Source: Demequina silvatica (lineage in GTDB: Bacteria > Actinomycetota > Actinomycetes > Actinomycetales > Demequinaceae). Taken from it: DNA of 64,000 bases. The notes under the pieces were generated by a model. That model saw nothing but the letters and a program-made list of their open reading frames with translations, made no database searches and was not told where the DNA came from. Below are positions 1-64,000 of this stretch, one piece after another. Every line of letters starts with the position of its first letter. Positions within the stretch are counted from its first letter, which is position 1. The stretch spans positions 1 to 64,000 of the forward strand of contig NZ_BBMA01000004.1 in assembly GCF_000971215.1 (NCBI RefSeq), given 5' to 3'. Position numbers and translations under genes: made by a program.

Positions 1-26
1 CTGAAGCGCCCCAGGTTTGATGCCGC
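1..26 (+). repeat. IS3 element left terminal inverted repeat
   Basis: This copy matches the reverse complement of 1343-1368 at 25 of 26 positions (mismatch at position 7, C against G). It lies downstream of orfB and is the transposase-binding end. Confidence 0.93.
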
Positions 27-28
27 TC

Positions 29-982
29 CTATGCGGGTTGCGGCTCTCGGGTGAGGGCCGCGTAGTGAGCCTGCTCGTATTCGGCTGGTGGGACGTAGCC
101 CAGGCTCGAGTGGAGCCTACGGGTGTTGTACCAGTCGACCCAACCGGCGGTGGCGAACTCGACGTCCGCGATGGCCTTGTAGGGGCCGTCGTGGAAGACC
201 GTGGTGCGGATGCACTCGGCTTTGTACAGGCCGTTGATCGTCTCCATCAGCGCATTGTCGTAGGCGTCGCCCACCGACCCGATCGAGGGCGCGATGCCGT
301 CCAGCTCGAGCTTGTCCGTGTACGCCACCGAGACGTATTGAGACCCGGCGTCCGAGTGCGCGCGCAGCTGCGCGGGCTGGATCGGGTGGCCCTGACGGTC
401 GCGCTCCCACAGGCCCATCCGCAGCGGGATCATGACCAGGTCGACGTGCTTGGTGGTTTGCGCATGCCAGGCCACGATGCGTTGGGCGTACACGTCGACG
501 ATGAATGCGACGTAGACCCAGCCGGCCCAGGTGCGGACGTAGGTGAAGTCCATCACCCACGTGTGGTCCGGCCGCGGCGCGGTGAAGTCCCGGTTCAGCA
601 GGTCGCCTGCACGGGTGCCGTCCTTGGCTGGGATCGTGGTGCGAATCTTCTTGTCACGTCGGATACCCGTCAGCCCCAGCGCACGCATCGCACGGTCAAC
701 CGCGCCCCGCGATGCGTCGGGGATCGCCCGACGGCGGATCAGCGCGGTCATCTTGCGTCGCCCGTACAGGCCTTCCGGGGTCAGCACCCGCCGCACGACG
801 CCGTCACGCTCGACGTCCTTCCAGGCGAGGCTGCGGACCGCGTCGAGGACCTGCGCGTCGGTGACGGTGCGGGCCGCGACGCGCCCTTGACGCTGGGCGC
901 GGTAGGTGCGCGCGGCGATCTGGCAGCCCTGCTCGCGCAGGACCCGGCAGATCGACTCGACCGCGTGCCCCTCGGCCCTCAT
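29..982 (-). CDS. IS3 transposase OrfB (DDE catalytic subunit)
   Basis: A 317-residue integrase-type catalytic protein. An N-terminal HTH_21 region (about 60-110) precedes the rve core. The DDE triad is visible at D145 (MDFTYV), D211 (HSDAGSQY) and E247 (NALMETIN), with 35 residues between the last two as expected for IS3. The C-terminus WVDWYNTRRLHSSLGY is typical. The frame is open upstream of the ATG at 982, and reads LILGFIDT back towards orfA, consistent with expression as an OrfAB fusion after a -1 shift. No internal stop or frameshift is seen, so the element looks competent. Confidence 0.92.
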   Translation of the reverse strand: MRAEGHAVESICRVLREQGCQIAARTYRAQRQGRVAARTVTDAQVLDAVRSLAWKDVERDGVVRRVLTPEGLYGRRKMTALIRRRAIPDASRGAVDRAMRALGLTGIRRDKKIRTTIPAKDGTRAGDLLNRDFTAPRPDHTWVMDFTYVRTWAGWVYVAFIVDVYAQRIVAWHAQTTKHVDLVMIPLRMGLWERDRQGHPIQPAQLRAHSDAGSQYVSVAYTDKLELDGIAPSIGSVGDAYDNALMETINGLYKAECIRTTVFHDGPYKAIADVEFATAGWVDWYNTRRLHSSLGYVPPAEYEQAHYAALTREPQPA

Positions 983-1002
983 CGTGTCGATGAAGCCCAG
1001 GA

Positions 1003-1314
1003 TCAGTGGTTGCGGGGGTCGAGCTCCCCCACGAAGAAAGTCGTCGCTGCCTTCAAGATCGCGACGTCTTCGCGTAGGCGCTTGTTCTCAGCCTTGAGTC
1101 GCTTGATTTCGGCATGCTCGACCGACGAGACACCATCGCGGGTGCCGTCGTCGATATCGGCCTGCACCACCCACCGGCGCACGGACTCGTGGCTCACACC
1201 GAGCTGGCGGGCCACGGCTCCCGACGCGGCCGTCAGCGACGGATACTCCGACCGGTGCTCACGCACCAGCCGCACCGCCCGGTCGCGCAGGGCAGGATCG
1301 ATCTTCTTCGGCAT
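1003..1314 (-). CDS. IS3 transposase OrfA (HTH subunit)
   Basis: A 103-residue protein of the HTH_Tnp_1 type. It has an N-terminal helix-turn-helix (about residues 15-50, with ARQLGVSHESVRRWV) that recognises the IS ends, followed by a leucine-zipper-like helix (IKRLKAENKRLREDVAILKAA) used for multimerisation. I place the start at 1314 because GGAAGGA lies 8 nt upstream; an ATG at 1323 is also in frame but overlaps that ribosome-binding site. Its stop at 1003 lies just upstream of the orfB start, and the orfB frame is open across the junction, so a -1 ribosomal frameshift would give the OrfAB fusion transposase. I see no obvious A6G slippery heptamer. Confidence 0.88.
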   Translation of the reverse strand: MPKKIDPALRDRAVRLVREHRSEYPSLTAASGAVARQLGVSHESVRRWVVQADIDDGTRDGVSSVEHAEIKRLKAENKRLREDVAILKAATTFFVGELDPRNH

Positions 1315-1342
1315 GACGTACATCCTTCCAACTCAAAAGGAT

Positions 1343-1368
1343 GCGGCATCAAACCTGGGGCCCTTCAG
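1343..1368 (-). repeat. IS3 element right terminal inverted repeat
   Basis: This is the partner of the repeat at 1-26 and lies just upstream of orfA. The codons of the interrupted DapA-like gene resume immediately after it, at 1369. Confidence 0.93.
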
Positions 1369-2247
1369 TCTGCCTTCCCCCTCACTCCGCTCCACGACGA
1401 TCAGGTCGACGAGGGGGCATTCATCGGTCTGGTTGAGCGCTTGGCCGCGTCGGGTGTGGATTCGATCACCGCGCTCGGGTCCACCGGTTCGTACGCCTAC
1501 CTCGCCCCGGACGAGCGGGCCCGTGTCGCCCTGCTCGCTGTGCGGCACGCGGGGGAGACGCCCGTCATCATCGGTGTCGGAGACCTGCGCACCTCGCGTG
1601 TTCTCGCCCACGTCGAGTCAGCGGAGCAGGCAGGAGCAGCAGGACTCCTGCTCGCTCCAATGACGTACCAGGCCCTCACCGCCGACGACGTCTTCGAGCT
1701 GTACCGCACCGTCACCGAGCACACGAGCCTCCCGGTCATCGTTTACGACAACCCCGGCACCACGCACTTCACCTTCACCGCCGACCTGTACGCCCGCATC
1801 GCGCGGCTGCCTGGGATCGCTTCGATCAAGATCCCGGGCGTGCCCACCGACCCGACGCGGGCGGCCGCGCACGTCGCAACGATCCGCGCTGCGGTGCCCG
1901 AGCACGTCACGATCGGGGTCTCAGGTGACGCGTTCGGCGCGACAGGTCTCAACGCTGGATGCGACGCGTGGTACTCCGTCATCGCAGGCACGCTGCCCGC
2001 ACCCGCGCTCGCGATCACCCATGCCGCGCAAGCAGGGCACGCCACGGCGGCAACGGCAAAGTCGGAGCGCCTGACACCCTTGTGGAGGCTCTTCGCCGAG
2101 TTCGGGGGCAGCCTCCGTGTCATCTCTGCGATCGCCGAGCATCTCGGGCTCGTCCGGCCGCGAAGCCTCCCGCTGCCGATCCAAGGGCTGACTGTCGAGC
2201 AGCGCTCCCGCGTCACTCAGGTCGTTGACGAGCTCGGCCTCGCCTGA
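1369..2247 (+). pseudogene. DapA-family aldolase, 5' end removed by the IS
   Basis: The remaining 292 codons encode a dihydrodipicolinate synthase / N-acetylneuraminate lyase family (beta/alpha)8 aldolase: SAFPLTPL at the very start, the GSTGSYAYL substrate loop, YDNPGTTHF with the catalytic tyrosine, and the Schiff-base lysine in SIKIPGVP. Family members start only a few residues before SAFPLTPL, so the IS removed perhaps 4-10 codons including the start codon and the ribosome-binding site. The reading frame continues backwards into the IS without a stop, but the nearest in-frame ATG is far upstream (1114), antisense to orfA. The gene is probably silent; weak expression as an IS-initiated fusion cannot be excluded. 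The substrate is unknown because no lysine-pathway neighbour is present. Confidence 0.85.
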
Positions 2248-2312
2248 CCGCATCTCACGGCCCACAAGGGCGAACAGGTCCTCGGTCTGTCGCGCCCGTC
2301 CGCGTTGCGACC

Positions 2313-3431
2313 TCAGCGACGCGTCGACACCGTGACGGTGAACTTTGCGTTGCGCGCCACCTGCTCGGTGGGCCCGATCGCACGCTCGAGCAACGGCCGA
2401 TACCTGAGCCCGGAGTTCCACACGCACCACAGTTGACCGCCGGGCCGCAGGACCCTGGCCACGTCGGCGAACATTCGCGGCGCGATGAGGTCGGTCACCG
2501 CGGCTGCCGAGTGGAATGGCGGGTTCAGCGTGATGAAGGACGCGCTGGCGGGCGGCCTGGCGCCCAGCATGTCGTCCCGCGCCACGGTGACTCGGTCCGC
2601 AACGCCGTTGGCGCGCATCGTCGCCCGCGCCGACGCGACCGCGATCGCAGACTGGTCGCACGAGTAGACATGCACGCCGGGATAGCGGAAGGCCATCCAC
2701 GCGCCGATGATCCCCGTGCCGCAGGCCAGATCGATCAGGGGATCATCTGGCGTCCCGCCCGCCGGTGCGTCGGGAAGGTTCTCGAGGAGAAGGCGGGTGC
2801 CGATGTCGAGCCGAGCGCCCGCGAAGGCGCCGCCATACGCTCGCACCTCAACACCGGCGACCCGGGCGGCGGCCGGGATGGGATCACGACCATCCCGAGG
2901 CGCACGGGCGACGAGCACCCGCGACTTCTGGCGGGCATGGCTGACGTCCAGCTGCCCGAAGTGCTCGCTCAGCACCGCGTTCATCGACACCGACATGTGC
3001 TTGAGCCGCCCGCCCGCGACCACGACCACGCCGGGGTCGGCGTGCGCGGCGATCAGGCCGGCGATGTCGCGCAGCGCGTCCAGGGAGCGGGGCAGGCGCA
3101 ACAGCACCACCCGCGCCCCGCTCACCAGGCCCGCGTCGAGGGCGACGGAGCGAAAGCTGCCGGTGAGGCCCACGCGAGACGCGTTCGCCTCGAGCGCGCG
3201 TTCACCGGTGATGGCGTCGATGTGCGTGCGTATCCCGCTCGCACCGGCATGCGCCGTCCCGAGTGTGAGCGCGCCGTAGGCGTCGTTGATCACCACGATG
3301 CCGCCTGGCAGCGCGGACGCGCGGAACTCCGCGGATTCGTCCAGGATCAATCGATCGGCCGCGTCCGCGGCGACAAGCCCGGGCGCCTCGATATCGGGCC
3401 AGCGCCGCAGCGCGTCGAAGATCTCGTTCAC
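2313..3431 (-). CDS. RsmC/RlmG-like rRNA (guanine-N2) methyltransferase
   Basis: A 372-residue class I SAM-dependent methyltransferase. The C-terminal half holds the SAM motif (LIDLACGTGIIGAWMA) and the NPPFH motif that defines the RsmC/RlmG group, which methylates N2 of a guanine in 16S or 23S rRNA. The N-terminal half is the degenerate, duplicated methyltransferase-like domain seen in this group. I choose the GTG at 3431 (V-NEIFDALRRW); codons upstream of it are arginine- and proline-rich and do not look like protein. It converges on the broken DapA-like gene. Assignment to the 16S or the 23S enzyme is not possible from sequence alone. Confidence 0.8.
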   Translation of the reverse strand: MNEIFDALRRWPDIEAPGLVAADAADRLILDESAEFRASALPGGIVVINDAYGALTLGTAHAGASGIRTHIDAITGERALEANASRVGLTGSFRSVALDAGLVSGARVVLLRLPRSLDALRDIAGLIAAHADPGVVVVAGGRLKHMSVSMNAVLSEHFGQLDVSHARQKSRVLVARAPRDGRDPIPAAARVAGVEVRAYGGAFAGARLDIGTRLLLENLPDAPAGGTPDDPLIDLACGTGIIGAWMAFRYPGVHVYSCDQSAIAVASARATMRANGVADRVTVARDDMLGARPPASASFITLNPPFHSAAAVTDLIAPRMFADVARVLRPGGQLWCVWNSGLRYRPLLERAIGPTEQVARNAKFTVTVSTRR

Positions 3432-3489
3432 CGCATCACATCGCCGTCGTCGCGCCGAGCCGCATCGGCCCGGGGGAGAGGGCGGCTGC

Positions 3490-3499
3490 GGACGATGCG
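3490..3499 (+). repeat. GGACGATGCG interspersed motif (intergenic)
   Basis: Exact copy followed by CGGGCGGGGG, in the gap between the sirtuin end and the methyltransferase start. Confidence 0.85.
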
Positions 3500-3575
3500 C
3501 GGGCGGGGGCCGTTCACGAGGCGAGCCTAGCCGCGGGTGGTCAGGGGAGCCCCTCACCGAGCCCGCACCACGGGG

Positions 3576-4421
3576 CTACGTCAACGCGGACGCGAGGGCC
3601 TCGAGCGTCTCGGTGGTGCCCGCGTCGACTTTGACGTCCGCGCGCCGGTCGCCCTTGGTGGCGCCCCGGTTGATGATCACGATCGGAGCTCCGCGGCGAC
3701 GCGCGCGCTCCACCAATCGCAACCCCGAGTTCACGGCAAGCGACGATCCGGCGACGAGCAGCGCCTCGGCTTCGTCGACGATGCGTTCCGCCGCCCGGGT
3801 CCGTTCGGCGGGCACCAGCTCCCCGAAGAAGACGACATCGGGCTTGAGGATCCCGCCGCAGGCCGTGCAATCCGGAACCTCGACGTGCTCCCAGGACTCC
3901 GGCAGCACGTCGCCGTCGGGCCCGAGCTGTACTCCGTCGGGAAGCGCGAGGGCGGGGTTGTCGCGTTCGAGGCGCCCTGCGACCTCCTCGCGAGCGAACC
4001 GTGTGCCGCAGGCGAGGCACGTCGCGCCTCTCATGTTGCCGTGCAGCTCGACCACCTCGCGCGAACCGGCTCGCAGGTGGAGCCCGTCGACGTTCTGCGT
4101 CACGAGGCCCGTGATGACACCGGCAGCTTCGAGCCCGGCGAGCGCGCGGTGTCCCGCGTTCGGCCGCGTGGCGGAGAAGGCCTTCCACCCGAGGTGCGAA
4201 CCCACCCAGTAGCGCCGCCGCTTCGCCTCGTCGCCCACGAAGTCCTGGAATGTCATGGGCGTGCGTCGAGGAGCGCCGTCGCCGCGATAGTCGGGGATGC
4301 CGGAATCCGTCGACAGGCCTGCGCCGGTAAGCGCGGCGATGGTCCGGCCCGCGAGCACCTCGACAGCACGCGACACCTCGGGTGCCGCGAGCGCGGGAAT
4401 ACCAGGCTCAACCGTCGTCAC
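3576..4421 (-). CDS. Sir2-family NAD-dependent protein deacylase
   Basis: A 281-residue sirtuin that removes acyl groups from lysines using NAD+, giving nicotinamide and O-acyl-ADP-ribose. Visible are the NAD-binding GAGLSTDSGIPDYRG (from about residue 33), TQNVDGLH (108-115), the catalytic histidine H127 in VELHGN, and two CxxC pairs (CLAC near 134, CTAC further on) that hold the structural zinc. The start is the GTG at 4421, with AGGAGGAG about 6 nt before it; an ATG at 4448 is possible but would overlap this site. It is a stand-alone gene between the methyltransferase and the aldo/keto reductase, all on the minus strand. Confidence 0.93.
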   Translation of the reverse strand: MTTVEPGIPALAAPEVSRAVEVLAGRTIAALTGAGLSTDSGIPDYRGDGAPRRTPMTFQDFVGDEAKRRRYWVGSHLGWKAFSATRPNAGHRALAGLEAAGVITGLVTQNVDGLHLRAGSREVVELHGNMRGATCLACGTRFAREEVAGRLERDNPALALPDGVQLGPDGDVLPESWEHVEVPDCTACGGILKPDVVFFGELVPAERTRAAERIVDEAEALLVAGSSLAVNSGLRLVERARRRGAPIVIINRGATKGDRRADVKVDAGTTETLEALASALT

Positions 4422-4502
4422 GCGGCTCCTCCTCGCGGTCCATCGCATCTTCCTGTGAACACGATGGTCGCACGCCCGTAGCGGCGTGATGCCACCTGCG
4501 GT

Positions 4503-4512
4503 GGACGATGCG
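4503..4512 (+). repeat. GGACGATGCG interspersed motif (intergenic)
   Basis: Exact copy followed by GTAGCTGGGG, in the 164-bp gap between the aldo/keto reductase stop and the sirtuin start. Confidence 0.85.
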
Positions 4513-4585
4513 GTAGCTGGGGCCGCGTCCCTCGTCGCCCGACCGTGGGGAGACACGCCGCGGCATGCCTCCCCGTGGGCCAAGG

Positions 4586-5428
4586 TCAGACCCGGCGGCC
4601 GCTGAGCCAGCGGACCATGTCGGGGTTGGTGTGCTCGAAGAACTGGGTCTCGCCGGTGTCGAGCGCCGCGACGCGGGCCATCTCGTCCTCGGTGAGCTCG
4701 AAGTCGAACACGTCGATGTTCTGCGCCATGCGGTCGGGGTTGACGGACTTGGGGATCACCACGACGCCGCGCTCGATGGCTGCACGCAGCACCACCTGGG
4801 CGACGGACTTCCCGTGCGCGGCGCCGATCTCGGCGAGGATGGGGTTGGTGAACAGGCCGTTCTTGCCCTCGGCGAACGGGCCCCAGGCCTCGATCTGCAC
4901 GCCCTCGGCCGTAAGGATCTCCTGGTACTCGGCGTTCTGCTTGAACGGGTGGGTCTCGATCTGGTTGACCGCGGGGACCACCTTGTTGTTGATGATGAGG
5001 TCCAGGAGGCGGTCGGCGGCGAAGTTCGACACACCGATCGCGCGGGCACGCCCGTCGGCGTAGATCTTCTCCATGGCACGCCATTCGGCGTAGTAGTCGC
5101 CGAAGGGCTGGTGGATCAGGTACAGGTCGACGTAGTCCAAGCCGAGCTTCGCGAGCGACGCGTCGAAGGCCTTGTGGGTGTTGTCCTCGCCGGGGTCCTG
5201 GACCCACAGCTTGGTGGTGATGAACAGCTCCTCGCGCGGAATGCCGCTCTTGGCGATCGCGGCGCCGACGGCCTCCTCGTTCTCGTAGGCGGCGGCGGTG
5301 TCGATCGAGCGGTATCCGGCGGCGAGGGCGTCGGAGACGGCCTGCTCGGTCTCCTCCGCGCCGACCTGGAAGACGCCGAAGCCCAGGATGGGCATCTCGA
5401 CGCCGTTATTCAGGGTCACGTTGATCAT
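4586..5428 (-). CDS. Aldo/keto reductase
   Basis: A 280-residue NADPH-dependent aldo/keto reductase, a (beta/alpha)8 barrel that reduces aldehydes and ketones. The catalytic set D43, Y48 ([10 protein letters not shown]) and K73 (TTKLW) is complete, and LIHQP supplies the histidine. [13 protein letters not shown] is the NADPH-phosphate-binding loop. The short length matches the DkgA/DkgB (2,5-diketo-gluconate reductase) type, but the physiological substrate cannot be read from the sequence. AAAGGAA lies just upstream of the ATG. The gene is divergent from an XRE regulator that may control it. Confidence 0.92.
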
Positions 5429-5512
5429 GGGGTGTTCCTTTCGAGGGGTGGCTGGCACGTGACCCAGTTCATCGCCCGTCACGGGCGCGCAACAGTGACC
5501 CCTTATCCGTGT

Positions 5513-5525
5513 ACTGACAGTCAGT
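5513..5525. promoter_or_regulatory. Candidate operator ACTGACAGTCAGT
   Basis: A perfect 6-bp inverted repeat around a central base lies in the 131-bp divergent region between the aldo/keto reductase (5428) and the XRE regulator (5560). It is a plausible autoregulatory site for that regulator. This is inference from symmetry and position only. Confidence 0.4.
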
Positions 5526-5559
5526 CGTTCAGGCGGGCGAGCCGTCGTACGGTGGCGGG

Positions 5560-6429
5560 ATGGACCACACGAGCGAGGTGCGCGACTTCCTCACCACCCG
5601 TCGCGCGCGCCTGACCCCCGACCAGGCCGGCATCATCGGCGGTGCCCGCCGTCGCGTGACAGGTCTGCGTCGGGAGGAGGTCGCGATGCTCGCAGGGATG
5701 AGCACCGACTACTACGCACGTATGGAACGCGGAAACCTATCCGGCGTCTCACCCGAGGTGCTGAACGCCCTCGCTCTCGCCCTCCAGTTGAACGAGGCGG
5801 AGACCGAGCACCTGCACGACCTGGCGCGCGCCGCGGGGCCGGGGCGCCAGCGCAAGCGCACCCCCGCATCGTCCACCGTGATCCGTCCGAGCCTGCAGCG
5901 ATTCCTGGACACGAACACCGCCACGCCGACGTTCATCCAGAACACGCGGGCCGACCTGCTGGCGGCCAACGCGATCGGCGAGGCTCTGATGTCACCGCTG
6001 CTGAGCGATCCGGCGAACGCGCGCAACAACGCCCGCTTCACCTTCCTCAGCCCCGCCTCCCGCGACTTCTACGTCGAATGGGAGCAGGGCGCGAACAGCC
6101 TGGTCGCGGGCATGCGCAACGCCGCGGGCAAGAACCCCCACGACAAGGACCTCACCGACCTGGTCGGCGAGCTGATCACCCGCTCGGATGAGTTCCGCGA
6201 CCGCTGGTCCGCCCACGAGGTGCGCCCCCACCGGGCGGGCACCAAGCGCCTGCACCATCCGCAGGTCGGCGACCTCGAGTTCACGTTCGAGGGGATGGAG
6301 CTGCCCGGCACTCCCGGCTGGATGCTCTACGCCTACACCACCGAGCCCGGATCGCCCACCGAGGAGCGCATCGCGCTGCTGGGCAGCCTCGCCGTCAGCG
6401 ACCGACCTTCCCGCGCGACCCACCAGTGA
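5560..6429 (+). CDS. XRE-family regulator with MmyB-like ligand domain
   Basis: A 289-residue transcription factor. The N-terminal HTH_XRE (about residues 5-75) has the characteristic [29 protein letters not shown] segment, and the rest is an MmyB-like sensor domain (PAS-like fold, family knowledge) with the usual [23 protein letters not shown] and [19 protein letters not shown] blocks. Proteins of this type usually control a divergently transcribed oxidoreductase, here the aldo/keto reductase 131 bp away. A copy of the GGACGATGCG motif (minus orientation) lies in the linker between the two domains. Confidence 0.9.
5865..5874 (-). repeat. GGACGATGCG interspersed motif (in coding DNA)
   Basis: Exact copy antisense to the XRE regulator gene. 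It encodes part of the inter-domain linker (TPASSTV), a position likely to tolerate change. Confidence 0.8.
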
Positions 6430-6550
6430 CGCACGCGCGCAGTGCGACGAGGCGCTGCCGGATTGCTGAGGCGGCCGGGCCGTTGCTCGTCGCGCCACGA
6501 GGGCTATAGCGTCCGTATACCTGCGACGACGCAACACGGGGGAGAACGCG

Positions 6551-7075
6551 ATGAGGCAGACGGAGATGCAGGCGTCAACGCGACAGCACACGCGGCTCGC
6601 GCTCGTTGGGGTCGCGCTCGCCACCCTGGCGGGATGCACCGGCGCCGACGACGACGCGCACGCGTTCGAGCTCACCGACCCCACGGTCGCCATCGTCACC
6701 TCGGACGGCGGCACCGCCCTCCGTATCTCCGGCACGGTGACCAACGTGTCAGACGAGGTGCTCGACGACGTCGCCGTCGCCGTGGTGCTCGACGAGGGCC
6801 TCGATGCCTACATCCCGGCGGGGGCGGCGACGCTCCCGGTCGACGGCGTCGACAAGATCTATCCGGCCGACACTCCGAGCGCGGACGTGCCGTCCGACGG
6901 CGCCCGCGGGATCGAGGTGGAGGACATGCGGCACCTGGACGGCTCGGGCGACTACCTGGCCGAGGTCGTGGACCTCGCCGGCGAGGTGGTCCTCAAGGTG
7001 ACGTGGGATGGCGGGGAGCAGACCCTCACCGCGACCACGGAGGTCCTCGACCCGGACGGCCTCCTCGCCGGCTGA
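6551..7075 (+). CDS. Small secreted lipoprotein, unknown function
   Basis: A 174-residue protein with a lipoprotein signal peptide: charged N-terminus, hydrophobic LALVGVALATLAG and a lipobox ending at C29, so it should be anchored to the outer face of the membrane. The mature part is acidic and resembles a beta-sandwich (TALRISGTVTNVSDEVLDDVAVAVVL), similar in style to FxLYD-type domains, but I cannot assign a family. GGGGGAG precedes the ATG. It stands alone between the XRE regulator and the hemerythrin-like gene. Confidence 0.75.
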   Translation: MRQTEMQASTRQHTRLALVGVALATLAGCTGADDDAHAFELTDPTVAIVTSDGGTALRISGTVTNVSDEVLDDVAVAVVLDEGLDAYIPAGAATLPVDGVDKIYPADTPSADVPSDGARGIEVEDMRHLDGSGDYLAEVVDLAGEVVLKVTWDGGEQTLTATTEVLDPDGLLAG

Positions 7076-7100
7076 TCGCGGCGACCGCGGATGCGCCCCG

Positions 7101-7133
7101 GTGTGGACCATCCGTGGGGGCGCTGTGGGTGGG
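7101..7133 (+). promoter_or_regulatory. Three 11-bp-phased direct repeats (nnGTGG) before the hemerythrin gene
   Basis: Units start at 7101 (GTGTGG), 7112 (CCGTGG) and 7123 (CTGTGG), exactly one helical turn apart, 61-93 nt before the ATG. The same three-unit array, in the same order, lies at 10266-10298. Such phased arrays are typical sites for activators that bind one face of DNA, such as SARP proteins. Confidence 0.55.
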
Positions 7134-7193
7134 GTCGCGCGAGGCCGCGCGTGAGCCTGGTGGCACCAGCAACCCACGCAAGGAGAAGCCGCC

Positions 7194-7859
7194 ATGACCG
7201 CGACCGTCCCCCACGACCAGCGCCCCGACATCCAGGAGATGGTGGTGATCCACCGCGCCTTCCGGCGCGAGTTCGGCATCGTCCCCACCTACATCCGCGC
7301 CACCGCCGACGGCGACACCGCCCGCGCCACCGTCGTCGCCCGGCACCTGCGCCTCTGCATGGCCGGGCTCGAGATGCACCACACGGGCGAGGACATCGTG
7401 CTGTGGCCCCTGCTGCTCGAGCGTGCCGCACCGTCGACGGGGCTCGTCGAGACCATGCAGGCGCAGCACCACCGGGTGGATGCGCACATCGAGGCGGTCG
7501 AGCCCGCGCTCGCCGCGTGGCAGGAGCACCCCACTGCAGCCGCCGGCGATCAGCTCGCCACGCTCGTCGAGGGATTCAGTGCCGCGCTGTTCGAGCACCT
7601 CGACCTGGAGGAGCGGGAGATCCTTCCGCTCGCCTACCGCCACGTCACCGATGCGGAGTGGCGCCAGATGGGTCAGCACGGCACCGAGGTGATGTCGACG
7701 AGCGAGCTGCCGATCATGTTCGGCCTGGTTCTGGAGGATGCCGAGCCTGACGAGCGCGCCCGCATGCTCGCCACCCTGCCCGTGCCCGTTCGGCTGGTGC
7801 TGCGGACCGTCGGCGCGTGGCAGTTCAGCCGGTACGTGCGTCGCCTGCGTGGGAGGTGA
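7194..7859 (+). CDS. Hemerythrin-like HHE domain protein
   Basis: A 221-residue cytoplasmic four-helix protein of the HHE cation-binding family. Such proteins bind a diiron centre that senses or carries O2 or NO. Candidate iron ligands are the histidines in VVIHRAFRREF, MHHTGEDIVLW, QHHRVDAHIE and FEHLDLEEREILP, together with their glutamates. AAGGAG lies upstream of the ATG. The gene end overlaps the convergent XRE-STAND regulator by 35 bp. It shares an upstream repeat array with the membrane-protein gene on the far side of that regulator, so the two may be co-regulated. Confidence 0.88.
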   Translation: MTATVPHDQRPDIQEMVVIHRAFRREFGIVPTYIRATADGDTARATVVARHLRLCMAGLEMHHTGEDIVLWPLLLERAAPSTGLVETMQAQHHRVDAHIEAVEPALAAWQEHPTAAAGDQLATLVEGFSAALFEHLDLEEREILPLAYRHVTDAEWRQMGQHGTEVMSTSELPIMFGLVLEDAEPDERARMLATLPVPVRLVLRTVGAWQFSRYVRRLRGR

Positions 7860-10218
7860 CGGCCGCGCATCGTGCCGCGATCGCCGCCGCGTCCGCGGCG
7901 CGTCCCCCGGCCCACTCCCGGGCGAAGGTGGCGGGGTCGAGTGCGGCCCGGGTCCGTTCGAGCCCGCGGTCGGCGAGCGTGCGCGCGGCGGGGAACGTCG
8001 GATCCACGGCATCGGCGACCGAGACCGCCGCGCCCGCGCCGAACAGCCAGGCGGCGGACCCGGGATCGCCGGCGCGCGCCGCGACAGCGGCGAGCGCGGG
8101 GAGTGCGTAGCCGAGAGTCCAGCTCAACCGACCGGCCAAGGAGACGGCCACGGACTCGCCGAGGAGGGCGGCCGTGGTGCCGTCGTCACCGGTCATCTCG
8201 GTGAGCGTCGCCTGCACGTTGAGGGCGGTCGCGAGGGTGAACGGGTTGCCGAGGTCCCGTGCGCGCGCGACCGCGTCCGTCGCTGCCGCCCCCGCGGACG
8301 CGAGATCCCCCGACGCGAGCGCCAGTTGCGCCCGGGCGATCCGACCATGCGCCTGGACCCACACGTTCCCGGCCTCCCGCGCGCGGTCCTCAGCATCGTC
8401 CAACGCGGTCGCGGCCTCGTCGAGACGCCCCGCGAACACGGCCGCCTGAGCGAGCAGTGTGAGGGTCGCGCACGTGATCGCCGGATCCGAGACGCGACGG
8501 CACGCGGCGGCGGCACGGTCGGACTCCCGCGCCATCGCGGCGCGTTCGCCGGTGAGCAGCAGCAATCCCAAACGCGCAGTGAGGACCCGGCAGCGCGTGG
8601 CGTCCGGCACGCCCCCGCCGATCCGATCGAGCCACTCGAGGCCCTCCCGGGCATGACCCCGGAGCGCCAGGTACGGCCACAGGCGCGCCGCCAGCTCGCC
8701 GGCCTCGTTGTCGCGATCGACCTCGATCAGCCGCAGGAATGCGGCGCGCAGGTTGCCGTGGTCCGCGTCGAGCCGATCGAGCGTCGCGACGAGGTCGGCG
8801 CCCTCGAGGCCGCTCGCGGCGGTGACCCCGAGCGTGAGGTAATAGGCGCAGTGCTCCTCCGCGGCGACGTGCGCGCTCCCCGACGCGTGCAGCCGCGCCA
8901 TCCCGTACTGGCGTACCGGCTCGAGCATCCGGTAGCGGGGCTCACCGTCGGGCGCGTCCACCCGCATCGCCAGCGATTGCTCGACGAGGGCGCCGAGGGC
9001 CTGCCACGTCGCCGTGCCCCACGGGCCGCCGTCCGCGGGCGTCGCGACTGCCTGCATCGCGTCGAGGGAGAAGCCGCCGATGAAGACCGAGAGCCGCTCG
9101 AACAGCGCGATCTCCTCGGGCTCGAGCAGGTCCATGCTCCACTCGAGCACGCGCTCCATCGTCCGGTGCCGGGCGGGGAGATCCTGAGGCGCGCCGCCGA
9201 GCTCGACCCGCCCGAGCATGCCGGACAGGGCCGCCGGGGAGAGCAGCCGCAATCCCGCCGCCGCGAGCTCGAGCGCGAGCGGGATCCCGTCGAGCCGTCG
9301 GGCGATGGCGGCGAGCGCGGCAGCGTCCTCAATGCTGCGGGGCAGGCCGCGGCCCGCGGCGCCCGCACGGTCCACGAGCAGCCGCACGGCGGGCGCGGAC
9401 GCGACCGCGTCGACGGACGCCGTGGCGGGGAGGGCCAGTGGCGGCACCGCGTACTCGAACTCGACGCGGATCCTCAGGGCCGCGCGGCTGGTCGCGACCA
9501 CCACCAGGCCACGGCACCGTGCCACGAGGTCCGCGAGCACGGCCGCGATGCCAGCGACCTGCTCGAGGTTGTCCAGGACCAGCAGCACCGGCGCCCCGCT
9601 GAGGTGGCGCGCCAGCTCGCCCAGCGGGTCCTCGTCCACCAGATCTGGCCGGCCCAGCGCCGCCGCGATGCGGGGGAGCGCGTGCACGGCCTGGCGGACG
9701 GGCGCGAGATCGACGGCGACCGCGCCACCGGGGAACCGGGGCGTCTCGCTCGCGAGGACGTCGAGCGCGAGCCGAGTCTTGCCGATCCCTCCCGGGCCGG
9801 TGAGGGTGACGAGCCGGTGGTGGCCGTCGGACACGAGCGCGCGCAGCTCCGCACTCTCGGACTCACGCCCGATCAGGTCACCGGCGGCCACGAGCGGCGT
9901 GGTGGCGACGGCGGCGGGAGCGGTGGACGGGTCGGTGCTCTCTCCAGCGGAGTGGGGCGTTGGCTCGGGCGCCCCCGCAGCCCTCGCCGGGACGGCGGCG
10001 ACGAGCGCGGCCCGCTCGTCCGCGGTCAGCCCGAGGCCCTCCGCGAGGGCACGCACAGTGTGCGGGTACGGGCGACGGCGTTCGCCCCGCTCGAGCGCGC
10101 CGATCGCCTTCGCGGTGATGCCGGAGCGTTCGGCCAGCTCCTCCTGGGTGAGGGCGCGCGACTCCCGCAGGCGCCGCAGGACGGCGCCGACCCCCTCGGG
10201 CGTGTTTTCGTGCCCCAC
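7825..10218 (-). CDS. XRE-STAND transcriptional regulator (HTH, NB-ARC ATPase, TPR-like)
   Basis: A 797-residue regulator. The N-terminal HTH_XRE (about 8-65, LRESRALTQEELAERSGITAKAIGALERGERRRPYPHTV) is followed by an NB-ARC type ATPase with Walker A GPGGIGKTRL and Walker B VLLVLDNLEQ, then a winged-helix region and a long alpha-helical C-terminus that is probably TPR-like. Proteins of this layout are signal-dependent activators that oligomerise on ATP binding. The start is the GTG at 10218. It is divergent from the membrane-protein operon and convergent with the hemerythrin gene, and matching 11-bp-phased repeats lie upstream of both, which makes it their likely regulator (inference). Confidence 0.87.
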   Translation of the reverse strand: MGHENTPEGVGAVLRRLRESRALTQEELAERSGITAKAIGALERGERRRPYPHTVRALAEGLGLTADERAALVAAVPARAAGAPEPTPHSAGESTDPSTAPAAVATTPLVAAGDLIGRESESAELRALVSDGHHRLVTLTGPGGIGKTRLALDVLASETPRFPGGAVAVDLAPVRQAVHALPRIAAALGRPDLVDEDPLGELARHLSGAPVLLVLDNLEQVAGIAAVLADLVARCRGLVVVATSRAALRIRVEFEYAVPPLALPATASVDAVASAPAVRLLVDRAGAAGRGLPRSIEDAAALAAIARRLDGIPLALELAAAGLRLLSPAALSGMLGRVELGGAPQDLPARHRTMERVLEWSMDLLEPEEIALFERLSVFIGGFSLDAMQAVATPADGGPWGTATWQALGALVEQSLAMRVDAPDGEPRYRMLEPVRQYGMARLHASGSAHVAAEEHCAYYLTLGVTAASGLEGADLVATLDRLDADHGNLRAAFLRLIEVDRDNEAGELAARLWPYLALRGHAREGLEWLDRIGGGVPDATRCRVLTARLGLLLLTGERAAMARESDRAAAACRRVSDPAITCATLTLLAQAAVFAGRLDEAATALDDAEDRAREAGNVWVQAHGRIARAQLALASGDLASAGAAATDAVARARDLGNPFTLATALNVQATLTEMTGDDGTTAALLGESVAVSLAGRLSWTLGYALPALAAVAARAGDPGSAAWLFGAGAAVSVADAVDPTFPAARTLADRGLERTRAALDPATFAREWAGGRAADAAAIAARCAAVTSHAGDARTG

Positions 10219-10265
10219 GTCGGCACGCTAACAGGGCGGACGGCGGGCCGCGACGGTTCCGACCC

Positions 10266-10298
10266 GTGTGGCGGCGGTGTGGGTCCGCTGTGGGTGTG
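10266..10298 (+). promoter_or_regulatory. Three 11-bp-phased direct repeats (nTGTGG) in the divergent promoter region
   Basis: Units start at 10266 (GTGTGG), 10277 (GTGTGG) and 10288 (CTGTGG). The third unit and its flank, CGCTGTGGGTG, is identical to the one at 7121-7131. The array lies 48 bp from the regulator start and 71-103 bp from the membrane-protein ATG, so it could serve both directions. Confidence 0.55.
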
Positions 10299-10368
10299 AT
10301 GGCCGGCCGCTGACGAGAAGGCTGGGACGCGGGCGGCACGGGGCCGTCCATCGAGAAAGGGAACCACC

Positions 10369-10806
10369 ATGTCCGCCGCCTCCATCCCGTCCACCACGGC
10401 CCGGCAAGCATCCGCCGCCACCCGCACCACGTCCTACGGCCGCCACCTGCGCGGCATCCTGCTGGTCGCGTTCACGCTGTCCGCCGGCCACACCGTCTAC
10501 GCCTGGCTCGCGGGCATCGAGGACCCGACCTTCACGGTGACCACGCCGCTCACCTGGGCCTTCTATGCGGTCGCGTTCGGTGTCGCGTGGCTCGCCGGAC
10601 GCCCGGCTCGCTGGGCTCAGGTGACCGTCCTCGGCTACCTCACGGTGCTGCTCGGGATCTCGATCTTCTACTACCCGACCAACTTCGGTCCCGCGCAGCA
10701 GACCACCTTCGGCTGGTTCGAGAACGACGTCTACGTGGGCCTCCTCCTCACCGCCGCCTACCTCGGGGTGCAGCGGCTGCGCGGCGTCACCCTCCGGGGG
10801 GCCTGA
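10369..10806 (+). CDS. Small four-helix membrane protein, unknown function
   Basis: A 145-residue protein with a polar serine/threonine-rich N-terminus and four predicted membrane helices (about 29-48, 62-80, 84-101 and 119-137). The segment FYYPTNFGPAQQTTFGWFENDVYVG forms a long external or internal loop. I do not recognise the family. It follows the phased repeat array and is 53 bp upstream of the SRPBCC gene, probably in one transcript. Confidence 0.72.
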   Translation: MSAASIPSTTARQASAATRTTSYGRHLRGILLVAFTLSAGHTVYAWLAGIEDPTFTVTTPLTWAFYAVAFGVAWLAGRPARWAQVTVLGYLTVLLGISIFYYPTNFGPAQQTTFGWFENDVYVGLLLTAAYLGVQRLRGVTLRGA

Positions 10807-10859
10807 CGTCGGGACCGCCAGCGCTCGCGCGCCGCCCCGCGGAGCGCGACAATCAACTG

Positions 10860-11285
10860 GTGACCCAGAGCGTCGCGATCGACATCGCGGCCCCGCCCGA
10901 CAGGGTGTGGGCGGTGCTGAGCGACGTCGACCATTGGCCGGAGTGGACGCCGACCGTGACGTCGGTGATCCGGTCCGACGACGCCCCGCTCCACGTCGGC
11001 ACCCACGCGAAGGTCGCCCAGCCCAGGCTTGCCGATGCCGACTACGCCGTCACCGAGCTCGATCCCGGCCACTCCTTCACCTGGGTCGCCACGCACCCCG
11101 GCCTCGCCACCACGGCCCGCCACGAGGTCGACCCGCTGCCCGACGGCGGCACGCACGTGACGCTGTCCATCACGCAGAGCGGGCTGCTCGGCCCGCTCAT
11201 GGGCCGCGTCTACCGGGGCCTCACGGACCGGTACCTCCACAACGAGGCGAACGGCCTGAAGGCCAGGTGCGAGGCGGCGGCCTGA
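10860..11285 (+). CDS. SRPBCC-family (START-like) protein
   Basis: A 141-residue polyketide-cyclase-like protein with a helix-grip fold for binding hydrophobic ligands. The opening VAIDIAAPPDRVWAVLSDVDHWPEWTPTVTSV and the later SFTWVATHPGLATTARHEVDP are characteristic. The start is the GTG at 10860; GACAAT 6 nt upstream could be a -10 box and would make the message leaderless, although it may also be read from the preceding gene. The ligand is unknown. Confidence 0.82.
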   Translation: MTQSVAIDIAAPPDRVWAVLSDVDHWPEWTPTVTSVIRSDDAPLHVGTHAKVAQPRLADADYAVTELDPGHSFTWVATHPGLATTARHEVDPLPDGGTHVTLSITQSGLLGPLMGRVYRGLTDRYLHNEANGLKARCEAAA

Positions 11286-11294
11286 GCGAGCGGC

Positions 11295-11501
11295 TCAGCC
11301 CGCGCGGCGCGGAGGCGCCGGTGGCACCTCCTTCGCAGCGATGATCGTGTCGCCCACGATGCGCACGGTCCCGCGCCGGGTCTCGACCACCACCTCCGCC
11401 GCGGACACGCTGACGAGGGTGCCCAGCGCATCGGTCGCCTGACCGTCCGGCAGCAGGTAGCGCACCACCACACGATTCCCGGGCGCAGGAAGCCGGATCA
11501 C
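11295..11501 (-). CDS. Small SH3-like domain protein (Rv0428c N-terminal type)
   Basis: A 68-residue protein, MIRLPAPGNRVVVRYLLPDG..., rich in beta strands. It resembles the SH3-like domain that in other actinobacteria precedes a GNAT acetyltransferase domain (Rv0428c type). Here the GNAT part is absent, so it is either a stand-alone domain or a remnant. It begins 4 nt after the stop of the SDR gene on the same strand and is surely co-transcribed with it. Confidence 0.6.
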   Translation of the reverse strand: MIRLPAPGNRVVVRYLLPDGQATDALGTLVSVSAAEVVVETRRGTVRIVGDTIIAAKEVPPAPPRRAG

Positions 11502-11505
11502 GCCA

Positions 11506-13038
11506 TCACCACTTCGAGGGCGCGTAGTCCTTGAGGAACACCCCGAAGAGGTCCTCGCCGCCCTCGCCGCGCACCACCGGGTCGTACACCCGGGCGGCGC
11601 CGTCGACCAGGTCGAGCGGCGCGTGGAAGCCCTCCTCGGCCAGCCGCACCTTGGTGGGATGCGGGCGCTCGTCGGTGATCCAGCCCGTGTCGACGCTCGT
11701 CATGAGGATGCGGTCCGTCTCGAACATCTCCCGCGCGCTCGTCCGCGTGAGCATGTTGAGCGCCGCCTTCGCCATGTTGGTGTGCGGGTGGCCGGGGCCC
11801 TTGTAGCCGCGCTCGAACACGCCCTCCATCGCGGAGACGTTCACCACGTAGGAGCGACCGGTGGACGATGCGGTGGCCGCCTGAGCGAGCGACGCACGCA
11901 GGCGGTTGATGAGGATGAACGGGGCGGTCGAGTTGCACAGCTGCACCTCGAGCAGCTCGAGCGGTGTGACCTCGCCGACCGCCTGGATCCACGAGTTGGT
12001 GTCGTGGAGGTCGGGCACCAGCCCGCCCGCGTCGATGGCGGTGCCGTCCGCGAGCCTTTCCAGCGACGAGGACCCGGGCGCGAGCGCCAGGTCCGTGAGG
12101 CGCTGCGCCTCGGCGGCTGCGGTGCCGGCGCCCATCTCCTCGAGATGCGCGGAGGCGAGCAGCGGATGCGTCGCCACAGAGGACTCGATGCTGAGCGGGT
12201 GCGCGTCGTTGGTGCGGCCCAGGGTGAGCAGCTGCGGGCCGCGGCCGTCCTCCCACAGGCCGTGCGGGATGGGCACGGACTCGGCGTCGACCAGCGGCGC
12301 GTACGCGCCGGGGGAGCGGCGCACCGTCTGGGCCGCGTTGTTGATGAGGATGTCGAGCGGTCCATGCGCCGCGACCGAGTCCGCGAGTGCGACCACCTGG
12401 GCGGGATCGCGCAGGTCGATCCCCACCACGGTGAGCCGGTGGAGCCACGCGGCGGCGTCGGGCATCGCCGCGAACCGGCGCACGGCGTCGCGAGGGAAGC
12501 GGGTGGTCACCGTGAGGTCGGCACCGTCACGGAGCAGCAGCAGCGCGATGTGCATGCCGATCTTCGCCCGCCCGCCCGTGAGCAGCGCGCGCCGGCCGCG
12601 GAGGTCGGTGCGCGCGTGGCGCTTCGCGTGACCCGTGGCCGCGCACGCGGGGCAGAGCTGGTGGTAGAACGCGTCGACCGTCGTGTACTTCTGCTTGCAG
12701 ATGTAGCAGGGACGCGCCTTGAGATAGGTGCCCGCCGTGGGCGCCGAGGCCCGCGCCTCGAGCGTCAGCCCGCGGGTCTCGTCGTCGATCCTGTCGGAAG
12801 CGCCGGTCGCGGTGGCGGCGACCACGGCCGAGTCCGCCTCGGCGATGGCCGCGCGGCGCTCGCGGCGCCGGCTCTGCTTGACAGCCTTGATCATCGCCGC
12901 GGTCGCGTTGCGCACCGTGGTGAAGTCCGGGTGGTCCTCGTCGACGTCGCTCAGCGACGCCAGCACGCGCAGCGTGGTGGCAAGGTCGTCGGGGTCGATG
13001 ACGTGGCTCGGGGGAGCGTCGGCAGGGGTCTCGGGCAC
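11506..13038 (-). CDS. Short-chain dehydrogenase with N-terminal zinc ribbon
   Basis: A 510-residue protein. The N-terminal 90 residues are charged and helical (VKQSRRRERRAAIAEADSAVV). A zinc ribbon follows, PCYICKQKYTTVDAFYHQLCPAC (about 115-137, two CxxC pairs), then an SDR Rossmann domain: LLTGGRAKIGMHIALLLLRDG cofactor loop, ILINNAAQTVRRS (NNAA motif) and a serine in YVVNVSAMEGVFERGYKGPGHPHTNMAKAALNML, where a tyrosine and lysine complete the catalytic triad. I choose the GTG at 13038 because TAGAAT lies 7 nt upstream, giving a leaderless start; a GTG at 13065 is also open. The zinc ribbon suggests binding to a protein or nucleic acid; the substrate is unknown. Confidence 0.8.
   Translation of the reverse strand: MPETPADAPPSHVIDPDDLATTLRVLASLSDVDEDHPDFTTVRNATAAMIKAVKQSRRRERRAAIAEADSAVVAATATGASDRIDDETRGLTLEARASAPTAGTYLKARPCYICKQKYTTVDAFYHQLCPACAATGHAKRHARTDLRGRRALLTGGRAKIGMHIALLLLRDGADLTVTTRFPRDAVRRFAAMPDAAAWLHRLTVVGIDLRDPAQVVALADSVAAHGPLDILINNAAQTVRRSPGAYAPLVDAESVPIPHGLWEDGRGPQLLTLGRTNDAHPLSIESSVATHPLLASAHLEEMGAGTAAAEAQRLTDLALAPGSSSLERLADGTAIDAGGLVPDLHDTNSWIQAVGEVTPLELLEVQLCNSTAPFILINRLRASLAQAATASSTGRSYVVNVSAMEGVFERGYKGPGHPHTNMAKAALNMLTRTSAREMFETDRILMTSVDTGWITDERPHPTKVRLAEEGFHAPLDLVDGAARVYDPVVRGEGGEDLFGVFLKDYAPSKW
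11863..11872 (+). repeat. GGACGATGCG interspersed motif (in coding DNA)
   Basis: Exact copy antisense to the zinc-ribbon SDR gene, where it encodes part of a small loop (ATASSTG). Confidence 0.8.
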
Positions 13039-13045
13039 TCGCTCG

Positions 13046-13051
13046 ATTCTA
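13046..13051 (-). promoter_or_regulatory. -10 box TAGAAT of a leaderless SDR transcript
   Basis: TAGAAT ends 7 nt before the GTG at 13038 and there is no Shine-Dalgarno sequence. This is the spacing expected when transcription starts at the start codon. Confidence 0.5.
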
Positions 13052-13074
13052 CCGGCGCCCCCCACGGCGCGACG

Positions 13075-13370
13075 TCAGTCCCAGCGCGGCTTGCGCGGGC
13101 GACGGTCGTCGCCGCGGTCGCCGTAGCGTCCGCCCGTGCGTCACCTTGCGAGTCGTGCCGGTCCCCGTGGTGACCGCCACGCGATCCATCGCGCGCGCCC
13201 GGCCCGCCGTCGGGTATGACCTCGATGAGGCGCGTGGAGATCCGGGTGTCGTCGAGTCGTCGTAGCGCGTCGGGTATTCGCATGCGGAGCTTGCCAACGG
13301 CCGCCGAGACTGCAACGGCCTCGTGACCCGCGGCGTCGGCGACGGCCGAAGCCGCCCGACCACGGGGCAA
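13075..13370 (-). pseudogene. Decayed duplicate of the DEAD-box helicase C-terminus
   Basis: Read on the minus strand, this stretch encodes IPDALRRLDDTRISTRLIEVIPDGGPGARDGSRGG, clearly homologous to the helicase segment LPPSALNRLSGTRISGRLIEIKPDGGPGARGGSRGG (encoded at about 14620-14735). After a frameshift it ends in GRYGDRGDDRRPRKPRWD and a stop, as the intact gene does at 14502. Upstream, weaker similarity to the DbpA-like domain continues to about 13370. There is no start and the frame is broken. It is a direct duplicate of the 3' end of the neighbouring gene, displaced by about 1.4 kb. Confidence 0.82.
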
Positions 13371-13452
13371 GGGGAGAGGTGAGCGCGACGCAGCGTGCTG
13401 CGGTGTGGGCCATTGAGAGCTAGCGGTAGGCCATGGGCATGGGGCCGACCCT

Positions 13453-14130
13453 TCACAACGTGACGAAGCCCGGCGCCGCCGTACACTTCATGTGCACCAC
13501 GCTGCACGCAGTCTCGCCGCTGTGGGCGGGCACGATGATGCGTGATCCCAGGTGCTTACCCCCAGGGGTGTACCACCGCACCACAAACGCGAAGCGGTAC
13601 GAACGAGGCAACGTGGGCTGCCGGCTCGGATACGTGGCCCACGCGGGCGAACTCAGGCTGGGTTGGGCCGCCGTCAGCCATCCGCGGTACACCGGACTGA
13701 GCCGATCCGTGACCCAACGGGTGCCATCCCACTGCTGGAGCAGATATCGGATCGCGACGCGCTGCCGTGAGGCCGTCGCCGGGCTCCGCTTCACCGACTG
13801 AAGGCCCATAGTCCCGAAGACGCGATACGTCGCGATGACGTTGAGCTCGATGAGGTTCTGCTCCTCGAACGCGGTGATCATCGGCTTGAATACGCGGGTG
13901 GGCCCAGGGCGTCCGTCACCCGCGCTTTGTGTAGCGTCCGCGGATCCTCCCACCCCAACCATGGCGGCCACGCCGACGATGATGGCGGAGACGATCCCGA
14001 CCGCCTTGGCACGCCGTCCCCGTTGGCAGCCCGGCGGCGCACCCTTCACCGGTGCGATCGCAGCAATCACGCGGACCCCCCTGAGCGACGCGAACGGACT
14101 GCTGGAACCGAGCGTAAGCGCGGTCCGCAT
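13453..14130 (-). CDS. Secreted protein of unknown function
   Basis: A 225-residue protein with a Sec-type signal peptide after a long charged lead (GRRAKAVGIVSAIIVGVAAMVGVGGSADA, cleavage near residue 60). The mature part, about 165 residues, has many tyrosines and tryptophans (RYLLQQWDGTRWVTDRLSPVYRGWL) and two cysteines near the end that could form a disulfide. Its lower GC and richer aromatic content differ from the neighbours. I do not recognise it. The start ATG at 14130 has AGGTGG 7 nt upstream. It sits between the decayed and the intact copy of the helicase 3' end, so it may have arrived by transfer. Confidence 0.65.
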   Translation of the reverse strand: MRTALTLGSSSPFASLRGVRVIAAIAPVKGAPPGCQRGRRAKAVGIVSAIIVGVAAMVGVGGSADATQSAGDGRPGPTRVFKPMITAFEEQNLIELNVIATYRVFGTMGLQSVKRSPATASRQRVAIRYLLQQWDGTRWVTDRLSPVYRGWLTAAQPSLSSPAWATYPSRQPTLPRSYRFAFVVRWYTPGGKHLGSRIIVPAHSGETACSVVHMKCTAAPGFVTL

Positions 14131-14207
14131 CGAACGCCACCTGGAGTCGCCCGCGGTGCCCGCCGGTCGACGCTCGGGGCCGCAGCAGCAACGCGAGGTG
14201 ACGCGGT

Positions 14208-14280
14208 GAGAGTCGTGGTCGTGGGAGCGAGCGGCGACGTGGGTACGGCGCTGCCGCGCGTGCTCGCGAAGGTCGGCGCA
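14208..14280 (+). pseudogene. 5' fragment of an NAD(P)-binding epimerase
   Basis: Starting at a GTG, the plus strand encodes RVVVVGASGDVGTALPRVLAKVGAR, the GxxGxxG nucleotide-binding start of an extended SDR / NAD-dependent epimerase. Similarity stops after about 24 residues and the frame continues into unrelated sequence before a stop. It is a truncated remnant. Confidence 0.6.
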
Positions 14281-14501
14281 CGCGCGCCGTGGTCTCGGTT
14301 GTGGGCTTGCGCGTTTCCTGCCCACGAGCCATGGCTGGATCGACATGGCGGTCGCGACGCCCATGCTGGCCACGAGCCGAGTGACTAACCCGCTCGGGAT
14401 GGGAGCCCGAGATGACGGCCATCGACACCGCGGTGGCGATGCTGACAGCCATCGCACGTCTCAAGGGCGCGTCGAACCCGCCTCTACGACGGAAACGTGC
14501 G
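14281..14501. other. Non-coding junction DNA with a short internal duplication
   Basis: Between the epimerase fragment and the helicase stop I find no credible gene. On the plus strand two related segments occur, about 14340-14372 and 14419-14450, both beginning ATCGACA and containing GCGGT and ATGCTG, encoding IDMAVATPMLA and IDTAVAMLTA. They look like copies of one unidentified ancestor and support the view that this stretch was built by rearrangement. Confidence 0.45.
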
Positions 14502-16367
14502 TCAGTCCCAGCGGGGCTTGCGCGGGCGACGGTCGTCGCCGCGCGAGTCCCCACGGAAGTCGCCACGCGAGTCGCCGCGGTCGCCGTAGCGTCCGCCCCG
14601 CGAGTCACCGCGAGAGTCGTTCCGGTCGCCGTAGCGACCGCCACGCGATCCTCCGCGTGCACCCGGCCCGCCATCGGGCTTGATCTCGATCAGGCGCCCG
14701 GAGATGCGCGTCCCACTCAGACGGTTCAGCGCCGAAGGCGGGAGGGTCGACGGCAGCTCGACCAGCGAGAACTCGGGCTTGATGGTGATCTTGCCGAAGT
14801 CGCCGCGCGCGAGGCCGCCCTCGTTCGCGAGCGCGCCGACGATCTGACGGGGCTCGACCTTGTGCCGCTTGCCCACCTCGATCCGGTAGGTGCTGAATCC
14901 CTCGCTGGGCCCACGACCCCGGCGATCGTCGTCGCGGCCCGCACCCCGCGCATCGTCCCGGGGCCGGTCTCGAGAGCCGCGGTCGGGCGCGAACTGCTGA
15001 CGCTTGGGCTCGTCGGCGGGGTCGAGCAGCAGCGGCGTGTCGCCCTGCGCGACGACCGCGAGCGCCGCGGCGACGTCCGTCTCGGGGACGTCGTGGTGCT
15101 CGACGTAATGGCCGATGATGTCGCGGAAACGGCTGATGCGGTCGGCCTGCGCGAGTGCCGCGGTGATGGACTCGTCGAAGCGGGCCAGACGGGTCGCGTT
15201 GACCTCGTCGGCGCTGGGCCAGTGCATCTCGGTGAGCGGCTGGCGGGTCGCCTTCTCGATCGCGGTGAGGAGGCGGCGCTCGCGCGGGGTGATGAAGCTG
15301 ATCGCGTCGCCGGTGCGGCCCGCGCGGCCGGTGCGGCCCACGCGGTGGACGTAGGACTCGGTGTCGATCGGGATGTCGAAGTTGACGACGTGGCTGATGC
15401 GCTCCACGTCAAGTCCGCGCGCCGCGACGTCGGTCGCGACCAGGATGTCGAGCTTGCCGTCCTTGAGCTGCTTGATGGTGCGCTCGCGCTGGGCCTGCGC
15501 GACGTCGCCGCTGATCGCCGCCGCCGCGAGGCCGCGCGCGCGCAGGCGCTCGGCCACTTGCTCGGTGTCGTTCTTGGTGCGCGTGAACACGATCATCGCC
15601 TCGAAGTTCTCGACCTCGAGGATGCGGGTGAGCGCGTCCATCTTCTGCTGGTAGGACACCACCAGGTAGCGCTGCGTGATGGTGGAGGACGTGGTGGTCT
15701 TGCGCTTGACCGTGATCTCGGTCGGGTCCGTGAGGTAGCGCTGCGACAGGCGGCGGATCGACGCGGGCATGGTCGCGGAGAACAGTGCGACCTGCTTGTC
15801 GTCGGGCGTGGACGCGAGGATGGTCTCGACGTCCTCGGCGAAGCCCATCTTCAGCATCTCGTCGGCCTCGTCGAGCACCAGGTACTTGAGCTCCGACAGG
15901 TCGAGCGTGCCCTTGTCCAGGTGGTCCATGATGCGGCCCGGCGTGCCGACCACGATGTGCACGCCGCGCCGCAGCGCCGACAGCTGCACGCCGTAGCCCT
16001 GGCCGCCGTACACGGGCAGCACGTGGACGCCCTTGATCTCCGCGGCGTAGCGCTCGAACGCCTCGCAGACCTGGAGCGCGAGCTCGCGCGTGGGGGCGAG
16101 CACGAGCGCCTGCGGCGCCTTCTGCGCCTTGTCGAGGCGCGCGAGGATCGGCAGCGCGAAGGCGGCGGTCTTGCCGGTGCCGGTCTGGGCGAGGCCCACC
16201 ACGTCGCCGCCCTCGAGCAGCAGCGGGATTGTCTCCGCCTGGATCGCAGACGGGGTCTCGTAGCCGACCGCCTTGAGGGACTTGAGGATCGGCCCGTCGA
16301 GGCCGAGGTCGGCGAAGGTCTGCGTGGGCGCGTCAGCGGCGTCGGTCTCGGGGCTGTCGGAAGTCAT
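14502..16367 (-). CDS. DEAD-box RNA helicase (DeaD/CsdA type)
   Basis: A 621-residue ATP-dependent RNA helicase likely to act in RNA decay and ribosome assembly. Motifs in order: Q motif (FADLGLDGPILKSLKAVGYETPSAIQ), AQTGTGKT (60-67), PTRELA (92-97), DEAD (166-169), SAT (197-199), HRVGRTGRAGR (341-351). A charged linker (about 455-500) leads to a DbpA-like RNA-binding domain (YRIEVGKRHKVEPRQIVGALANEGGLARGDFGKI) and a tail of RGG/RYGDR repeats ending RRPRKPRWD that binds RNA unspecifically. The ATG at 16367 precedes the first conserved block. Its 3' end is duplicated in decayed form at 13075-13370. Divergent from the secreted esterase. Confidence 0.95.
   Translation of the reverse strand: MTSDSPETDAADAPTQTFADLGLDGPILKSLKAVGYETPSAIQAETIPLLLEGGDVVGLAQTGTGKTAAFALPILARLDKAQKAPQALVLAPTRELALQVCEAFERYAAEIKGVHVLPVYGGQGYGVQLSALRRGVHIVVGTPGRIMDHLDKGTLDLSELKYLVLDEADEMLKMGFAEDVETILASTPDDKQVALFSATMPASIRRLSQRYLTDPTEITVKRKTTTSSTITQRYLVVSYQQKMDALTRILEVENFEAMIVFTRTKNDTEQVAERLRARGLAAAAISGDVAQAQRERTIKQLKDGKLDILVATDVAARGLDVERISHVVNFDIPIDTESYVHRVGRTGRAGRTGDAISFITPRERRLLTAIEKATRQPLTEMHWPSADEVNATRLARFDESITAALAQADRISRFRDIIGHYVEHHDVPETDVAAALAVVAQGDTPLLLDPADEPKRQQFAPDRGSRDRPRDDARGAGRDDDRRGRGPSEGFSTYRIEVGKRHKVEPRQIVGALANEGGLARGDFGKITIKPEFSLVELPSTLPPSALNRLSGTRISGRLIEIKPDGGPGARGGSRGGRYGDRNDSRGDSRGGRYGDRGDSRGDFRGDSRGDDRRPRKPRWD
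14949..14958 (-). repeat. GGACGATGCG interspersed motif (in coding DNA)
   Basis: Exact copy on the coding strand of the helicase gene, followed by CGGGGTGCGG. It encodes DDA within the charged linker RDRPRDDARGAGRDD. Confidence 0.8.
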
Positions 16368-16469
16368 GTGACAACCGTAGGCGTCCGCGGTCCCGTACGG
16401 GGACCAACCGGGCGTTTTGGGCGGAATCGATCGGTGCCGCGCGCCCGGCACGGCGAGCATCGCGGTGCC

Positions 16470-16475
16470 TACGAT
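16470..16475 (+). promoter_or_regulatory. -10 box TACGAT of a leaderless esterase transcript
   Basis: TACGAT ends 6 nt before the GTG at 16482, with no Shine-Dalgarno sequence between, which supports that start codon and leaderless translation. Confidence 0.5.
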
Positions 16476-16481
16476 GGCCGC

Positions 16482-17396
16482 GTGAGCGGATCCACCTCCG
16501 GGCGGCCGCGCCGGTGGATCGGCACGGTCGCCGCGGTGCTGGTCGCTGTGGCCGCCTGCGGTGGCGGAGGGGACGATGCGCCGGCCGGGGGCGCCACCAC
16601 GTCCGGCGGCGCGCAGGCGAACCGTCCGTACGAGGTGCACGTTCCCGAATCGGCCGGCGAGGCGCCACCGCTGCTTCTGCTGCTCCACGGCTACGGGATG
16701 ACCGGCGAGCAGCTGGTCGACATCTACGACATCGCGGCCCTGTCCGAGGAGCGCGGCTTCCTCTACGTCGCGCCGGATGGCACCCCTGACGAGGCCGGAC
16801 GCCGCTTCTGGGATGCGAGCGACGCGTGCTGCAACTTCACGGGCACGGCCGTCGACGACTCGCGCTACCTCGCGGACCTCATCGCCGCGGTGCTGAAGGA
16901 GTACGGCGCCGACCCCGACCGCGTCGCGGTGCTCGGCGTGTCCAACGGCGGCTTCATGGCCTACCGCCTCGCGTGCGAGCACGCCGACCTCCTCGCGGCC
17001 ATCGCGAGCATCGCGGGCTCCAGCGCCCCTCCGTCGGGGTGCGATGCGTCCACCCCGGTGAGCGTCCTCGAGGTGCACGGCACCGCCGACGACACCATCG
17101 CCTACGACGGCGCAGCGATCGGAGCGGCGACGTATCCCTCCGCGCCCGACAGCGTGACCGCGTGGGCCGAGCGCGACGGCTGCGAGCCCACCCTGGACCC
17201 GACGGGCGCCATGCTCGACCTGGAGGCGACCCTGGACGGTGCGGAGACCACCGTCGCGGCCGCGCCGCGATGCCCCGCCGGCGTGGACGCCGAGCTGTGG
17301 ACCGTGACGGGCGCGGATCACACCATGGACTTCGGGCCGGACGCGGTGCCGGCGATCGTCGACTTCCTGCTCGCGCATCCGCGGGTGGCGCCGTGA
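16482..17396 (+). CDS. Secreted lipoprotein esterase (PHB-depolymerase/LpqC type)
   Basis: A 304-residue alpha/beta hydrolase exported as a lipoprotein (VLVAVAAC lipobox after an arginine-rich start). A glycine/aspartate/alanine linker (GGGGDDAPAGG) separates the anchor from the catalytic domain. LLLLHGYGMTGEQ is the oxyanion loop, GVSNGGFMA holds the nucleophilic serine, and GTADDTI and GADHTMDF supply the aspartate and histidine. Such enzymes cleave polyhydroxybutyrate oligomers, feruloyl esters or similar. The GGACGATGCG motif encodes the linker. The stop overlaps the GTG of the next gene (GTGA), so the two are translationally coupled. Confidence 0.88.
   Translation: MSGSTSGRPRRWIGTVAAVLVAVAACGGGGDDAPAGGATTSGGAQANRPYEVHVPESAGEAPPLLLLLHGYGMTGEQLVDIYDIAALSEERGFLYVAPDGTPDEAGRRFWDASDACCNFTGTAVDDSRYLADLIAAVLKEYGADPDRVAVLGVSNGGFMAYRLACEHADLLAAIASIAGSSAPPSGCDASTPVSVLEVHGTADDTIAYDGAAIGAATYPSAPDSVTAWAERDGCEPTLDPTGAMLDLEATLDGAETTVAAAPRCPAGVDAELWTVTGADHTMDFGPDAVPAIVDFLLAHPRVAP
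16571..16580 (+). repeat. GGACGATGCG interspersed motif (in coding DNA)
   Basis: Exact copy flanked by GTGGCGGAGG and CCGGCCGGGG, close to the extended consensus. It encodes DDA in the low-complexity linker behind the lipobox. Confidence 0.85.
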
Positions 17397-18232
17397 GGGG
17401 GACGATGCGCGGGCCGGCTCTCGCGGCGGGCGTCGCCCTGGGCGCGGCGGCGGCCTGGCGCGCGGCCGGGCCCACGTCGCCGCGGGCGCGTTTCCGGCGC
17501 GAGACGGCGATCCCGCTCGAGCCCTCCGCGCGGACGGTGACGGCCGCGGATCTCGACGCGCTCCCGGACCCCGTGGGCCGCTGGCTCCACGGGGCGGGCG
17601 TGGTCGGCAGGCCCGTCCCGACAGGTCTCCGTGCGACCTTCCACGGTCGCATCCGGTCCGCGCCCGACGCGCCCTGGATGGGTGTGCGGGGCCGCCAGGT
17701 CAACCGGTTCGGCACGTCGCCGACGCGGTGGTTCCACCTCGATGCGCGCATGCGTGGGCTGCCGGCCGAGGTGCTGCACGTGCTCGAGGACGGGCACGCC
17801 ACCATGCGCGTCGACGCCTTCTCCGTGGTGCCGGTGGTGCGTGCCGGCGGGGCCCAGATGGACCGCTCGGAGGCGGTGACCATGCTCAACGACATCTGCC
17901 TCTTCGCGCCGGGGGCGCTTGTCGGCGCGCCCGTGACCTGGCTGGAGAGCGATGCGGCGACCGCACGCGGGATCTACGACGGCACGGGGGAGCGCGTCGA
18001 CGCGACGCTGGTGTTCGACAAGGACGGGATGCTCGTCGACTTCGTGTCCGAGGACCGCATGATCGAGGCGGGCACCGGCCGGGCGCGGCTCTTGCCGTGG
18101 TCCACCCCGATACTCGAACGAGCCGAGTGGGATGGCACTTCCGTGTGCGCCCGCGGCGAGGCCCGGTGGCACGAGCCCGGCGCCGCCTGGACCTACCTCG
18201 AGCTCACCATGGACTCGATCGGCTACCGCTGA
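17393..18232 (+). CDS. DUF6544-like protein, possibly membrane-anchored
   Basis: A 279-residue protein. A short alanine-rich N-terminal segment (ALAAGVALGAAAAWRAA) may anchor it to the membrane, and the rest resembles the DUF6544/DUF6920 group (LPDPVGRWLHGAGVVGRPVPTGLRATFHGRIR, WFHLDARMRGLPAEVLHVLEDG, MLNDICLFAPGAL). Its molecular role is unknown. The GTG at 17393 overlaps the esterase stop; an ATG at 17405, which lies inside a GGACGATGCG copy, is the alternative start. Its 3' end overlaps the convergent SDR gene by 10 bp. Confidence 0.75.
   Translation: MRGTMRGPALAAGVALGAAAAWRAAGPTSPRARFRRETAIPLEPSARTVTAADLDALPDPVGRWLHGAGVVGRPVPTGLRATFHGRIRSAPDAPWMGVRGRQVNRFGTSPTRWFHLDARMRGLPAEVLHVLEDGHATMRVDAFSVVPVVRAGGAQMDRSEAVTMLNDICLFAPGALVGAPVTWLESDAATARGIYDGTGERVDATLVFDKDGMLVDFVSEDRMIEAGTGRARLLPWSTPILERAEWDGTSVCARGEARWHEPGAAWTYLELTMDSIGYR
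17400..17409 (+). repeat. GGACGATGCG interspersed motif (at a gene start)
   Basis: Exact copy followed by CGGGCCGGCT. Its ATG is in frame with the DUF6544-like gene and could serve as its start codon. Confidence 0.85.
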
Positions 18233-19797
18233 CCGGCCGGCTCGGCGCCCTCCGCCTCCGCCACGATCCTGTTGACCATGCCGCTGAAGATCAGCCCGTG
18301 GAACGGGAGCATCGACAGCCAGTACAGCCGCCCCGTGAGCCCGCGCGGGAAGAACACCGCGCGCTGGCGGTAGACGGACCCGGACGAGGTCGGCTCGACG
18401 CCGAGCTCGAGCCACGCCTTGCCAGGCACCCGCATCTCCGCGCGCAGGCGCAGCAGCCGCTCGGGCTCGAGCACCTCGACGCGCCACACGTCCACGGCGT
18501 CGCCCACCCGGAGGTCGCCGCGCGTGCGACGACCCCGGCGCTGGCCCACGCCTCCCGCCACGCGGTCCATCAGCCCCCGTGCCGCCCACAGGACCGACGC
18601 CGAGTACCAGCCCGTCGCGCCGCCGACCGTCGTGATCACGTCCCATACCGGACCGGGCTGCGCCGAGGTGACCTTGCTGCGCCGGTCCTGGAACACCGTG
18701 CGCCCGGCCCAGTCCGGGTCGCTCGGCATCGGGTCGCTGGGTGCGCCGGGCACGCGCGCGTCCACCCAGCTGGTCTCCACCTGGTCGATCTCGATGCGTC
18801 CCAGCGCCAGCCGCACCGCCTCGCGATACCCCGTCAGACCCTCGGGAGGCGGGGGGATCAACCCGGCCACCGCATCGTCCTTCACCACGCACGAATGAAG
18901 GAGCGACTCCACCAGGGGCCGCGCGATCTGCCGCGGGACCGGCGTGACGAGCCCCACCCAGTGGGACGCGAGGCTCGGCGTGAGCACGGGCAGCGCCGTG
19001 ATGCCGCGGCGGGGGAGCCCTGCGACATCGGCGTAGCCGTTCATCATCTCGGAGTAGCGCATGACGTCCGGCCCGCCGATGTCGACCTCGCGGTTCACGT
19101 CGCCCTCGACGTGTGCCGCCGCGAGGAGGTACCAGATGACGTCTCGGACGGCGATGGGCTGGATGCGGTTGCGCACCCAGCGGGGCGCGGGCATGTACGG
19201 CAGCACCTCGGTGAGGTGGCGGATCATCTCGAAGGACGCGGAGCCGGAGCCGATCACCACGCCGGCCTGCAGCACCAACGTCGGCGTCGCGGACGCGACC
19301 AGGATGTCGCCCACCTCCTTGCGGGAGGCCAGGTGCGGCGACAGATCCACGCCGTCCGGGTGCAGGCCGCTGAGGTAGACGATGCGCCCCACGCGATGCG
19401 CGGCCGCGGCCTTGGCGACGGTCAGCGCGATCGCCCGGTCGAGGCGGCCGTAGTCGCGGCCGGCGTGCATCGAGTGGATGAGGTAGTAAACGACGTCGAC
19501 GCCGTCCATGGCGCGGCCCATCGCGTCCGCGTCTGCGGCGTCGCCCTCGACGACCTCGACGTCCCCCGCCCACGGCAGTGCGGCCAGGCGCGCGCCGGAG
19601 CGCGTGAGCACCCGGACCCGGTAGCCGCCGGCGAGCAGGCGCGGCACCAGCCGGCCGCCGATGTACCCGGTGGCGCCGAGCACCAGGACCAGCGGCGAGC
19701 TGCCGTCCTCGCGCGGCTGCGCGCGCAGCGCCGGTTCCGCCCCGAGCGGGCCGCTGAGCGCAGCCTCCTCGAGTGGCACCTCGGGCATCTCGCTCAT
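18223..19797 (-). CDS. SDR-family NAD(P)-binding protein with DUF2867 domain
   Basis: A 524-residue protein. The first 300 residues are an atypical extended SDR (GATGYIGGRLVPRLL nucleotide loop, DVVYYLIHSMHAG), and the C-terminal part is DUF2867, related to SRPBCC folds (GPVWDVITTVGGATGWYSASVLW ... YRQRAVFFPRGLTGRLYWLSMLPFHGLIF). Such two-domain proteins are common in actinobacteria and are often called SDR oxidoreductases of unknown substrate. The ATG at 19797 has GGGAG about 9 nt upstream. It is divergent from the alpha/beta hydrolase gene. Confidence 0.85.
   Translation of the reverse strand: MSEMPEVPLEEAALSGPLGAEPALRAQPREDGSSPLVLVLGATGYIGGRLVPRLLAGGYRVRVLTRSGARLAALPWAGDVEVVEGDAADADAMGRAMDGVDVVYYLIHSMHAGRDYGRLDRAIALTVAKAAAAHRVGRIVYLSGLHPDGVDLSPHLASRKEVGDILVASATPTLVLQAGVVIGSGSASFEMIRHLTEVLPYMPAPRWVRNRIQPIAVRDVIWYLLAAAHVEGDVNREVDIGGPDVMRYSEMMNGYADVAGLPRRGITALPVLTPSLASHWVGLVTPVPRQIARPLVESLLHSCVVKDDAVAGLIPPPPEGLTGYREAVRLALGRIEIDQVETSWVDARVPGAPSDPMPSDPDWAGRTVFQDRRSKVTSAQPGPVWDVITTVGGATGWYSASVLWAARGLMDRVAGGVGQRRGRRTRGDLRVGDAVDVWRVEVLEPERLLRLRAEMRVPGKAWLELGVEPTSSGSVYRQRAVFFPRGLTGRLYWLSMLPFHGLIFSGMVNRIVAEAEGAEPAGQR
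18871..18880 (-). repeat. GGACGATGCG interspersed motif (in coding DNA)
   Basis: Exact copy on the coding strand of the SDR-DUF2867 gene, followed by GTGGCCGGGTT; it encodes DDA in VVKDDAVAGL. Confidence 0.8.
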
Positions 19798-19916
19798 CGC
19801 ATCGCTCCCGTCCGTCCGGCCGCCGCGCCGGAGCTCGCCTGTGACGGGCAACCCGGCGCGCACGTCGAGGTATTCCCGGACGGGCGTTGCGACACGTTCC
19901 GGACATGCGGGACCGC

Positions 19917-19922
19917 TACTGT
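19917..19922 (+). promoter_or_regulatory. -10 box TACTGT for the alpha/beta hydrolase
   Basis: TACTGT lies 24 nt before the ATG at 19946, followed by GGGGGAGG as ribosome-binding site. The spacing suits a short 5' leader. Confidence 0.4.
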
Positions 19923-19945
19923 GAGCGCGACGAAGGGGGAGGTAC

Positions 19946-21619
19946 ATGGTCAAGGTGGTGCGCATCGGGTCGCGGCTCGACATCGCTGGAGCGGCGGTCG
20001 GTCTCGCGGCGGTCGCAGTCTCGCTGACGCCGTCCCTGCTGCCGCGTCCGGCGTGGGGCCAGGGGCTCGTGTCTGGCCTCGCGTTCGGCGTGGGCTACGG
20101 CATCGGCGTGCTCGCGTGGCGCGGCATCGCCCGGCTGTCCCGCGGCCGCCTCCCGCAGGCCGCCGAGGCGCGCGCCTGGATCGTCGCGCTGATCGGCGTC
20201 GCCGGCGCCGCCGTCATCATGCCGTTCGCGGTCGACTGGCAGAACTCGGTGCGCGAGGCCGTCGGCATGCCCGCCACCGACGGCTTCGACTGGCTGGTCG
20301 CGGCGCTCGCGTTCGCCGCCGGGTCCTGGCTCGCCTTCGCGATCGGGCGCGGCGTCGCGGCGGGGTACCGCCGCCTGTGGGCGCTGATCTCACCCCGCAT
20401 GCCCGGCCAGGAGACCCGGCCCCGGCTCGCGCGGGCCGGCAGCGGCGCCGCCACCGTGGTCGCGATGCTCGTGGTGTTCTCCGTGGGCCTGTCCGTGCTC
20501 TCGTGGCTGCTCACCCTCGCGTCCGAGCACGCCAACCGCCAGTACGACCCGGAGTACGTGCAGCCCACCAGCGCGCTGCGCTCCGGCAGCCCCGACAGCC
20601 TGGTGCCGTGGGAGCAGATCGGCCAGGCCGGCGTGAAGATCGTCGCCGGAGGCCCGACCGCCGACGAGATCGAGCTGGTCACCGGCGTCGAGGCGCAGGA
20701 GCCCATCCGCGTCTACGTGGGCGTGGACGTCCCCGGCAGCTTCGAGGAGAAGGCGCAGCTCGCTGTCGACGAGCTCGAGCGCACGGGCGCCGCCGACCGG
20801 TCGATCCTCATGATCGCCGGCACCACCGGCTCCGGCTGGCTGGACCCCGCCGCGATCGACGGATTCGAGTACCTTCACGCGGGCGACACCGCGATCGTGA
20901 GCCTGCAGTACGGCGCGACCGGCAGCCCCGTCTCCGCGCTGCTCACCCCCGAGCTCTCCCAGGACGGCACCACCGCGCTGGTGGACGCCGTCACCGCCTG
21001 GTGGAACGAGCTGCCCGCCGACGACCGCCCCCAGCTGGTGGTCTACGGCCTGAGCCTCGGCAGCTTCGGCATCCAGTCCGCCTACGACGACATCGACGAC
21101 CTGCGCGCCTCCACGCAGGGCGCGGTGCTCGCGGGCACGCCCTCCTTCACCCCGGTGTGGAGCGCCGCGCAGGACGCCCGCGACGCCGGCAGCCCGTACC
21201 CGCTGCCCGTGCTCGACGAGGGGCTCGAGGTCCGCTGGTCCGACGCGTGGGGCGGCCTCGAGACGCTCACCGGCCCGTGGGAGCCCACCCGGGTCGCGTA
21301 CCTGCAGCACGGCAACGACCCGATCGTATGGATCGGGCCGCGGGTGATCTGGTCCAAGCCCGAGTGGCTCGAGGACGGCCAGCGCTCGGAGCAGGTGAGC
21401 GAGGACATGGTGTGGATCCCCGTCGTGACCGCCTTCCAGGGCGTGATCGACCTCATCCTGTCCACGGCGGTGCCCGAGGACGCGGGCCACAAGTACGGCA
21501 ACCTCGCGGTCGACGGCCTGCACCAGGTCACCGGAGACGCCGGGCTCTCGGACGAGGCCGTCGAGCGCGTGCGGTTCGTGATCGAGCAGTACGACACGTT
21601 CTCGCCGGTCTCCAACTGA
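19946..21619 (+). CDS. Membrane-anchored alpha/beta hydrolase (DUF2319 type)
   Basis: A 557-residue protein. About four membrane helices make up the first 190 residues (AGAAVGLAAVAVSLTPSLL ..., LVSGLAFGVGYGIGVLAW, WIVALIGVAGAAVIMPF, SGAATVVAMLVVFSVGLSVLSWLL), and the C-terminal domain is an alpha/beta hydrolase with the nucleophile in VVYGLSLGSFG. SLLPRPAWGQGLVSG near the start is typical of this actinobacterial family. The catalytic domain probably faces outward. The substrate is unknown; a lipid or cell-wall ester is plausible. A 26-bp palindrome lies 12 nt after the stop. Confidence 0.87.
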   Translation: MVKVVRIGSRLDIAGAAVGLAAVAVSLTPSLLPRPAWGQGLVSGLAFGVGYGIGVLAWRGIARLSRGRLPQAAEARAWIVALIGVAGAAVIMPFAVDWQNSVREAVGMPATDGFDWLVAALAFAAGSWLAFAIGRGVAAGYRRLWALISPRMPGQETRPRLARAGSGAATVVAMLVVFSVGLSVLSWLLTLASEHANRQYDPEYVQPTSALRSGSPDSLVPWEQIGQAGVKIVAGGPTADEIELVTGVEAQEPIRVYVGVDVPGSFEEKAQLAVDELERTGAADRSILMIAGTTGSGWLDPAAIDGFEYLHAGDTAIVSLQYGATGSPVSALLTPELSQDGTTALVDAVTAWWNELPADDRPQLVVYGLSLGSFGIQSAYDDIDDLRASTQGAVLAGTPSFTPVWSAAQDARDAGSPYPLPVLDEGLEVRWSDAWGGLETLTGPWEPTRVAYLQHGNDPIVWIGPRVIWSKPEWLEDGQRSEQVSEDMVWIPVVTAFQGVIDLILSTAVPEDAGHKYGNLAVDGLHQVTGDAGLSDEAVERVRFVIEQYDTFSPVSN

Positions 21620-21631
21620 CGCACCCCCGAC

Positions 21632-21657
21632 GCGGGTACCGCGATCGCGGTACCCGC
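21632..21657. terminator. 26-bp perfect palindrome, probable terminator stem
   Basis: The sequence reads GCGGGTACCGC, GATC, GCGGTACCCGC, which folds into an 11-bp stem with a GATC tetraloop, 12 nt after the hydrolase stop. There is no U tract, as is usual in actinobacteria. Its perfect symmetry would also suit a dimeric DNA-binding protein. Confidence 0.6.
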
Positions 21658-21749
21658 AGGTGTCTGCGCGCGCACGATGACCCGCGCGCGCCGTCGCGGG
21701 ACGCTGGAGGCCTCCGGCGGACGTCCCGCCGGCAGGAGGGAGCCCCGCC

Positions 21750-22244
21750 ATGACCGCCACCCACGACACCGCCTCGCTCCGTGCCGGCGCCGGACTCGGC
21801 GTCGCGGCCGCGGTGATGATGACGGCCGGGGCGCTGCTCATCCCCGGGCCCGTGGCGGCGACGCAGGCCCGGGCGGCCGAGCCCGTCACCGCCGCGGCCA
21901 CGGACGCGCGTGCCCTCGACCGCGCGATCGACGCGAACATCGCGGAGGTCAAGTACTTCATCGACCTGGGCGGCGCGCTCGACCGGTCCGCGGACGGCAC
22001 GGTGATCCTCGACGCGCGCGGCTCCGCGGCCACCACCGGCTTGCGGCAGCTCGCCGAGGACCTGGCGGCCTCGCTCGCGATCGACCCGGCCGTGGTCGAG
22101 GACGCCATCGCGGCGGCGGGCGGCGCGCCCGTCGACGTCGCCACGGGCCTTGCCACCGGCACGGCGCGGAACGGCGGCGTCGAGGTGATCTGCACCGAGT
22201 CGCACGGCGGCATCTCGCTGGGCTTCGCCCCGGTACGGGCCTGA
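21750..22244 (+). CDS. Small secreted protein of unknown function
   Basis: A 164-residue protein with a signal peptide (LGVAAAVMMTAGALLIPGPVAATQARA, cleavage near residue 42). The mature part is alanine-rich with acidic helices (DRAIDANIAEVKYFIDLGGALDRSADG) and a single cysteine in VEVICTESHGG. No family is recognised. A strong AGGAGGGAG precedes the ATG, so it is probably well translated. A hairpin follows the stop. Confidence 0.68.
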   Translation: MTATHDTASLRAGAGLGVAAAVMMTAGALLIPGPVAATQARAAEPVTAAATDARALDRAIDANIAEVKYFIDLGGALDRSADGTVILDARGSAATTGLRQLAEDLAASLAIDPAVVEDAIAAAGGAPVDVATGLATGTARNGGVEVICTESHGGISLGFAPVRA

Positions 22245-22247
22245 GAA

Positions 22248-22296
22248 GCCGCTACCGCGCAGCGGCGGAGACATCCCCTCGTCCGCAAGGGGGATG
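22248..22296 (+). terminator. Two hairpins after the small secreted protein gene
   Basis: The first, GCCGCT with AGCGGC (22248-22266, 7-nt loop), and the second, CATCCCC with GGGGATG (22272-22296, 11-nt loop), follow the stop at 22244. They probably end transcription before the PAP2 promoter. Confidence 0.45.
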
Positions 22297-22317
22297 AATA
22301 TCGGGTGAACGAGGGAC

Positions 22318-22323
22318 TACTGT
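22318..22323 (+). promoter_or_regulatory. -10 box TACTGT of a leaderless PAP2 transcript
   Basis: TACTGT ends 7 nt before the GTG at 22331, with no Shine-Dalgarno sequence. Confidence 0.5.
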
Positions 22324-22330
22324 CCGGGGT

Positions 22331-23173
22331 GTGACCGAGCCTGCCGACACGTCCGTCAAGGCGGAGGCGCCCGACGCGCCCGCGCCCGCCGCCGCGCCGG
22401 CACCCGCGCCCGCGAGCCCGCCCGCGGCGGAGAGCGCTCCCGCGACCCGCGGCGGCTTCTCGCCCGCCGCGAGGGAGCTCGCGCTGCTCGCGGGCCTCTA
22501 CGTGCTCTACTCGCTGGTCCGCAGCCTGGCCTCGGACAGCATGGCCATCGCCACGGGCAACGCTCGGGACATCCTCGCGGTCGAACGGGTGCTCCGCCTC
22601 GACGTCGAGCAGGCATGGAACGCGTTCTTCGTCGACCATCACGCGCTCGCCGTCGCGTCGAGCTTCTACTACGCCTCCGCGCACTTCCTGGTGACGGCGG
22701 GCGTGCTCATCTGGCTCTGGCGGACGCGCCGGCCCCTGTACGGCCTCGCGCGCACCGCGCTCGCCGGCGCGACCATCGTGGCGCTCGCGATGTACCTGCT
22801 GGTGCCCACGGCCCCGCCGCGGCTGTACGGCGGCTACGTCGACGTGCTCGCGTACACGTCCGACGTCGGCTGGTGGGGTCACGACGCCTCGTCGCCCAAG
22901 GGGCTCGGCGGCATGACCAACGAGCTCGCGGCGATGCCGTCCATGCACGTCGGCTGGGCGGTGTGGTGCGCCGTCGCGGTGGCGGCGGCGACGCGGCACC
23001 TGTTGGTGCGCATCGTGGCATGGCTCTACCCGGCGGCCACCTCCGTAGTGGTGATCGGCACCGGCAACCACTGGACGCTCGACGTGCTCGCCGGCGCTGC
23101 GGTGGTCGCCGCGGCCTGGTGGACCATGCGGATCCTGATCAGGCGTCTGGCGCCGCTGCGGTGGCCCCTCTAG
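22331..23173 (+). CDS. PAP2-family membrane phosphatase (PAP2_3 type)
   Basis: A 280-residue membrane protein. The first 50 residues are a cytoplasmic alanine/proline-rich tail (APAPAAAPAPAPASPPA). About six membrane helices follow, with the PAP2 catalytic blocks MPSMHVGW (histidine acting as acid) and GTGNHWTLDVLAG (nucleophilic histidine and aspartate). Relatives dephosphorylate lipid phosphates or transfer inositol phosphate onto lipids (the AUR1/IPC-synthase-like PAP2_3 group). In this organism it may act in phosphatidylinositol-derived or undecaprenyl lipid metabolism. It converges with the amine oxidase gene, 10 bp away. Confidence 0.87.
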   Translation: MTEPADTSVKAEAPDAPAPAAAPAPAPASPPAAESAPATRGGFSPAARELALLAGLYVLYSLVRSLASDSMAIATGNARDILAVERVLRLDVEQAWNAFFVDHHALAVASSFYYASAHFLVTAGVLIWLWRTRRPLYGLARTALAGATIVALAMYLLVPTAPPRLYGGYVDVLAYTSDVGWWGHDASSPKGLGGMTNELAAMPSMHVGWAVWCAVAVAAATRHLLVRIVAWLYPAATSVVVIGTGNHWTLDVLAGAAVVAAAWWTMRILIRRLAPLRWPL

Positions 23174-23183
23174 GGGGCCTCGT

Positions 23184-24512
23184 TCACGCCGTCCAGAGCC
23201 GCTCGATCGCGACCTCGCGGCCCAGGACACGCGAGGCCGCGCGATGTCCGGACAGCAGCGCGGCCGGCACCGTCGCCGGGTCGTCGGTCCAGGTCGCCTC
23301 GCCCGCGAGGTGCAGCACGCCGCCCACCGGCGTGGCGAGCGCGTCGTGGTCGCCGGTGGTGGAGCCCGGCACCATGTAGGCGTACGCCCCGCGCGCGAAC
23401 GGGTCGGACTGCCAATCGGTGACGTCGACGCGCGAGGGCTCGGGGACGTCCGCGCCGTACAGCCGGCGCAGCTGCGCCATCACGGACGCGGCCACCCGGT
23501 CAGGCCTCCACCCGGAGATCTCGCGCGCCGCCGGACCCGCCGCGAACGTCAGCAGCGTCGGGGTGCCGTGGAGGTCCGTGAGGTCGTACCAGGAATGCCA
23601 CCAGCGCCCCTCCGGGCCCTGCTGTCGGATCGCGTAGGCGCCTTCGCCCCAGAACCGCGTGGGGAAGCGCAGGACCACCTTCTCGAAGGCGTTCATCTCC
23701 AGCCGGCTCAGCGCGCCGGCGACCGGCTCGGGCAGCGTCGGCGAGAACTCGAGGTCCCCGGAGCGCAGCACGCCCACGGGAACGGTCACCACCGCGGTAG
23801 CCGCGACCAGCAACGAGCCGTCCCCGACGTGCACGCGCACGCCGTCGGACGCCCATTCCACCCGCGTCACCACGTGCCCGAGCCGCACGTCGAGCCCCGC
23901 GGCCAGCGCCGCGGGCAGGCGGTCGTAGCCGTCAGGGAACACCACCTCGTCGCCCTCGACCGCGTCGTCGTCGAGGCCGTGAGCCGCGAGGTCCTCGATC
24001 CACGCGCCGTACTGCTCCTCGGTGCGGTGCTCGAGGAACTCCCGCACCCGCGAGACGCGCTCACAGTCCCACCCCTGCGCGGCGAGCGCGCGCTCCGTCA
24101 CGTCCCGGTAAGAATCCAGCGCCCCCGAGTCCGCGATCGCCTCCGCCAGCGCCGCGTCGACCGCCCGCACGTCCGCGGCGAAGGCGGCCGCCGCATCGTC
24201 CCCCAGCCTCTCGCCCTGGGTCGAGAAGTATGCGATGGGCCGGCCGTCGACCTGGTAGCTGCCGACCGTGAACTCGTGCATGCGCATGCCGAACGCGCCC
24301 GCCGCGGCGGCGACCGTGCAGCCCGCGACGCCGTGGATCCACGAGGCGCCCAGGTCGGTGACCGTGCCGCCCTCGCGCTGCGTCCACACGCGCCCGCCGA
24401 TCCGGTCGCGCGCCTCGAGCACCATCACGTGGCGGCCCTCGCGGTGCAGCAGGCGTGCGGCCGCGAGGCCGGACACGCCGGCCCCGACCACGATCGTGTC
24501 GTAGCGTTCCAT
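23184..24512 (-). CDS. Flavin amine oxidase (monoamine/polyamine oxidase family)
   Basis: A 442-residue FAD-dependent amine oxidase. The N-terminal dinucleotide loop is VVGAGVSGLAAARLLHREG, followed by LEARDRIGGRVWT, and the C-terminal FAD-binding block is GVLHLAGEATWTDDPATVPAALLSGHRAA. The family oxidises amines to imines with release of H2O2. The usual arginine/aromatic cage residues (WWHSWYDLTD) are present. The likely substrate is a polyamine or primary amine. The ATG at 24512 is preceded by GGGAG and, further up, by TAGTGT as a -10 candidate. It is divergent from the alcohol dehydrogenase gene. Confidence 0.9.
   Translation of the reverse strand: MERYDTIVVGAGVSGLAAARLLHREGRHVMVLEARDRIGGRVWTQREGGTVTDLGASWIHGVAGCTVAAAAGAFGMRMHEFTVGSYQVDGRPIAYFSTQGERLGDDAAAAFAADVRAVDAALAEAIADSGALDSYRDVTERALAAQGWDCERVSRVREFLEHRTEEQYGAWIEDLAAHGLDDDAVEGDEVVFPDGYDRLPAALAAGLDVRLGHVVTRVEWASDGVRVHVGDGSLLVAATAVVTVPVGVLRSGDLEFSPTLPEPVAGALSRLEMNAFEKVVLRFPTRFWGEGAYAIRQQGPEGRWWHSWYDLTDLHGTPTLLTFAAGPAAREISGWRPDRVAASVMAQLRRLYGADVPEPSRVDVTDWQSDPFARGAYAYMVPGSTTGDHDALATPVGGVLHLAGEATWTDDPATVPAALLSGHRAASRVLGREVAIERLWTA
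24192..24201 (-). repeat. GGACGATGCG interspersed motif (in coding DNA)
   Basis: Exact copy on the coding strand of the amine oxidase gene, preceded by GGCTGGG and followed by GCGGCCGCC; encodes DDA in GDDAAAAFAAD. Confidence 0.8.
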
Positions 24513-24672
24513 CGCCTCAGGCTCCCTCGCGCGTGCCGGTGGGACGGACACTACCGCGCCAGTGCGCGGGACCGGGAACACATGTGAACCGCCATTAACA
24601 AGATGCGTGACAATCCCTGGTGGGACCGGCACACTGGACCCGCGCGTACAGCGACGTACGGAGGGGGTTCCC

Positions 24673-26295
24673 ATGCGGATGGCGATGGCGGCCGTGGTGG
24701 AGGCGACGGGGGCGGTGCCGCGGCCGCGCGAGGTGCGGCTCGACGCCCTCCGCGAGGACGAGGTCCTGGTGGACGTCGCCGCCTCCGGCATCTGCCACAC
24801 GGATCTCACGGCGATCGACGGGGGAGCGCCCTTCGCCTTCCCGGCGGTGCTGGGGCACGAGGGCGCCGGCACCGTCCTCGAGGCGGGCGCCGCGGTCGAG
24901 GACCTCGCGCCGGGCGACCGCGTGGTGCTCACCTTCGATTCGTGCGGCAGGTGCCCGCGCTGCCGCGACGCCCACCCCGCGTACTGCGAGGAGTTCGCGG
25001 CGCGCAACTACCGCGGCGGCCGCACGGACGGCACGGCGACGGTCCGCACGGGGGACGATGCGCCGGTCGCCGCCGCATGGATGGGCCAGTCCTCGTGGGC
25101 GACGCGGGCGATCGCGCGGGCGACCAACGTGGTCAAGGTCGGCGACGACATCCCGTTCGCGCTCGCCGCGCCGTTGGGCTGCGGCGTGCTCACCGGCGCG
25201 GGCACCGTGCTCACGGTGCTGCGTCCCGGGCACCAGGACCGGCTGCTGGTGATCGGCGCGGGCACGGTGGGCCTCGCGGCGGTGATGGCCGCCCACGCGA
25301 TCGGGGTGGCGGGCATCACGGTGGTCGAGCCGGATCCGGGCAGGCGCGCGCTCGCGCTCGAGCTGGGGGCGGACCTCGCGGTGCCGCCCGACCAGGCGGC
25401 GGACGCGGGCCCCGGCTTCGCGGCCGTCCTCGACACGGTGGGGACGCAGCAGACCACCGACCTCGGGCTCCGCGCGCTTGCCTCGCCCGGGATCTGCGCG
25501 ACGGTGGCGCTGCGCCCGGGCGTGAACCCGGTGACCGTGAGCCAGACCGCGCTCCTGTGGGGCCGCACGCTCACCGGCGTGATCGAGGGCGACGCGGTGC
25601 CGTCGCACGCGATCCCCCTGCTGGTGGGGCTGTGGCGGGCCGGGGTGTTGCCGCTCGAGCGGCTGGTCACCACGTTCCCGTTCGCCCGGGTGGACGATGC
25701 GGTGGTCGCCGCGCGCTCCGGCGGAGCGGTGAAGGCGGTGCTGGTGATGGACGGGGCGGAGCCGTCGGCGAGCGCTGCGGCCGGCGCGCCGACCGCGGGC
25801 GAGCGCGTGCGCGGGATCGCCGCCGCGGGACGGGGTGACAGCGCCGTGCTCGCCGCGCTGTGGGACGTCCTGCCGCCGGCGCGCGCCGACGACCTGCGCG
25901 GGCTGTGGCGCGGCACCGGGATCGACACCGGCCATCGCATCCACGCGACGCTTGCCGGCGCGGCGTGGTTCGGCAAGAACTTCGCGTCGGACCGGGCGGT
26001 CCAGCCGATCGTGTGCCGCGACCCGGACGGCGCGCTCGTGGCGGACGCGGCCCTCGCGGGCGGCGGCGCGTGGCTGAGCGACTCCGTGCACCGCGGCCGG
26101 GTGACCGCGACCATGACCTACGACTCGCGGCCCGTCCACGACCACTTCGTGCGCGTCGACGCGGACACGCTGCTGGGCGTCATGGCCGGGCGTGGGGCGC
26201 GGGACGGCGACGTCGACTACTACTTCCTCCTCGAGCGCGAGCCGGGCGACCCGCCGGGCCCGCTGCCGGAGCGCGCCGCCGGACGCGCGCGCTAG
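24673..26295 (+). CDS. Zinc alcohol dehydrogenase fused to GXWXG/DUF4334
   Basis: A 540-residue fusion. Residues 1-360 are an NAD(P)-dependent zinc alcohol dehydrogenase of the aryl-alcohol type: ICHTDL with catalytic cysteine, GHEGAGTV, the structural-zinc cysteines in CGRCPRCRDAHPAYC, and the IGAGTVGLAAV cofactor loop. Residues 400-540 match GXWXG plus DUF4334: LRGLWRGTG, AWFGKNF, and TMTYDSRPVHDHFVRVDADTLLGVM. DUF4334 proteins normally stand alone. The linker is alanine-rich. GGAGGGGG precedes the ATG. An SDR gene follows within 41 bp, probably in the same operon. Two GGACGATGCG copies lie inside. The substrate is unknown. Confidence 0.88.
   Translation: MRMAMAAVVEATGAVPRPREVRLDALREDEVLVDVAASGICHTDLTAIDGGAPFAFPAVLGHEGAGTVLEAGAAVEDLAPGDRVVLTFDSCGRCPRCRDAHPAYCEEFAARNYRGGRTDGTATVRTGDDAPVAAAWMGQSSWATRAIARATNVVKVGDDIPFALAAPLGCGVLTGAGTVLTVLRPGHQDRLLVIGAGTVGLAAVMAAHAIGVAGITVVEPDPGRRALALELGADLAVPPDQAADAGPGFAAVLDTVGTQQTTDLGLRALASPGICATVALRPGVNPVTVSQTALLWGRTLTGVIEGDAVPSHAIPLLVGLWRAGVLPLERLVTTFPFARVDDAVVAARSGGAVKAVLVMDGAEPSASAAAGAPTAGERVRGIAAAGRGDSAVLAALWDVLPPARADDLRGLWRGTGIDTGHRIHATLAGAAWFGKNFASDRAVQPIVCRDPDGALVADAALAGGGAWLSDSVHRGRVTATMTYDSRPVHDHFVRVDADTLLGVMAGRGARDGDVDYYFLLEREPGDPPGPLPERAAGRAR
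25053..25062 (+). repeat. GGACGATGCG interspersed motif (in coding DNA)
   Basis: Exact copy, followed by CCGGTCGCCG, encoding DDA in VRTGDDAPVAAAW of the dehydrogenase. Confidence 0.8.
25692..25701 (+). repeat. GGACGATGCG interspersed motif (in coding DNA)
   Basis: Second exact copy in the dehydrogenase gene, followed by GTGGTCGCCG, encoding DDA in ARVDDAVVAARSG, a segment conserved in the ADH family itself. Confidence 0.75.
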
Positions 26296-26298
26296 GGT
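26293..26298 (+). promoter_or_regulatory. -10 box TAGGGT before the SDR gene
   Basis: TAGGGT overlaps the stop codon of the dehydrogenase fusion and lies 38 nt before the SDR ATG, so the SDR may have its own promoter besides read-through. Confidence 0.35.
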
Positions 26299-26335
26299 CG
26301 GAGACGAGCCCCGCTTCCCGTCGAAGGAGACAGTC

Positions 26336-27004
26336 ATGCCCACGATCGCGATCATCGGCGCCGGCCCGGGACTGGGTGCGGCGGTCGCCCGCAGGTTCGG
26401 CCGCGAGGGGTTCTCCGTCGCGCTGATCTCGCGGGACCAGGCCAAGCTCGACGCGCTCGCCGCGGACCTCGCCGAGGGCGGGATCACGGCCCGCGGCTAC
26501 GCCGCCGACGTGCGCGACGGCGCCTCGGTGGAGGCCGCGCTGGCGGACGCCGCCGCGGAGCTCGGACCCGTGACGGTGCTCCAGTACAGCCCGCTGCCGT
26601 CGCGCACCTACCTCGAGCCGGTCCTGGACCTCACGCCCGAGCTCGCGCTCGAGGCGCTGCGCTTCTCCGCGCTGGGCCTCATCCACGCCGCGCGCGCCGT
26701 CCTGCCCGCCATGCGCGCGGCCGGCGAGGGGAGCGTGGTCCTCATCAACGGCGGCACCTCGGTGCAGGCCCGGCACGGCTTCGCCGGCACGTCCGTCGCC
26801 TTCCCCGCGGAGAGCGCCTACGGCGAGATGCTGCACGATGCGCTGGCCGGCTCGGGCGTCCGGGTCGCCCAGCTGGTGATCCCGGGCTCCATCCCGAAAC
26901 TGCGGTACACGCTCGACGAGGTCGCCGACCGCATCTGGGGCCTCCACCGCGAGGACGGCGACTTCCGCACCATGCTCATCCCGCTGGACGAGGGCCGGGA
27001 GTAG
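26336..27004 (+). CDS. Short-chain dehydrogenase/reductase
   Basis: A 222-residue SDR. IIGAGPGLGAAVARRFGREG is the NAD(P) loop and LISRD binds the adenine ribose. The central block is atypical: VLQYSPLPSRTYLEP replaces the NNAG motif, and the catalytic tyrosine region GTSVQARHGFAGTSVAFPAESAYGEML lacks a clear YxxxK. It may thus be catalytically weak or use another residue. AAGGAGA precedes the ATG. It follows the alcohol dehydrogenase fusion closely, which suggests consecutive steps in one pathway. Confidence 0.8.
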   Translation: MPTIAIIGAGPGLGAAVARRFGREGFSVALISRDQAKLDALAADLAEGGITARGYAADVRDGASVEAALADAAAELGPVTVLQYSPLPSRTYLEPVLDLTPELALEALRFSALGLIHAARAVLPAMRAAGEGSVVLINGGTSVQARHGFAGTSVAFPAESAYGEMLHDALAGSGVRVAQLVIPGSIPKLRYTLDEVADRIWGLHREDGDFRTMLIPLDEGRE

Positions 27005-27015
27005 CGGCTCCCCGG

Positions 27016-29211
27016 TCAGCCCTCGACGATCACCAGCTCGCGCGTCGCTCGCGTCATGGCGACGTAGCGGTCCACGGCGCCCGTGAGCCCGTCGCCGAAC
27101 GCCTCGGGCTCCACCAGCACCACCAGGTCGAACTCCAGGCCCTTCGACTCGGAGGGGGACAGCGAGCGGACCCGCGGCCGCTCCGCGACGCCCGGATCGC
27201 CGATCACGCATGCCACCCCCTCGCCGTGACGGGCGAGCCACCCGTCGAGCAGTGCGGGCAGCGCCGCTCGCGGGAGGCGCCGCACCGGCTCGCCGCCTGA
27301 GCGGATCGACTCGGGCACGTTGGCATCCGGCAGCGCGGCGCGGATCACGGGTGCCGCGTGCGCCATGATCTCCGCGGGCGTGCGGTAGTTGACCGTGAGC
27401 CGGGAGACGCGGACCTGCCGCATCCCCACGCGGGTGAGCCGCTCCTCCCACGGCTCCGCGAACCCGTGCCGCGCCTGCGCGCGATCCCCGACCACCGTGA
27501 GGCTGCCCGACGGGCAGCGGCGCAGCACCGCCCTCCACTCGGCGTCGGAGAGCTCCTGCGCCTCGTCGATCACCACGTGCGCGAACGGCCCCGCGAGCCG
27601 GTCGCCGCCGTCCTCGTCGCCCACGACGTTGCCCTCCCACGTGGCGCCAAGGTCCTGGCCGCGCAGCATCGACATGACCCGCAGCTCCGTGTCGTCCGCC
27701 GCGATGAGATCCTCGGCCACCTCGCGCATGCGGGCCCGGTGCGCCTCGCGTCGCAGCCGGTCGCCGCGGACCCGGCGCGCCCGCTCGGGATCGCCCAGCC
27801 GGTCGCGCGCCGCGTCGATGAGCGGCAGGTCGGCGACCGTCCACGCGTCCGGCACGTCGCGGCGCAGCGCGGCCGTCTCCGCGGCGGACAGCCACGGCGC
27901 GCACCTGCGCAGGTATGCAGGCACCGTCAGCAGGTCGCCCACGATGTCGGTGGGCTCGAGGATGGGCCACGAGGCGCCGATCGCCTCGAGCAGGCCGCGG
28001 TCGCGCGTCAGCGCCATGCGGAACGCCGCGTCCGGGTCGTCGACGCCCAGCCCGTACGCGTCGAACTGGTCGAGGTCGGGGGAGCCCGCCCCCGCATCGT
28101 CCCCCGCGCCGCGCAGGCGGTCGAGCAGGATCGCGAGCAGCGCCTCCCAGACCTGGTCGCGGGCGTCGTTGTGCGGCGTGCCCGGCTCGGGCGCCGCGAA
28201 CGCCTCCGCCCAGTCGGCGGCGGTCACGCGTAGCTCGTCCTCGCCCAGCACGATGACGGGGCCGTCGCCCGGCGGCTCCTCGTACAGCGCCACCGCGGCG
28301 TCGATCGCGAGGTCGAGCGTGGCCTTCAGCCGCGCGACGGCGGGGTCGCGCTCCGGCACCGCGGCGGCGCCCTCCGGCACCAGGTCGGTCACGGTGCACG
28401 TGCGCACGGAGTCCTCGCCGAGGCTCGGCAGGACGTCGGCGATGTACGCGAGATAGGGACGGTGCGGCCCCACCACCAGCACCCCGCCGCCCTGGGCCGC
28501 GAGGCGCGCGTCCGCGTACGTGAGGTACGCGGCGCGGTGCAGCGCGACCACCGTCTTGCCCGTGCCGGGCCCGCCGTCCACCACGAGAGCGCCCGCCGAT
28601 CCGGCCCGGATGATCGCGTCCTGGTCCGCCTGGATGGTGGCGAGCACGTCCCGCATGCGCGTGGACCGGCTCGCGGCGAGGCTCGCCATGAGCGCGGCGT
28701 CCTCGTCGAGCGCGACGTCCGCCCCGGGTGCGCCGTCGTCCCCGAAGGGCTCGTCCCAGTAGTCGACTATCCGCCCGCCGGTCCACCGGTAGCGCCGCCT
28801 GCTCGCCATCCCCATGGGCCGCGCGGCGGTCGCACCGAAGAACGGCTCGGCGGCGGGGGAGCGCCAGTCGACCAGCAGGCGGTCCCCGTCGCCGTCGGTC
28901 AGGCCCAGCCGGCCGATGTAGGTGATCGCGCCGTCCCCGTGGACGATGCGCCCGAGGCACAGATCGCGGCCGTAGCGTTCCAGCGCGCGCACCCGGGCGC
29001 CCAGCCGGTGCACCTCGAGATCCCGCTCGACCGTCGCCTGGCCGCCGCCGCCGGGCTTGAGGCGCTCGGCCTCGAGGCGCGCGCGCAGCACGTCGAGCTG
29101 GCCCGCGACGGCCCGCTCGACGCGAGCGAGATGACGCGCATCCGCCTCGATCAGCGCGGGGGAGGACTTGGCGGACAGGCGGGCGGGCAGGGCGAACATG
29201 ACGTCGATCAT
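27016..29211 (-). CDS. HelD-like UvrD/Rep-superfamily ATPase
   Basis: A 731-residue SF1 ATPase of the HelD group, proteins that enter RNA polymerase channels, strip it from DNA and recycle it; some actinobacterial members (HelR) protect against rifamycins. The N-terminal arm is helical (ALIEADARHLARVERAVAGQLDVLRARLEAERL). A HelD-specific beta region follows (YIGRLGLTDGDGDRLLVDWRSPAAEPFF). Walker A is GGPGTGKTVVALHRAAYL, Walker B HVVIDEAQELSDAEW, and the C-terminus has SESKGLEFDLVVLVEPE and VAMTRATRELVIVEG. It converges with the SDR gene, 11 bp away. Rifamycin protection is possible but not shown by the sequence. Confidence 0.87.
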   Translation of the reverse strand: MIDVMFALPARLSAKSSPALIEADARHLARVERAVAGQLDVLRARLEAERLKPGGGGQATVERDLEVHRLGARVRALERYGRDLCLGRIVHGDGAITYIGRLGLTDGDGDRLLVDWRSPAAEPFFGATAARPMGMASRRRYRWTGGRIVDYWDEPFGDDGAPGADVALDEDAALMASLAASRSTRMRDVLATIQADQDAIIRAGSAGALVVDGGPGTGKTVVALHRAAYLTYADARLAAQGGGVLVVGPHRPYLAYIADVLPSLGEDSVRTCTVTDLVPEGAAAVPERDPAVARLKATLDLAIDAAVALYEEPPGDGPVIVLGEDELRVTAADWAEAFAAPEPGTPHNDARDQVWEALLAILLDRLRGAGDDAGAGSPDLDQFDAYGLGVDDPDAAFRMALTRDRGLLEAIGASWPILEPTDIVGDLLTVPAYLRRCAPWLSAAETAALRRDVPDAWTVADLPLIDAARDRLGDPERARRVRGDRLRREAHRARMREVAEDLIAADDTELRVMSMLRGQDLGATWEGNVVGDEDGGDRLAGPFAHVVIDEAQELSDAEWRAVLRRCPSGSLTVVGDRAQARHGFAEPWEERLTRVGMRQVRVSRLTVNYRTPAEIMAHAAPVIRAALPDANVPESIRSGGEPVRRLPRAALPALLDGWLARHGEGVACVIGDPGVAERPRVRSLSPSESKGLEFDLVVLVEPEAFGDGLTGAVDRYVAMTRATRELVIVEG
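28093..28102 (-). repeat. GGACGATGCG interspersed motif (in coding DNA)
   Basis: Exact copy on the coding strand of the HelD-like gene, flanked by GGCGCGGG and GGGGCGGGCT; encodes DDA in RGAGDDAGAGSPD, a low-complexity loop. Confidence 0.8.
28941..28950 (+). repeat. GGACGATGCG interspersed motif (in coding DNA)
   Basis: Exact copy antisense to the HelD-like gene, followed by CCCGAGGCAC. In the gene it encodes GRIVHG. Confidence 0.75.
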
Positions 29212-29283
29212 CGCCCCGCACGGGGGCCTTGCCGCAAGCCCCCGGCCCCGCGATATGGTGACGGTGAGAGGGAACCGCGCCGC

Positions 29284-29293
29284 CGCATCGTCC
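29284..29293 (-). repeat. GGACGATGCG interspersed motif (intergenic)
   Basis: Exact copy followed by GCGGCGCGGT, in the 137-bp divergent region between the HelD-like gene and the LURP-one gene, 24 bp before the TAGGGT promoter box. Confidence 0.85.
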
Positions 29294-29317
29294 CTGGTCC
29301 CGACCCGGGGGCGCCGC

Positions 29318-29323
29318 TAGGGT
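29318..29323 (+). promoter_or_regulatory. -10 box TAGGGT before the LURP-one gene
   Basis: TAGGGT lies 25 nt before the ATG at 29349, with AAGGGGAG between as ribosome-binding site. Confidence 0.4.
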
Positions 29324-29348
29324 GGGCGCAACCGTGGAAGGGGAGACC

Positions 29349-29861
29349 ATGACCGTGCCGGACGTGCCCGAGGGCTACACGCGCTACCTGATGAAGAGCA
29401 AGTTCGGCATGGGACGGGACTTCCGCATCCTGGACCCCGCGACGGAGGCCGACCTCTTCTTCGTCGACGGCAAGGTGGGCGCGCGGCCCAAGGCCGAGGT
29501 GCAGGGTCCCGACGGCGCGACCCTGTTCACCGTCACGGGCAAGATGCTCGGCATCCCCAAGCGCATGGACGTGGCCGACGCGTCCGGCGCGCCGGTCGCC
29601 CATCTGCACTCGCAGGCCTTCAAGTTCATCAAGGACAAGATCGACGTGACGCTCGAGTCCGGCGAGCAGTGGCTGCTCGAGGGCAACGTGATCGAGAAGG
29701 ACTACACGGTCCGCAACGCGCAGGGCGGCGTGGTGCTGCAGATCACCCAGAAGTGGCTGACCGTGCGCGACAAGTACACGCTCGACGTGTGGCAGGGCGT
29801 CGAGCCGGGGCTCGCCTTCGCGATCGTGTGGGCGATCGACAGGTGGGTCGAGAGGGACTGA
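29349..29861 (+). CDS. LURP-one-related (scramblase-fold) protein
   Basis: A 170-residue protein of the LURP-one/scramblase (tubby-like) fold: YLMKSKFGMGRDFRILD, FFVDGKVGARPKAEVQGPDGATLFTVTGKMLGIPKRMDV and VRDKYTLDV are family-typical strands. It lacks a signal peptide. Bacterial members are of unknown function; membrane-lipid binding is suggested by the fold. The ATG at 29349 follows AAGGGGAG. The gene is 3 bp upstream of the ABM-like gene, in one operon. Confidence 0.8.
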   Translation: MTVPDVPEGYTRYLMKSKFGMGRDFRILDPATEADLFFVDGKVGARPKAEVQGPDGATLFTVTGKMLGIPKRMDVADASGAPVAHLHSQAFKFIKDKIDVTLESGEQWLLEGNVIEKDYTVRNAQGGVVLQITQKWLTVRDKYTLDVWQGVEPGLAFAIVWAIDRWVERD

Positions 29862-29864
29862 GCC

Positions 29865-30146
29865 GTGTTCGTGCTCATGTCGATCCACCACCCGCACCCC
29901 GAGCATCGGGAGGCGCTGATCGGCTCGATGCATCGCTACGGCGCCGCCATACGCGGCGAGCGCGGCCTGGTGTCGATCCACACGCTCGCAGACGCGGACT
30001 CCGACCGCCTGGTCGGGCTCGCGATCTTCGACTCGGAGGAGGACTTCCGTCGCCTCGCGCCGCTCGCGCGCGCCGCCGTGGCCGAGGACCCGTTCGAGCG
30101 GTGGGAGAGCGTCCCGATCGACGGGCTCGCGCTCACCGAGGTCTGA
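29865..30146 (+). CDS. ABM-like dimeric ferredoxin-fold protein
   Basis: A 93-residue protein resembling the antibiotic biosynthesis monooxygenase (ABM) superfamily: VLMSIHHPHPEHREALIGSMHRYG, then GLVSIHTLADADSDRLVGLAIFDSEEDFRRL. Members are small dimers that act as cofactor-free oxygenases, haem degraders or quinone binders. The function here is unknown. The GTG at 29865 begins 3 nt after the LURP-one stop, with AGAGGGA before it, so translation is probably coupled. Confidence 0.7.
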   Translation: MFVLMSIHHPHPEHREALIGSMHRYGAAIRGERGLVSIHTLADADSDRLVGLAIFDSEEDFRRLAPLARAAVAEDPFERWESVPIDGLALTEV

Positions 30147-30280
30147 CGGGGGCGCCGGCCGCGGGCCGTTCGCGTTGCCGCGCCTCCGGGCCGGTCGTAT
30201 CCTGACGAACGCGCAGCATTCGTGACGAGTCCTCACACTGGAACGCCCTTCCGCCGGTGCGAGCGGAGCGAGGTGAGCCG

Positions 30281-33151
30281 GTGTCAGCGATGCTCTTCGC
30301 CCTGGGACGCTGGGCCTTCCGCGCCCGCCGCCTGGTCCTCGCCGGGTGGATCGTCGCGCTCGTGGCGGTGCTGGGCGCGTCCGCCGCCGTCGGGACGGGG
30401 ACCACCAACAGCTACACGTTCCCCGGCACGGAGTCGCAGGACGCGCTCGACTCGCTCGCCCGCACGTTCCCCCAGTTCTCCGGCACCTCGGCGCAGCTGG
30501 TCGCGGTCGCGCCGCCCGGCGGGGACGTGCGCCACGCCGCGTTCCGCGACGCCGTCGAGGACGCCGTGACGCGGATCCAGGGCGTCGACCAGGTCGCGGG
30601 GGCGAGCTCTCCGTACTCGGGCGCCGCGACGGGCAACGTCGCCCCCGACGGCTCCGCGGCGCTGGTGCCCATCCAGCTGACCGTGCAGGCGCCCGAGGTG
30701 CTGCCGTCCACCTCCGAGCGGCTCCAGCGCGAGGGCGCCCGCCTGCAGCGCGAGCTGCCCGCCGGCTCGCAGGTCGCGGTGGGCGGCGCGCTGTACTCGC
30801 AGACCGACGCGAGCATCGGGATCAGCGAGGTCACCAGCCTGGGCATCGCGTACGCGGTGCTGGCCGTCACGTTCCTGTCCCTGGTGGCGGCGGGCATGCC
30901 GCTGGCGACCGCGACGCTCGGCGTGGGCATCGCGGTCGCGCTCGTGTTCGCCGTCACCCGCTGGGTCACCATCACGTCCACGGCGCCCCTGCTGGCCGTG
31001 ATGCTGGGCCTCGCGGTCGGGGTCGACTACGCGCTGTTCGTCATCAGCCGCCATCAGGACCAGCTGCGCCGGGGAATGACGCCCGAGGAGTCCGCGCCGC
31101 GCGCCATCGCGACCGCCGGCTCCGCCGTGGTGTTCGCCGCGACCACCGTGATCATCGCGCTGGTCGGGCTCGCGGTGGCCGGCATCCCGTTCCTCACCGT
31201 GACGGGCGCGGCGGCCGCGCTCGGTGTCGCCTCCGCGGCCCTGATCGGGCTCACCCTCACGCCCGCGCTGCTGGGCTTCGCGGGGTGGCGCGTGCTGCGA
31301 CGGCGGGACCGTCCGGGCGCGGGCGGGCAGGGGGACGATGCGGCGGCCGGGTCCGCGCCCGCCACCGGTCCGCCGGGGGAGGGTGGGGAGGAGCCGCCGC
31401 CCGAGGCGGCGGGCGAGCCGGTGGAGGAGCCTCCCGATCCGCCGCCCGAGCCGGAGGAGCCGCCGCCCGAGGCGCCGGTCGCGGGCGTGTTCGGACGCTG
31501 GGTGCGCGCCGCCACCCGGTGGCCGGCGGTCACCGTGGTGCTGCTGGTCGCGCTGCTCGCCGCCGCCGCGATCCCGGCCACCGGGATCCGGCTCGCGCTG
31601 CCCGACTCCGGATCCCTGCCCGAGGGCAGCCCGGGCCGCGTCACCTACGACCTCATCGCGGAGCACTTCGGGCCCGGCTTCAACGGCCCGCTGCTGCTCA
31701 CCGGCTCCGTCATCCAGAGCACGGACCCGGTCACGCTGGTGGACCGCCTCGGGGATGACGTCGCCGCGGTGCCGGGCGTGGCCGAGGTGGTGCTCGCGAC
31801 CCCGAACCAGACCGGCGACACCGCGATCATCCAGGCCGTGCCGTCGGGCGCGCCCGACTCGGAGCAGACCGAGCGCCTGGTCCACCGGCTGCGCGCCCTC
31901 GAGCCGCGGTGGCTCGACGAGTACGCCGTCGAGCTGTCGGTGACGGGCTACACCGCCGTGGGGATCGACATCTCCGACCAGCTGGGCGCGGCGCTCGCGC
32001 CCTTCGCGCTGCTGGTGGTGGGGGTGTCGCTGGTGCTGCTGGCGATGGTGTTCCGGTCGATCGTGGTGCCCATCACCGCCGCCCTGGGCTACCTCCTGTC
32101 GATCGGGGTGGCGTTCGGCGCCGCGACGCTCGTGTTCGTCGACGGGCACCTCGCCGAACCGGTCTCGGTCGCGCACGTCGGCTCGATCATCAGCTTCATG
32201 CCCATCATCGTGATGGGGGTGCTGTTCGGGCTCGCGATGGATTACGAGGTCTTCCTGGTGTCCCGGATGCGGGAGCACTACCTCGAGCGGCCCGACCCGC
32301 GGCGCGCCATCCACACCGGGTTCGTCGGATCGGCCCGCGTGGTCACCGCGGCGGCGATCATCATGACCGCCGTCTTCGGCGGATTCGTGCGCGGCGGCGA
32401 GGCGTCGATCCAGCCCATCGCGCTGGGTCTCGCCGTCGGCGTCGCGTGCGACGCGTTCCTGGTGAGGATGACGCTCATCCCCGCGGTGCTCGCGCTGTTC
32501 GGGCACGCGGCCTGGTGGTTCCCGCGGACGCTCGACCGCCTGCTCCCTCGCGTCGACATCGAGGGCGCGGACCTCGCCGTCGAGGACTCGCTCGCCCCGT
32601 GGCCGCCCGGCGGCAGCGCGCCCGCCATCGCAGTCGAGCGGATGCGGGTGCGGGACGCACCCGAGCTCGAGGTCACGGTCGCCGTGCCGGGCGGCCACGT
32701 GCTGGTGGTCGAGGGCGGGTCTGCCGAGGACCGCACGGCCGTGCTGCTCGCGCTGACCGGCCGCGCGGCCGTGACCGACGGCCTCGCCAAGGTCGACGGC
32801 CTGGTGCTGCCGGTGCGCGCCGCGAGCGTGCGCCGCCGCTCCGCGTACGTGCGCCTGGGGGCCCGCGGCGATCCCGTGGCCCGCCTGCTCGACGCCCTCG
32901 CGCACGCCCGGGTGCGCGTGATCGCGGTCGATGGCGCGGACGCGGTGCCCGCCGGGCCGCGTCGCGAGGAGCTCGCGGGGGTGCTGCGCTCCGCCCGTGG
33001 CGGCACGGACGGGAACGCGAGCGTCCCGGTCACCCTGGTCGTCTCGTGCCCCGCCCACGAGGCGATCGCGGACCTGGTGGAGGGGCTGCCGGATGTGCGC
33101 CTCGCGTCGGGAGAGGCCGCGACGCCCGCGACCGCCGGAGCGACGGCGTGA
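30281..33151 (+). CDS. MMPL-family (RND) transporter with ABC-ATPase-like tail
   Basis: A 956-residue MMPL transporter. Two repeats each hold a large extracytoplasmic loop and a bundle of membrane helices; VGVDYALFVISRHQDQL and LAMDYEVFLVSRMREHYLE are the proton-relay DY motifs. A proline/glutamate-rich insert (about 350-400, EEPPPEAAGEPVEEPPDPPPEPEE) separates the halves. After the last helix, residues 770-950 look like an ABC ATPase (VLVVEGGSAEDRTAVLLALTGR where Walker A should be, then VRRRSAYVRLGARGDP and VIAVDGAD) but lack the GxxGxGK[ST] lysine, so ATP hydrolysis is unlikely. The GTG at 30281 has AGGTGA before it. The stop overlaps the YhgE/Pip start. Probably exports lipids or drugs. 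Confidence 0.88.
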   Translation: MSAMLFALGRWAFRARRLVLAGWIVALVAVLGASAAVGTGTTNSYTFPGTESQDALDSLARTFPQFSGTSAQLVAVAPPGGDVRHAAFRDAVEDAVTRIQGVDQVAGASSPYSGAATGNVAPDGSAALVPIQLTVQAPEVLPSTSERLQREGARLQRELPAGSQVAVGGALYSQTDASIGISEVTSLGIAYAVLAVTFLSLVAAGMPLATATLGVGIAVALVFAVTRWVTITSTAPLLAVMLGLAVGVDYALFVISRHQDQLRRGMTPEESAPRAIATAGSAVVFAATTVIIALVGLAVAGIPFLTVTGAAAALGVASAALIGLTLTPALLGFAGWRVLRRRDRPGAGGQGDDAAAGSAPATGPPGEGGEEPPPEAAGEPVEEPPDPPPEPEEPPPEAPVAGVFGRWVRAATRWPAVTVVLLVALLAAAAIPATGIRLALPDSGSLPEGSPGRVTYDLIAEHFGPGFNGPLLLTGSVIQSTDPVTLVDRLGDDVAAVPGVAEVVLATPNQTGDTAIIQAVPSGAPDSEQTERLVHRLRALEPRWLDEYAVELSVTGYTAVGIDISDQLGAALAPFALLVVGVSLVLLAMVFRSIVVPITAALGYLLSIGVAFGAATLVFVDGHLAEPVSVAHVGSIISFMPIIVMGVLFGLAMDYEVFLVSRMREHYLERPDPRRAIHTGFVGSARVVTAAAIIMTAVFGGFVRGGEASIQPIALGLAVGVACDAFLVRMTLIPAVLALFGHAAWWFPRTLDRLLPRVDIEGADLAVEDSLAPWPPGGSAPAIAVERMRVRDAPELEVTVAVPGGHVLVVEGGSAEDRTAVLLALTGRAAVTDGLAKVDGLVLPVRAASVRRRSAYVRLGARGDPVARLLDALAHARVRVIAVDGADAVPAGPRREELAGVLRSARGGTDGNASVPVTLVVSCPAHEAIADLVEGLPDVRLASGEAATPATAGATA
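31333..31342 (+). repeat. GGACGATGCG interspersed motif (in coding DNA)
   Basis: Exact copy preceded by GGGCAGGG and followed by GCGGCCGGGT. It lies at the start of the proline/glutamate-rich insert of the MMPL protein and encodes DDA in GQGDDAAAGSAPATG. Confidence 0.82.
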
Positions 33152-35028
33152 GCGGGCGGCCGTTCGACGCCTCCGCGGGAGCGGAGCGGTGGTCCTGGCG
33201 CACGGCGACCGGCGTGGTCCTGGTGCCGGTGGCCGTCGCGCTCCTGCTGTCCTGGGCGCTCGCCGCGCCGGGGCGCGACCTGCAGCGGATCACCGCCGCG
33301 GTGGTGAACGGGGACCAGCCGGTGCAGCTCGACGGGCAGACGGTGCCGCTCGGGCGGGAATTCGCCGCCGAGCTCATCGGCGGCGAGGCCGGCGCGGGCG
33401 CGCCGCGCGACCCCGGGCCGGATGCGTCGGCATCGCCCGCGCCCGCCGAGCAGGGCTTCACCTGGGTCCTCACGAACGCCGACGACGCGAACGCAGGCCT
33501 CGACGCCGGCCGCTATGCGGCCATCGTGCGCATCCCGCCGTCCTTCTCCGCCGACGCGACCTCGCTGTCCGGCCCCGCGCGCGACGCCGTCACCGCGACC
33601 ATCCACGTCACCACCACGCCCGCCACCGCCTTCCTCGACCCCGCCCTCACCGCCGTCGTGGTCCAGGCCGCCGTCGCGAGCCTCGACGCGCAGCTGACCC
33701 AGCGTTACCTCACCCAGCTCTACGAGGGCTTCAACTCCATTCAGGCGTCAGTGGCGCAGGCGGCGGACCGGGCGGCCCAGCTGGCCAACGGAGCAGACTC
33801 GCTCGCGGACGGCACGGCGGAGCTCGCGCAGGGTGCGGCGGAGCTGAGCCGAGGCCTGGACTCGCTCGACACGGGCGCGGCCTCCCTCGCGCGCGGCCTC
33901 GGCACCCTCGCGACCTCGGTGAGCGGGCTGCCGGGGGAGACGTCGCAGCTCGCGGAGGGATCCGCGGAGGTCGCGGCCGCCCTCGATGCCGAGGCGGCGC
34001 TCCTCGCGTCCAGCGCCGCCGCGGTGCAGGCCTTCGCGACGGACCTCTGCGGCCGGCCCCGGCAGCCGGGATGCGCGAGCGCAACCGGACTGGCCGAGCG
34101 CGCGACGGCCGCCGCCGGGGCGGTGGCCACGCTCGCCCGGGGCGCCGACGCGGTGGCGGTGGGCAACGCGGAGCTGGCGGCCGCGATGCCCGCGCTGGTG
34201 ACCGGCGTCGACGAGTCGGATGCGGGCGCGGAGCAGGTCGCGGGCGGGGCGTCCGACGCGGCACAGGCCGGCGGGCAGGTCGAGGACGGCGCGAGCGGGG
34301 CCGAGTCCGGCGCCGCCGACCTGGACGACGGCGCCCAGCAGCTCGCCGACGGGCTCGACGACGCCGCCGACCAGATCCCCACCTACGGTCAGGCGGGCAT
34401 CACCACGCTGTCGAGCGTGGCCGCGCGGCCCGTGGTGACGGATCTCGACGCGGCTCCCGACGGCATCGTGTCCGTGCCGCTGTTCGCGGCCGTCGCGCTG
34501 TGGGTCGGCGGGATCGCGATCGCGCTCGGCAGGCGCGCGGTGCCGCGGCGTCGCCTCGCGACCGCCGCCTCGACGCCCGCGGTGGCCGCCCGTGCGGGCG
34601 GCGCGACGGTGGGACTGGGGCTGGTGCAGGGCCTGCTGGTGGGCCTCGCGGTCGCCGGCTTCGTCGACGCGGGTGCGACATCACGGGTCGGCTTCGTCGC
34701 GATGTGCGGGGGCGCCGGCGCGGTGCTGGCGCTCGCCAACCAGGCCCTGGCCGCGGCCTTCGGGGGAGCGGGCCGGTGGCTCGCGGTGGTCATCGGCGTG
34801 ATCGCGCTGGCGGTCGGCACGTCCTCGACCGTGCCACCGGCCCTCGCGACCGTCGACGCGCTCCTCCCGGTCCGGATGGTCAGGCGTGCGCTCGGAGCGA
34901 GCCTGGGGGTCGGGAGCGCGACGGGCCCGCTGGTGGCGCTCGGGCTCGTCGCCGTCACCTCGGCCCTGCTGGTCATGGTGGGCGTCGCGCGACGGCGCAC
35001 CCGCGGCCTTGCGGAGCCGGTCGACTGA
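33148..35028 (+). CDS. YhgE/Pip-family membrane protein
   Basis: A 626-residue protein of the YhgE/Pip group (phage-infection-protein-like, ABC-2-related). One membrane helix near residue 25-42 (GVVLVPVAVALLLSWAL) is followed by a large extracytoplasmic domain with the family's coiled, repetitive segment (LANGADSLADGTAELAQGAAELSRGLDSL ...), then five or so C-terminal helices (from about 440). Two cysteines (DLCGRPRQPGC) may form a disulfide. The GTG overlaps the MMPL stop (GTGA). Such proteins accompany ABC-like and MMPL systems for envelope transport; the exact cargo is unknown. Confidence 0.86.
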   Translation: MSGRPFDASAGAERWSWRTATGVVLVPVAVALLLSWALAAPGRDLQRITAAVVNGDQPVQLDGQTVPLGREFAAELIGGEAGAGAPRDPGPDASASPAPAEQGFTWVLTNADDANAGLDAGRYAAIVRIPPSFSADATSLSGPARDAVTATIHVTTTPATAFLDPALTAVVVQAAVASLDAQLTQRYLTQLYEGFNSIQASVAQAADRAAQLANGADSLADGTAELAQGAAELSRGLDSLDTGAASLARGLGTLATSVSGLPGETSQLAEGSAEVAAALDAEAALLASSAAAVQAFATDLCGRPRQPGCASATGLAERATAAAGAVATLARGADAVAVGNAELAAAMPALVTGVDESDAGAEQVAGGASDAAQAGGQVEDGASGAESGAADLDDGAQQLADGLDDAADQIPTYGQAGITTLSSVAARPVVTDLDAAPDGIVSVPLFAAVALWVGGIAIALGRRAVPRRRLATAASTPAVAARAGGATVGLGLVQGLLVGLAVAGFVDAGATSRVGFVAMCGGAGAVLALANQALAAAFGGAGRWLAVVIGVIALAVGTSSTVPPALATVDALLPVRMVRRALGASLGVGSATGPLVALGLVAVTSALLVMVGVARRRTRGLAEPVD

Positions 35029-35044
35029 CCGGAGGCGGCGCGGA

Positions 35045-35947
35045 TCAGCTCAGCGAGAACCCCCACGCCAGCGCGTGCGTCTCACCCGGCTCCAGCGTGA
35101 TGAGCCGGTCGCCGGTGCGGAACGCGTCGGCGATGCAGGACATCGGCTCGATCGCGATGCCCGCGCGGCGTACGCCGGGGACCTGGTCGCCGGTGCACAC
35201 CTGCCACGCGGTGGCCTCCGCGTCCGCCCAGATGTCGACGGAGGCGCCGTCGGCCCAGCCCAGCCGGGCCCACGACCTCCCGGCCGGGTCGAGGATCGGG
35301 TCCACCCAGGCGTCGTCGAACGCGATGCCGCGCAGCGAGCGGGCCGCGCGGAGGTCGAAGTCGCCGTCGACGGGGACCTCCGAGGCGGGCAGGAGGCGGT
35401 CGTCGACCGTGACACGTGAGGCCGCGTCGAGCTGCAGGGTGCACTCGTCGAGCGGCGTGCCGCCGGGCGCGAACCACGGGTGGAAGCCCACGCCGTAGGG
35501 GAGCGCCTCGGCCCCCGCGTTCCGGGCCGTCGTGGTGATGGTGAGGCCGTCGTCGGCGAGCGCGTACGTGGTGGCGAGCGAGAGCTGGAACGGGTAGCCG
35601 GGGCTCGCGGGCAGGTCCAGCGCGAGGGTCACGGAGCTCGAGGTCGACTCCGCGACCTCCCACCTCTCCCAGCAGACCAGCCCGTGCAGCGCGACCGCAC
35701 GGTCGGGCTCGGACACGGGCACCTGGAGGTCCCGTCCCCCGAACGCGTACCGTCCGTCGCGCATCCGGTTGGGCCACGGCGCGAGCACCATGCCGTGGAA
35801 CGCCGGCGCGATCTGGTCCGCACCGAACGGGATCACGACGTCGCGGCCGCCCACCGCGTGCTCGCGCAGGGCCGCACCGACGGTGGCGATGGTGGCGACG
35901 GCGTCGCCGTGGGCGATGGTGATCTGGCTTCCGGACAGGTGGCTCAT
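35045..35947 (-). CDS. Aldose 1-epimerase family protein
   Basis: A 300-residue galactose mutarotase-like protein. The catalytic-type residues are visible: HGLVCWERW and GVGFHPWFAPGG contain the two histidines, and IAIEPMSCIADAFRTGD near the C-terminus carries the glutamate. It interconverts alpha and beta anomers of aldohexoses or acts on a related sugar. The ATG at 35947 has TAGTTT 7 nt upstream and no Shine-Dalgarno sequence, so it is probably leaderless. Convergent with the YhgE/Pip gene. Confidence 0.88.
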   Translation of the reverse strand: MSHLSGSQITIAHGDAVATIATVGAALREHAVGGRDVVIPFGADQIAPAFHGMVLAPWPNRMRDGRYAFGGRDLQVPVSEPDRAVALHGLVCWERWEVAESTSSSVTLALDLPASPGYPFQLSLATTYALADDGLTITTTARNAGAEALPYGVGFHPWFAPGGTPLDECTLQLDAASRVTVDDRLLPASEVPVDGDFDLRAARSLRGIAFDDAWVDPILDPAGRSWARLGWADGASVDIWADAEATAWQVCTGDQVPGVRRAGIAIEPMSCIADAFRTGDRLITLEPGETHALAWGFSLS

Positions 35948-35954
35948 GCCGGAA

Positions 35955-35960
35955 AAACTA
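35955..35960 (-). promoter_or_regulatory. -10 box TAGTTT of a leaderless epimerase transcript
   Basis: TAGTTT ends 7 nt before the ATG at 35947 on the minus strand. Confidence 0.5.
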
Positions 35961-36008
35961 CCGCGTCGTCACCGGGACCCTCGACCGGGGCGGTGCTTGA
36001 CTGGACGC

Positions 36009-36629
36009 GTGGAGCCCAAGGTCGACCTCAAGCGCACGCTCGACGCCTACCAGGCGAGGCGGGACCGCTTCCGGCTGGTCGACGTCCCGTCGGCGACGTA
36101 CCTCATGATCGACGGCTCTGGCGATCCCAATGTCACGCCCGCGTTCGGCGCCGGCATCGCGGCGCTGTTCCCCCTCGCGTACGCGCTCAAGTTCGCGAGC
36201 AGCCGGGAGCTGGGACGCGACCACGTGGTGATGCCGCTCGAGGGACTGTGGTGGGCGGATGACCATGCCGCCTTCGCGGCTCGGGACAAGGCCGCGTGGT
36301 CGTGGACCCTCATGGTGATGATCCCCGAGTGGGTCGGCGCGGACCTGGTCGAGCTCTGCCGCGCCGGGCTCGAGGCGAAGGGCCCGCCGGAACGGCTCCA
36401 CGAGGTGCGGTTCGAGACCCTCGAGGAGGGCACCTGCGCTCAGACGCTGCACGTCGGGTCCTTCGACGACGAAGGCCCCACGCTGGCCAGGCTCCACCAG
36501 GAGTTCCTGCCCGAGCACGGCCTGCGGCCCACGGGCCGGCATCACGAGATCTACCTCAGCGACCTGCGTCGCACGCCGCCCGCGCGGCAGCGGACCATCC
36601 TGCGGCAGCCCGTCGAGCGGACTTCCTAG
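36009..36629 (+). CDS. GyrI-like small-molecule-binding domain protein
   Basis: A 206-residue protein of the GyrI-like / SOUL-type fold without a DNA-binding domain. LKRTLDAYQARRDRFRLVDVPSATYLMIDGSGDPNVTPAF at the start and ARLHQEFLPEHGLRPTGRHHEIYLSD at the end are typical. Stand-alone GyrI-like proteins bind hydrophobic or cationic compounds and some hydrolyse reactive electrophiles. The start is the GTG at 36009. It is convergent with the NlpC/P60 gene and overlaps its end by 4 bp. Confidence 0.84.
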   Translation: MEPKVDLKRTLDAYQARRDRFRLVDVPSATYLMIDGSGDPNVTPAFGAGIAALFPLAYALKFASSRELGRDHVVMPLEGLWWADDHAAFAARDKAAWSWTLMVMIPEWVGADLVELCRAGLEAKGPPERLHEVRFETLEEGTCAQTLHVGSFDDEGPTLARLHQEFLPEHGLRPTGRHHEIYLSDLRRTPPARQRTILRQPVERTS

Positions 36630-37513
36630 AAGCGCAGGTACACCGGGCTCGACTGCCAGATGCTGGTCTGCTGGACGCCGCTGCCGGGGTTCAGCGCCTC
36701 GACCTGCTGGCCGTTGCCGAGGTAGATGGAGACGTGGCCGGGGGACCAGATGACGTCTCCGGGGCGCGCCTCCGAGGACGGGATCACGGTGCCCACGGCG
36801 CGGATCGCGCTCGAGGAGTGCGGAAGGCTCTTGCCCACCTGGGCGTAGGCCCACGCGACCAGTCCCGAGCAGTCGAACACCGTCGGGCCGGAGCCGCCGT
36901 ACGCGTACACCGAGCCCACGCGCGACAGCGCGGCGGCCGTGATCGAGCTGGTGTAGGCGGACACGTCCGCCGCGGACCCGCCGGAGGCGGTCGACGCGTC
37001 GGAGGACGTCCCCACGGCGTCCGAGACGTAGTCGTCGAGCAGGCGCGTGGCCACGTAGCCGGTGAGCCCGTCCGCCGTGTACACGAGCGTGAACTCGCCG
37101 TCCGTCACCGCGTCGTCATCCGTCCCCAGCTCGGTGCCCTCGGGCACCACGGTGAGGGGCTCGGCCTTGAGCGAGGCGTCCGAGCGCAGGTTGACCGCGG
37201 CGGCGGCCACCGCCTCGGGCTCGTCAGCGCGGGCGCGCGCCTTGCGGATCTGCGCCGGCTGCTCCCACAGCGGCGTCACCTCGACGTCGGAGATCTGGTG
37301 GGCGCCCCAGCGGGCGTCCTCGGCCGCCTCGACGGGGGCGACGGTCGTGTGCGAGGCCCGGACCTGCTCCTGAACGGGCTGCTCCGCCGGCGTGCCTGCC
37401 GCGGGAGCGGCGAACGCGGCGGTGGCGTACCCGATGCTCAGGGCACCTCCGGCGACTGCGGCGGAGGCCCGGCGGTGGCCGGGCCGGTGGAACGGCGAGT
37501 GGAACGTGAACAA
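36626..37513 (-). CDS. Secreted NlpC/P60 peptidoglycan hydrolase
   Basis: A 295-residue secreted endopeptidase. A signal peptide (RRASAAVAGGALSIGYATAAFA) is followed by an SH3b-type wall-binding region (VAAAAVNLRSDASLKAEPLTVVPEGTELG ... GYVATRLL), a serine/glycine linker, and the NlpC/P60 domain with the nucleophile in VFDCSGLVAWAYAQVGKSLPHSSSAI and the histidine in SPGHVSIYLGNG. It cleaves the stem peptide of peptidoglycan and helps daughter-cell separation. The start is a TTG at 37513, supported by GGAG about 9 nt upstream; TTG starts often lower expression. A likely MtrA-type direct repeat lies 31 bp upstream. Confidence 0.9.
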   Translation of the reverse strand: MFTFHSPFHRPGHRRASAAVAGGALSIGYATAAFAAPAAGTPAEQPVQEQVRASHTTVAPVEAAEDARWGAHQISDVEVTPLWEQPAQIRKARARADEPEAVAAAAVNLRSDASLKAEPLTVVPEGTELGTDDDAVTDGEFTLVYTADGLTGYVATRLLDDYVSDAVGTSSDASTASGGSAADVSAYTSSITAAALSRVGSVYAYGGSGPTVFDCSGLVAWAYAQVGKSLPHSSSAIRAVGTVIPSSEARPGDVIWSPGHVSIYLGNGQQVEALNPGSGVQQTSIWQSSPVYLRF

Positions 37514-37543
37514 CGGGTGACTCCTTGGTACGGCTCGCACGAC

Positions 37544-37560
37544 GATAACAAATTGGTAAC
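37544..37560 (-). promoter_or_regulatory. Candidate MtrA box before the NlpC/P60 gene
   Basis: On the minus strand the sequence is GTTACCAATTTGTTATC, two GTTAC/GTTAT units 11 bp apart, as in the GTTAC direct-repeat boxes bound by the actinobacterial response regulator MtrA, which controls wall hydrolase genes. A weaker relative lies at 40492-40508. It is a rare AT-rich patch in very GC-rich DNA. Confidence 0.5.
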
Positions 37561-37631
37561 GGAGCGCCCGCCCGTGACGCCGTCCGCGGCGTGTCGGCCG
37601 CCCCGGCGACGCGTGTCGCAGACCCGGCCCG

Positions 37632-37641
37632 CGCATCGTCC
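37632..37641 (-). repeat. GGACGATGCG interspersed motif (intergenic)
   Basis: Exact copy preceded by GGCGCGG and followed by CGGGCCGGGT, almost the full extended consensus, in the divergent gap between the NlpC/P60 gene and the YrhK-like gene. Confidence 0.88.
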
Positions 37642-37666
37642 CCGCGCCATGCCGACGCGCCGCCGC

Positions 37667-37672
37667 TACGGT
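37667..37672 (+). promoter_or_regulatory. -10 box TACGGT of a leaderless membrane-protein transcript
   Basis: TACGGT ends 6 nt before the ATG at 37679. Confidence 0.5.
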
Positions 37673-37678
37673 CGAGGC

Positions 37679-38356
37679 ATGGACCGCGACGCCCGCGCGC
37701 GAGTGTCTCGTCGCAGGTACGTCCGCCTGCGGGCGGAGGCATGGGGGTTCGCGCTCGGGTCGCTGTGCTTCGCGGTCGGCGCCCTGCCCTGGTACGCCGA
37801 CGCCGTCTGCGCGGTCGCGACGAGTGTGACGTTCTTCACGGGGTCCGTGCTGTTCACGCTCGCGGGCGCCATCCAGCTCCTGCTGAGCGGACGCCACCTG
37901 CCGCGCGGCGCGGCCACGCGAGCGGACCGGCTCGACTGGTGGGCCGCCGCGATCCAGTCGGCCGGCACCGTGATGTTCAACCTCAGCACCTTCGCGGCGA
38001 TGGTCGCCGCGCTGCGCGCGCCGGACGCGGTGGGCATCGGCTGGCGGTCCAACGCCTGGGGTTCGCTCGCGTTCCTGATCTCGGGCGCGCTCGCGCTGGG
38101 CGCGGCGCGGCGACGTGACGAGCTGTGGCACCTCCGGGCGCGCACGCCGGAGGCGGCGTGGCTGGGGATGGCGGGCTCGGTGGCGTTCGGCGCGTCCGCG
38201 ATCGGCGCCTACGTGGTGCCCGAGACAGGGTCCTTCGTCAGCCTGATGTGGGCGAACCTGGGCACGTTCGTGGGCGCGCTGTGCTTCCTGGCCGCCGCGG
38301 TGCTGGTGCGCCCGGGCGCCACCGCGGAGGTCGTGCCGGGGACGTCGACCGCGTGA
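37679..38356 (+). CDS. YrhK-like membrane protein
   Basis: A 225-residue protein with about six membrane helices arranged as pairs (GFALGSLCFAVGALPWYADAVCAV, VTFFTGSVLFTLAGAIQLLL, AAIQSAGTVMFNLSTFAAMVAAL, SLAFLISGALALGAA, GMAGSVAFGASAIGAYVV, NLGTFVGALCFLAAAVLV). The W..ALGS..F..G and TGSVLFTLAGAIQLL patterns recall the YrhK domain. Its role is unknown. A leaderless ATG start is likely. It ends 1 bp before the convergent glutamate decarboxylase stop. Confidence 0.72.
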   Translation: MDRDARARVSRRRYVRLRAEAWGFALGSLCFAVGALPWYADAVCAVATSVTFFTGSVLFTLAGAIQLLLSGRHLPRGAATRADRLDWWAAAIQSAGTVMFNLSTFAAMVAALRAPDAVGIGWRSNAWGSLAFLISGALALGAARRRDELWHLRARTPEAAWLGMAGSVAFGASAIGAYVVPETGSFVSLMWANLGTFVGALCFLAAAVLVRPGATAEVVPGTSTA

Positions 38357-39742
38357 TCAGTGGTGGAACGCGGATCCGGTGCGCTCGACGGGGATCGGGC
38401 CGTCGAGGCTGTCGAGGTACTCGACGCAGGCCCGGAAGTCCTCGAGGAAGTCGCGCGCGGCGGAGCGGCGGCCGCGCCTCACCACGATCCGCTGGACCGT
38501 GACGTCCTGCAGGTCCTCGGGCATCGGGTAGGCCGGCACCTGCCAGCCGCGGGCCCGCAGCCTGTCGGACAGGTGGTAGAGCGTCCAGTTGTCCGTGTGA
38601 CCCTCCTTGAGCCGCCACGCGAACACGGGGATGTCGCTGCCGTCGCTCACCAGCTCGAACGGGCCCATGCGCCCGATCTCGCCCGAGACGTAGAGCGCCA
38701 CGTCCCTGGTGTGCGAGTGGACCGCGCGGTAGCCCTCGAAACCGAGCCGGAGGAACAGGTAGTACTGGAGCAACACCTGCGCGCCGGGGCGCGAGAAGTT
38801 GAGCGCGAGGGTCGGCATGTCCCCGCCGAGGTAGCTGACGGAGAAGACCATGTCCTCGGGCAGGTGCTCCTCGGTGCGCCACACCACCCACCCGAGACCC
38901 GGGTACACCAGGCCGTACTTGTGCCCGGACGTGTTGATCGACACCACCCTGTCGACGCGGAAGTCCCACGAGATGTCGGGCTGGATGAACGGGGCGACCA
39001 TCGCCCCGGAGGCGCCGTCCACGTGGATCGGGACGTCGAGCCCGGTGTCCGCCTGGATGCGGTCGAGCGCGGCGGCGATCGCCTCGACCGGCTCGTACGC
39101 GCCCGTGTAGGTGACGCCCATGATCGCCACCACCCCGATGGTGTTCTCGTCGACGTACCCCTCGAGGTCGTGGCCGTCGAGCGTCGGGTGCGCGAGCGAC
39201 ACCGGCACCAGGCGCGCCTCGACGTCCCAGTAGTTGCAGAACTTCTCCCAGCACACCTGAACCGCGGCGCTCATGATGAGGTTGGGCCGGTCGGTGGGCT
39301 GCCCGGCGGCGCGGCGGCGGGCGCGCCACCGCCGCATGAGCGCGAGCCCCGCGAGCATCGCCGCCTCGGAGGACCCGATGGTCGACGTGCCGATGGTCCG
39401 CTCGGGGTCCGGCGCGTGCCACAGGTCGCCGAGGATGCGCCAGCACCGCGTCTCGATCTCCGCGGTCTTGGGGTACTCGTCCTTGTCGATCATGTTCTTG
39501 TCGAACGTCTGCGCGTACAGGCGGTTGGCGTGCTCGTCCATCCACGTGCCCACGAAGGTCGCGAGGTTGAGCCGCGCATTGCCGTCGAGCATCGCCTCGT
39601 CGTGCACGATCTGGTACGCGAGCTCGGGCGCCATGCTACCCGGCGGCAGCGTGAACCACGGCTCGGCGAAGTCGTCGTAGTCGTTGGTGAAGCCCGGGGG
39701 CGAGGTGACCTCGCCGTCGCGGCTGCCGGATGCGGTCGTCAT
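38357..39742 (-). CDS. gadB: Glutamate decarboxylase
   Basis: A 461-residue PLP enzyme that converts glutamate to GABA and CO2 and consumes a cytoplasmic proton, the core of glutamate-dependent acid resistance. FTLPPGSMAPELAYQIVHDEAMLDGNARLNLATFV is the typical GadA/GadB N-terminus, HVDGASGA contains the PLP-binding aspartate and SINTSGHKYG the Schiff-base lysine K275 (K276 in E. coli GadB). The C-terminus ends in a double histidine, as in the pH-gated E. coli enzyme. I see no glutamate/GABA antiporter gene nearby, so GABA export must be encoded elsewhere. A glutaminase that could feed it lies at 58.1 kb. Confidence 0.95.
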   Translation of the reverse strand: MTTASGSRDGEVTSPPGFTNDYDDFAEPWFTLPPGSMAPELAYQIVHDEAMLDGNARLNLATFVGTWMDEHANRLYAQTFDKNMIDKDEYPKTAEIETRCWRILGDLWHAPDPERTIGTSTIGSSEAAMLAGLALMRRWRARRRAAGQPTDRPNLIMSAAVQVCWEKFCNYWDVEARLVPVSLAHPTLDGHDLEGYVDENTIGVVAIMGVTYTGAYEPVEAIAAALDRIQADTGLDVPIHVDGASGAMVAPFIQPDISWDFRVDRVVSINTSGHKYGLVYPGLGWVVWRTEEHLPEDMVFSVSYLGGDMPTLALNFSRPGAQVLLQYYLFLRLGFEGYRAVHSHTRDVALYVSGEIGRMGPFELVSDGSDIPVFAWRLKEGHTDNWTLYHLSDRLRARGWQVPAYPMPEDLQDVTVQRIVVRRGRRSAARDFLEDFRACVEYLDSLDGPIPVERTGSAFHH

Positions 39743-39815
39743 GATGGCCCCCCTCGGCCTCGTGGCTGGGTTCCCCGACCACGCTAGCCCCGTGGCGCTC
39801 GGGCCGCAGGGCGGG

Positions 39816-39825
39816 GGACGATGCG
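39816..39825 (+). repeat. GGACGATGCG interspersed motif (intergenic)
   Basis: Exact copy in GCGGGG-core-CGGGCTGGGG context, within the 100-bp gap between gadB and the Pr6Pr gene. Confidence 0.88.
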
Positions 39826-39842
39826 CGGGCTGGGGGGGCGCG

Positions 39843-40481
39843 TCAGTCGCGCCGGGCGCGCGCGGGCACGCGGGCGGGCCAGAAGCTCGCGGGCCGCAGG
39901 ACGGCGAGGACCCGGAGCAGGCCGGACACCGCGAGGCCCACGGCGGCGATCGCGCCCATGGTCGCGAGGATCGCCGCGAGCCCGCGCGCGGGGTCGAGGA
40001 ACGGGTACGGCACCCAGCCGTCGAGGAACGCACGGAACAGCAGGTAGGACACCCACAGGGCGGGCAGCGCCAGCACGCTCCACAGCGTGCCGAGCGGGAG
40101 CCGGCGGCGGCCGCCGATCAGCACCCAGTCCGCGACCAGGATGAGCCCCGCGCCGCCGTGCAGGATCGCGTTGGCCCACGGGAAGTACGGGGTGGTGAAC
40201 GGCGCGAGCAGCAGCCAGTACACCGCGCCCACCACCACCAGGTAGGTCGCCGAGTTGACGCGCAGCACCGTCACCCAGCGCGGCTCGGGTCTGCCGACCC
40301 GCGCGGCGGCCAGCAGCGCGATGATGCCCGCGAGGTTGGCCAGCGGGGTGAAGTAGCCCGGCAGCTGGCCCCACGTGAACGTGCCGAACGTGAGGTCCGC
40401 CCAGGCCTGGAATCCCAGGGCGGACAGGATGATGGACGCGCCGATGAGGCGCAACGTCCGGATGGTGGCGTCTTTGCTCAC
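39843..40481 (-). CDS. Pr6Pr-family six-helix membrane protein
   Basis: A 212-residue integral membrane protein with about six helices. FTWGQLPGYFTPLANLAGIIALLAAA, VYWLLLAPFTTPYFPWANAILHGGAGLILVADWVLIGG and LFRAFLDGWVPYPFLDPARG carry the tryptophan/proline/aspartate pattern of the actinobacterial Pr6Pr (FAR-17a/AIG1-like) family. The function is unknown; lipid-esterase relatives exist in eukaryotes. The start is the GTG at 40481. It precedes gadB on the same strand with a 100-bp gap. Confidence 0.8.
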   Translation of the reverse strand: MSKDATIRTLRLIGASIILSALGFQAWADLTFGTFTWGQLPGYFTPLANLAGIIALLAAARVGRPEPRWVTVLRVNSATYLVVVGAVYWLLLAPFTTPYFPWANAILHGGAGLILVADWVLIGGRRRLPLGTLWSVLALPALWVSYLLFRAFLDGWVPYPFLDPARGLAAILATMGAIAAVGLAVSGLLRVLAVLRPASFWPARVPARARRD

Positions 40482-40491
40482 GCCACCGGAC

Positions 40492-40508
40492 GTTACCAAA
40501 TCTTTATC
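40492..40508 (+). promoter_or_regulatory. AT-rich box similar to the NlpC/P60 MtrA-type site
   Basis: GTTACCAAATCTTTATC matches the site at 37544-37560 (reverse strand) at 14 of 17 positions and lies just upstream of the divergent Pr6Pr gene and aminotransferase gene. The second GTTAC unit is degenerate (TTTAT). Confidence 0.35.
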
Positions 40509-40635
40509 CCGGCTTGAAGAACCTCCGCGCGTGTCTTCGCTCACACATGGCGCGACGGCGGATCCGGTTGCCGGGCCGCGCCGTCGCGGCGACGATGGTC
40601 GGGGGCCCGGCGCGGAGCCGGGCGAGGGGGTCGGC

Positions 40636-41811
40636 GTGGAGCTGTCGGAGCGCGCGCTCGCCGCGCGCGGCGAGATCGAGGCCGTGACGCGGTTCTTCGC
40701 GTCCGTGGGGGCACGGGCCGACGAGCCCGGCATCGCCGACCTCACGTTCGGCAACCCCCACGAGCCACCGCTGCCGGGGTTGGTCGACGCGATGCGGACC
40801 CATCTCGAGCCGCGGTCCGACCAATGGTTCGCGTACAAGACCAACGAGCTCGGCGCCGCCGAGGCGATCGCCACCGGGCTGCGGGACGACGTGGGGCTGG
40901 CGTGCGAGGCCGCCGACATCGCTCTCACGCAGGGCGCCTTCGGCGCGATCGCGTTGGCGCTCCATCTGGTCGCCGACGCGGGGGACCAGGCGATCATCCC
41001 CGTCCCTGGCTGGTTCTGCTACGCGCCCATGCTGCGCATGCACGGCATGGAGCCCGTGCCCGTCGCGCTCGACGGCGCCGACTTCGACCTCGACGTCGAC
41101 GCGATCGGCGCCGCGGTCACCGCGCGGACCAGGGTGGTGGTGGTGAACTCGCCGGCCAACCCGACCGGGCGCGTCTATCCGCGCGCCCAGCTCGAGCGGC
41201 TCGCGGCGGTGCTGGAGGAGCGCTCCGCCGCGATCGGCCGCCGCATCTGGATCCTGTCCGACGAGCCCTACCGCCGCATCCGCTTCGACGGCATCGGCTT
41301 CACCAGCCCCGCGGCCGTGTACCCGTGGACCCTGATCGACTACAGCTACGGCAAGGTCCTGCTCGCGCCCGGCCAGCGCCTCGGATACCTCGCGATCGGC
41401 CCCGGCGTCCCCGCCGCGGACCGTGAGGGGCTCCGCGAGGCGCTGGTGCCCTCGCAGCTCGCCGTCGGGTGGGGCTTCCCCGATGCGGTGATGCAGTACG
41501 CGGTGCCGGACCTCGAGCACGTGGGCATCGACGTGGACGAGCTCGCGCGCAGGCGCGACCGGCTGCGCGGGCCGCTCGTCGAGTCGGGCTTCCGCGTCGC
41601 GCGCACCGAGGGGACCTTCTACCTCTGGGCCGAGGCGCCGGACGGCGACGGCGACGCCCTCGCGGCACGGCTCGCGGAGCGCGACGTGCTGGTGATGCCG
41701 GGCAGCCTGTTCGACCGGCCCGGCTACTTCCGGCTCAGCCTCACCGCGACCATGGCGACCATCGAGCGCGCGCTGCCCGCCCTGCTCGCCGAGGCGCCGC
41801 CGCGCCCGTGA
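40636..41811 (+). CDS. PLP-dependent class I/II aminotransferase
   Basis: A 391-residue fold-type I aminotransferase. NSPANPTGRVYP holds the aspartate/asparagine block, SDEPYRRIRFDG the PLP pyridine-binding aspartate and tyrosine, and IDYSYGKVLLAPGQRLGY the Schiff-base lysine K240. The likely reaction is amino-group transfer between an aspartate- or aromatic-type amino acid and 2-oxoglutarate; the exact donor cannot be read. The start is the GTG at 40636, after a GCGAGGGGG stretch. The MetE-like gene follows on the same strand after 160 bp. Confidence 0.9.
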   Translation: MELSERALAARGEIEAVTRFFASVGARADEPGIADLTFGNPHEPPLPGLVDAMRTHLEPRSDQWFAYKTNELGAAEAIATGLRDDVGLACEAADIALTQGAFGAIALALHLVADAGDQAIIPVPGWFCYAPMLRMHGMEPVPVALDGADFDLDVDAIGAAVTARTRVVVVNSPANPTGRVYPRAQLERLAAVLEERSAAIGRRIWILSDEPYRRIRFDGIGFTSPAAVYPWTLIDYSYGKVLLAPGQRLGYLAIGPGVPAADREGLREALVPSQLAVGWGFPDAVMQYAVPDLEHVGIDVDELARRRDRLRGPLVESGFRVARTEGTFYLWAEAPDGDGDALAARLAERDVLVMPGSLFDRPGYFRLSLTATMATIERALPALLAEAPPRP

Positions 41812-41971
41812 CGGGAGCGTCGCCCCGGTTTGCCGCCCGTCGCTGGGACCGGGCACAATGGCCGCGCCGCCGCGCATCAAACGAGGCCTCGGATCCACCA
41901 CGGGTGGGCATTGCCGGCGGGCCGTCCCTGCACACCACGCGGGTCGCACGCCCGCGCACAGAGGAGCCTCG

Positions 41972-43189
41972 ATGTCAGACCTGACCATCCAGACCACCAC
42001 CGCGGGTTCGCTGCCGCGATCGCCCGAGCTCGTGGAGGCCACCAAGGCCCTCGAGGTCGCCGAGGACGGCTTCACGCTGGTCCAGACGCCCGAGTACCGC
42101 GAGCGCGCCGCGCAGGCGGTCTCGGACCTGGTCAAGAAGCAGGTCGACGCGGGCATCACCATCGTCGGCGACGGCGAGTACGGCAAGGCCATGACCGCGG
42201 CCCACGACTTCGGCGCCTGGTGGTCGTACTCGTTCCAGCGCACCGCCGGACTCGCGCTGCCCTCGCAGGACACCCCGCCGCCCGCGCCCGTCCGCTCGAC
42301 CCCCGGCAACATCCGGCTCACCTCGATGACGGACCGCCGCGACTGGGTCCGCTTCGCCGAGGCGTACTTCGACCCGACCTCCGGCGTGCTCTTCGGCGAC
42401 CCGCCGTTCTGGCCCGAGGCCGTCGGCCCGCTGTCCTACCGCGGTCAGGACGCGATCGCGTCCGACATCGCGAGCCTCCGTGCGGGCCTCGACGCCCACG
42501 GCCTCACCGACGGCTTCATCACGTCGCTCGCGCCCGGCTCGGCGGCACGGATCGGCAACTCCTTCTTCCCGACCGAGGAGGAGCACATCTGGGCATGGGC
42601 CGACGTCATGCGCGAGGAGTACAAGGCGATCACCGACGCGGGCCTCACGGTGCAGCTCGACGACCCGTCGCTCGCGGAGTCCTGGGACCAGATCAACCCC
42701 GAGCCGTCCGTGGCCGACTACCGCGCGTTCCTGCGCACCCGCATCGACGCGATCAACCACGCGATCGAGGGGCTCCCGCGCGAGCAGGTCCGCATCCACC
42801 TGTGCTGGGGCTCCTGGCACGGCCCGCACACCACGGACCTCGAGCTGCGCCACATCGTCGACCTGGTCGCGGAGATCAACGCCGGCGTCATCTCCTTCGA
42901 GGCGGGCAACGTCCGCCACGAGCACGAGTGGAAGGTCTGGCGCGACGTCGAGCTGCCCGAGCACACCGTGCTGCTGCCCGGCGTGGTGAGCCACGCCACC
43001 AACGTGGTCGAGCACCCGGACCTGGTCGCCGACCGGATCGTGCGCTTCGCGGAGATCGTGGGCCCCGAGCGCGTGATCGCCTCGACCGACTGCGGCCTGG
43101 GCGGCCGCATCCACCCGCAGATCGCCTGGGCGAAGCTCGAGTCGCTCGGCGAGGGCGCCCGCCGCGCCGCCGCGCTGCTCGACGGCTGA
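41972..43189 (+). CDS. MetE C-terminal-like methyltransferase
   Basis: A 405-residue protein corresponding to only the catalytic C-terminal barrel of cobalamin-independent methionine synthase. The zinc ligands expected for homocysteine activation are all present: H276 and C278 (IHLCWGSWHG), E310 (ISFEAGNVRHEHEW) and C374 (STDCGLGG). The N-terminal folate-channelling half of MetE is missing, so the methyl donor may be a protein or small molecule other than methyltetrahydrofolate-polyglutamate. Relatives are often annotated as 5-methyltetrahydropteroyltriglutamate-homocysteine methyltransferase. GAGGAG precedes the ATG. A strong hairpin follows. Confidence 0.87.
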   Translation: MSDLTIQTTTAGSLPRSPELVEATKALEVAEDGFTLVQTPEYRERAAQAVSDLVKKQVDAGITIVGDGEYGKAMTAAHDFGAWWSYSFQRTAGLALPSQDTPPPAPVRSTPGNIRLTSMTDRRDWVRFAEAYFDPTSGVLFGDPPFWPEAVGPLSYRGQDAIASDIASLRAGLDAHGLTDGFITSLAPGSAARIGNSFFPTEEEHIWAWADVMREEYKAITDAGLTVQLDDPSLAESWDQINPEPSVADYRAFLRTRIDAINHAIEGLPREQVRIHLCWGSWHGPHTTDLELRHIVDLVAEINAGVISFEAGNVRHEHEWKVWRDVELPEHTVLLPGVVSHATNVVEHPDLVADRIVRFAEIVGPERVIASTDCGLGGRIHPQIAWAKLESLGEGARRAAALLDG

Positions 43190-43196
43190 CCCGTTC

Positions 43197-43237
43197 CCGC
43201 GGCCCCGCGTCCTCCCTGGTGAGGCGCGGGGTCGCGG
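43197..43237. terminator. Bidirectional terminator hairpin
   Basis: Arms 43197-43209 and 43225-43237 pair over 13 bp (one G-U if transcribed) with a 15-nt loop, in the 94-bp gap between the convergent MetE-like and PLP-decarboxylase genes. There is no U tract. Confidence 0.65.
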
Positions 43238-43256
43238 CGTCTCCGGGCTTCCCCGG

Positions 43257-43266
43257 GGACGATGCG
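43257..43266 (+). repeat. GGACGATGCG interspersed motif (intergenic)
   Basis: Exact copy preceded by CTTCCCCGG and followed by CCGGCCGGCT, matching the extended consensus, between the terminator hairpin and the end of the PLP-decarboxylase gene. Confidence 0.88.
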
Positions 43267-43283
43267 CCGGCCGGCTTCGCGGG

Positions 43284-44684
43284 TCAGGCGAGCGTGTCGA
43301 GGACCTCGCACAGCAGCGCGAAGGTGGTGAGCGGGTTGACGATCGCGAAGCGCAGCACCGGCTCGCCGTGGTGCGAGCTGGGCACCACGAACGCCCGCTG
43401 GTCCGCGAGGAGGCCCGCGCACCACGCGTCGTAGTCGGCCCGCGTCCATCCGTCCTTGCGGAACACCACCACCGAGAGCTGCGGCCGCCGCACCAGCGAC
43501 AGCCCGTCGCGGCGCGCGATCTCGTCGGCGACGCGGGACGCGAGCGTGATCCCGTGCTCGATCGCGGACCGGTACTCGTCCGTGCCGTACGTCGCGAGCG
43601 AGAACCACAGCGGCAGCCCGCGCGCGCGGCGGGTGAGTTGGACGGACAGGTCCGAGGGGTTGGTCTCGGGGGCCTCGGTCAGCGTGTCGAGGTAGGAGGC
43701 GTGCTGCGTGTGCGCGCGGCGGGCGACCTCCGGCTCCCGGTAGATGAGCGCGCACGCGTCGAACGGCGCGAACAGCCACTTGTGCGGGTCGACGATCAAC
43801 GAGTCGGCGTGCTCCACGCCCGCGTACGCGGCGCGCATCCGCGGCACCAGCATCCCGGCGAGGCCGTAGGCGCCGTCGACGTGCAGCCACACGCCGTGGC
43901 GGCGCGTCACCTCCGCGATGCCCGCGATGTCGTCGACGATCCCGAAGTTGGTGGTGCCCGCGGTGGCGACCACGGCGAACACCGCGTCCCCGTGCTCGGC
44001 GATGGCCTCGGCCACCGCATGGCCGTGGAGCCGCCCGTCGGCGTCGGGCAGGATCCCCACCACGTCGATGTCCATGACCGCGGCCGCGGACTCGACGGAG
44101 GAGTGCGACTCGCCGCTGCACACCACGGCCCAGCGCGCGGGGTCGGGCCGGCCGGCCTCGCGGTTGCGCCGGCGCGCGGCGTCCCGCGCCGCGACCAGCG
44201 CGGAGAGGTTGCCGATGGTGCCGCCCTGGACGAACACGCCGCCGGCGGACTCCGGCAGCCCGAACTCGCTCGCGAGCCACGCGAGCACCTCGTTCTCCGC
44301 ATGCACCGCACCGGCGCCCTCGAGCGACGATCCGGCGTAGATGGACGAGGCGGAGACCACCAGGTCGAACGCGGAGGCCGCCTTGCTCGGCGCGGACGGG
44401 ATGAACGCGAGGTAGCCCGGGTGGTCGGTGGACAGGCACGTGGGGGCGAGCACGTCGCCGAAGAGCGCGAGCGCGCGCGTCGCGCCGATCCCCTCGGCCG
44501 TGATCGACGCGGGGGCCTGCGCGGCCAGCTCGGCGGGCGTCGCGGGCACGTCGAGAGGGATGTCCTCCCACAGGACGCGGCGCCGCGAGTAGTCGAGCAC
44601 CGCCTCGACGATCGCGTGGCTCTCGGGGGAGACGGCGTGCATCCGCTGCGGGTGGATGTCCTCGGGGCCGGGGTTGGGGATCAC
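43284..44684 (-). CDS. PLP-dependent amino acid decarboxylase (group II)
   Basis: A 466-residue enzyme of the aromatic-L-amino-acid / glutamate decarboxylase superfamily. The PLP-binding aspartate is D270 (WLHVDGAYGLAGML) and the Schiff-base lysine K302 (LIVDPHKWLFAPFD). STDHPGYLAFIP and AENEVLAWLASEFGLPESAGGVFVQGGTIGNLSAL are family-typical. The substrate could be an aromatic amino acid, histidine or another; it is distinct from GadB. The GTG at 44684 has TAGTCT 6 nt upstream, so the mRNA is probably leaderless. Its proton-consuming reaction fits the acid-resistance theme. Confidence 0.88.
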   Translation of the reverse strand: MIPNPGPEDIHPQRMHAVSPESHAIVEAVLDYSRRRVLWEDIPLDVPATPAELAAQAPASITAEGIGATRALALFGDVLAPTCLSTDHPGYLAFIPSAPSKAASAFDLVVSASSIYAGSSLEGAGAVHAENEVLAWLASEFGLPESAGGVFVQGGTIGNLSALVAARDAARRRNREAGRPDPARWAVVCSGESHSSVESAAAVMDIDVVGILPDADGRLHGHAVAEAIAEHGDAVFAVVATAGTTNFGIVDDIAGIAEVTRRHGVWLHVDGAYGLAGMLVPRMRAAYAGVEHADSLIVDPHKWLFAPFDACALIYREPEVARRAHTQHASYLDTLTEAPETNPSDLSVQLTRRARGLPLWFSLATYGTDEYRSAIEHGITLASRVADEIARRDGLSLVRRPQLSVVVFRKDGWTRADYDAWCAGLLADQRAFVVPSSHHGEPVLRFAIVNPLTTFALLCEVLDTLA

Positions 44685-44690
44685 CGGGAC

Positions 44691-44696
44691 AGACTA
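44691..44696 (-). promoter_or_regulatory. -10 box TAGTCT of a leaderless decarboxylase transcript
   Basis: TAGTCT ends 6 nt before the GTG at 44684 on the minus strand, without a Shine-Dalgarno sequence. Confidence 0.5.
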
Positions 44697-44723
44697 TGGG
44701 CGCAGCCGCGCACGAGTCGCGTG

Positions 44724-45839
44724 TCACACGTGCGTCTGAGCGATGCTTCCCTGCGTCGTTGAAGCCGTTGCGCAAGAAACCTGCGTCGCGTCGCCCGGCC
44801 GTGACGCCTTTCCGCCTCCTCGGTGCCCGAACACCGCGGCGCGCTGCACCCCGAAGGACAGCAGCCACAGACCGAGGTCCGTGCTCACCTTCGCTGCCAG
44901 AAGCGGCAGCCCGAGCGTGGTGAGCAGCAGCAGCGACACGTAGCTCGCGGCCAGGAGCGCGACCGCGAGCGCGAGGTAGCGCCGGGCCTGCGGCAGCGCA
45001 GGCCCCCGTGCGCGGAAGACCAGGCGCCGGTTGAGCGTGAAGTTCGCGCCGGCGCTCAGCACCCGCGCACCCAGCACGGCGGCGACCAGCGATCCCGTCC
45101 ACGCCTCCAGGCCGAGCAGCGCCGCGGTGTCGATCCCGAACGCGACCAGCGAGGACGCCGCGAACAGCGCCAGCGGGGCGAGCACCCGCGCCGAGTCCGC
45201 GAGCGGCCGGAAGTGCGAGGAGCGGTTCGAGTCCAGGTAGACGGTGTCGATGCGCGTCTCCATCAGCGGGATCCCGCGCCGTGTCGCGTCGAGCAGTAGC
45301 GCCAGCTCGTACGCGAAGCGTTCGCCGGGCACCGCGAGCGCCCAGGGCAGGAGGCCGCTCGGGTAGCCGCGCAGGCCGGTCTGCGTGTCGGAGATGCGCC
45401 GGCCGGTCACGGCGGCGAGCAGCGCCGTGGTCGCACGGTTGCCCAGGCGCGACCGCCACGGGACGTCGCCGGTGAACGCCCGGACGCCCAGCACCACCGC
45501 ATCGTCCATCCCCGCCTCGGCGCGCGCGTCGAGGACCTCCGCCACCCGTGCGACGTCGGCGGGGGTGTGCTGGCCGTCGCTGTCCGCGCAGACCACGCCG
45601 CCGCCGGGGGCGTGGACGGTCAGCCACGCGAAGCCGGTCCGCAGCGCGGCGGCCTTGCCGCGGTTGACGGGGTGGCGCAGCACCGCCGCGCCCAGCGCGG
45701 ACGCCTCGGCGAACAGCCCCTCGTAGGCGGCACCGGAGCCGTCGTCGACCACCAGCACGCGGTGCCGGGTCTCGCGCAGCGCCGCGACCAGCGCGACCAT
45801 GCGTGCGTCGGGTTCGTAGGCGGGGACCAGGATCCACAT
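44724..45839 (-). CDS. Glycosyltransferase family 2 fused to GtrA
   Basis: A 371-residue two-domain protein. Residues 1-215 are a GT-A glycosyltransferase of family 2 (ILVPAYEPDARM, LVVDDGSG, ADSDGQHTP with the metal-binding DxD-like motif, ISDTQTGLRGYP) of the polyprenyl-phosphate glycosyltransferase type. Residues 220-345 are a GtrA-like four-helix membrane domain (ALFAASSLVAFGIDTAALLGLEAW ... GARVLSAGANFTLNRRLVFR) that flips or presents the lipid-linked sugar. The polar tail is unrelated. The start lies 1 bp after the stop of the phosphodiester glycosidase gene, so the two are one operon acting at the cell surface. Confidence 0.9.
   Translation of the reverse strand: MWILVPAYEPDARMVALVAALRETRHRVLVVDDGSGAAYEGLFAEASALGAAVLRHPVNRGKAAALRTGFAWLTVHAPGGGVVCADSDGQHTPADVARVAEVLDARAEAGMDDAVVLGVRAFTGDVPWRSRLGNRATTALLAAVTGRRISDTQTGLRGYPSGLLPWALAVPGERFAYELALLLDATRRGIPLMETRIDTVYLDSNRSSHFRPLADSARVLAPLALFAASSLVAFGIDTAALLGLEAWTGSLVAAVLGARVLSAGANFTLNRRLVFRARGPALPQARRYLALAVALLAASYVSLLLLTTLGLPLLAAKVSTDLGLWLLSFGVQRAAVFGHRGGGKASRPGDATQVSCATASTTQGSIAQTHV
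45498..45507 (-). repeat. GGACGATGCG interspersed motif (in coding DNA)
   Basis: Exact copy on the coding strand of the GT2-GtrA gene, followed by GTGGTGCTGG; encodes DDA in AGMDDAVVLG. Confidence 0.75.
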
Positions 45840-45840
45840 G

Positions 45841-46755
45841 TCAGCCCACCCACAGGATGTCCGAGGTGCCGCGCTCCTCGCCGCTGCCGCCGGGCACGTT
45901 CACCACGGCGCCGTCGCTCACCATGGTCGACGAGCCGCCGCCGTCGAGGTTGTACGCCTCCGTCGCGCCCAGGTCGATCATGATCTGCGCGAGCTCGTCG
46001 AGCGTGACGCCCGCGCTCTCGCTCGACCGCCCGTCCACCACCACGAGCACGTAGTGATTCGCGTCGATCATCCCGATCGCGGTGCGCGGCTGGTCGCCCT
46101 GGATGGAGTGGTTGCCCACGTTCGTGTCGACCTCGACCTGGTCGATCCCGTCGACGATCGCGCCGTCGTCCACCAGCGCCGGCCCGAAGGAGAGGGTCTG
46201 CCAGGCGCCGGCGTCGAGCAGCTCCTGGGCGCTGGTGGTGGTCTCGTCGTAGACCTCCATGGTGCCGTCCGCGTAGATGACGGCGCCGGTGCGCGCGGGC
46301 TCGTCGCGATAGTTGACGCCGTTGCGGATCTCGATGCCGGTGGTGCGGAAGCCGTAGTAGTCGCCGTTGACCGCGAGCGCGGCGCCCACCTGCGCGGCGA
46401 TGTCGGACGGGTCGGCCGTGATGTTCTCGCCGAACGCGTCCTCCGCGAACGCGGACCTCAGCTGCGTGATGTCGCTCAGGACCACGTCCGCCACGTAGTA
46501 GGTCGCCTGGTCGGAGCCCGTGCCGTAGGTCGACTCGGTGAGCGTGATCTGCGGCGCATCCGCGGCGGCGTCCTCCGTCGCGGTGCCCGCGACCTCGGCC
46601 TCGAGGGCGGAGGCGTTCGCGACCTCCACGTGGTCGATCACGTAGCGGTCGAGGGCCCACGCGGCGATGGCCGACAGCACCAGCAGCAGCGTGGCGAGAG
46701 CGGCGACGATGCGCCGGCGGAGGCGGCGGGGACGGGCGGGGGCGTCGGTGGTCAT
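45841..46755 (-). CDS. Membrane-anchored phosphodiester glycosidase (NAGPA domain)
   Basis: A 304-residue protein with an N-terminal membrane anchor or signal (IVAALATLLLVLSAIAAWAL). The rest is the NAGPA-type phosphodiester glycosidase domain that splits sugar-1-phosphodiesters, as in uncovering of mannose-phosphate and in turnover of teichoic-acid-like polymers: GAALAVNGDYYGFRTTGIEIRNG, PRTAIGMIDANHYVLVVVDGR and the signature AYNLDGGGSSTMV. An acidic spacer follows the anchor. It is upstream of the GT2-GtrA gene, and their pairing suggests modification of a surface glycopolymer. Confidence 0.88.
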   Translation of the reverse strand: MTTDAPARPRRLRRRIVAALATLLLVLSAIAAWALDRYVIDHVEVANASALEAEVAGTATEDAAADAPQITLTESTYGTGSDQATYYVADVVLSDITQLRSAFAEDAFGENITADPSDIAAQVGAALAVNGDYYGFRTTGIEIRNGVNYRDEPARTGAVIYADGTMEVYDETTTSAQELLDAGAWQTLSFGPALVDDGAIVDGIDQVEVDTNVGNHSIQGDQPRTAIGMIDANHYVLVVVDGRSSESAGVTLDELAQIMIDLGATEAYNLDGGGSSTMVSDGAVVNVPGGSGEERGTSDILWVG

Positions 46756-46820
46756 GCGGCGAAACTACGGAGCGCTCCTGGCCGTTCCCCCACGAGCGTC
46801 CTGGGGGTTCGCTCGGAGAG

Positions 46821-48188
46821 TCAGGCGGTCGCGACCGCCAGCCGCGCCAGCGCCGACAGGGCCGCCGGGCTGGAGCGCGCGATCCGCTCGCGCGCCTCGT
46901 CGAGCGCGGGCGAGGCGTAGCCGCGCGGCACCCGCGCCGGGTTGAGCGCGACGCCGCGCGCCCATTCGCGGACGTCCTCGGCCCCCATGAAGGCCGCGGC
47001 GGAGGCGGCGCCGCGCAGCGTCATCTCGGCCCACTGGGCGCGGGTGTTCCCGTACTGCGTCGGCGGGCACAGCGCGTTCTTGGCGTCGTCGCCGGAACGG
47101 GTCGCCTCCACGTAGCCGATCAGCGCCGCGCCGAAGCATGGGAAGCCGGCGCGGATGGGCTGCAGCGTGATCGCCTCCGGTGACCACACCGGCACGGCCG
47201 GGGGATGCGGCAGCCCGTCCGCGGCGCAGTGCAGGATCACGGTGCGCGCCGGAAGCGCGACCTCGCCGCGCTCGAGGACCAGGCGTCCCGGCGCGGCGGC
47301 GTGGACGTGACCGAGCCGGACCACGTCCTCGACGCTGCGCAGCAGCTCGAGCTCCCACCGCGCCAACGTGGGCGCCTTCGCCATCGTCGGCGTGACGGAC
47401 CGGTCGATCCGGAGCATCACGCCGGCCTCCTCGAGCCTCGCGAACAGCGCGGTGAGCGACCCGGCGCCCGCGGCCGCCTCCCACACGTCCGCCGCCATGG
47501 TCTGGAACACCGCCGGCTCGGGCTGGATGCGCGCGCGGTCGAGCATCCACGGATCCCGCGGTCGCACCCACGTGAGACGGTCGGGAGGCACACCGGCCTC
47601 GAGCGCGTGGACCACGGCGTCCGTCGCGGTCTTGCCCGAGCCGACCACCACGATCCGGCGGGCGTCCAGATGCTCGTCGAGCTTGCCGACCGGCACCACG
47701 GCCGCGCCTCCTTCGACCGTGAACGGAGGCGGCGTCACCGCCGGCACGGTCGGGGCCAGGTGGTGAGCGTCGACGATGCGCGTGCCGCGTCGCGTGCGCG
47801 CGACCACGGTGCCTTCGGCGTCGACGACGCCGCCGCCGCGGTGGGTCACACCGCCCCGAAAGATCACGCGTCCCGTGCCCTCGAGCCGTGCGAGCGCGGC
47901 CTCGAAGTAGGCGCGCACCTCGGCGCCGGTCGCGCGCTCGTGAAGGCCCCGCTCGGGCCCCGACTGTTGGATGCCGCCGCCCAGCCGCGTGGACGCGACG
48001 CCGTAGAACAGTGAGGCCTGGTGCAGGCGCACGAAGGGGTAGGCGTCGCGCCAGTGACCGCCCGGCCCGGGTCGGGTGTCGATCAGCGCCACGCTGGCGT
48101 CGCCGTGGTCGACCAGCGCATCCGCGAACGCCAGCCCGGTCGCGCCCGCCCCGACCACGAGGTGGTCGACGTCCCAGTCCTCGATCAT
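46821..48188 (-). CDS. FAD/NAD(P)-binding oxidoreductase
   Basis: A 455-residue protein with two dinucleotide-binding loops, VVGAGATGLAFADALVDHG (FAD) and IVVVGSGKTATDAVVHAL (NADPH), plus IDTRPGPGGHWRDAYPFVRLHQASLFYGV, which resembles flavin-dependent monooxygenases. The ATG at 48188 is 65 bp downstream (on the minus strand) of the divergent DHOD-like gene start region. The substrate is unknown; N-oxidation or Baeyer-Villiger type chemistry is possible. Confidence 0.82.
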   Translation of the reverse strand: MIEDWDVDHLVVGAGATGLAFADALVDHGDASVALIDTRPGPGGHWRDAYPFVRLHQASLFYGVASTRLGGGIQQSGPERGLHERATGAEVRAYFEAALARLEGTGRVIFRGGVTHRGGGVVDAEGTVVARTRRGTRIVDAHHLAPTVPAVTPPPFTVEGGAAVVPVGKLDEHLDARRIVVVGSGKTATDAVVHALEAGVPPDRLTWVRPRDPWMLDRARIQPEPAVFQTMAADVWEAAAGAGSLTALFARLEEAGVMLRIDRSVTPTMAKAPTLARWELELLRSVEDVVRLGHVHAAAPGRLVLERGEVALPARTVILHCAADGLPHPPAVPVWSPEAITLQPIRAGFPCFGAALIGYVEATRSGDDAKNALCPPTQYGNTRAQWAEMTLRGAASAAAFMGAEDVREWARGVALNPARVPRGYASPALDEARERIARSSPAALSALARLAVATA

Positions 48189-48264
48189 CTCCCCAGCGAA
48201 TCACGACGACGGCACGCGGGCGCGGCGGCGACCGAGGTCCCGCACGCGGCGCTTCCCGCGGGGC

Positions 48265-48270
48265 TAGCCT
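48265..48270 (+). promoter_or_regulatory. -10 box TAGCCT before the DHOD-like gene
   Basis: TAGCCT ends 10 nt before the ATG at 48281. No convincing Shine-Dalgarno sequence is visible, so the transcript is short-leadered or leaderless. Confidence 0.4.
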
Positions 48271-48280
48271 CGGTGCCACC

Positions 48281-49357
48281 ATGACCTGGTTCTACGACCC
48301 GCGCCGCTCCTACGAGGACAACTACGCCCACGGTCCGTTCGGTGCGTTCGCCGCGCCGCCGCCCGCGCTCCCGGCGCCCACCGCCCGCGCATCGTTCCTC
48401 GGCCATGACGTGGCGAGCCCGTTCGGGATCCCGGCGGGGCCGCTGGTGAACGCCGCGTTCTGCGCGGCGGCCTTCCGTCACGGCTTCGACGTCAACGTGT
48501 ACAAGACCGTGCGCACCGGAGCGCGCGCCGCGCACCCGTTGCCGAACGCCCTCGCCGTGCACGTGGACGGACGCCTCGCCGCGGGCCGGGTCGACCCCGT
48601 GCTCGCCGACGCGGCGCTCGAGGGCGCGACGAGCATCTCCAACTCGTTCGGCGTGCCGTCGCGGGACCCGGACGCGTGGCAGCCGGACATGGCCGCTGCC
48701 GTCGCCGCGGCGGGAGAGGGGCAGCTGCTGGTCGGATCCTTCCAGGGCACGCATCCCGCGCCTGACGCCCCCGACCGCGAGGCCGCCTACGTCGCAGACC
48801 ACGTGGCCGCCGCGGCGCTGGTCGCGGAGGCGGGTGTGCCCGTCCTCGAGCTGAACCTCAGCTGCCCCAACGAGGGCACCGGCGCGTTGCTGTGCTTCGA
48901 CGTCCCGCTCGTGGCGTGCATCGTTGCGGCCGTGAAGGAGCGGGTCGGCGACCTGCCGCTGCTGCTCAAGCTCGCCCATTTCAGGGACGATGCGGCGCTC
49001 GCCCGGATGGTCGACGCGACGGCGGGCATCGTGGACGGGTACGCGGCCGTCAACACGCTGCCCGCGCGGCTGGTCGGCGCGGACGGCGCCCCGGCGCTGC
49101 CGGGCGCCGGTCGGGAGGTCGCGGGCGTGTGCGGCGACGCGATCCGGTGGGCCGGGCTCGAGATGGTCGGCCGCCTCGCGCGGCTGCGCGAGGACGCCGG
49201 GCGTCCGTACGCCATCGTGGGCGTGGGTGGGGTGCTCACGGCTGAGCATCACGCCGCCTACCGCGCCGCGGGCGCGGACGCCGTGATGAGCGCGACCGGG
49301 GCGATGATCGACCCCGGGCTGGGAGCGGCGGTGCGGGCGCTCCCGGTCAGCCCTTGA
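48281..49357 (+). CDS. Dihydroorotate-dehydrogenase-like FMN protein
   Basis: A 358-residue TIM-barrel flavoprotein. The PyrD-type signature ELNLSCPNEGTG, the phosphate-binding GVGGVLTAEHHAAYRAAGADAVMSATGAM and the KLAHF lysine segment are present. The start, YDPRRSYEDNYAHGPFG, with GIPAGPLVNAAF, is not that of the main class 1 or class 2 enzymes, and no pyr genes are nearby, so it may oxidise a related dihydropyrimidine rather than serve in UMP synthesis. The end overlaps the convergent M15 peptidase by 11 bp. Confidence 0.8.
   Translation: MTWFYDPRRSYEDNYAHGPFGAFAAPPPALPAPTARASFLGHDVASPFGIPAGPLVNAAFCAAAFRHGFDVNVYKTVRTGARAAHPLPNALAVHVDGRLAAGRVDPVLADAALEGATSISNSFGVPSRDPDAWQPDMAAAVAAAGEGQLLVGSFQGTHPAPDAPDREAAYVADHVAAAALVAEAGVPVLELNLSCPNEGTGALLCFDVPLVACIVAAVKERVGDLPLLLKLAHFRDDAALARMVDATAGIVDGYAAVNTLPARLVGADGAPALPGAGREVAGVCGDAIRWAGLEMVGRLARLREDAGRPYAIVGVGGVLTAEHHAAYRAAGADAVMSATGAMIDPGLGAAVRALPVSP
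48985..48994 (+). repeat. GGACGATGCG interspersed motif (in coding DNA)
   Basis: Exact copy preceded by CATTTCAG, encoding DDA in LAHFRDDAALARMV of the DHOD-like protein. Confidence 0.75.
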
Positions 49358-51083
49358 GCTTGTTCTTCACCATGCCGAACAGCTGCGGCTCGCTGGGCAG
49401 GTTCGCGCTGATGCCGGGGGCCACGAACTCCATGTGCCACGACTCGGGCTTCGACCCGCCCACACGGGCCCACAGCGGGTGGATCCAGCCGTAGCGCGAG
49501 CCGTTCGCGGCGATCCACGCGGCGGAGGCGGGGTCGAAGTCCGCGGCCATGCCCCAGCCGTGGTTCGACGTGCCGGGGGTCGCCGCGAGGTAGCCCTTGG
49601 CGGCCTGGGTGGCCACCTGCGCGGTGTACGAACGGTAGGACGAGCTGAGCGACAGGTGGCTGCCGGTCTGCGCGTAGTAGTCGTCGTCGGCGCGCTCGAG
49701 GGCCTCGGCGGCGTCGCACTGGAGCATGTTGCCCGGCGAGAAGGACAGCGAGCACAGCTCCGTCGACGGCACGGCGCCGTTCGAGTACGTGATGCCGGTC
49801 GGGGTGCCCTCCCAGCCGGCGACCCGGGCCGCCGAGGCGGCCTCGTAGGCGGCCCACGTGCTCGCGGTCGCCTTGTCGACCTGGCGCTCGTAGGTCGCCA
49901 TGCGCTTCTCGTTGATCGCGGTGCGGCGCTTGTTCTCGGCCTTCACCCACGCGGCGTGCGAGTCGTAGACGGCCGTCTCGGCGTCCTCGAGGTCGAGCGT
50001 CGCGAGCTGGACGTCGGCGAGGACCGCGTCCACGGCCTCCGCGTCGTCGCGATCCACCTCGACGTCCTGCAGGCCGAGCAGCGCCTTCCTGGCCGCCTTG
50101 AGCTCCTTGAGGGTCGCCTTCTCGGCGACCTTGCCGTCCACGGCGTCGATGATCCCGGCCGAGGAGTCCGCGAGCGCCACGATGGCCGCGCGCTTCTCCT
50201 CGAGCGTGAGGTTCGAGCGCTCGAGCGCGGCGTCCGCGGTCGCGGCCTCGAGCACCGCGGTGGTGCCCTCGATGCGGCGCGTGGCGGCGTCGAGCTGCGC
50301 GGCGGCCTTCTCCAGCTGCGCGGTCGCGGCGGTGACGGCGTCCAGGTCGTCGACCTCGCCCCGCAGCACCTTGGCGACCTCGGTGTCGGCGACGATCTCG
50401 GCGAGCGCCGCGGCCTCCTGGTCGGCGGTGGGCTCCGCGGACGGCTCGTCCACCTCCGGGGTGGGCGTGGCCGACGGCGAGGCGCTCGGCTCCGCGGACG
50501 CCGTGGGCTCGGCCGAGGCGGTCACGGACGGGGAGGCGCTGGCCGAGGGCTCGGCGAACACCGAGGTCTTGGGCTCGGCGGGCACGATCGCGTCCGCGTC
50601 GAGCGAGGCGTCCGCCTCCTGCTCCTGAGCCGCCAGCTGCTGCTCGACCTGCCCGAGCACGGCGGACGGGTCGATCTCGAGGGAGGGGGTCGACGCGAAC
50701 GGGCCGCGCGCGGTCTCCACGCCCAGCGGCGCGCTGGCCCACGCCGGCGGCACCACGGCCGTCGCGGTGACGGTGACGTGGTGGTGCTCGGCGGCGTACG
50801 CGGCCGAGGTCGCGGCCTGCGTGAGCTCCGCGGCCGCCGAGGCGACGGACGCCTCGTCGGAGACGGTCTCGGACACCTCGGAAACCTCGCGTGCCTTCGC
50901 GAGGGTCTCCTCGAGCTGCGTCCGCTCCTCGTCCAGCAGCCGCGCCTGGGCGCGTGCCTCCGAGACGGCGCTGTCCACGCGCTGCTCGTGCAGGCCGAGC
51001 GACACGGCGATGCCGCCCAGGAAGCAAGAAACGGCGAACACGGTCGCCGTCTGCCATCGGAAGGGGAGGTGAAGCTTGCGCAC
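49347..51083 (-). CDS. Secreted or anchored M15 D,D-carboxypeptidase (VanY type)
   Basis: A 578-residue protein. A membrane anchor (TATVFAVSCFLGGIAVSLGL, about 10-30) is followed by a coiled coil (EARAQARLLDEERTQLEETLAKAREVSEVSE), an acidic alanine-rich helical zone with a Ser/Pro/Glu linker (SASPSVTASAEPTASAEPSASPSATPTPE), more helices and a C-terminal VanY domain with zinc ligands in SNHGWGMAADFD (about 505) and WHMEF (about 549). It trims the terminal D-alanine of peptidoglycan stems. The coiled-coil resembles FtsX/RipA-type regulators. The GTG at 51083 has GGAG 6 nt upstream. Confidence 0.88.
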   Translation of the reverse strand: MRKLHLPFRWQTATVFAVSCFLGGIAVSLGLHEQRVDSAVSEARAQARLLDEERTQLEETLAKAREVSEVSETVSDEASVASAAAELTQAATSAAYAAEHHHVTVTATAVVPPAWASAPLGVETARGPFASTPSLEIDPSAVLGQVEQQLAAQEQEADASLDADAIVPAEPKTSVFAEPSASASPSVTASAEPTASAEPSASPSATPTPEVDEPSAEPTADQEAAALAEIVADTEVAKVLRGEVDDLDAVTAATAQLEKAAAQLDAATRRIEGTTAVLEAATADAALERSNLTLEEKRAAIVALADSSAGIIDAVDGKVAEKATLKELKAARKALLGLQDVEVDRDDAEAVDAVLADVQLATLDLEDAETAVYDSHAAWVKAENKRRTAINEKRMATYERQVDKATASTWAAYEAASAARVAGWEGTPTGITYSNGAVPSTELCSLSFSPGNMLQCDAAEALERADDDYYAQTGSHLSLSSSYRSYTAQVATQAAKGYLAATPGTSNHGWGMAADFDPASAAWIAANGSRYGWIHPLWARVGGSKPESWHMEFVAPGISANLPSEPQLFGMVKNKLKG

Positions 51084-51171
51084 AGGTCTCCAGGGTGGGG
51101 TACAAGGACTGCCCTCCCACCGTGCTGCCGCGGCTCGGCCTGCGGCGCGATCTGGTGTGAGGGCTCGAAAG

Positions 51172-51177
51172 ACCATA
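51172..51177 (-). promoter_or_regulatory. -10 box TATGGT for the M15 peptidase
   Basis: TATGGT lies about 88 nt before the GTG at 51083, leaving an untranslated leader of roughly 80 nt that shows no riboswitch I can recognise. Confidence 0.35.
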
Positions 51178-51539
51178 ACCGCGCTATGGCGCCTGCGGGG
51201 CGCGGCGACGGCGGAGGGCTGTGATGCGTTCACATCGGAGCACGGGAGACGCGTCGCCTTTCGGGGACGTATGCAGGCACGACATCCTCCAGGGGGCATG
51301 CTCGCCCGCGCGAGTGTGATCTGCGTCTCATCGGGCCGGATCTGGCGCGAGCGTGCGCCGCGCACCACTAGAGTGCTCGGCCTGCCGGCGAGAGGCCTCC
51401 CGGCGCGCGCGGCGCCGCGCGACACGCCGGGGGCTCGCCGCTCCCTTCGCCGCGACTTCGCGACGTCTCGCCGCACAGGCGACCCGCGCATCGTCCCTCC
51501 GCGTGCTCCGCCAGGGACCAAGGGCCCAGGCGCGAATCA
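51178..51539. other. Non-coding region between the M15 peptidase and nrdD
   Basis: I see no gene here. It contains a GGACGATGCG copy at 51487-51496, a GC-rich inverted area near 51395-51430 (CCGGCG and CGCCGG arms) and short AT patches, and leads into the NrdR boxes. Confidence 0.5.
51487..51496 (-). repeat. GGACGATGCG interspersed motif (intergenic)
   Basis: Exact copy followed by CGGGTCGCCT, 44 bp upstream of the first NrdR box. Confidence 0.85.
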
Positions 51540-51555
51540 TCGCTAGATCTAGTGT
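51540..51555 (+). promoter_or_regulatory. NrdR box 1 upstream of nrdD
   Basis: TCGCTAGATCTAGTGT fits the NrdR consensus ACACWATATWTWGTGT, with the right half GTGT perfect. NrdR is the ATP-cone repressor of ribonucleotide reductase operons. Confidence 0.72.
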
Positions 51556-51571
51556 TCTGGTGACGGTTGGA

Positions 51572-51587
51572 CCCCCAGATGTTGTGG
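51572..51587 (+). promoter_or_regulatory. NrdR box 2 upstream of nrdD
   Basis: CCCCCAGATGTTGTGG shares the C..C.AGAT.TWGTG pattern with box 1. The two boxes are 32 bp apart centre to centre (three helical turns), which is the canonical NrdR spacing. It lies 35 bp before the nrdD ATG. Confidence 0.7.
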
Positions 51588-51621
51588 TTCGTGGGGTCCG
51601 CAGGCGCGAAGGGGAGCAGAG

Positions 51622-53853
51622 ATGAGCATCACCGAGATCGACCGCACGCAGGCCGACGGGGACGAGGATCGCCCCGTGCTCCGCGTGGTGAAGCGCGACG
51701 GTCGCACCCTGATCTTCGACGACCGCCGGATCGCCACCGCCCTCGCCAAGGCGTTCACCGCGGTGCACGGCGCGCTCACGCCGGGCCAGGAGGCGGCGCT
51801 CGACGCGATCGTTGCGCGGGTCGACGGCGAGCTGGCGGCGCGCTTCCACGACACGGTCAAGATCTACGAGATCCAGTCCGTGGTCGAGCACGAGCTGCTC
51901 GAGGCGGGGGAGTACGACGTCGCGCGGGCCTACATCGACTACCGGGTCGATCGCGACTTCTCGCGGTCGAAGGCGATGGACCTCAACCACTCGATCACGC
52001 GGCTGATGTCGAAGGACTCCAGCGTGGTCCACGAGAACGCCAACAAGGACGCCGAGGTCTACAACACCCAGCGGGACCTCACCGCGGGGATGGTGGGCAA
52101 GGCGATCGGCCTCAGGATGCTGCCCGCGCACGTCGCCAACGCCCACCAGAAGGGCGACCTCCACTACCACGACCTCGACTACCACCCGTATGCGCCGATG
52201 ACCAACTGCTGCCTCATCGACTTCAAGACCATGCTGTCCGCGGGGTTCCGGATCGGCAACGCGCAGGTCGAGCCGCCGCGGTCGATCCAGACCGCCACCG
52301 CGCAGATCTCCCAGATCATCGCCAACGTGTCCTCGAGCCAGTACGGCGGCTGCACCGTCAACCGCATCGACGAGCTCCTCGCGCCCTACGCGGCCCTCAA
52401 CCGCGCCAAGCACGCCGCCGACGCCGCCGCCTGGATCGACGACCCGGCGCGTCGCGAGGCGTACGTCCAGGACAAGACGCGCAAGGACATCTACGACGCG
52501 ATGCAGTCGCTCGAGTACGAGATCAACACGCTCTTCACGTCGAACGGCCAGACGCCGTTCACGTCGATCGGCTTCGGGCTGGGCACCGGCTGGTACGAGC
52601 GCGAGATCCAGAAGGCGATCCTGCAGATCCGCATCCGGGGGCTCGGGCGCGAGGGTCGCACCGCGATCTTCCCCAAGCTGCTGTTCACCGTGAAGCGCGG
52701 GCTCAACCTCTCCGAGGGCGAGCCCAACTACGACATCAAGCAGCTCGCGGTCGAGTGCGCGACCAAGCGCATGTACCCGGACGTGCTCAGCTACGACAAG
52801 ATCGTCGAGATCACCGGCTCGTTCAAGGCGCCCATGGGATGCCGGTCCTTCCTCCAGGGCTGGACCGACGAGAACGGAGAGGACGCCGTCGAGGGACGCA
52901 TGAACCTGGGCGTGGTGACGCTCAACCTGCCGCGCATCGCGCTCGAGGCGGAGGGCGACCAGGACACGTTCTGGCGGATCCTCGACGAGCGCCTCGACAC
53001 CATGCGCGACGCGCTCACCTACCGGATCGAGCGGTGCAAGGAGGCCGTGCCCGGCAACGCGCCCATCCTCTACGTGCACGGCGCGTTCGGGAAGCGGCTG
53101 GGTCCCGCCGAGGACGTCGACACCCTGTTCCGCAACGGCCGCGCCACGGTGTCGTTGGGCTACATCGGGCTCTACGAGGTCGCGACCGCGTTCTACGGGG
53201 GCTCGTGGGAGTCCGACCCGGACGCGAAGGAGATGACCGTGCAGGTCCTGCGCACCCTCCGGGACCGCGCGGCGGCGTGGAAGGCCGCGTCCGGCTACCA
53301 CTTCTCGGTGTACTCGACGCCGTCCGAGAGCCTCACGGACCGCTTCTGCCGGCTGGACAAGGAGCGCTTCGGGTCCGTGGCGGACATCACGGACAAGGAC
53401 TACTACACCAACTCCTTCCACTACGACGTGCGCAAGAACCCCACGCCGTTCCAGAAGCTCGACTTCGAAGCCGAGTACGCGCCCCTCACGTCCGGCGGCT
53501 TCATCCACTACTGCGAGTACCCGGTGCTCCAGCAGAACCCCAAGGCGCTCGAGGCGGTCTGGGACTACGCCTACGACCGCGTGGGCTACCTCGGCACCAA
53601 CACCCCGATCGACCGCTGCTACGCGTGCGGCTTCGAGGGCGACTTCACCCCGACGGCGCGCGGCTTCGCGTGCCCGGCGTGCGGCAACGACGACCCCCGC
53701 TCGTGCGACGTGGTCAAGCGCACCTGCGGCTACCTGGGCAACCCGCAGCAGCGGCCCATGGTCCACGGCCGCCACCAGGAGATCGCGTCGCGGGTCAAGC
53801 ATCTGCAGGCGGACGTGCGGGTGCCGCTGTCCGCGCGGCCTCCCCAGGAGTGA
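51622..53853 (+). CDS. nrdD: Anaerobic ribonucleoside-triphosphate reductase
   Basis: A 743-residue class III ribonucleotide reductase that reduces NTPs to dNTPs without oxygen, using a glycyl radical and formate. The N-terminal ATP cone (LRVVKRDGRTLIFDDRRIATALAKAF, about 15-100) gives allosteric control. The active-site cysteine region and NCCLIDFKTML and NVSSSQYGGCTVNRIDE are present. Four cysteines (CYACGFEGDF ... CPACG) bind zinc near the end, and RTCGYLGNPQQRP carries the glycyl radical (G703). The ATG has AAGGGGAG upstream. Two NrdR boxes lie just before it. nrdG follows after 2 bp. Confidence 0.97.
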   Translation: MSITEIDRTQADGDEDRPVLRVVKRDGRTLIFDDRRIATALAKAFTAVHGALTPGQEAALDAIVARVDGELAARFHDTVKIYEIQSVVEHELLEAGEYDVARAYIDYRVDRDFSRSKAMDLNHSITRLMSKDSSVVHENANKDAEVYNTQRDLTAGMVGKAIGLRMLPAHVANAHQKGDLHYHDLDYHPYAPMTNCCLIDFKTMLSAGFRIGNAQVEPPRSIQTATAQISQIIANVSSSQYGGCTVNRIDELLAPYAALNRAKHAADAAAWIDDPARREAYVQDKTRKDIYDAMQSLEYEINTLFTSNGQTPFTSIGFGLGTGWYEREIQKAILQIRIRGLGREGRTAIFPKLLFTVKRGLNLSEGEPNYDIKQLAVECATKRMYPDVLSYDKIVEITGSFKAPMGCRSFLQGWTDENGEDAVEGRMNLGVVTLNLPRIALEAEGDQDTFWRILDERLDTMRDALTYRIERCKEAVPGNAPILYVHGAFGKRLGPAEDVDTLFRNGRATVSLGYIGLYEVATAFYGGSWESDPDAKEMTVQVLRTLRDRAAAWKAASGYHFSVYSTPSESLTDRFCRLDKERFGSVADITDKDYYTNSFHYDVRKNPTPFQKLDFEAEYAPLTSGGFIHYCEYPVLQQNPKALEAVWDYAYDRVGYLGTNTPIDRCYACGFEGDFTPTARGFACPACGNDDPRSCDVVKRTCGYLGNPQQRPMVHGRHQEIASRVKHLQADVRVPLSARPPQE

Positions 53854-53855
53854 CG

Positions 53856-54404
53856 ATGCACCGGTCGCCCGTGCGCGACGCCTGGCTGTCCGCTCGGGTC
53901 AGCCAGGGCTACGTCGCGGACTACAAGCCGTTCACGTTCGTGGACGGCGAGGGCGTGCGCTGCTCGCTCTACGTGGCCGGCTGCCTGTTCGCGTGCGAGG
54001 GGTGCTTCAACGAGGATGCGTGGAGCTTCCGCTGCGGCGAGCCGTACACGCTCGAGCTCGAGTCGCGGATCCTCGAGGACCTCGCGCACCCGGCGATCCA
54101 GGGGGTGTCGCTGCTGGGCGGCGAGCCGTTCCTCAACACCGGGACGTGCCTCTCGCTGGTGCGACGCCTGCGGGCCGAGCTCCCCGGGAAGGACGTGTGG
54201 TGCTGGTCCGGCTACACGTTCGAGGAGCTGGCGGAGGAGTCCGAGGACAAGCGCGCCCTGCTGGCGCTGGTGGACGTCCTGGTCGACGGGCCCTTCGACC
54301 TCGCGTCGCGCGACCTCACGCTGCCGTTCCGCGGGAGCCGCAACCAGCGCGTCATCGTTGTGGCCGCGTCGCTCGCCGCGGGACGCGCGATCGAGCGGGT
54401 GTAG
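53856..54404 (+). CDS. nrdG: Anaerobic ribonucleotide reductase activating protein
   Basis: A 182-residue radical-SAM activase that generates the glycyl radical of NrdD with SAM and a 4Fe-4S cluster. The cluster motif CLFACEGC (C43, C47, C50, Cx3Cx2C as in NrdG) is intact, followed by the SAM-binding GGEPFL and WCWSGYTFEEL. It starts 2 bp after the nrdD stop and is co-transcribed and NrdR-controlled. The partner class I or II reductase for aerobic growth is not in the window. Confidence 0.96.
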   Translation: MHRSPVRDAWLSARVSQGYVADYKPFTFVDGEGVRCSLYVAGCLFACEGCFNEDAWSFRCGEPYTLELESRILEDLAHPAIQGVSLLGGEPFLNTGTCLSLVRRLRAELPGKDVWCWSGYTFEELAEESEDKRALLALVDVLVDGPFDLASRDLTLPFRGSRNQRVIVVAASLAAGRAIERV

Positions 54405-54685
54405 GCGCCGCCGGATCCGCTCCGACGCCACCGCGGCGCGGGAGGCCGAGGGTCGTGTCGCCCCGCTCGCGGAATTTACGCACTTTCGCGCACGCGGCGG
54501 CGAGAGTCACGCCCGAGACGGCCCGGCGCCTGGTGCGTGGGGCCAGGCTTCACGCTCAGCACGCGCGTCAAAACGCATAAAATCCGCGAGGACCGCGCAC
54601 CGAGGTGGTCGACGGCGCGCCGGCAGGGGCGCGAGGGGGCGCGAGGCGGCGCGGGAGCGCCCGCGAGGCGCCTGGCGACGGCCCG
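54405..54685. other. Non-coding DNA between nrdG and agmatine deiminase
   Basis: The two genes converge here. The stretch holds the hairpin at 54528-54548, an AT-rich patch with AAAACGCATAAAATCC near 54570, and no credible gene or RNA. Confidence 0.5.
54528..54548. terminator. Hairpin after nrdG
   Basis: GCCTGG (54528-54533) pairs with CCAGGC (54543-54548) around a 9-nt loop, between the convergent nrdG and agmatine deiminase genes. It is a modest terminator candidate without a U tract. Confidence 0.4.
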
Positions 54686-55702
54686 CTAAAGCGCCGGCTG
54701 CTGCTGCGTGATGCAGTGGATGCCGCCGCCGCGGTCGAACAGCGGGCGCGCGTCCACGCGCACGATCTCGCGGTCCGGGTACGCGCCGGCGAGCACCTCG
54801 AGCGCCTCGTCGTCGTGAGGGTCGTCGAACGCGCACGCGATCACCGCACCGTTGAGCACGTAGTGGTTGACGTAGGACCAGTCGACCCAGCCCTCGGAGT
54901 CGCGCAGCGTCGCGGGTGCGGGCAGCGCGAGGACCGAGAGCGCGCGCCCGTCGGCGTCGACCGCGGCGGACAGCACCTCGCGCACCTCCGCCGACACCTC
55001 GTGATCGGGGTGAGCGGGGTCGCGCTGGTCGTGCACCAGCACCGCGCCGCCGGGGGTGAAGCACGCCACGATGTCCACGTGGCCCCGTGTCCCGTAGCGC
55101 TCCGAGTCGCGCGTCAAACCGCGCGGCAACCAGATGACGGCGCGCGCGCCCACGGTGCGCGCGAGCTCGTCCTCGACCTGCGCGCGCGACCAGCCGGGGT
55201 TGCGTCCCGGGTCGCGCTGCACGGTCTCCGTCACCAGGAACGTGCCGCGGCCGTCCGTGTGGATCCCGCCGCCCTCGTTGACCAGGGGCGAGGCGATTCG
55301 CGGCACGTCAGCGTGCTCGAGCGCGGCCTGCGCCGCCAGCGCGTCGTGGTCCCAACGGGCCCAGTCCTGCGCGCCCCAGCCGTTGAACACCCAGTCGACC
55401 CCGGCGAGCGCGCCGGAGTCCTCCACGAAGGTGGGGCCGATGTCGCGGAACCAGGCGTCGTCGAGCGGCGCCTCCAGCAGGACGATGCGCGGGTCCAGCC
55501 ACGCGCGGGCCGCCGGCACCGCGTCGGGAGCGACGAGCATGGTGAGCGGCTCGCGGGCGACGATCGCGTTGGCGACGGCCGCCCAGGTGCGGCGCGCGTC
55601 GTCGGCCTCGTCCTCCGTGTCGCCCAACGTGTAGCCGGTGCTGGGCCACGCCATCCACGAGGCGGCGTGGGTCTCCCATTCGGCGGGCATGCGGCGGGTC
55701 AT
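54686..55702 (-). CDS. aguA: Agmatine deiminase
   Basis: A 338-residue peptidyl-arginine-deiminase family enzyme that turns agmatine into N-carbamoylputrescine and ammonia. The start RRMPAEWETHAASWMAWP and the segment WFRDIGPTFVED match AguA, EGGGIHTDGRGTFLVTE holds substrate-binding residues, and the catalytic cysteine is C330 in RGGGIHCITQQQP. Its ATG overlaps the amidase stop (ATGA), so the two are translated together. Released ammonia can buffer acid. No N-carbamoylputrescine amidase gene is next to it; the upstream amidase belongs to a different (amidase-signature) family but might act on the product. Confidence 0.95.
   Translation of the reverse strand: MTRRMPAEWETHAASWMAWPSTGYTLGDTEDEADDARRTWAAVANAIVAREPLTMLVAPDAVPAARAWLDPRIVLLEAPLDDAWFRDIGPTFVEDSGALAGVDWVFNGWGAQDWARWDHDALAAQAALEHADVPRIASPLVNEGGGIHTDGRGTFLVTETVQRDPGRNPGWSRAQVEDELARTVGARAVIWLPRGLTRDSERYGTRGHVDIVACFTPGGAVLVHDQRDPAHPDHEVSAEVREVLSAAVDADGRALSVLALPAPATLRDSEGWVDWSYVNHYVLNGAVIACAFDDPHDDEALEVLAGAYPDREIVRVDARPLFDRGGGIHCITQQQPAL
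55480..55489 (+). repeat. GGACGATGCG interspersed motif (in coding DNA)
   Basis: Exact copy antisense to aguA, followed by CGGGTCCAGC; in the gene it encodes DPRIVLLEAP. Confidence 0.75.
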
Positions 55703-57423
55703 CGGTCCTCCTCGGGGGTGGCGGCGAGCGCGGGGGCGAGCGGCGGCGGGACGCGGCGAGGCGCGGCCACCTCGTAGGCCGCGCCCAGCGACAGCAGGGC
55801 GTTGTCGGTGTACGCACGCCCCGCGAAGGTGAGGCCGACCGGCATCCCCGACGAGCGCATCGTCCCCATGGGAACCGTGACCGTGGGCACGCCCAGGTGA
55901 CGGATCGCGAGGTTGCCGTTGGCGATCCAGACGCCGTTGCGCCAGCCCGCGTCCGCGGAGGCGTGGTTCACGTCCATGTCGGCGCGGGCGACGTCGGCGA
56001 CCGCGGGGAACACGAGGGCGTCGAGGCCCCGGCCGTCCATCCAGTCCTCGAGATCGGCGCGGCGGATCGCCTCGAGGCCGGCGAGGCCCTCGGCGAGCGT
56101 CGGGATGTCCTCAAGGCGCATCCCGGGATGGGAGCGGACCCAGGCGGGGTAGTCGGCGATGTCGTCGTCGAAGCCGTCGTAGCGGTCGGGCAGCGCGCCG
56201 GGCGGGGCGGGGAAGATGGTGGCGCCGTCGACGTCGGCCAGCGTGCGAAGGGTGGGGTCGCCGTTCGCGGCGAGGAAGTCCTCCCACGCCCACGCGGACA
56301 GGTCAAGGATCTCGCGCGCGAGGTAGCCCGGGGGGAGTTCGGTGCGGGTGCGGATGGTGGGGGCGCCGGGACGGTCGCCCTCGTAGCGCGTGATCATGGG
56401 CAGGTCGACGTGGACCACGGTGGCGCCGGCGGCTTCGAGGTCGGCGCGGGCGCGCTCCCAGAGGGCGATGACGTCCGGGTGGGTGTCGATGCGGGCGCCG
56501 GTGGGGCCGCCGATGCCGGACTGGTCCGCCGTGCCGGCGTCGGGGTCGGCGTTGACGTACATGCGCGGGACGCCGAGCGTGACGCCCGTGAGCGAGGCGC
56601 CGACCGCGAGGGCGGGATAGCTCGCGGGTCGCACCTCGGAGGCGAGCGGCAGAGGGACCCAGGGCTGGGCACGCCAGAGGTCGCCGCGGGTCTCGGGGTC
56701 GTCGGCGACGATCGTGTCGAGGATCTCGAGCAGGTCCGCCATGGTGCGCGTGTGCGGCACCACCACGTCCATGGTGGGCACCAGCGGCCAGTTGCCCCGC
56801 ACCGAGATGACGCCGCGCGACGGCGTGTACGCGCACAGCGCGTTGTGGGAGGCCGGGCCGCGGCCGCTGGACCAGGTCTCCTCGCCCAGCCCGAACGCGG
56901 CCAGGCTCGCCGCGGTCGCTACCCCCGAGCCGTTGGAGGAGCCGGACGCGAAGGGTGCGGCCAGGTGATCGGGGTTGTAGGGGCTCTCGGCGCGGCCGTA
57001 GAGCCCGCGCTGCATGCCGCCGTTCGCCATCGGGGGCATGTTGGTGAGACCCAGGCAGATCGCGCCTGCGGCGCGCAGCCGTTCGATGGTGAACGCGTCG
57101 TGCTGCGCGACCAGGTCCGCGAACGCCGGGCTCCCGGCCGCGGCCGTGAGCCCACGCACCAGGTACGAGTCCTTGGCGGTGTACGGGATGCCGTCGAGCG
57201 GGCCGAGCGTCGCGCTGGCGGCGCGGCGGACGTCCGAGGCCGCCGCCTCGGCGAGCGCGGCGGGGTTGGTCACCACGATCGCGTTGAGGGCGGTGGCGGT
57301 GCCGGGGGCGTCGTAGGCGGCCGCGCGGTCCCGGTAGGCGTGGACGAGCTCGACCGCGGTCGTGCGGCCCGCCTCGAGGGCGGCGCGGAGCTCCGCGATG
57401 GTGGCCTCGACGACGTCGAACAC
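55699..57423 (-). CDS. Amidase-signature family hydrolase
   Basis: A 574-residue amidase-signature (AS) hydrolase. The Ser-Ser-Lys triad is visible: K84 in GIPYTAKDSYL, the cis-serine in FASGSSNGSGVA (about 160-169) and S186 in GEETWSSGRGPASHNALCAYTPS, where the usual GGSI(R) is altered to WSSGR. Substrates of such enzymes range from aliphatic amides to carbamoyl compounds. I prefer the GTG at 57423, which has GGGAG 6 nt before it, over the GTG at 57441. It leads the operon with aguA and is divergent from a TetR gene that probably controls both. Confidence 0.88.
   Translation of the reverse strand: MFDVVEATIAELRAALEAGRTTAVELVHAYRDRAAAYDAPGTATALNAIVVTNPAALAEAAASDVRRAASATLGPLDGIPYTAKDSYLVRGLTAAAGSPAFADLVAQHDAFTIERLRAAGAICLGLTNMPPMANGGMQRGLYGRAESPYNPDHLAAPFASGSSNGSGVATAASLAAFGLGEETWSSGRGPASHNALCAYTPSRGVISVRGNWPLVPTMDVVVPHTRTMADLLEILDTIVADDPETRGDLWRAQPWVPLPLASEVRPASYPALAVGASLTGVTLGVPRMYVNADPDAGTADQSGIGGPTGARIDTHPDVIALWERARADLEAAGATVVHVDLPMITRYEGDRPGAPTIRTRTELPPGYLAREILDLSAWAWEDFLAANGDPTLRTLADVDGATIFPAPPGALPDRYDGFDDDIADYPAWVRSHPGMRLEDIPTLAEGLAGLEAIRRADLEDWMDGRGLDALVFPAVADVARADMDVNHASADAGWRNGVWIANGNLAIRHLGVPTVTVPMGTMRSSGMPVGLTFAGRAYTDNALLSLGAAYEVAAPRRVPPPLAPALAATPEEDR
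55856..55865 (-). repeat. GGACGATGCG interspersed motif (in coding DNA)
   Basis: Exact copy in the amidase gene, preceded by CCCATGG and followed by CTCGTCGG. It is read in another frame here (TMRSS), unlike most coding copies. Confidence 0.75.
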
Positions 57424-57450
57424 GCGAGCTCCCGGTGGCACGAGCGGCAG

Positions 57451-57466
57451 TTGATCGGTTGATCAA
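57451..57466. promoter_or_regulatory. Candidate TetR operator TTGATCGGTTGATCAA
   Basis: TTGATC occurs twice in direct order and the second copy forms the palindrome TTGATCAA. The site lies between the divergent amidase-aguA operon and the TetR gene, where it would block both promoters. Confidence 0.5.
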
Positions 57467-57494
57467 TTCGGCTCGACGCTACAGAATCGGGGGC

Positions 57495-58073
57495 ATGCCG
57501 TCAACGCCCGCCCCCGCGCAGTCCCGCCTCCCGGGCGAGGCGCGCCGCGCCGCGATCCTCGAGGCCGCGACCGCCCTCGCCCGCGCCGATGGGCTCGCCG
57601 CGCTCACCCTGCGGCGAGTGGGGGAGCGCGCCGGGGTGGCGTCCGGCCTCGTGGCGCACTATGTCGACGGCATGGACGCGCTGGTCGCGGAGGTGTTCAC
57701 GGGCATCTCCGCGGGGGAGCGCGCCGAGGTCGCGGCGATCGACCGCCTGGCCCCGCTGGTGCGGACGCTCACCGACGGCTCGCGGGATGCGGTGACCCTC
57801 GTGTGGGTGCAGGCGTGGGCCGCGGCCCCGGGCAACGCCGCGCTTGCCGCCGCGGTCCGCGCGGAGATGGACGCGTGGCAGGCGCTGCTCGAGGAGTGCC
57901 TGGTCGCGGCGGGTGCGGCGGATCCCGCGCCGATCGCCCGGACGCTGCTGGGCATGATCGACGGCGTCAACGCGCACGCGCTCGCCGGCTGGCGGGAGCG
58001 CCGCGAGCACGCGGACCTGCTGCTGCGCTCGCTCGCCGCGATGCTCGGCGTGGAGGTCGACGCGCTCAGCTGA
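57495..58073 (+). CDS. TetR-family transcriptional regulator
   Basis: A 192-residue repressor-type protein. The HTH (RRAAILEAATALARADGLAALTLRRVGERAGVASGLVAHYVDGMDALVAEVF, about 17-65) is typical; HYVDGMDAL replaces the common HHFGSKEEL. The C-terminal ligand domain resembles that of BetI/RutR-like regulators. The ATG at 57495 is preceded by CAGAAT, 7 nt away, so it may be leaderless. It is divergent from the amidase-aguA operon and its end overlaps the convergent glutaminase by 8 bp. The inducer may be agmatine or an amide (inference). Confidence 0.9.
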   Translation: MPSTPAPAQSRLPGEARRAAILEAATALARADGLAALTLRRVGERAGVASGLVAHYVDGMDALVAEVFTGISAGERAEVAAIDRLAPLVRTLTDGSRDAVTLVWVQAWAAAPGNAALAAAVRAEMDAWQALLEECLVAAGAADPAPIARTLLGMIDGVNAHALAGWRERREHADLLLRSLAAMLGVEVDALS

Positions 58074-58974
58074 CCCCGCGCGTGTCGGCGACCAGCGGGG
58101 CGATCGCGCGGGCCACGGCCTGCGCGCGCACCGGGTTGCCCGCGGCATCCAGCCCGGGGGAGTAGGCGGCGAGCGCGCCGGCGCCAGGCGCCACCATGAC
58201 GAGCCCGCCCGCGATGCCGCTCTTCGCGGGCACGCCCACCGCGGCCATCCAGGTGTGGCTGGCCTCGTAGAGGCCGGCGAGCGCCATCGCGCGCAGCGCG
58301 ACGTCCGCGGCCTCCGCGCTCACCACCCGTGCGCCCGTGACGGGGTCACGTCCGCCGCCGGCGAGCACCGCGCCCATGCGCGCGAGATCCGCGACGGTGA
58401 GTTCCACGCAGGACTGCAGCGTGTACAGGTGAAGCGCCTGCTCCAGCGGGCACCCGAGCAGGCGCCGCTCCTCGAGCAGGGTCGCGAGCAGCCTGTTGCG
58501 CTGGTTGGAGGCGTGGATCGCGTCCACCATGACCGGGTCGGCGCGCAGCTCCCTGCCCGCGAACGCCGACAGGCCGTCCGTGATCGCGCCGGCGCCCGTG
58601 AGCAGGCTCGCCGCCGTGATCGCGCCCGGGTTGACCATCGGGTTGGTGCGGCCGTCGGGGCTCAGCCGGATCGCCTCGGGATCGTTGAAGGCGAGCCCGG
58701 TCGCCGTCATCCCGGTACGGGCGATCACCGCCTCTGCGCCGACGGCGTCGACGGCGAGCGCCAGCACGAACGGCTTGGCCACCGACATAAGGATGAACGG
58801 CGCGGACGCGGCGCCGGCCGCCGCGCGGTCCCCGTCGAGGGGATGCCACGCGGCGGCCAGCAGGCCGGGGTCCACCGCCGCCAGGGCGGGGTAGACGTCG
58901 GTGACGCGGCCGGGGGAGCCGGCCCGCGCATCGTCCACCGCCGCGGCGAGGGCGGGCGTGGGTACGGAGGTCAC
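58066..58974 (-). CDS. glsA: Glutaminase A
   Basis: A 302-residue serine-dependent beta-lactamase-like glutaminase that hydrolyses glutamine to glutamate and ammonia. The catalytic SxxK is S64-K67 (ILMSVAKPF). NPMVNPGAI and LYTLQSCVELTVADLARMGAVLAGGG, and AGGLVMVAPGAGALAAYSPGLD at the end, are family-specific. The start is the GTG at 58974. Together with GadB, 19 kb away, it could form the glutamine-glutamate-GABA acid-resistance route: ammonia release plus proton-consuming decarboxylation. Confidence 0.94.
   Translation of the reverse strand: MTSVPTPALAAAVDDARAGSPGRVTDVYPALAAVDPGLLAAAWHPLDGDRAAAGAASAPFILMSVAKPFVLALAVDAVGAEAVIARTGMTATGLAFNDPEAIRLSPDGRTNPMVNPGAITAASLLTGAGAITDGLSAFAGRELRADPVMVDAIHASNQRNRLLATLLEERRLLGCPLEQALHLYTLQSCVELTVADLARMGAVLAGGGRDPVTGARVVSAEAADVALRAMALAGLYEASHTWMAAVGVPAKSGIAGGLVMVAPGAGALAAYSPGLDAAGNPVRAQAVARAIAPLVADTRGVS
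58927..58936 (-). repeat. GGACGATGCG interspersed motif (in coding DNA)
   Basis: Exact copy on the coding strand of glsA, followed by CGGGCCGGCT, nearly the extended consensus. It encodes DDA in AAAVDDARAGSPG close to the N-terminus. Confidence 0.82.
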
Positions 58975-59002
58975 GCCAACGATGCTCCCACGCCCGCGGG
59001 CG

Positions 59003-60742
59003 TCAGGACGCGGGCTGGTCCGCCTGTCGCGACGCCTCGAGCTCGCGCAGCTCGCGGCGCAGCACCTTGCCCACGTTGTTCTTGGGCAGGGCGTCGATGA
59101 ACTCGATCTCGCGGGGGCGCTTGTAGCCGGTCAGGCGCTCCTTGAGGTAGACGCGGAGCTCGTGCTCGGTGAGGGAGCTGTCGCGGCGCACCACGAACAG
59201 CTTGGGCACCTCGCCCGAGTGCTCGTTGGGGATGGGGATGGCGCCGGCCTCGACCACCTTCGGGTGGAGCATGGCGGCGTCCTCGATCTCGCCCGGGTAC
59301 ACGTTGAAGCCGCCGCAGACGATGATCTCCTTCTTGCGGTCGACGATGGTGAAGAAGCCGTCCTCGGACTCGATGGCGATGTCGCCCGTGAGGAGCCAGC
59401 CGTCCGCCGTGATGACGCGCGCGCTCTCCTCGGGCTGGTTCCAGTAGCCCTGCATCACCTGCGGGCCGCGGACGGCGAGCTCGCCGCGCTCCCCGAGGGG
59501 CAGCGGGTTGGCCTCGTCGTCGACGATGCGCACGTCGGTGGACGGCAGCGGCACGCCGATGGTGCCGATCCGCGGCGGCATGTGCGTGGGGTTGACGCTC
59601 ACCACGGGCGACGCCTCGGTGAGGCCGTAGCCCTCGGTGATGTCGTGGCCGGTGACGGCCTTCCAGCGGTCCGAGACGGCCGAGCGCACGGCCATGCCGC
59701 CGCCCACGGTGAGGCGCAGGCGCGTGAAGTCGATGTCCTTGAATCCGTCCGCGTCGAGCAGCGCGCCGGCGAGCGTGCTCACCAGGATGAGGCCGTCCGG
59801 CTTGGACGCGCCGAGCGTCTTGATGAAGCCGGGCAGGTCGCGCGGGTTGGTGATGAGCACGTTGTGCGCGCCGAACCGGAAGAAGCCGATGCAGTTCACC
59901 GTGAGGGAGAACACGTGATAGAGCGGCAGCGCAGCGATGATGACCGACTGGCGCTCCTCGCCCAGCGTGTTGCGGATCTGGGCCATGAACTGGTCCTGGT
60001 TGGCCAGCAGGTTGCCGTGCGTGAGCACCGCCGCCTTCGCGCCGCCCGTGGTGCCGCCCGTGTACTGGAGGAACGCGACGTCCTCGTGCGTGAGTCCCGG
60101 GTCGGTGAGGCGCGCCGGGTCGCCCGAGGCGAGCGCCTTGGTGAAGGGGATCGCGCCGGGCAGCGAGTACGCCGGCACCATCTTCTTCACGTTCGCGGCG
60201 AGGAAGTTGACGATCGCGCGCTTGGGCTGGGGCAGCATGTCCGCCACCTGGGTGACGATCACGTGCTCGATGGTGGTCTGCGGCAGCACCTGCTCGACCT
60301 TGTCGGCGAAGTTCGCGAGCACCACGATCGCCTTGGGGGCAGCATCGCGGAACACGCCCTCCATCTCTCGCGCCGTGTACAGCGGGTTGGCGTTCACCAC
60401 GATGAGGCCCGCCCGCAGCGCGCCGTACAGCGCGACGGGGTACTGCAGCAGGTTGGGCATCTGGAGGACGATCCGGTCTCCCTTGACCAGGCCGAGCTCG
60501 TGCTGGAGGAACGCGGCGAAGCGGCTCGCGTGGGCGTCCACCTCGCGGAACGTCAGCGTCCCGCCGAGGTTGGAGAACGCGACCTTGTCGCCGTGGTTGC
60601 GGGCGGCCTCGGCGACCATCGCGCCGAGCGAGGACTCGTGGGCCGGCTCGATCGCGTGCGGCACGCCCGGACCGTAGTAGCGGTACCAGGGACGCTCGTC
60701 GCCGTTGACGGGGTCGTATGCCGGGGGAAGGTCAGATGGCAT
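59003..60742 (-). CDS. Long-chain fatty acid-CoA ligase (FadD type)
   Basis: A 579-residue AMP-forming acyl-CoA synthetase. The ATP loop is YTGGTTGGAKAAVLTH, the A5 motif GYGLTEASPVVSVNP, and the hinge and C-terminal blocks GWLLTGDIAIESEDGFFTIVDRKKEIIVCGGFNVYPGEIED and LPKNNVGKVLRREL with the catalytic lysine are complete. It activates fatty acids with ATP and CoA for beta-oxidation or lipid synthesis. The ATG at 60742 is my choice; ATGs at 60754 and 60760 are also open. It lies 72 bp downstream of the HtdX-like gene, probably in the same operon. Confidence 0.93.
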   Translation of the reverse strand: MPSDLPPAYDPVNGDERPWYRYYGPGVPHAIEPAHESSLGAMVAEAARNHGDKVAFSNLGGTLTFREVDAHASRFAAFLQHELGLVKGDRIVLQMPNLLQYPVALYGALRAGLIVVNANPLYTAREMEGVFRDAAPKAIVVLANFADKVEQVLPQTTIEHVIVTQVADMLPQPKRAIVNFLAANVKKMVPAYSLPGAIPFTKALASGDPARLTDPGLTHEDVAFLQYTGGTTGGAKAAVLTHGNLLANQDQFMAQIRNTLGEERQSVIIAALPLYHVFSLTVNCIGFFRFGAHNVLITNPRDLPGFIKTLGASKPDGLILVSTLAGALLDADGFKDIDFTRLRLTVGGGMAVRSAVSDRWKAVTGHDITEGYGLTEASPVVSVNPTHMPPRIGTIGVPLPSTDVRIVDDEANPLPLGERGELAVRGPQVMQGYWNQPEESARVITADGWLLTGDIAIESEDGFFTIVDRKKEIIVCGGFNVYPGEIEDAAMLHPKVVEAGAIPIPNEHSGEVPKLFVVRRDSSLTEHELRVYLKERLTGYKRPREIEFIDALPKNNVGKVLRRELRELEASRQADQPAS

Positions 60743-60814
60743 GGGGAAGGTCATCCTCATCGATGGTCGGACACGGTGCGCAGCATTCTGGTGCCTGGGA
60801 GGCCGCCACGCCAA

Positions 60815-61675
60815 TCAACGCGCGGGGTGGACACCCAGCAATACGTGCGGTTTCACACCGTCCTTGGTGGTCACCGCCAAACGGAGTCCCTCAGCGTTGG
60901 GGGATACCGCAAGGCCCACGGTACCGGGCAGCAGAACTGGCTTGAGGAAGGCCGCGTCGGCGCGGTGCGCCGCGGGGATCCGCCCCTCGACGGCGGCGAG
61001 GGCGCGCGCATGCGTCCACATGCCGTGGATGATGGGCCGCGCGAAGCCGAACGCCCGTGCCGCGACGCGGCTGGTGTGGATGAGGTTCGGGTCCTGCGAC
61101 ACGCGTCGGTAGTCGCGGCCCAGGTGGGCGGGGAGGCGCCAGCGCGCGATCGGCTGGACGGGCTCCCACGGCTCGCGCTCGACCCCGGCTGCCGCGGCGC
61201 CGGGCGCCTCCATGCCCGTCGCCAGGTACGTGCTCACGCCGTCCCACACCGCCTCGCCGTCGACCTCCGCGCGCCCGACCAGGTCGAGCATCGCGCCGCG
61301 CGCGTGCGGCCTCAGGTTCTCGACATGCACCTGGAGCGCGAGCCGCTCCGTCGCGCGGACGGGGCGGAGCAGCGTCATGGTGTTGGTCGCGTGTACCGCT
61401 CCCACCAGCCGCACGGAGGAGCGGCGGTCGCCGAGCAGTGCCACGTGCAGGGGGAACGTGAGGACGTGGATCCAGGTCGCCGGCACCGTGTCGCGCAGCG
61501 TGTAGCCGCACACCCGCGAGTAGTCCGCGAGGCGGTCCAGGTCCTGCACCACGCCGTCGACCCGGACGGCGTGCGCCGGGATGCGCGCCTCGCGGGCGCG
61601 GCTGGGCACCAGCGCGCGGGCGAAGGCGGCGCCCATGGGAGGCAGCGCCTCGAGCGTCTCGACGTCGCGTCCCAT
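60815..61675 (-). CDS. MaoC/HtdX-like 3-hydroxyacyl-thioester dehydratase
   Basis: A 286-residue hotdog-fold dehydratase. The hydratase motif is found in the C-terminal hotdog, DPNLIHTSRVAARAFGFARPIIHGMWTHARAL, with the catalytic aspartate and histidine (D..N.IH). The length and position next to a FabG4-type gene match mycobacterial HtdX (Rv0241c). It removes water from (R)-3-hydroxyacyl-CoA or -ACP. Its ATG overlaps the stop of the upstream reductase gene (TGATG), which shows coupled translation. Confidence 0.9.
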   Translation of the reverse strand: MGRDVETLEALPPMGAAFARALVPSRAREARIPAHAVRVDGVVQDLDRLADYSRVCGYTLRDTVPATWIHVLTFPLHVALLGDRRSSVRLVGAVHATNTMTLLRPVRATERLALQVHVENLRPHARGAMLDLVGRAEVDGEAVWDGVSTYLATGMEAPGAAAAGVEREPWEPVQPIARWRLPAHLGRDYRRVSQDPNLIHTSRVAARAFGFARPIIHGMWTHARALAAVEGRIPAAHRADAAFLKPVLLPGTVGLAVSPNAEGLRLAVTTKDGVKPHVLLGVHPAR

Positions 61676-63024
61676 CAGGCGCCCACCATGTTCTGGCCGC
61701 ACACGCGGATCACCTGGCCGGTGACCCCCTGGGAGGCGGGGTCGCACAGGTAGCCGATGGTCTCGGCGACATCGATGGGGTTGCCGCCCTGGCTCAGGCT
61801 GTTGGCGCGGCGGAAGATCTCGCGCTGCACGAACGGGATCTTCGCCGTCATCTCCGTCTCGATGAAGCCGGGCGCGACCGCGTTGGCGGTGATGCCGCGG
61901 GACGCGAGGTCGGGCGCCATCGCGGCGACCAGCCCGGCCACGCCCGCCTTCGACGCCGCGTAGTTGGTCTGGCCCTTGTTGCCTGCGAGGCCCGAGGTGG
62001 AGGCGACGCCCACGATCCTGCCGTCGGCCGCCATGCCGCCCTCGGTCGCCGGGTCGAGCAGCACGGCGTTGATGCGCATCTCCGCCGCGAGGTTCACGTC
62101 GAGCACCGAGGCCCAGCGCGCCGCGTCGGTGTTGACCAGCATCTTGTCCCGCGTGATCCCTGCGTTGTGCACCATCGCGTGGATCCTGGCCCCGCGCGCG
62201 GCGACGTGCTCCGCGATCCTGGCCCCCGCATCGTCCCCCGTGATGTCGAGCTGCAGCGCGGTGCCGCCCACCTCGTTGGCCACCGCGGCGAGCGCCTCGC
62301 CGGCGGCCGGGATGTCGACGGCGACGATGGTCGCCCCGTCGCGCGCGAGCGTCCGGGCGATCGCGGCGCCGATGCCGCGTGCGGCGCCCGTCACCACGCA
62401 GATGCGGCCCTCGAGCGGTCGCTCCTCGAGGCGGGACGCGGGCGCGCCGCCGGGGGCCACGCGCCACGTCTGGCCGTCCACGAACGCGGACCGGCCCTGG
62501 AGCAGGAAGCCGAGCGTCGAGACCAGGTCGCCGGGCGCGACGCCGGGCCCCGCGTACACGAGGTTGGCGGTCGCACCGCCGCGCAGCTCCTTGCCGACGG
62601 TGCGGTTGATGCCGTCGAGGGCGCGCGCGACGGCGTCCGCCTCCCAATCCGAGCCGGTCGCGGGGCGGGCGACCACCACGATGCGCCCCGACCGCTCGAT
62701 GCCGCGCACGGCCGGTCGCAGCACGGCGCGCAGTGCCTCGAGCTCGGCGACGGTGCGCACATCGGTCGCGTCGACCACGAGCGCGCCGATCCGGTCGCCG
62801 TAGCCGGGCGCGTCCTCGCCGGAGTCGACCACGGGCGCCTCGTGGGCGCGGCCCAGGAGCGCGAGCGTGTCCGCGACCAGCGTCGACGTGCCGAGCGGCG
62901 CGAGCACGATCGCTCCGGCGGGAAACTCGCGGCCCCGGCGCAGGCGCGGCGGCTCGTGGAGACCGGCCTTGGCGGCCACCTTGCGGCCGACGGGTGAGTA
63001 GAAGGCCTTCTCGAGCGCGCTCAT
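61675..63024 (-). CDS. FabG4-type 3-oxoacyl reductase
   Basis: A 449-residue SDR of the long FabG4 type (Rv0242c), with an N-terminal flavodoxin-like, non-catalytic domain (about 1-200) and a C-terminal ketoreductase domain (from VVTGAARGIGAAIARTLARDG). The catalytic Ser/Tyr/Lys are in GVASTSGLAGNKGQTNYAASKAGV, and NAGITRDKMLVN is standard FabG. It reduces 3-oxoacyl-CoA or -ACP with NADH, as the mycobacterial enzyme does. It starts 1 bp before the thiolase stop ends (TGATG overlap) and is coupled to the dehydratase. Confidence 0.93.
   Translation of the reverse strand: MSALEKAFYSPVGRKVAAKAGLHEPPRLRRGREFPAGAIVLAPLGTSTLVADTLALLGRAHEAPVVDSGEDAPGYGDRIGALVVDATDVRTVAELEALRAVLRPAVRGIERSGRIVVVARPATGSDWEADAVARALDGINRTVGKELRGGATANLVYAGPGVAPGDLVSTLGFLLQGRSAFVDGQTWRVAPGGAPASRLEERPLEGRICVVTGAARGIGAAIARTLARDGATIVAVDIPAAGEALAAVANEVGGTALQLDITGDDAGARIAEHVAARGARIHAMVHNAGITRDKMLVNTDAARWASVLDVNLAAEMRINAVLLDPATEGGMAADGRIVGVASTSGLAGNKGQTNYAASKAGVAGLVAAMAPDLASRGITANAVAPGFIETEMTAKIPFVQREIFRRANSLSQGGNPIDVAETIGYLCDPASQGVTGQVIRVCGQNMVGA
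62227..62236 (-). repeat. GGACGATGCG interspersed motif (in coding DNA)
   Basis: Exact copy on the coding strand of the FabG4-type gene, preceded by ACGG and followed by GGGGCCAGGA; encodes DDA in DITGDDAGARIAEH. Confidence 0.8.
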
Positions 63025-64000
63025 CACACGGCCTCGAGGATCGCGACCACGCCCTGCCCGCCGGCGGCGCACACGGAGATCAGGCCGCGGGTGCCGGGGC
63101 CTCTCTCGTGCAGCAGCTTGGCGAGGGTGGGGACGATGCGGGCGCCGGTGGCGGCGAACGGGTGGCCGGCGGCGAGGGACGAGCCGGTGACGTTCAGCTT
63201 CTCGGGCGGGCACTCGCCGATGGGCCCGTCGAGGTCGAGGCTCGCGCAGTACTCGGGGTCCTGCCAGGCCTTGAGCGTCGCGAGCACGGTGGAGGCGAAC
63301 GCCTCGTGAATCTCGAACAGGTCGATGTCCTCGACGGTGAGGCCCTGGCGGGCGAGCAGCCGGCCGGTCGCGCCCACCGGGGCGAGCAGCAGGTCCGCGC
63401 CGCCGGGGTGGTCCACGGCGGCGACCTCGGCGTCGACCACCTTGGCCCACGGGGTGAGGTGGTGCGCGGCGGCCCACTCCTCGCTGGCGAGCAGCACGGC
63501 GGCGGCGCCGTCGGACAGCGGCGTCGAGTTGCCCGCGGTCATGGTGCCGTCGGGGCCGCCGAACGCGGGCCTGAGCGTCGCGAGCCTCTCCACCGACGTG
63601 TCGGGTCGCAGCACGGCGTCGCGAGTCACGCCCAGGTACGGCGTGACCAGGTCGTCGAAGAACCCGCGGTCCCACGCCGCGGCGAGCCGGTGGTGGCTGG
63701 CGGCCGCGAGCTCGTCCTGCGACGTGCGGTCGATCTCCCAGCGGACGGTGGTGAGCGCCTGGTGCTCGCCCATCGACAGGCCGGTGCGGGGCTCCGCGAC
63801 GCTAGGCGCCTGGGGGGCCAGGTGGCCGGGGCGGATCTTCGCGAAGGCCGCGATGCGCTCCTGAGCCGAGCGGGCGCGGGACGCCTTGAGGAGGATCCGG
63901 CGCAGCGGGTCGCTCACGGAGATGGGGGCGTCGGAGGTCGAGTCGACGCCGGCGGCGATGCCGTTGGTGAGCTGACCCAGCGCGATCTTGTTCGCGAGGT
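63024..64000 (-). CDS. Acetyl-CoA acetyltransferase (thiolase), 5' end outside the window
   Basis: The last 325 codons of a thiolase of the FadI/Rv0243 (FadA2) type; the frame is open to base 64000, so the N-terminus with the nucleophilic cysteine lies beyond the edge. Visible are HEAFAS (oxyanion histidine), NVTGSSLAAGHPFAATGARIV (second histidine) and CAAGGQGV (the general-base cysteine). It joins or splits acyl-CoA and acetyl-CoA. It is the first visible gene of the coupled thiolase-FabG4-HtdX-FadD operon, the same neighbourhood as Rv0241c-Rv0243 in mycobacteria. Confidence 0.93.
   Translation of the reverse strand, partial: LANKIALGQLTNGIAAGVDSTSDAPISVSDPLRRILLKASRARSAQERIAAFAKIRPGHLAPQAPSVAEPRTGLSMGEHQALTTVRWEIDRTSQDELAAASHHRLAAAWDRGFFDDLVTPYLGVTRDAVLRPDTSVERLATLRPAFGGPDGTMTAGNSTPLSDGAAAVLLASEEWAAAHHLTPWAKVVDAEVAAVDHPGGADLLLAPVGATGRLLARQGLTVEDIDLFEIHEAFASTVLATLKAWQDPEYCASLDLDGPIGECPPEKLNVTGSSLAAGHPFAATGARIVPTLAKLLHERGPGTRGLISVCAAGGQGVVAILEAV
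63131..63140 (+). repeat. GGACGATGCG interspersed motif (in coding DNA)
   Basis: Exact copy antisense to the thiolase gene, preceded by GAGGGTGG and followed by GGCGCCGGTG; in the gene it encodes ARIVPTL. Confidence 0.78.

Follow-up and report, generated by a model that had tools for sequence, protein, structure and literature searches.

Two arrays of 11-bp direct repeats beside an XRE-STAND regulator gene in Demequina silvatica as its putative operators

In a stretch of 64,000 nucleotides from Demequina silvatica (the first 64,000 positions of contig NZ_BBMA01000004.1, henceforth called the window), the gene of a large regulator with an XRE helix-turn-helix (HTH) and a STAND-type NTPase is located between two short arrays of repeats, and the question is which protein reads these arrays and which genes are controlled through them. 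Actinobacteria commonly encode large STAND regulators, and no operator of an XRE-STAND was found in the literature (open-access subset). The comparisons below make it very probable, at the level of sequence, that the arrays are operators of the regulator located between them, through which it would activate a hemerythrin-like gene and a membrane-protein gene. The features discussed are listed by their positions in the window:

7101 to 7133, + strand: array 1, three 11-bp units, putative operator of the hemerythrin-like gene, conserved in orthologs
7153 to 7158, + strand: -10-like hexamer GAGCCT (within AGCCTGG, 7154-7160), at a fixed distance from unit 3, putative promoter element
7194 to 7859, + strand: hemerythrin-like (HHE) protein, 221 aa, Pfam PF01814, putative first target
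7825 to 10218, - strand: XRE-STAND regulator, 797 aa, with HTH_31, an AAA_16/NB-ARC-type NTPase and helical repeats
10084 to 10116, - strand: recognition helix TAKAIGALERG of the regulator, assigned by PDB sequence match to dh434 and the 434 repressor and by covariation
10225 to 10230, - strand: TAGCGT, possible -10 of the regulator, 7 nt before its GTG start and conserved in four Demequina
10266 to 10298, + strand: array 2, three 11-bp units, putative operator of the membrane-protein gene, perhaps also serving the divergent regulator gene, conserved in orthologs
10318 to 10323, + strand: -10-like hexamer AAGGCT (within AGGCTGG, 10319-10325), at a fixed distance from unit 3, putative promoter element
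10369 to 10806, + strand: small membrane protein, 145 aa, four predicted helices, conserved with the module, putative second target
10860 to 11285, + strand: SRPBCC protein, PF10604, lineage-specific neighbour and not part of the core

Rarity of the arrays and conservation of the module

The units of array 1 read GTGTGGACCAT, CCGTGGGGGCG and CTGTGGGTGGG (cores TGTGG at 7102, CGTGG at 7113 and TGTGG at 7124) and those of array 2 GTGTGGCGGCG, GTGTGGGTCCG and CTGTGGGTGTG (TGTGG cores at 10267, 10278 and 10289). All units read on the + strand. Positions, exact 11-bp step and the CGCTGTGGGTG common to both third units were re-read and agreed with the first-pass annotation, which had described two arrays of three TGTGG or CGTGG units each. 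Arrays were searched with the pattern TGTGGN6TGTGGN6TGTGG, allowing at most one mismatch. Arrays 1 and 2 were the only matches in the window, with 0.01 expected from shuffles, and the genome scan that had been suggested for such triple units likewise picked out this pair alone in the 2.92 Mb of the Demequina genome, one array on either side of the XRE-STAND gene. The reversed pattern had no match in the same 2.92 Mb, and the pattern itself had none in 15 Mb of order-3 Markov sequence. Among 393 other genomes of the class, no match was located near a relative of the regulator (tblastn); the matches found there resemble DnaA-like clusters, simple repeats and sites by sensor-kinase-like genes. 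In Streptomyces, TGTGG-TGTGG-TGTGA arrays between sensor-kinase-like and glycosyltransferase-like genes (L045, L047, L048 and L058) are probably response-regulator sites.

Orthologs of the regulator were found in three other Demequina, two Dactylosporangium, one more genome of that family, Intrasporangium, and several members of family f35 (taken to be Nocardioidaceae); most STAND matches in Streptomyces are without the XRE part. Within the genus Demequina, only 4 of 44 genomes carry an ortholog, and the other three of these (G008, G019 and G024) contain exactly two arrays each genome-wide, both beside the orthologous regulator. Arrays precede the hemerythrin-like and membrane-protein genes in relatives, usually both. 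In the eight close orthologs of the module (four Demequina, two Dactylosporangium, one further family member, and Intrasporangium), an array is present at both genes, and all 16 promoters keep the 11-bp phase and depart from three TGTGG cores by no more than one mismatch. Conservation upstream of orthologous genes, on which the first-pass annotation had made its proposal depend, was thus borne out. Unit number varies: in relatives at 46-48% identity (L082 and L083), the hemerythrin gene is preceded by 4 and 5 units in succession at 11-bp steps. The trio of hemerythrin, regulator and membrane protein is constant, and the genes around it in Demequina are not those of the other genera. The hemerythrin-like/membrane-protein pair represents a conserved module across different gene neighbourhoods.

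The regulator gene and the hemerythrin-like gene overlap tail-to-tail by 35 bp, and the regulator gene is divergent from the membrane-protein gene. The hemerythrin-like protein suggests a putative oxygen, iron or NO connection. For the membrane protein, no family match was obtained in Pfam, NCBIfam or PADLOC, and its structure model is of low confidence. An inverted repeat of the GGACGGC/GCCGTCC type at 10335-10352, in the 5' leader of the membrane-protein gene, is present in most of the aligned orthologs. The SRPBCC gene, which the first-pass annotation had counted in the regulon, was rejected as a core member: it is found in the module in 3 of 4 Demequina only, lacks an array of its own, and was not detected beside the module outside Demequina. 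The remainder of that proposal, binding of the arrays and control of the hemerythrin-like and membrane-protein genes, is strongly favoured by co-occurrence, conservation and HTH covariation, i.e., by comparative evidence.

Regulator architecture and promoter geometry

The regulator comprises an N-terminal HTH_31/XRE domain (HTH_31, E 1.6e-13, Pfam), an NTPase with an AAA_16 match above the cut-off and the Walker A TGPGGIGKTRLA (NB-ARC was matched in relatives), and a C-terminal helical repeat that is confident in the structure model, with a TPR_MalT match below the cut-off. Among PDB sequences, AfsR matched the NTPase-repeat part best (E 1.6e-16), and the best fold match was 6mfv, a STAND protein with tetratricopeptide repeats; MalT domain III was a weak fold match. 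Pfam searches of the window protein gave neither a Trans_reg_C or BTAD domain nor a GerE domain, i.e., no C-terminal LuxR-type HTH. Judged by its sequence, the transcript of the regulator is probably leaderless, with TAGCGT as its possible -10.

Promoters were compared by aligning 25 arrays on the third unit. This yielded an extended unit TGTGGGTGGG, followed 25-26 nt on by the -10-like AGGCTGG in 24 of 25 cases. The conserved A and T of AGGCTGG coincide with the two key bases of TANNNT, and about 24 nt separate the core of unit 3 from the -10-like hexamer. If AGGCTGG is read as the -10, the unit cores would be located at about -63, -52 and -41, directly upstream of a poor -35, and transcription would be predicted to start near 7165 and 10330 in the window. 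For such promoters the following sequence of events is the most likely. The NTPase module would be switched on by a signal, probably sensed by the C-terminal helical repeats, and the switched-on regulator would oligomerise; three XRE HTH domains would then line up head-to-tail along one face of the DNA, one per turn over three consecutive turns, just upstream of the -35. From this position RNA polymerase would be recruited to both promoters, in which the -35 is poor and the -10-like element weak and strictly spaced, and the hemerythrin-like and membrane-protein genes would thereby be turned on.

The regulator might instead bind the arrays as a repressor or autoregulator, which is unlikely. XRE proteins are often repressors, and array 2 is also upstream of the regulator's own start codon, at a distance of 48-80 bp, so that the regulator may additionally autoregulate; however, the -10-like element follows the arrays at a constant distance and no good -35 is present, which is the layout of an activated promoter, and MalT-type STAND regulators are activators. 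AfsR is likewise a STAND activator (PMC10936776).

It is less likely still that the arrays belong to another reader of 11-bp direct repeats, a SARP or an OmpR/PhoB-type response regulator, with the XRE-STAND merely nearby. The fixed geometry would also fit another such factor, SARPs do bind 11-bp direct repeats (PMC10936776), and the Streptomyces chance matches mentioned above adjoin sensor-kinase-like and glycosyltransferase-like genes. Against this, the arrays track the regulator between genera and are found in Demequina only beside it, the unit letters track the XRE helix (see below), and the spacing to the -10 is unlike that of SARPs; moreover, Demequina soli (G024) has both arrays and merely a partial BTAD-like match of 28.8 bits.

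It is highly improbable that the arrays are DNA- or RNA-structure elements, replication sites (G-quadruplex, DnaA boxes) or a functionless repeat: the units are rich in G, the complement of the DnaA box contains TGTGG, and several chance matches elsewhere resemble DnaA-box clusters, but unit 3 is TGTGGGTGG and not TGTGGATAA, just 1 of 6 units (TGTGGACCA) resembles the complement of TTATCCACA-like 9-mers, the 11-bp phase is strict with a fixed -10 distance, and the TGTCC versions of the units described below cannot form a G-quadruplex.

Unit letters and the recognition helix

The letters of the units change with the recognition helix. Lys37 of the regulator (codon 10108-10110) is aligned to Gln29 of the 434 repressor. 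The flanks of more than 60 XRE-STAND relatives were scanned for TGTxy triples at 11 bp, with Markov shuffles as the control because reversed arrays also score, which makes a reversed-sequence control misleading at single loci. With Lys at the Gln29-equivalent position, a TGTGG array score of at least 14 of 15 (p ≤ 0.005) was obtained in 15 of 18 regulators; the remaining three are a contig fragment (L089), a case with a degenerate array by eye (L081) and one with none (L211). With His, Asn or Thr, the units are TGTRC/YGTGC (TGTGC, TGTAC, CGTGC), and these arrays, referred to as the H class, are individually weak (in most cases with two good units; p about 0.2), persuading only via conservation among relatives. 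With Asp, the units are TGTCC, or TGTCA in a group of family f28; the TGTCA sites (p 0.01-0.035) are probably units of the Asp class, but may instead be bound by a response regulator of another kind. In the scanned flanks of the XRE-STANDs L211, L212, L213, L243 and L249, no array was found.

On the tree, the clade that combines Asp with TGTCC is nested next to members with Lys and TGTGG (98/97 support), and the Asp/TGTCA clade is distant. An array precedes homologous SnoaL/SRPBCC-like genes both in L251 (Lys, TGTGG) and in L139 and L143 (Asp, TGTCC); hence, a change in the helix was accompanied by one in the operator at promoters of the same kind. The covariation of helix and operator is partly confounded with phylogeny, as the labels cluster on the tree and independent switches are few. 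The array pattern is more general than the first-pass annotation supposed.

Two further repeat arrangements were noted beside XRE-STAND genes. Upstream of the start of one such regulator (L138), near 3795, TGTGCCGGTAGC is repeated at a 12-bp period. Just past the 3' end of Asp-helix regulators (L146, L149, L151-L159 and L250), TGTCA-N6-TGTCA-N6-TGTRG is found with no obvious large target gene, and a tiny ORF or RNA may follow.

Comparison with known systems

The 434 repressor is a dimer on a palindromic site. It shares with the present regulator the XRE/Cro-cI HTH and a matching recognition helix, and differs in that the repeats here are head-to-tail. MalT is a STAND activator with arrays of direct-repeat sites, and MalT/LAL regulators resemble the present one in combining an NTPase with a helical repeat and in using such arrays; they carry a C-terminal LuxR-type HTH, whereas here the HTH is of the XRE type and N-terminal, and the array period is strictly one turn.

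The closest parallel is with SARPs and AfsR (PMC10936776), which share 11-bp direct repeats, an activator geometry near the -35 and, in AfsR, the NOD+TPR module. Direct repeats of 11 or 22 bp characterise SARP sites, and the arrays are of the 11-bp kind. The first-pass annotation had likened them to SARP-type sites, of which the 11-bp step held up and the remainder did not. The present regulator reads DNA by an XRE HTH, without an OmpR-type winged helix (Trans_reg_C) or BTAD, and the unit sequence is different. In SARP promoters 8 bp separate the 3' repeat from the -10, and -29.5 is the centre of the AfsR box (PMC10936776); with about 24 nt to the -10-like hexamer and, if that hexamer is the -10, cores at about -63, -52 and -41 here, the step is shared and the position is not. 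The arrays represent a putative new kind of operator, for a regulator architecture that is already known, and not a SARP site.

Both architectures are joined in L113 (613-3873, Dactylosporangium) and L103 (1411-5238, same family), which are fusions of Trans_reg_C, BTAD, HTH_31 and NB-ARC: the XRE-NTPase part is homologous to the present regulator, and Trans_reg_C and BTAD are added at the N-terminus. These fusions adjoin the same hemerythrin gene. Their YGTGYGG units, for the most part spaced by 11 bp, are similar to the units of L095 and L084, which have the XRE part only; the unit therefore follows the XRE part and not the presence of a SARP part. On balance, the comparisons favour a class of actinobacterial STAND activators whose XRE HTHs read 11-bp head-to-tail arrays, one HTH per turn, with a recognition code at the Gln29-equivalent position (Lys, TGTGG; His, Asn or Thr, TGTRC; Asp, TGTCC or TGTCA). 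If so, target genes of XRE-STANDs would become predictable and the residue-to-base code testable. Such a class would parallel the SARP solution independently, with the natural SARP-XRE-STAND fusions as a bridge between the two, and would offer a natural comparison of how a STAND oligomer is matched to a DNA array, with XRE, SARP or both placed on related NTPase modules.
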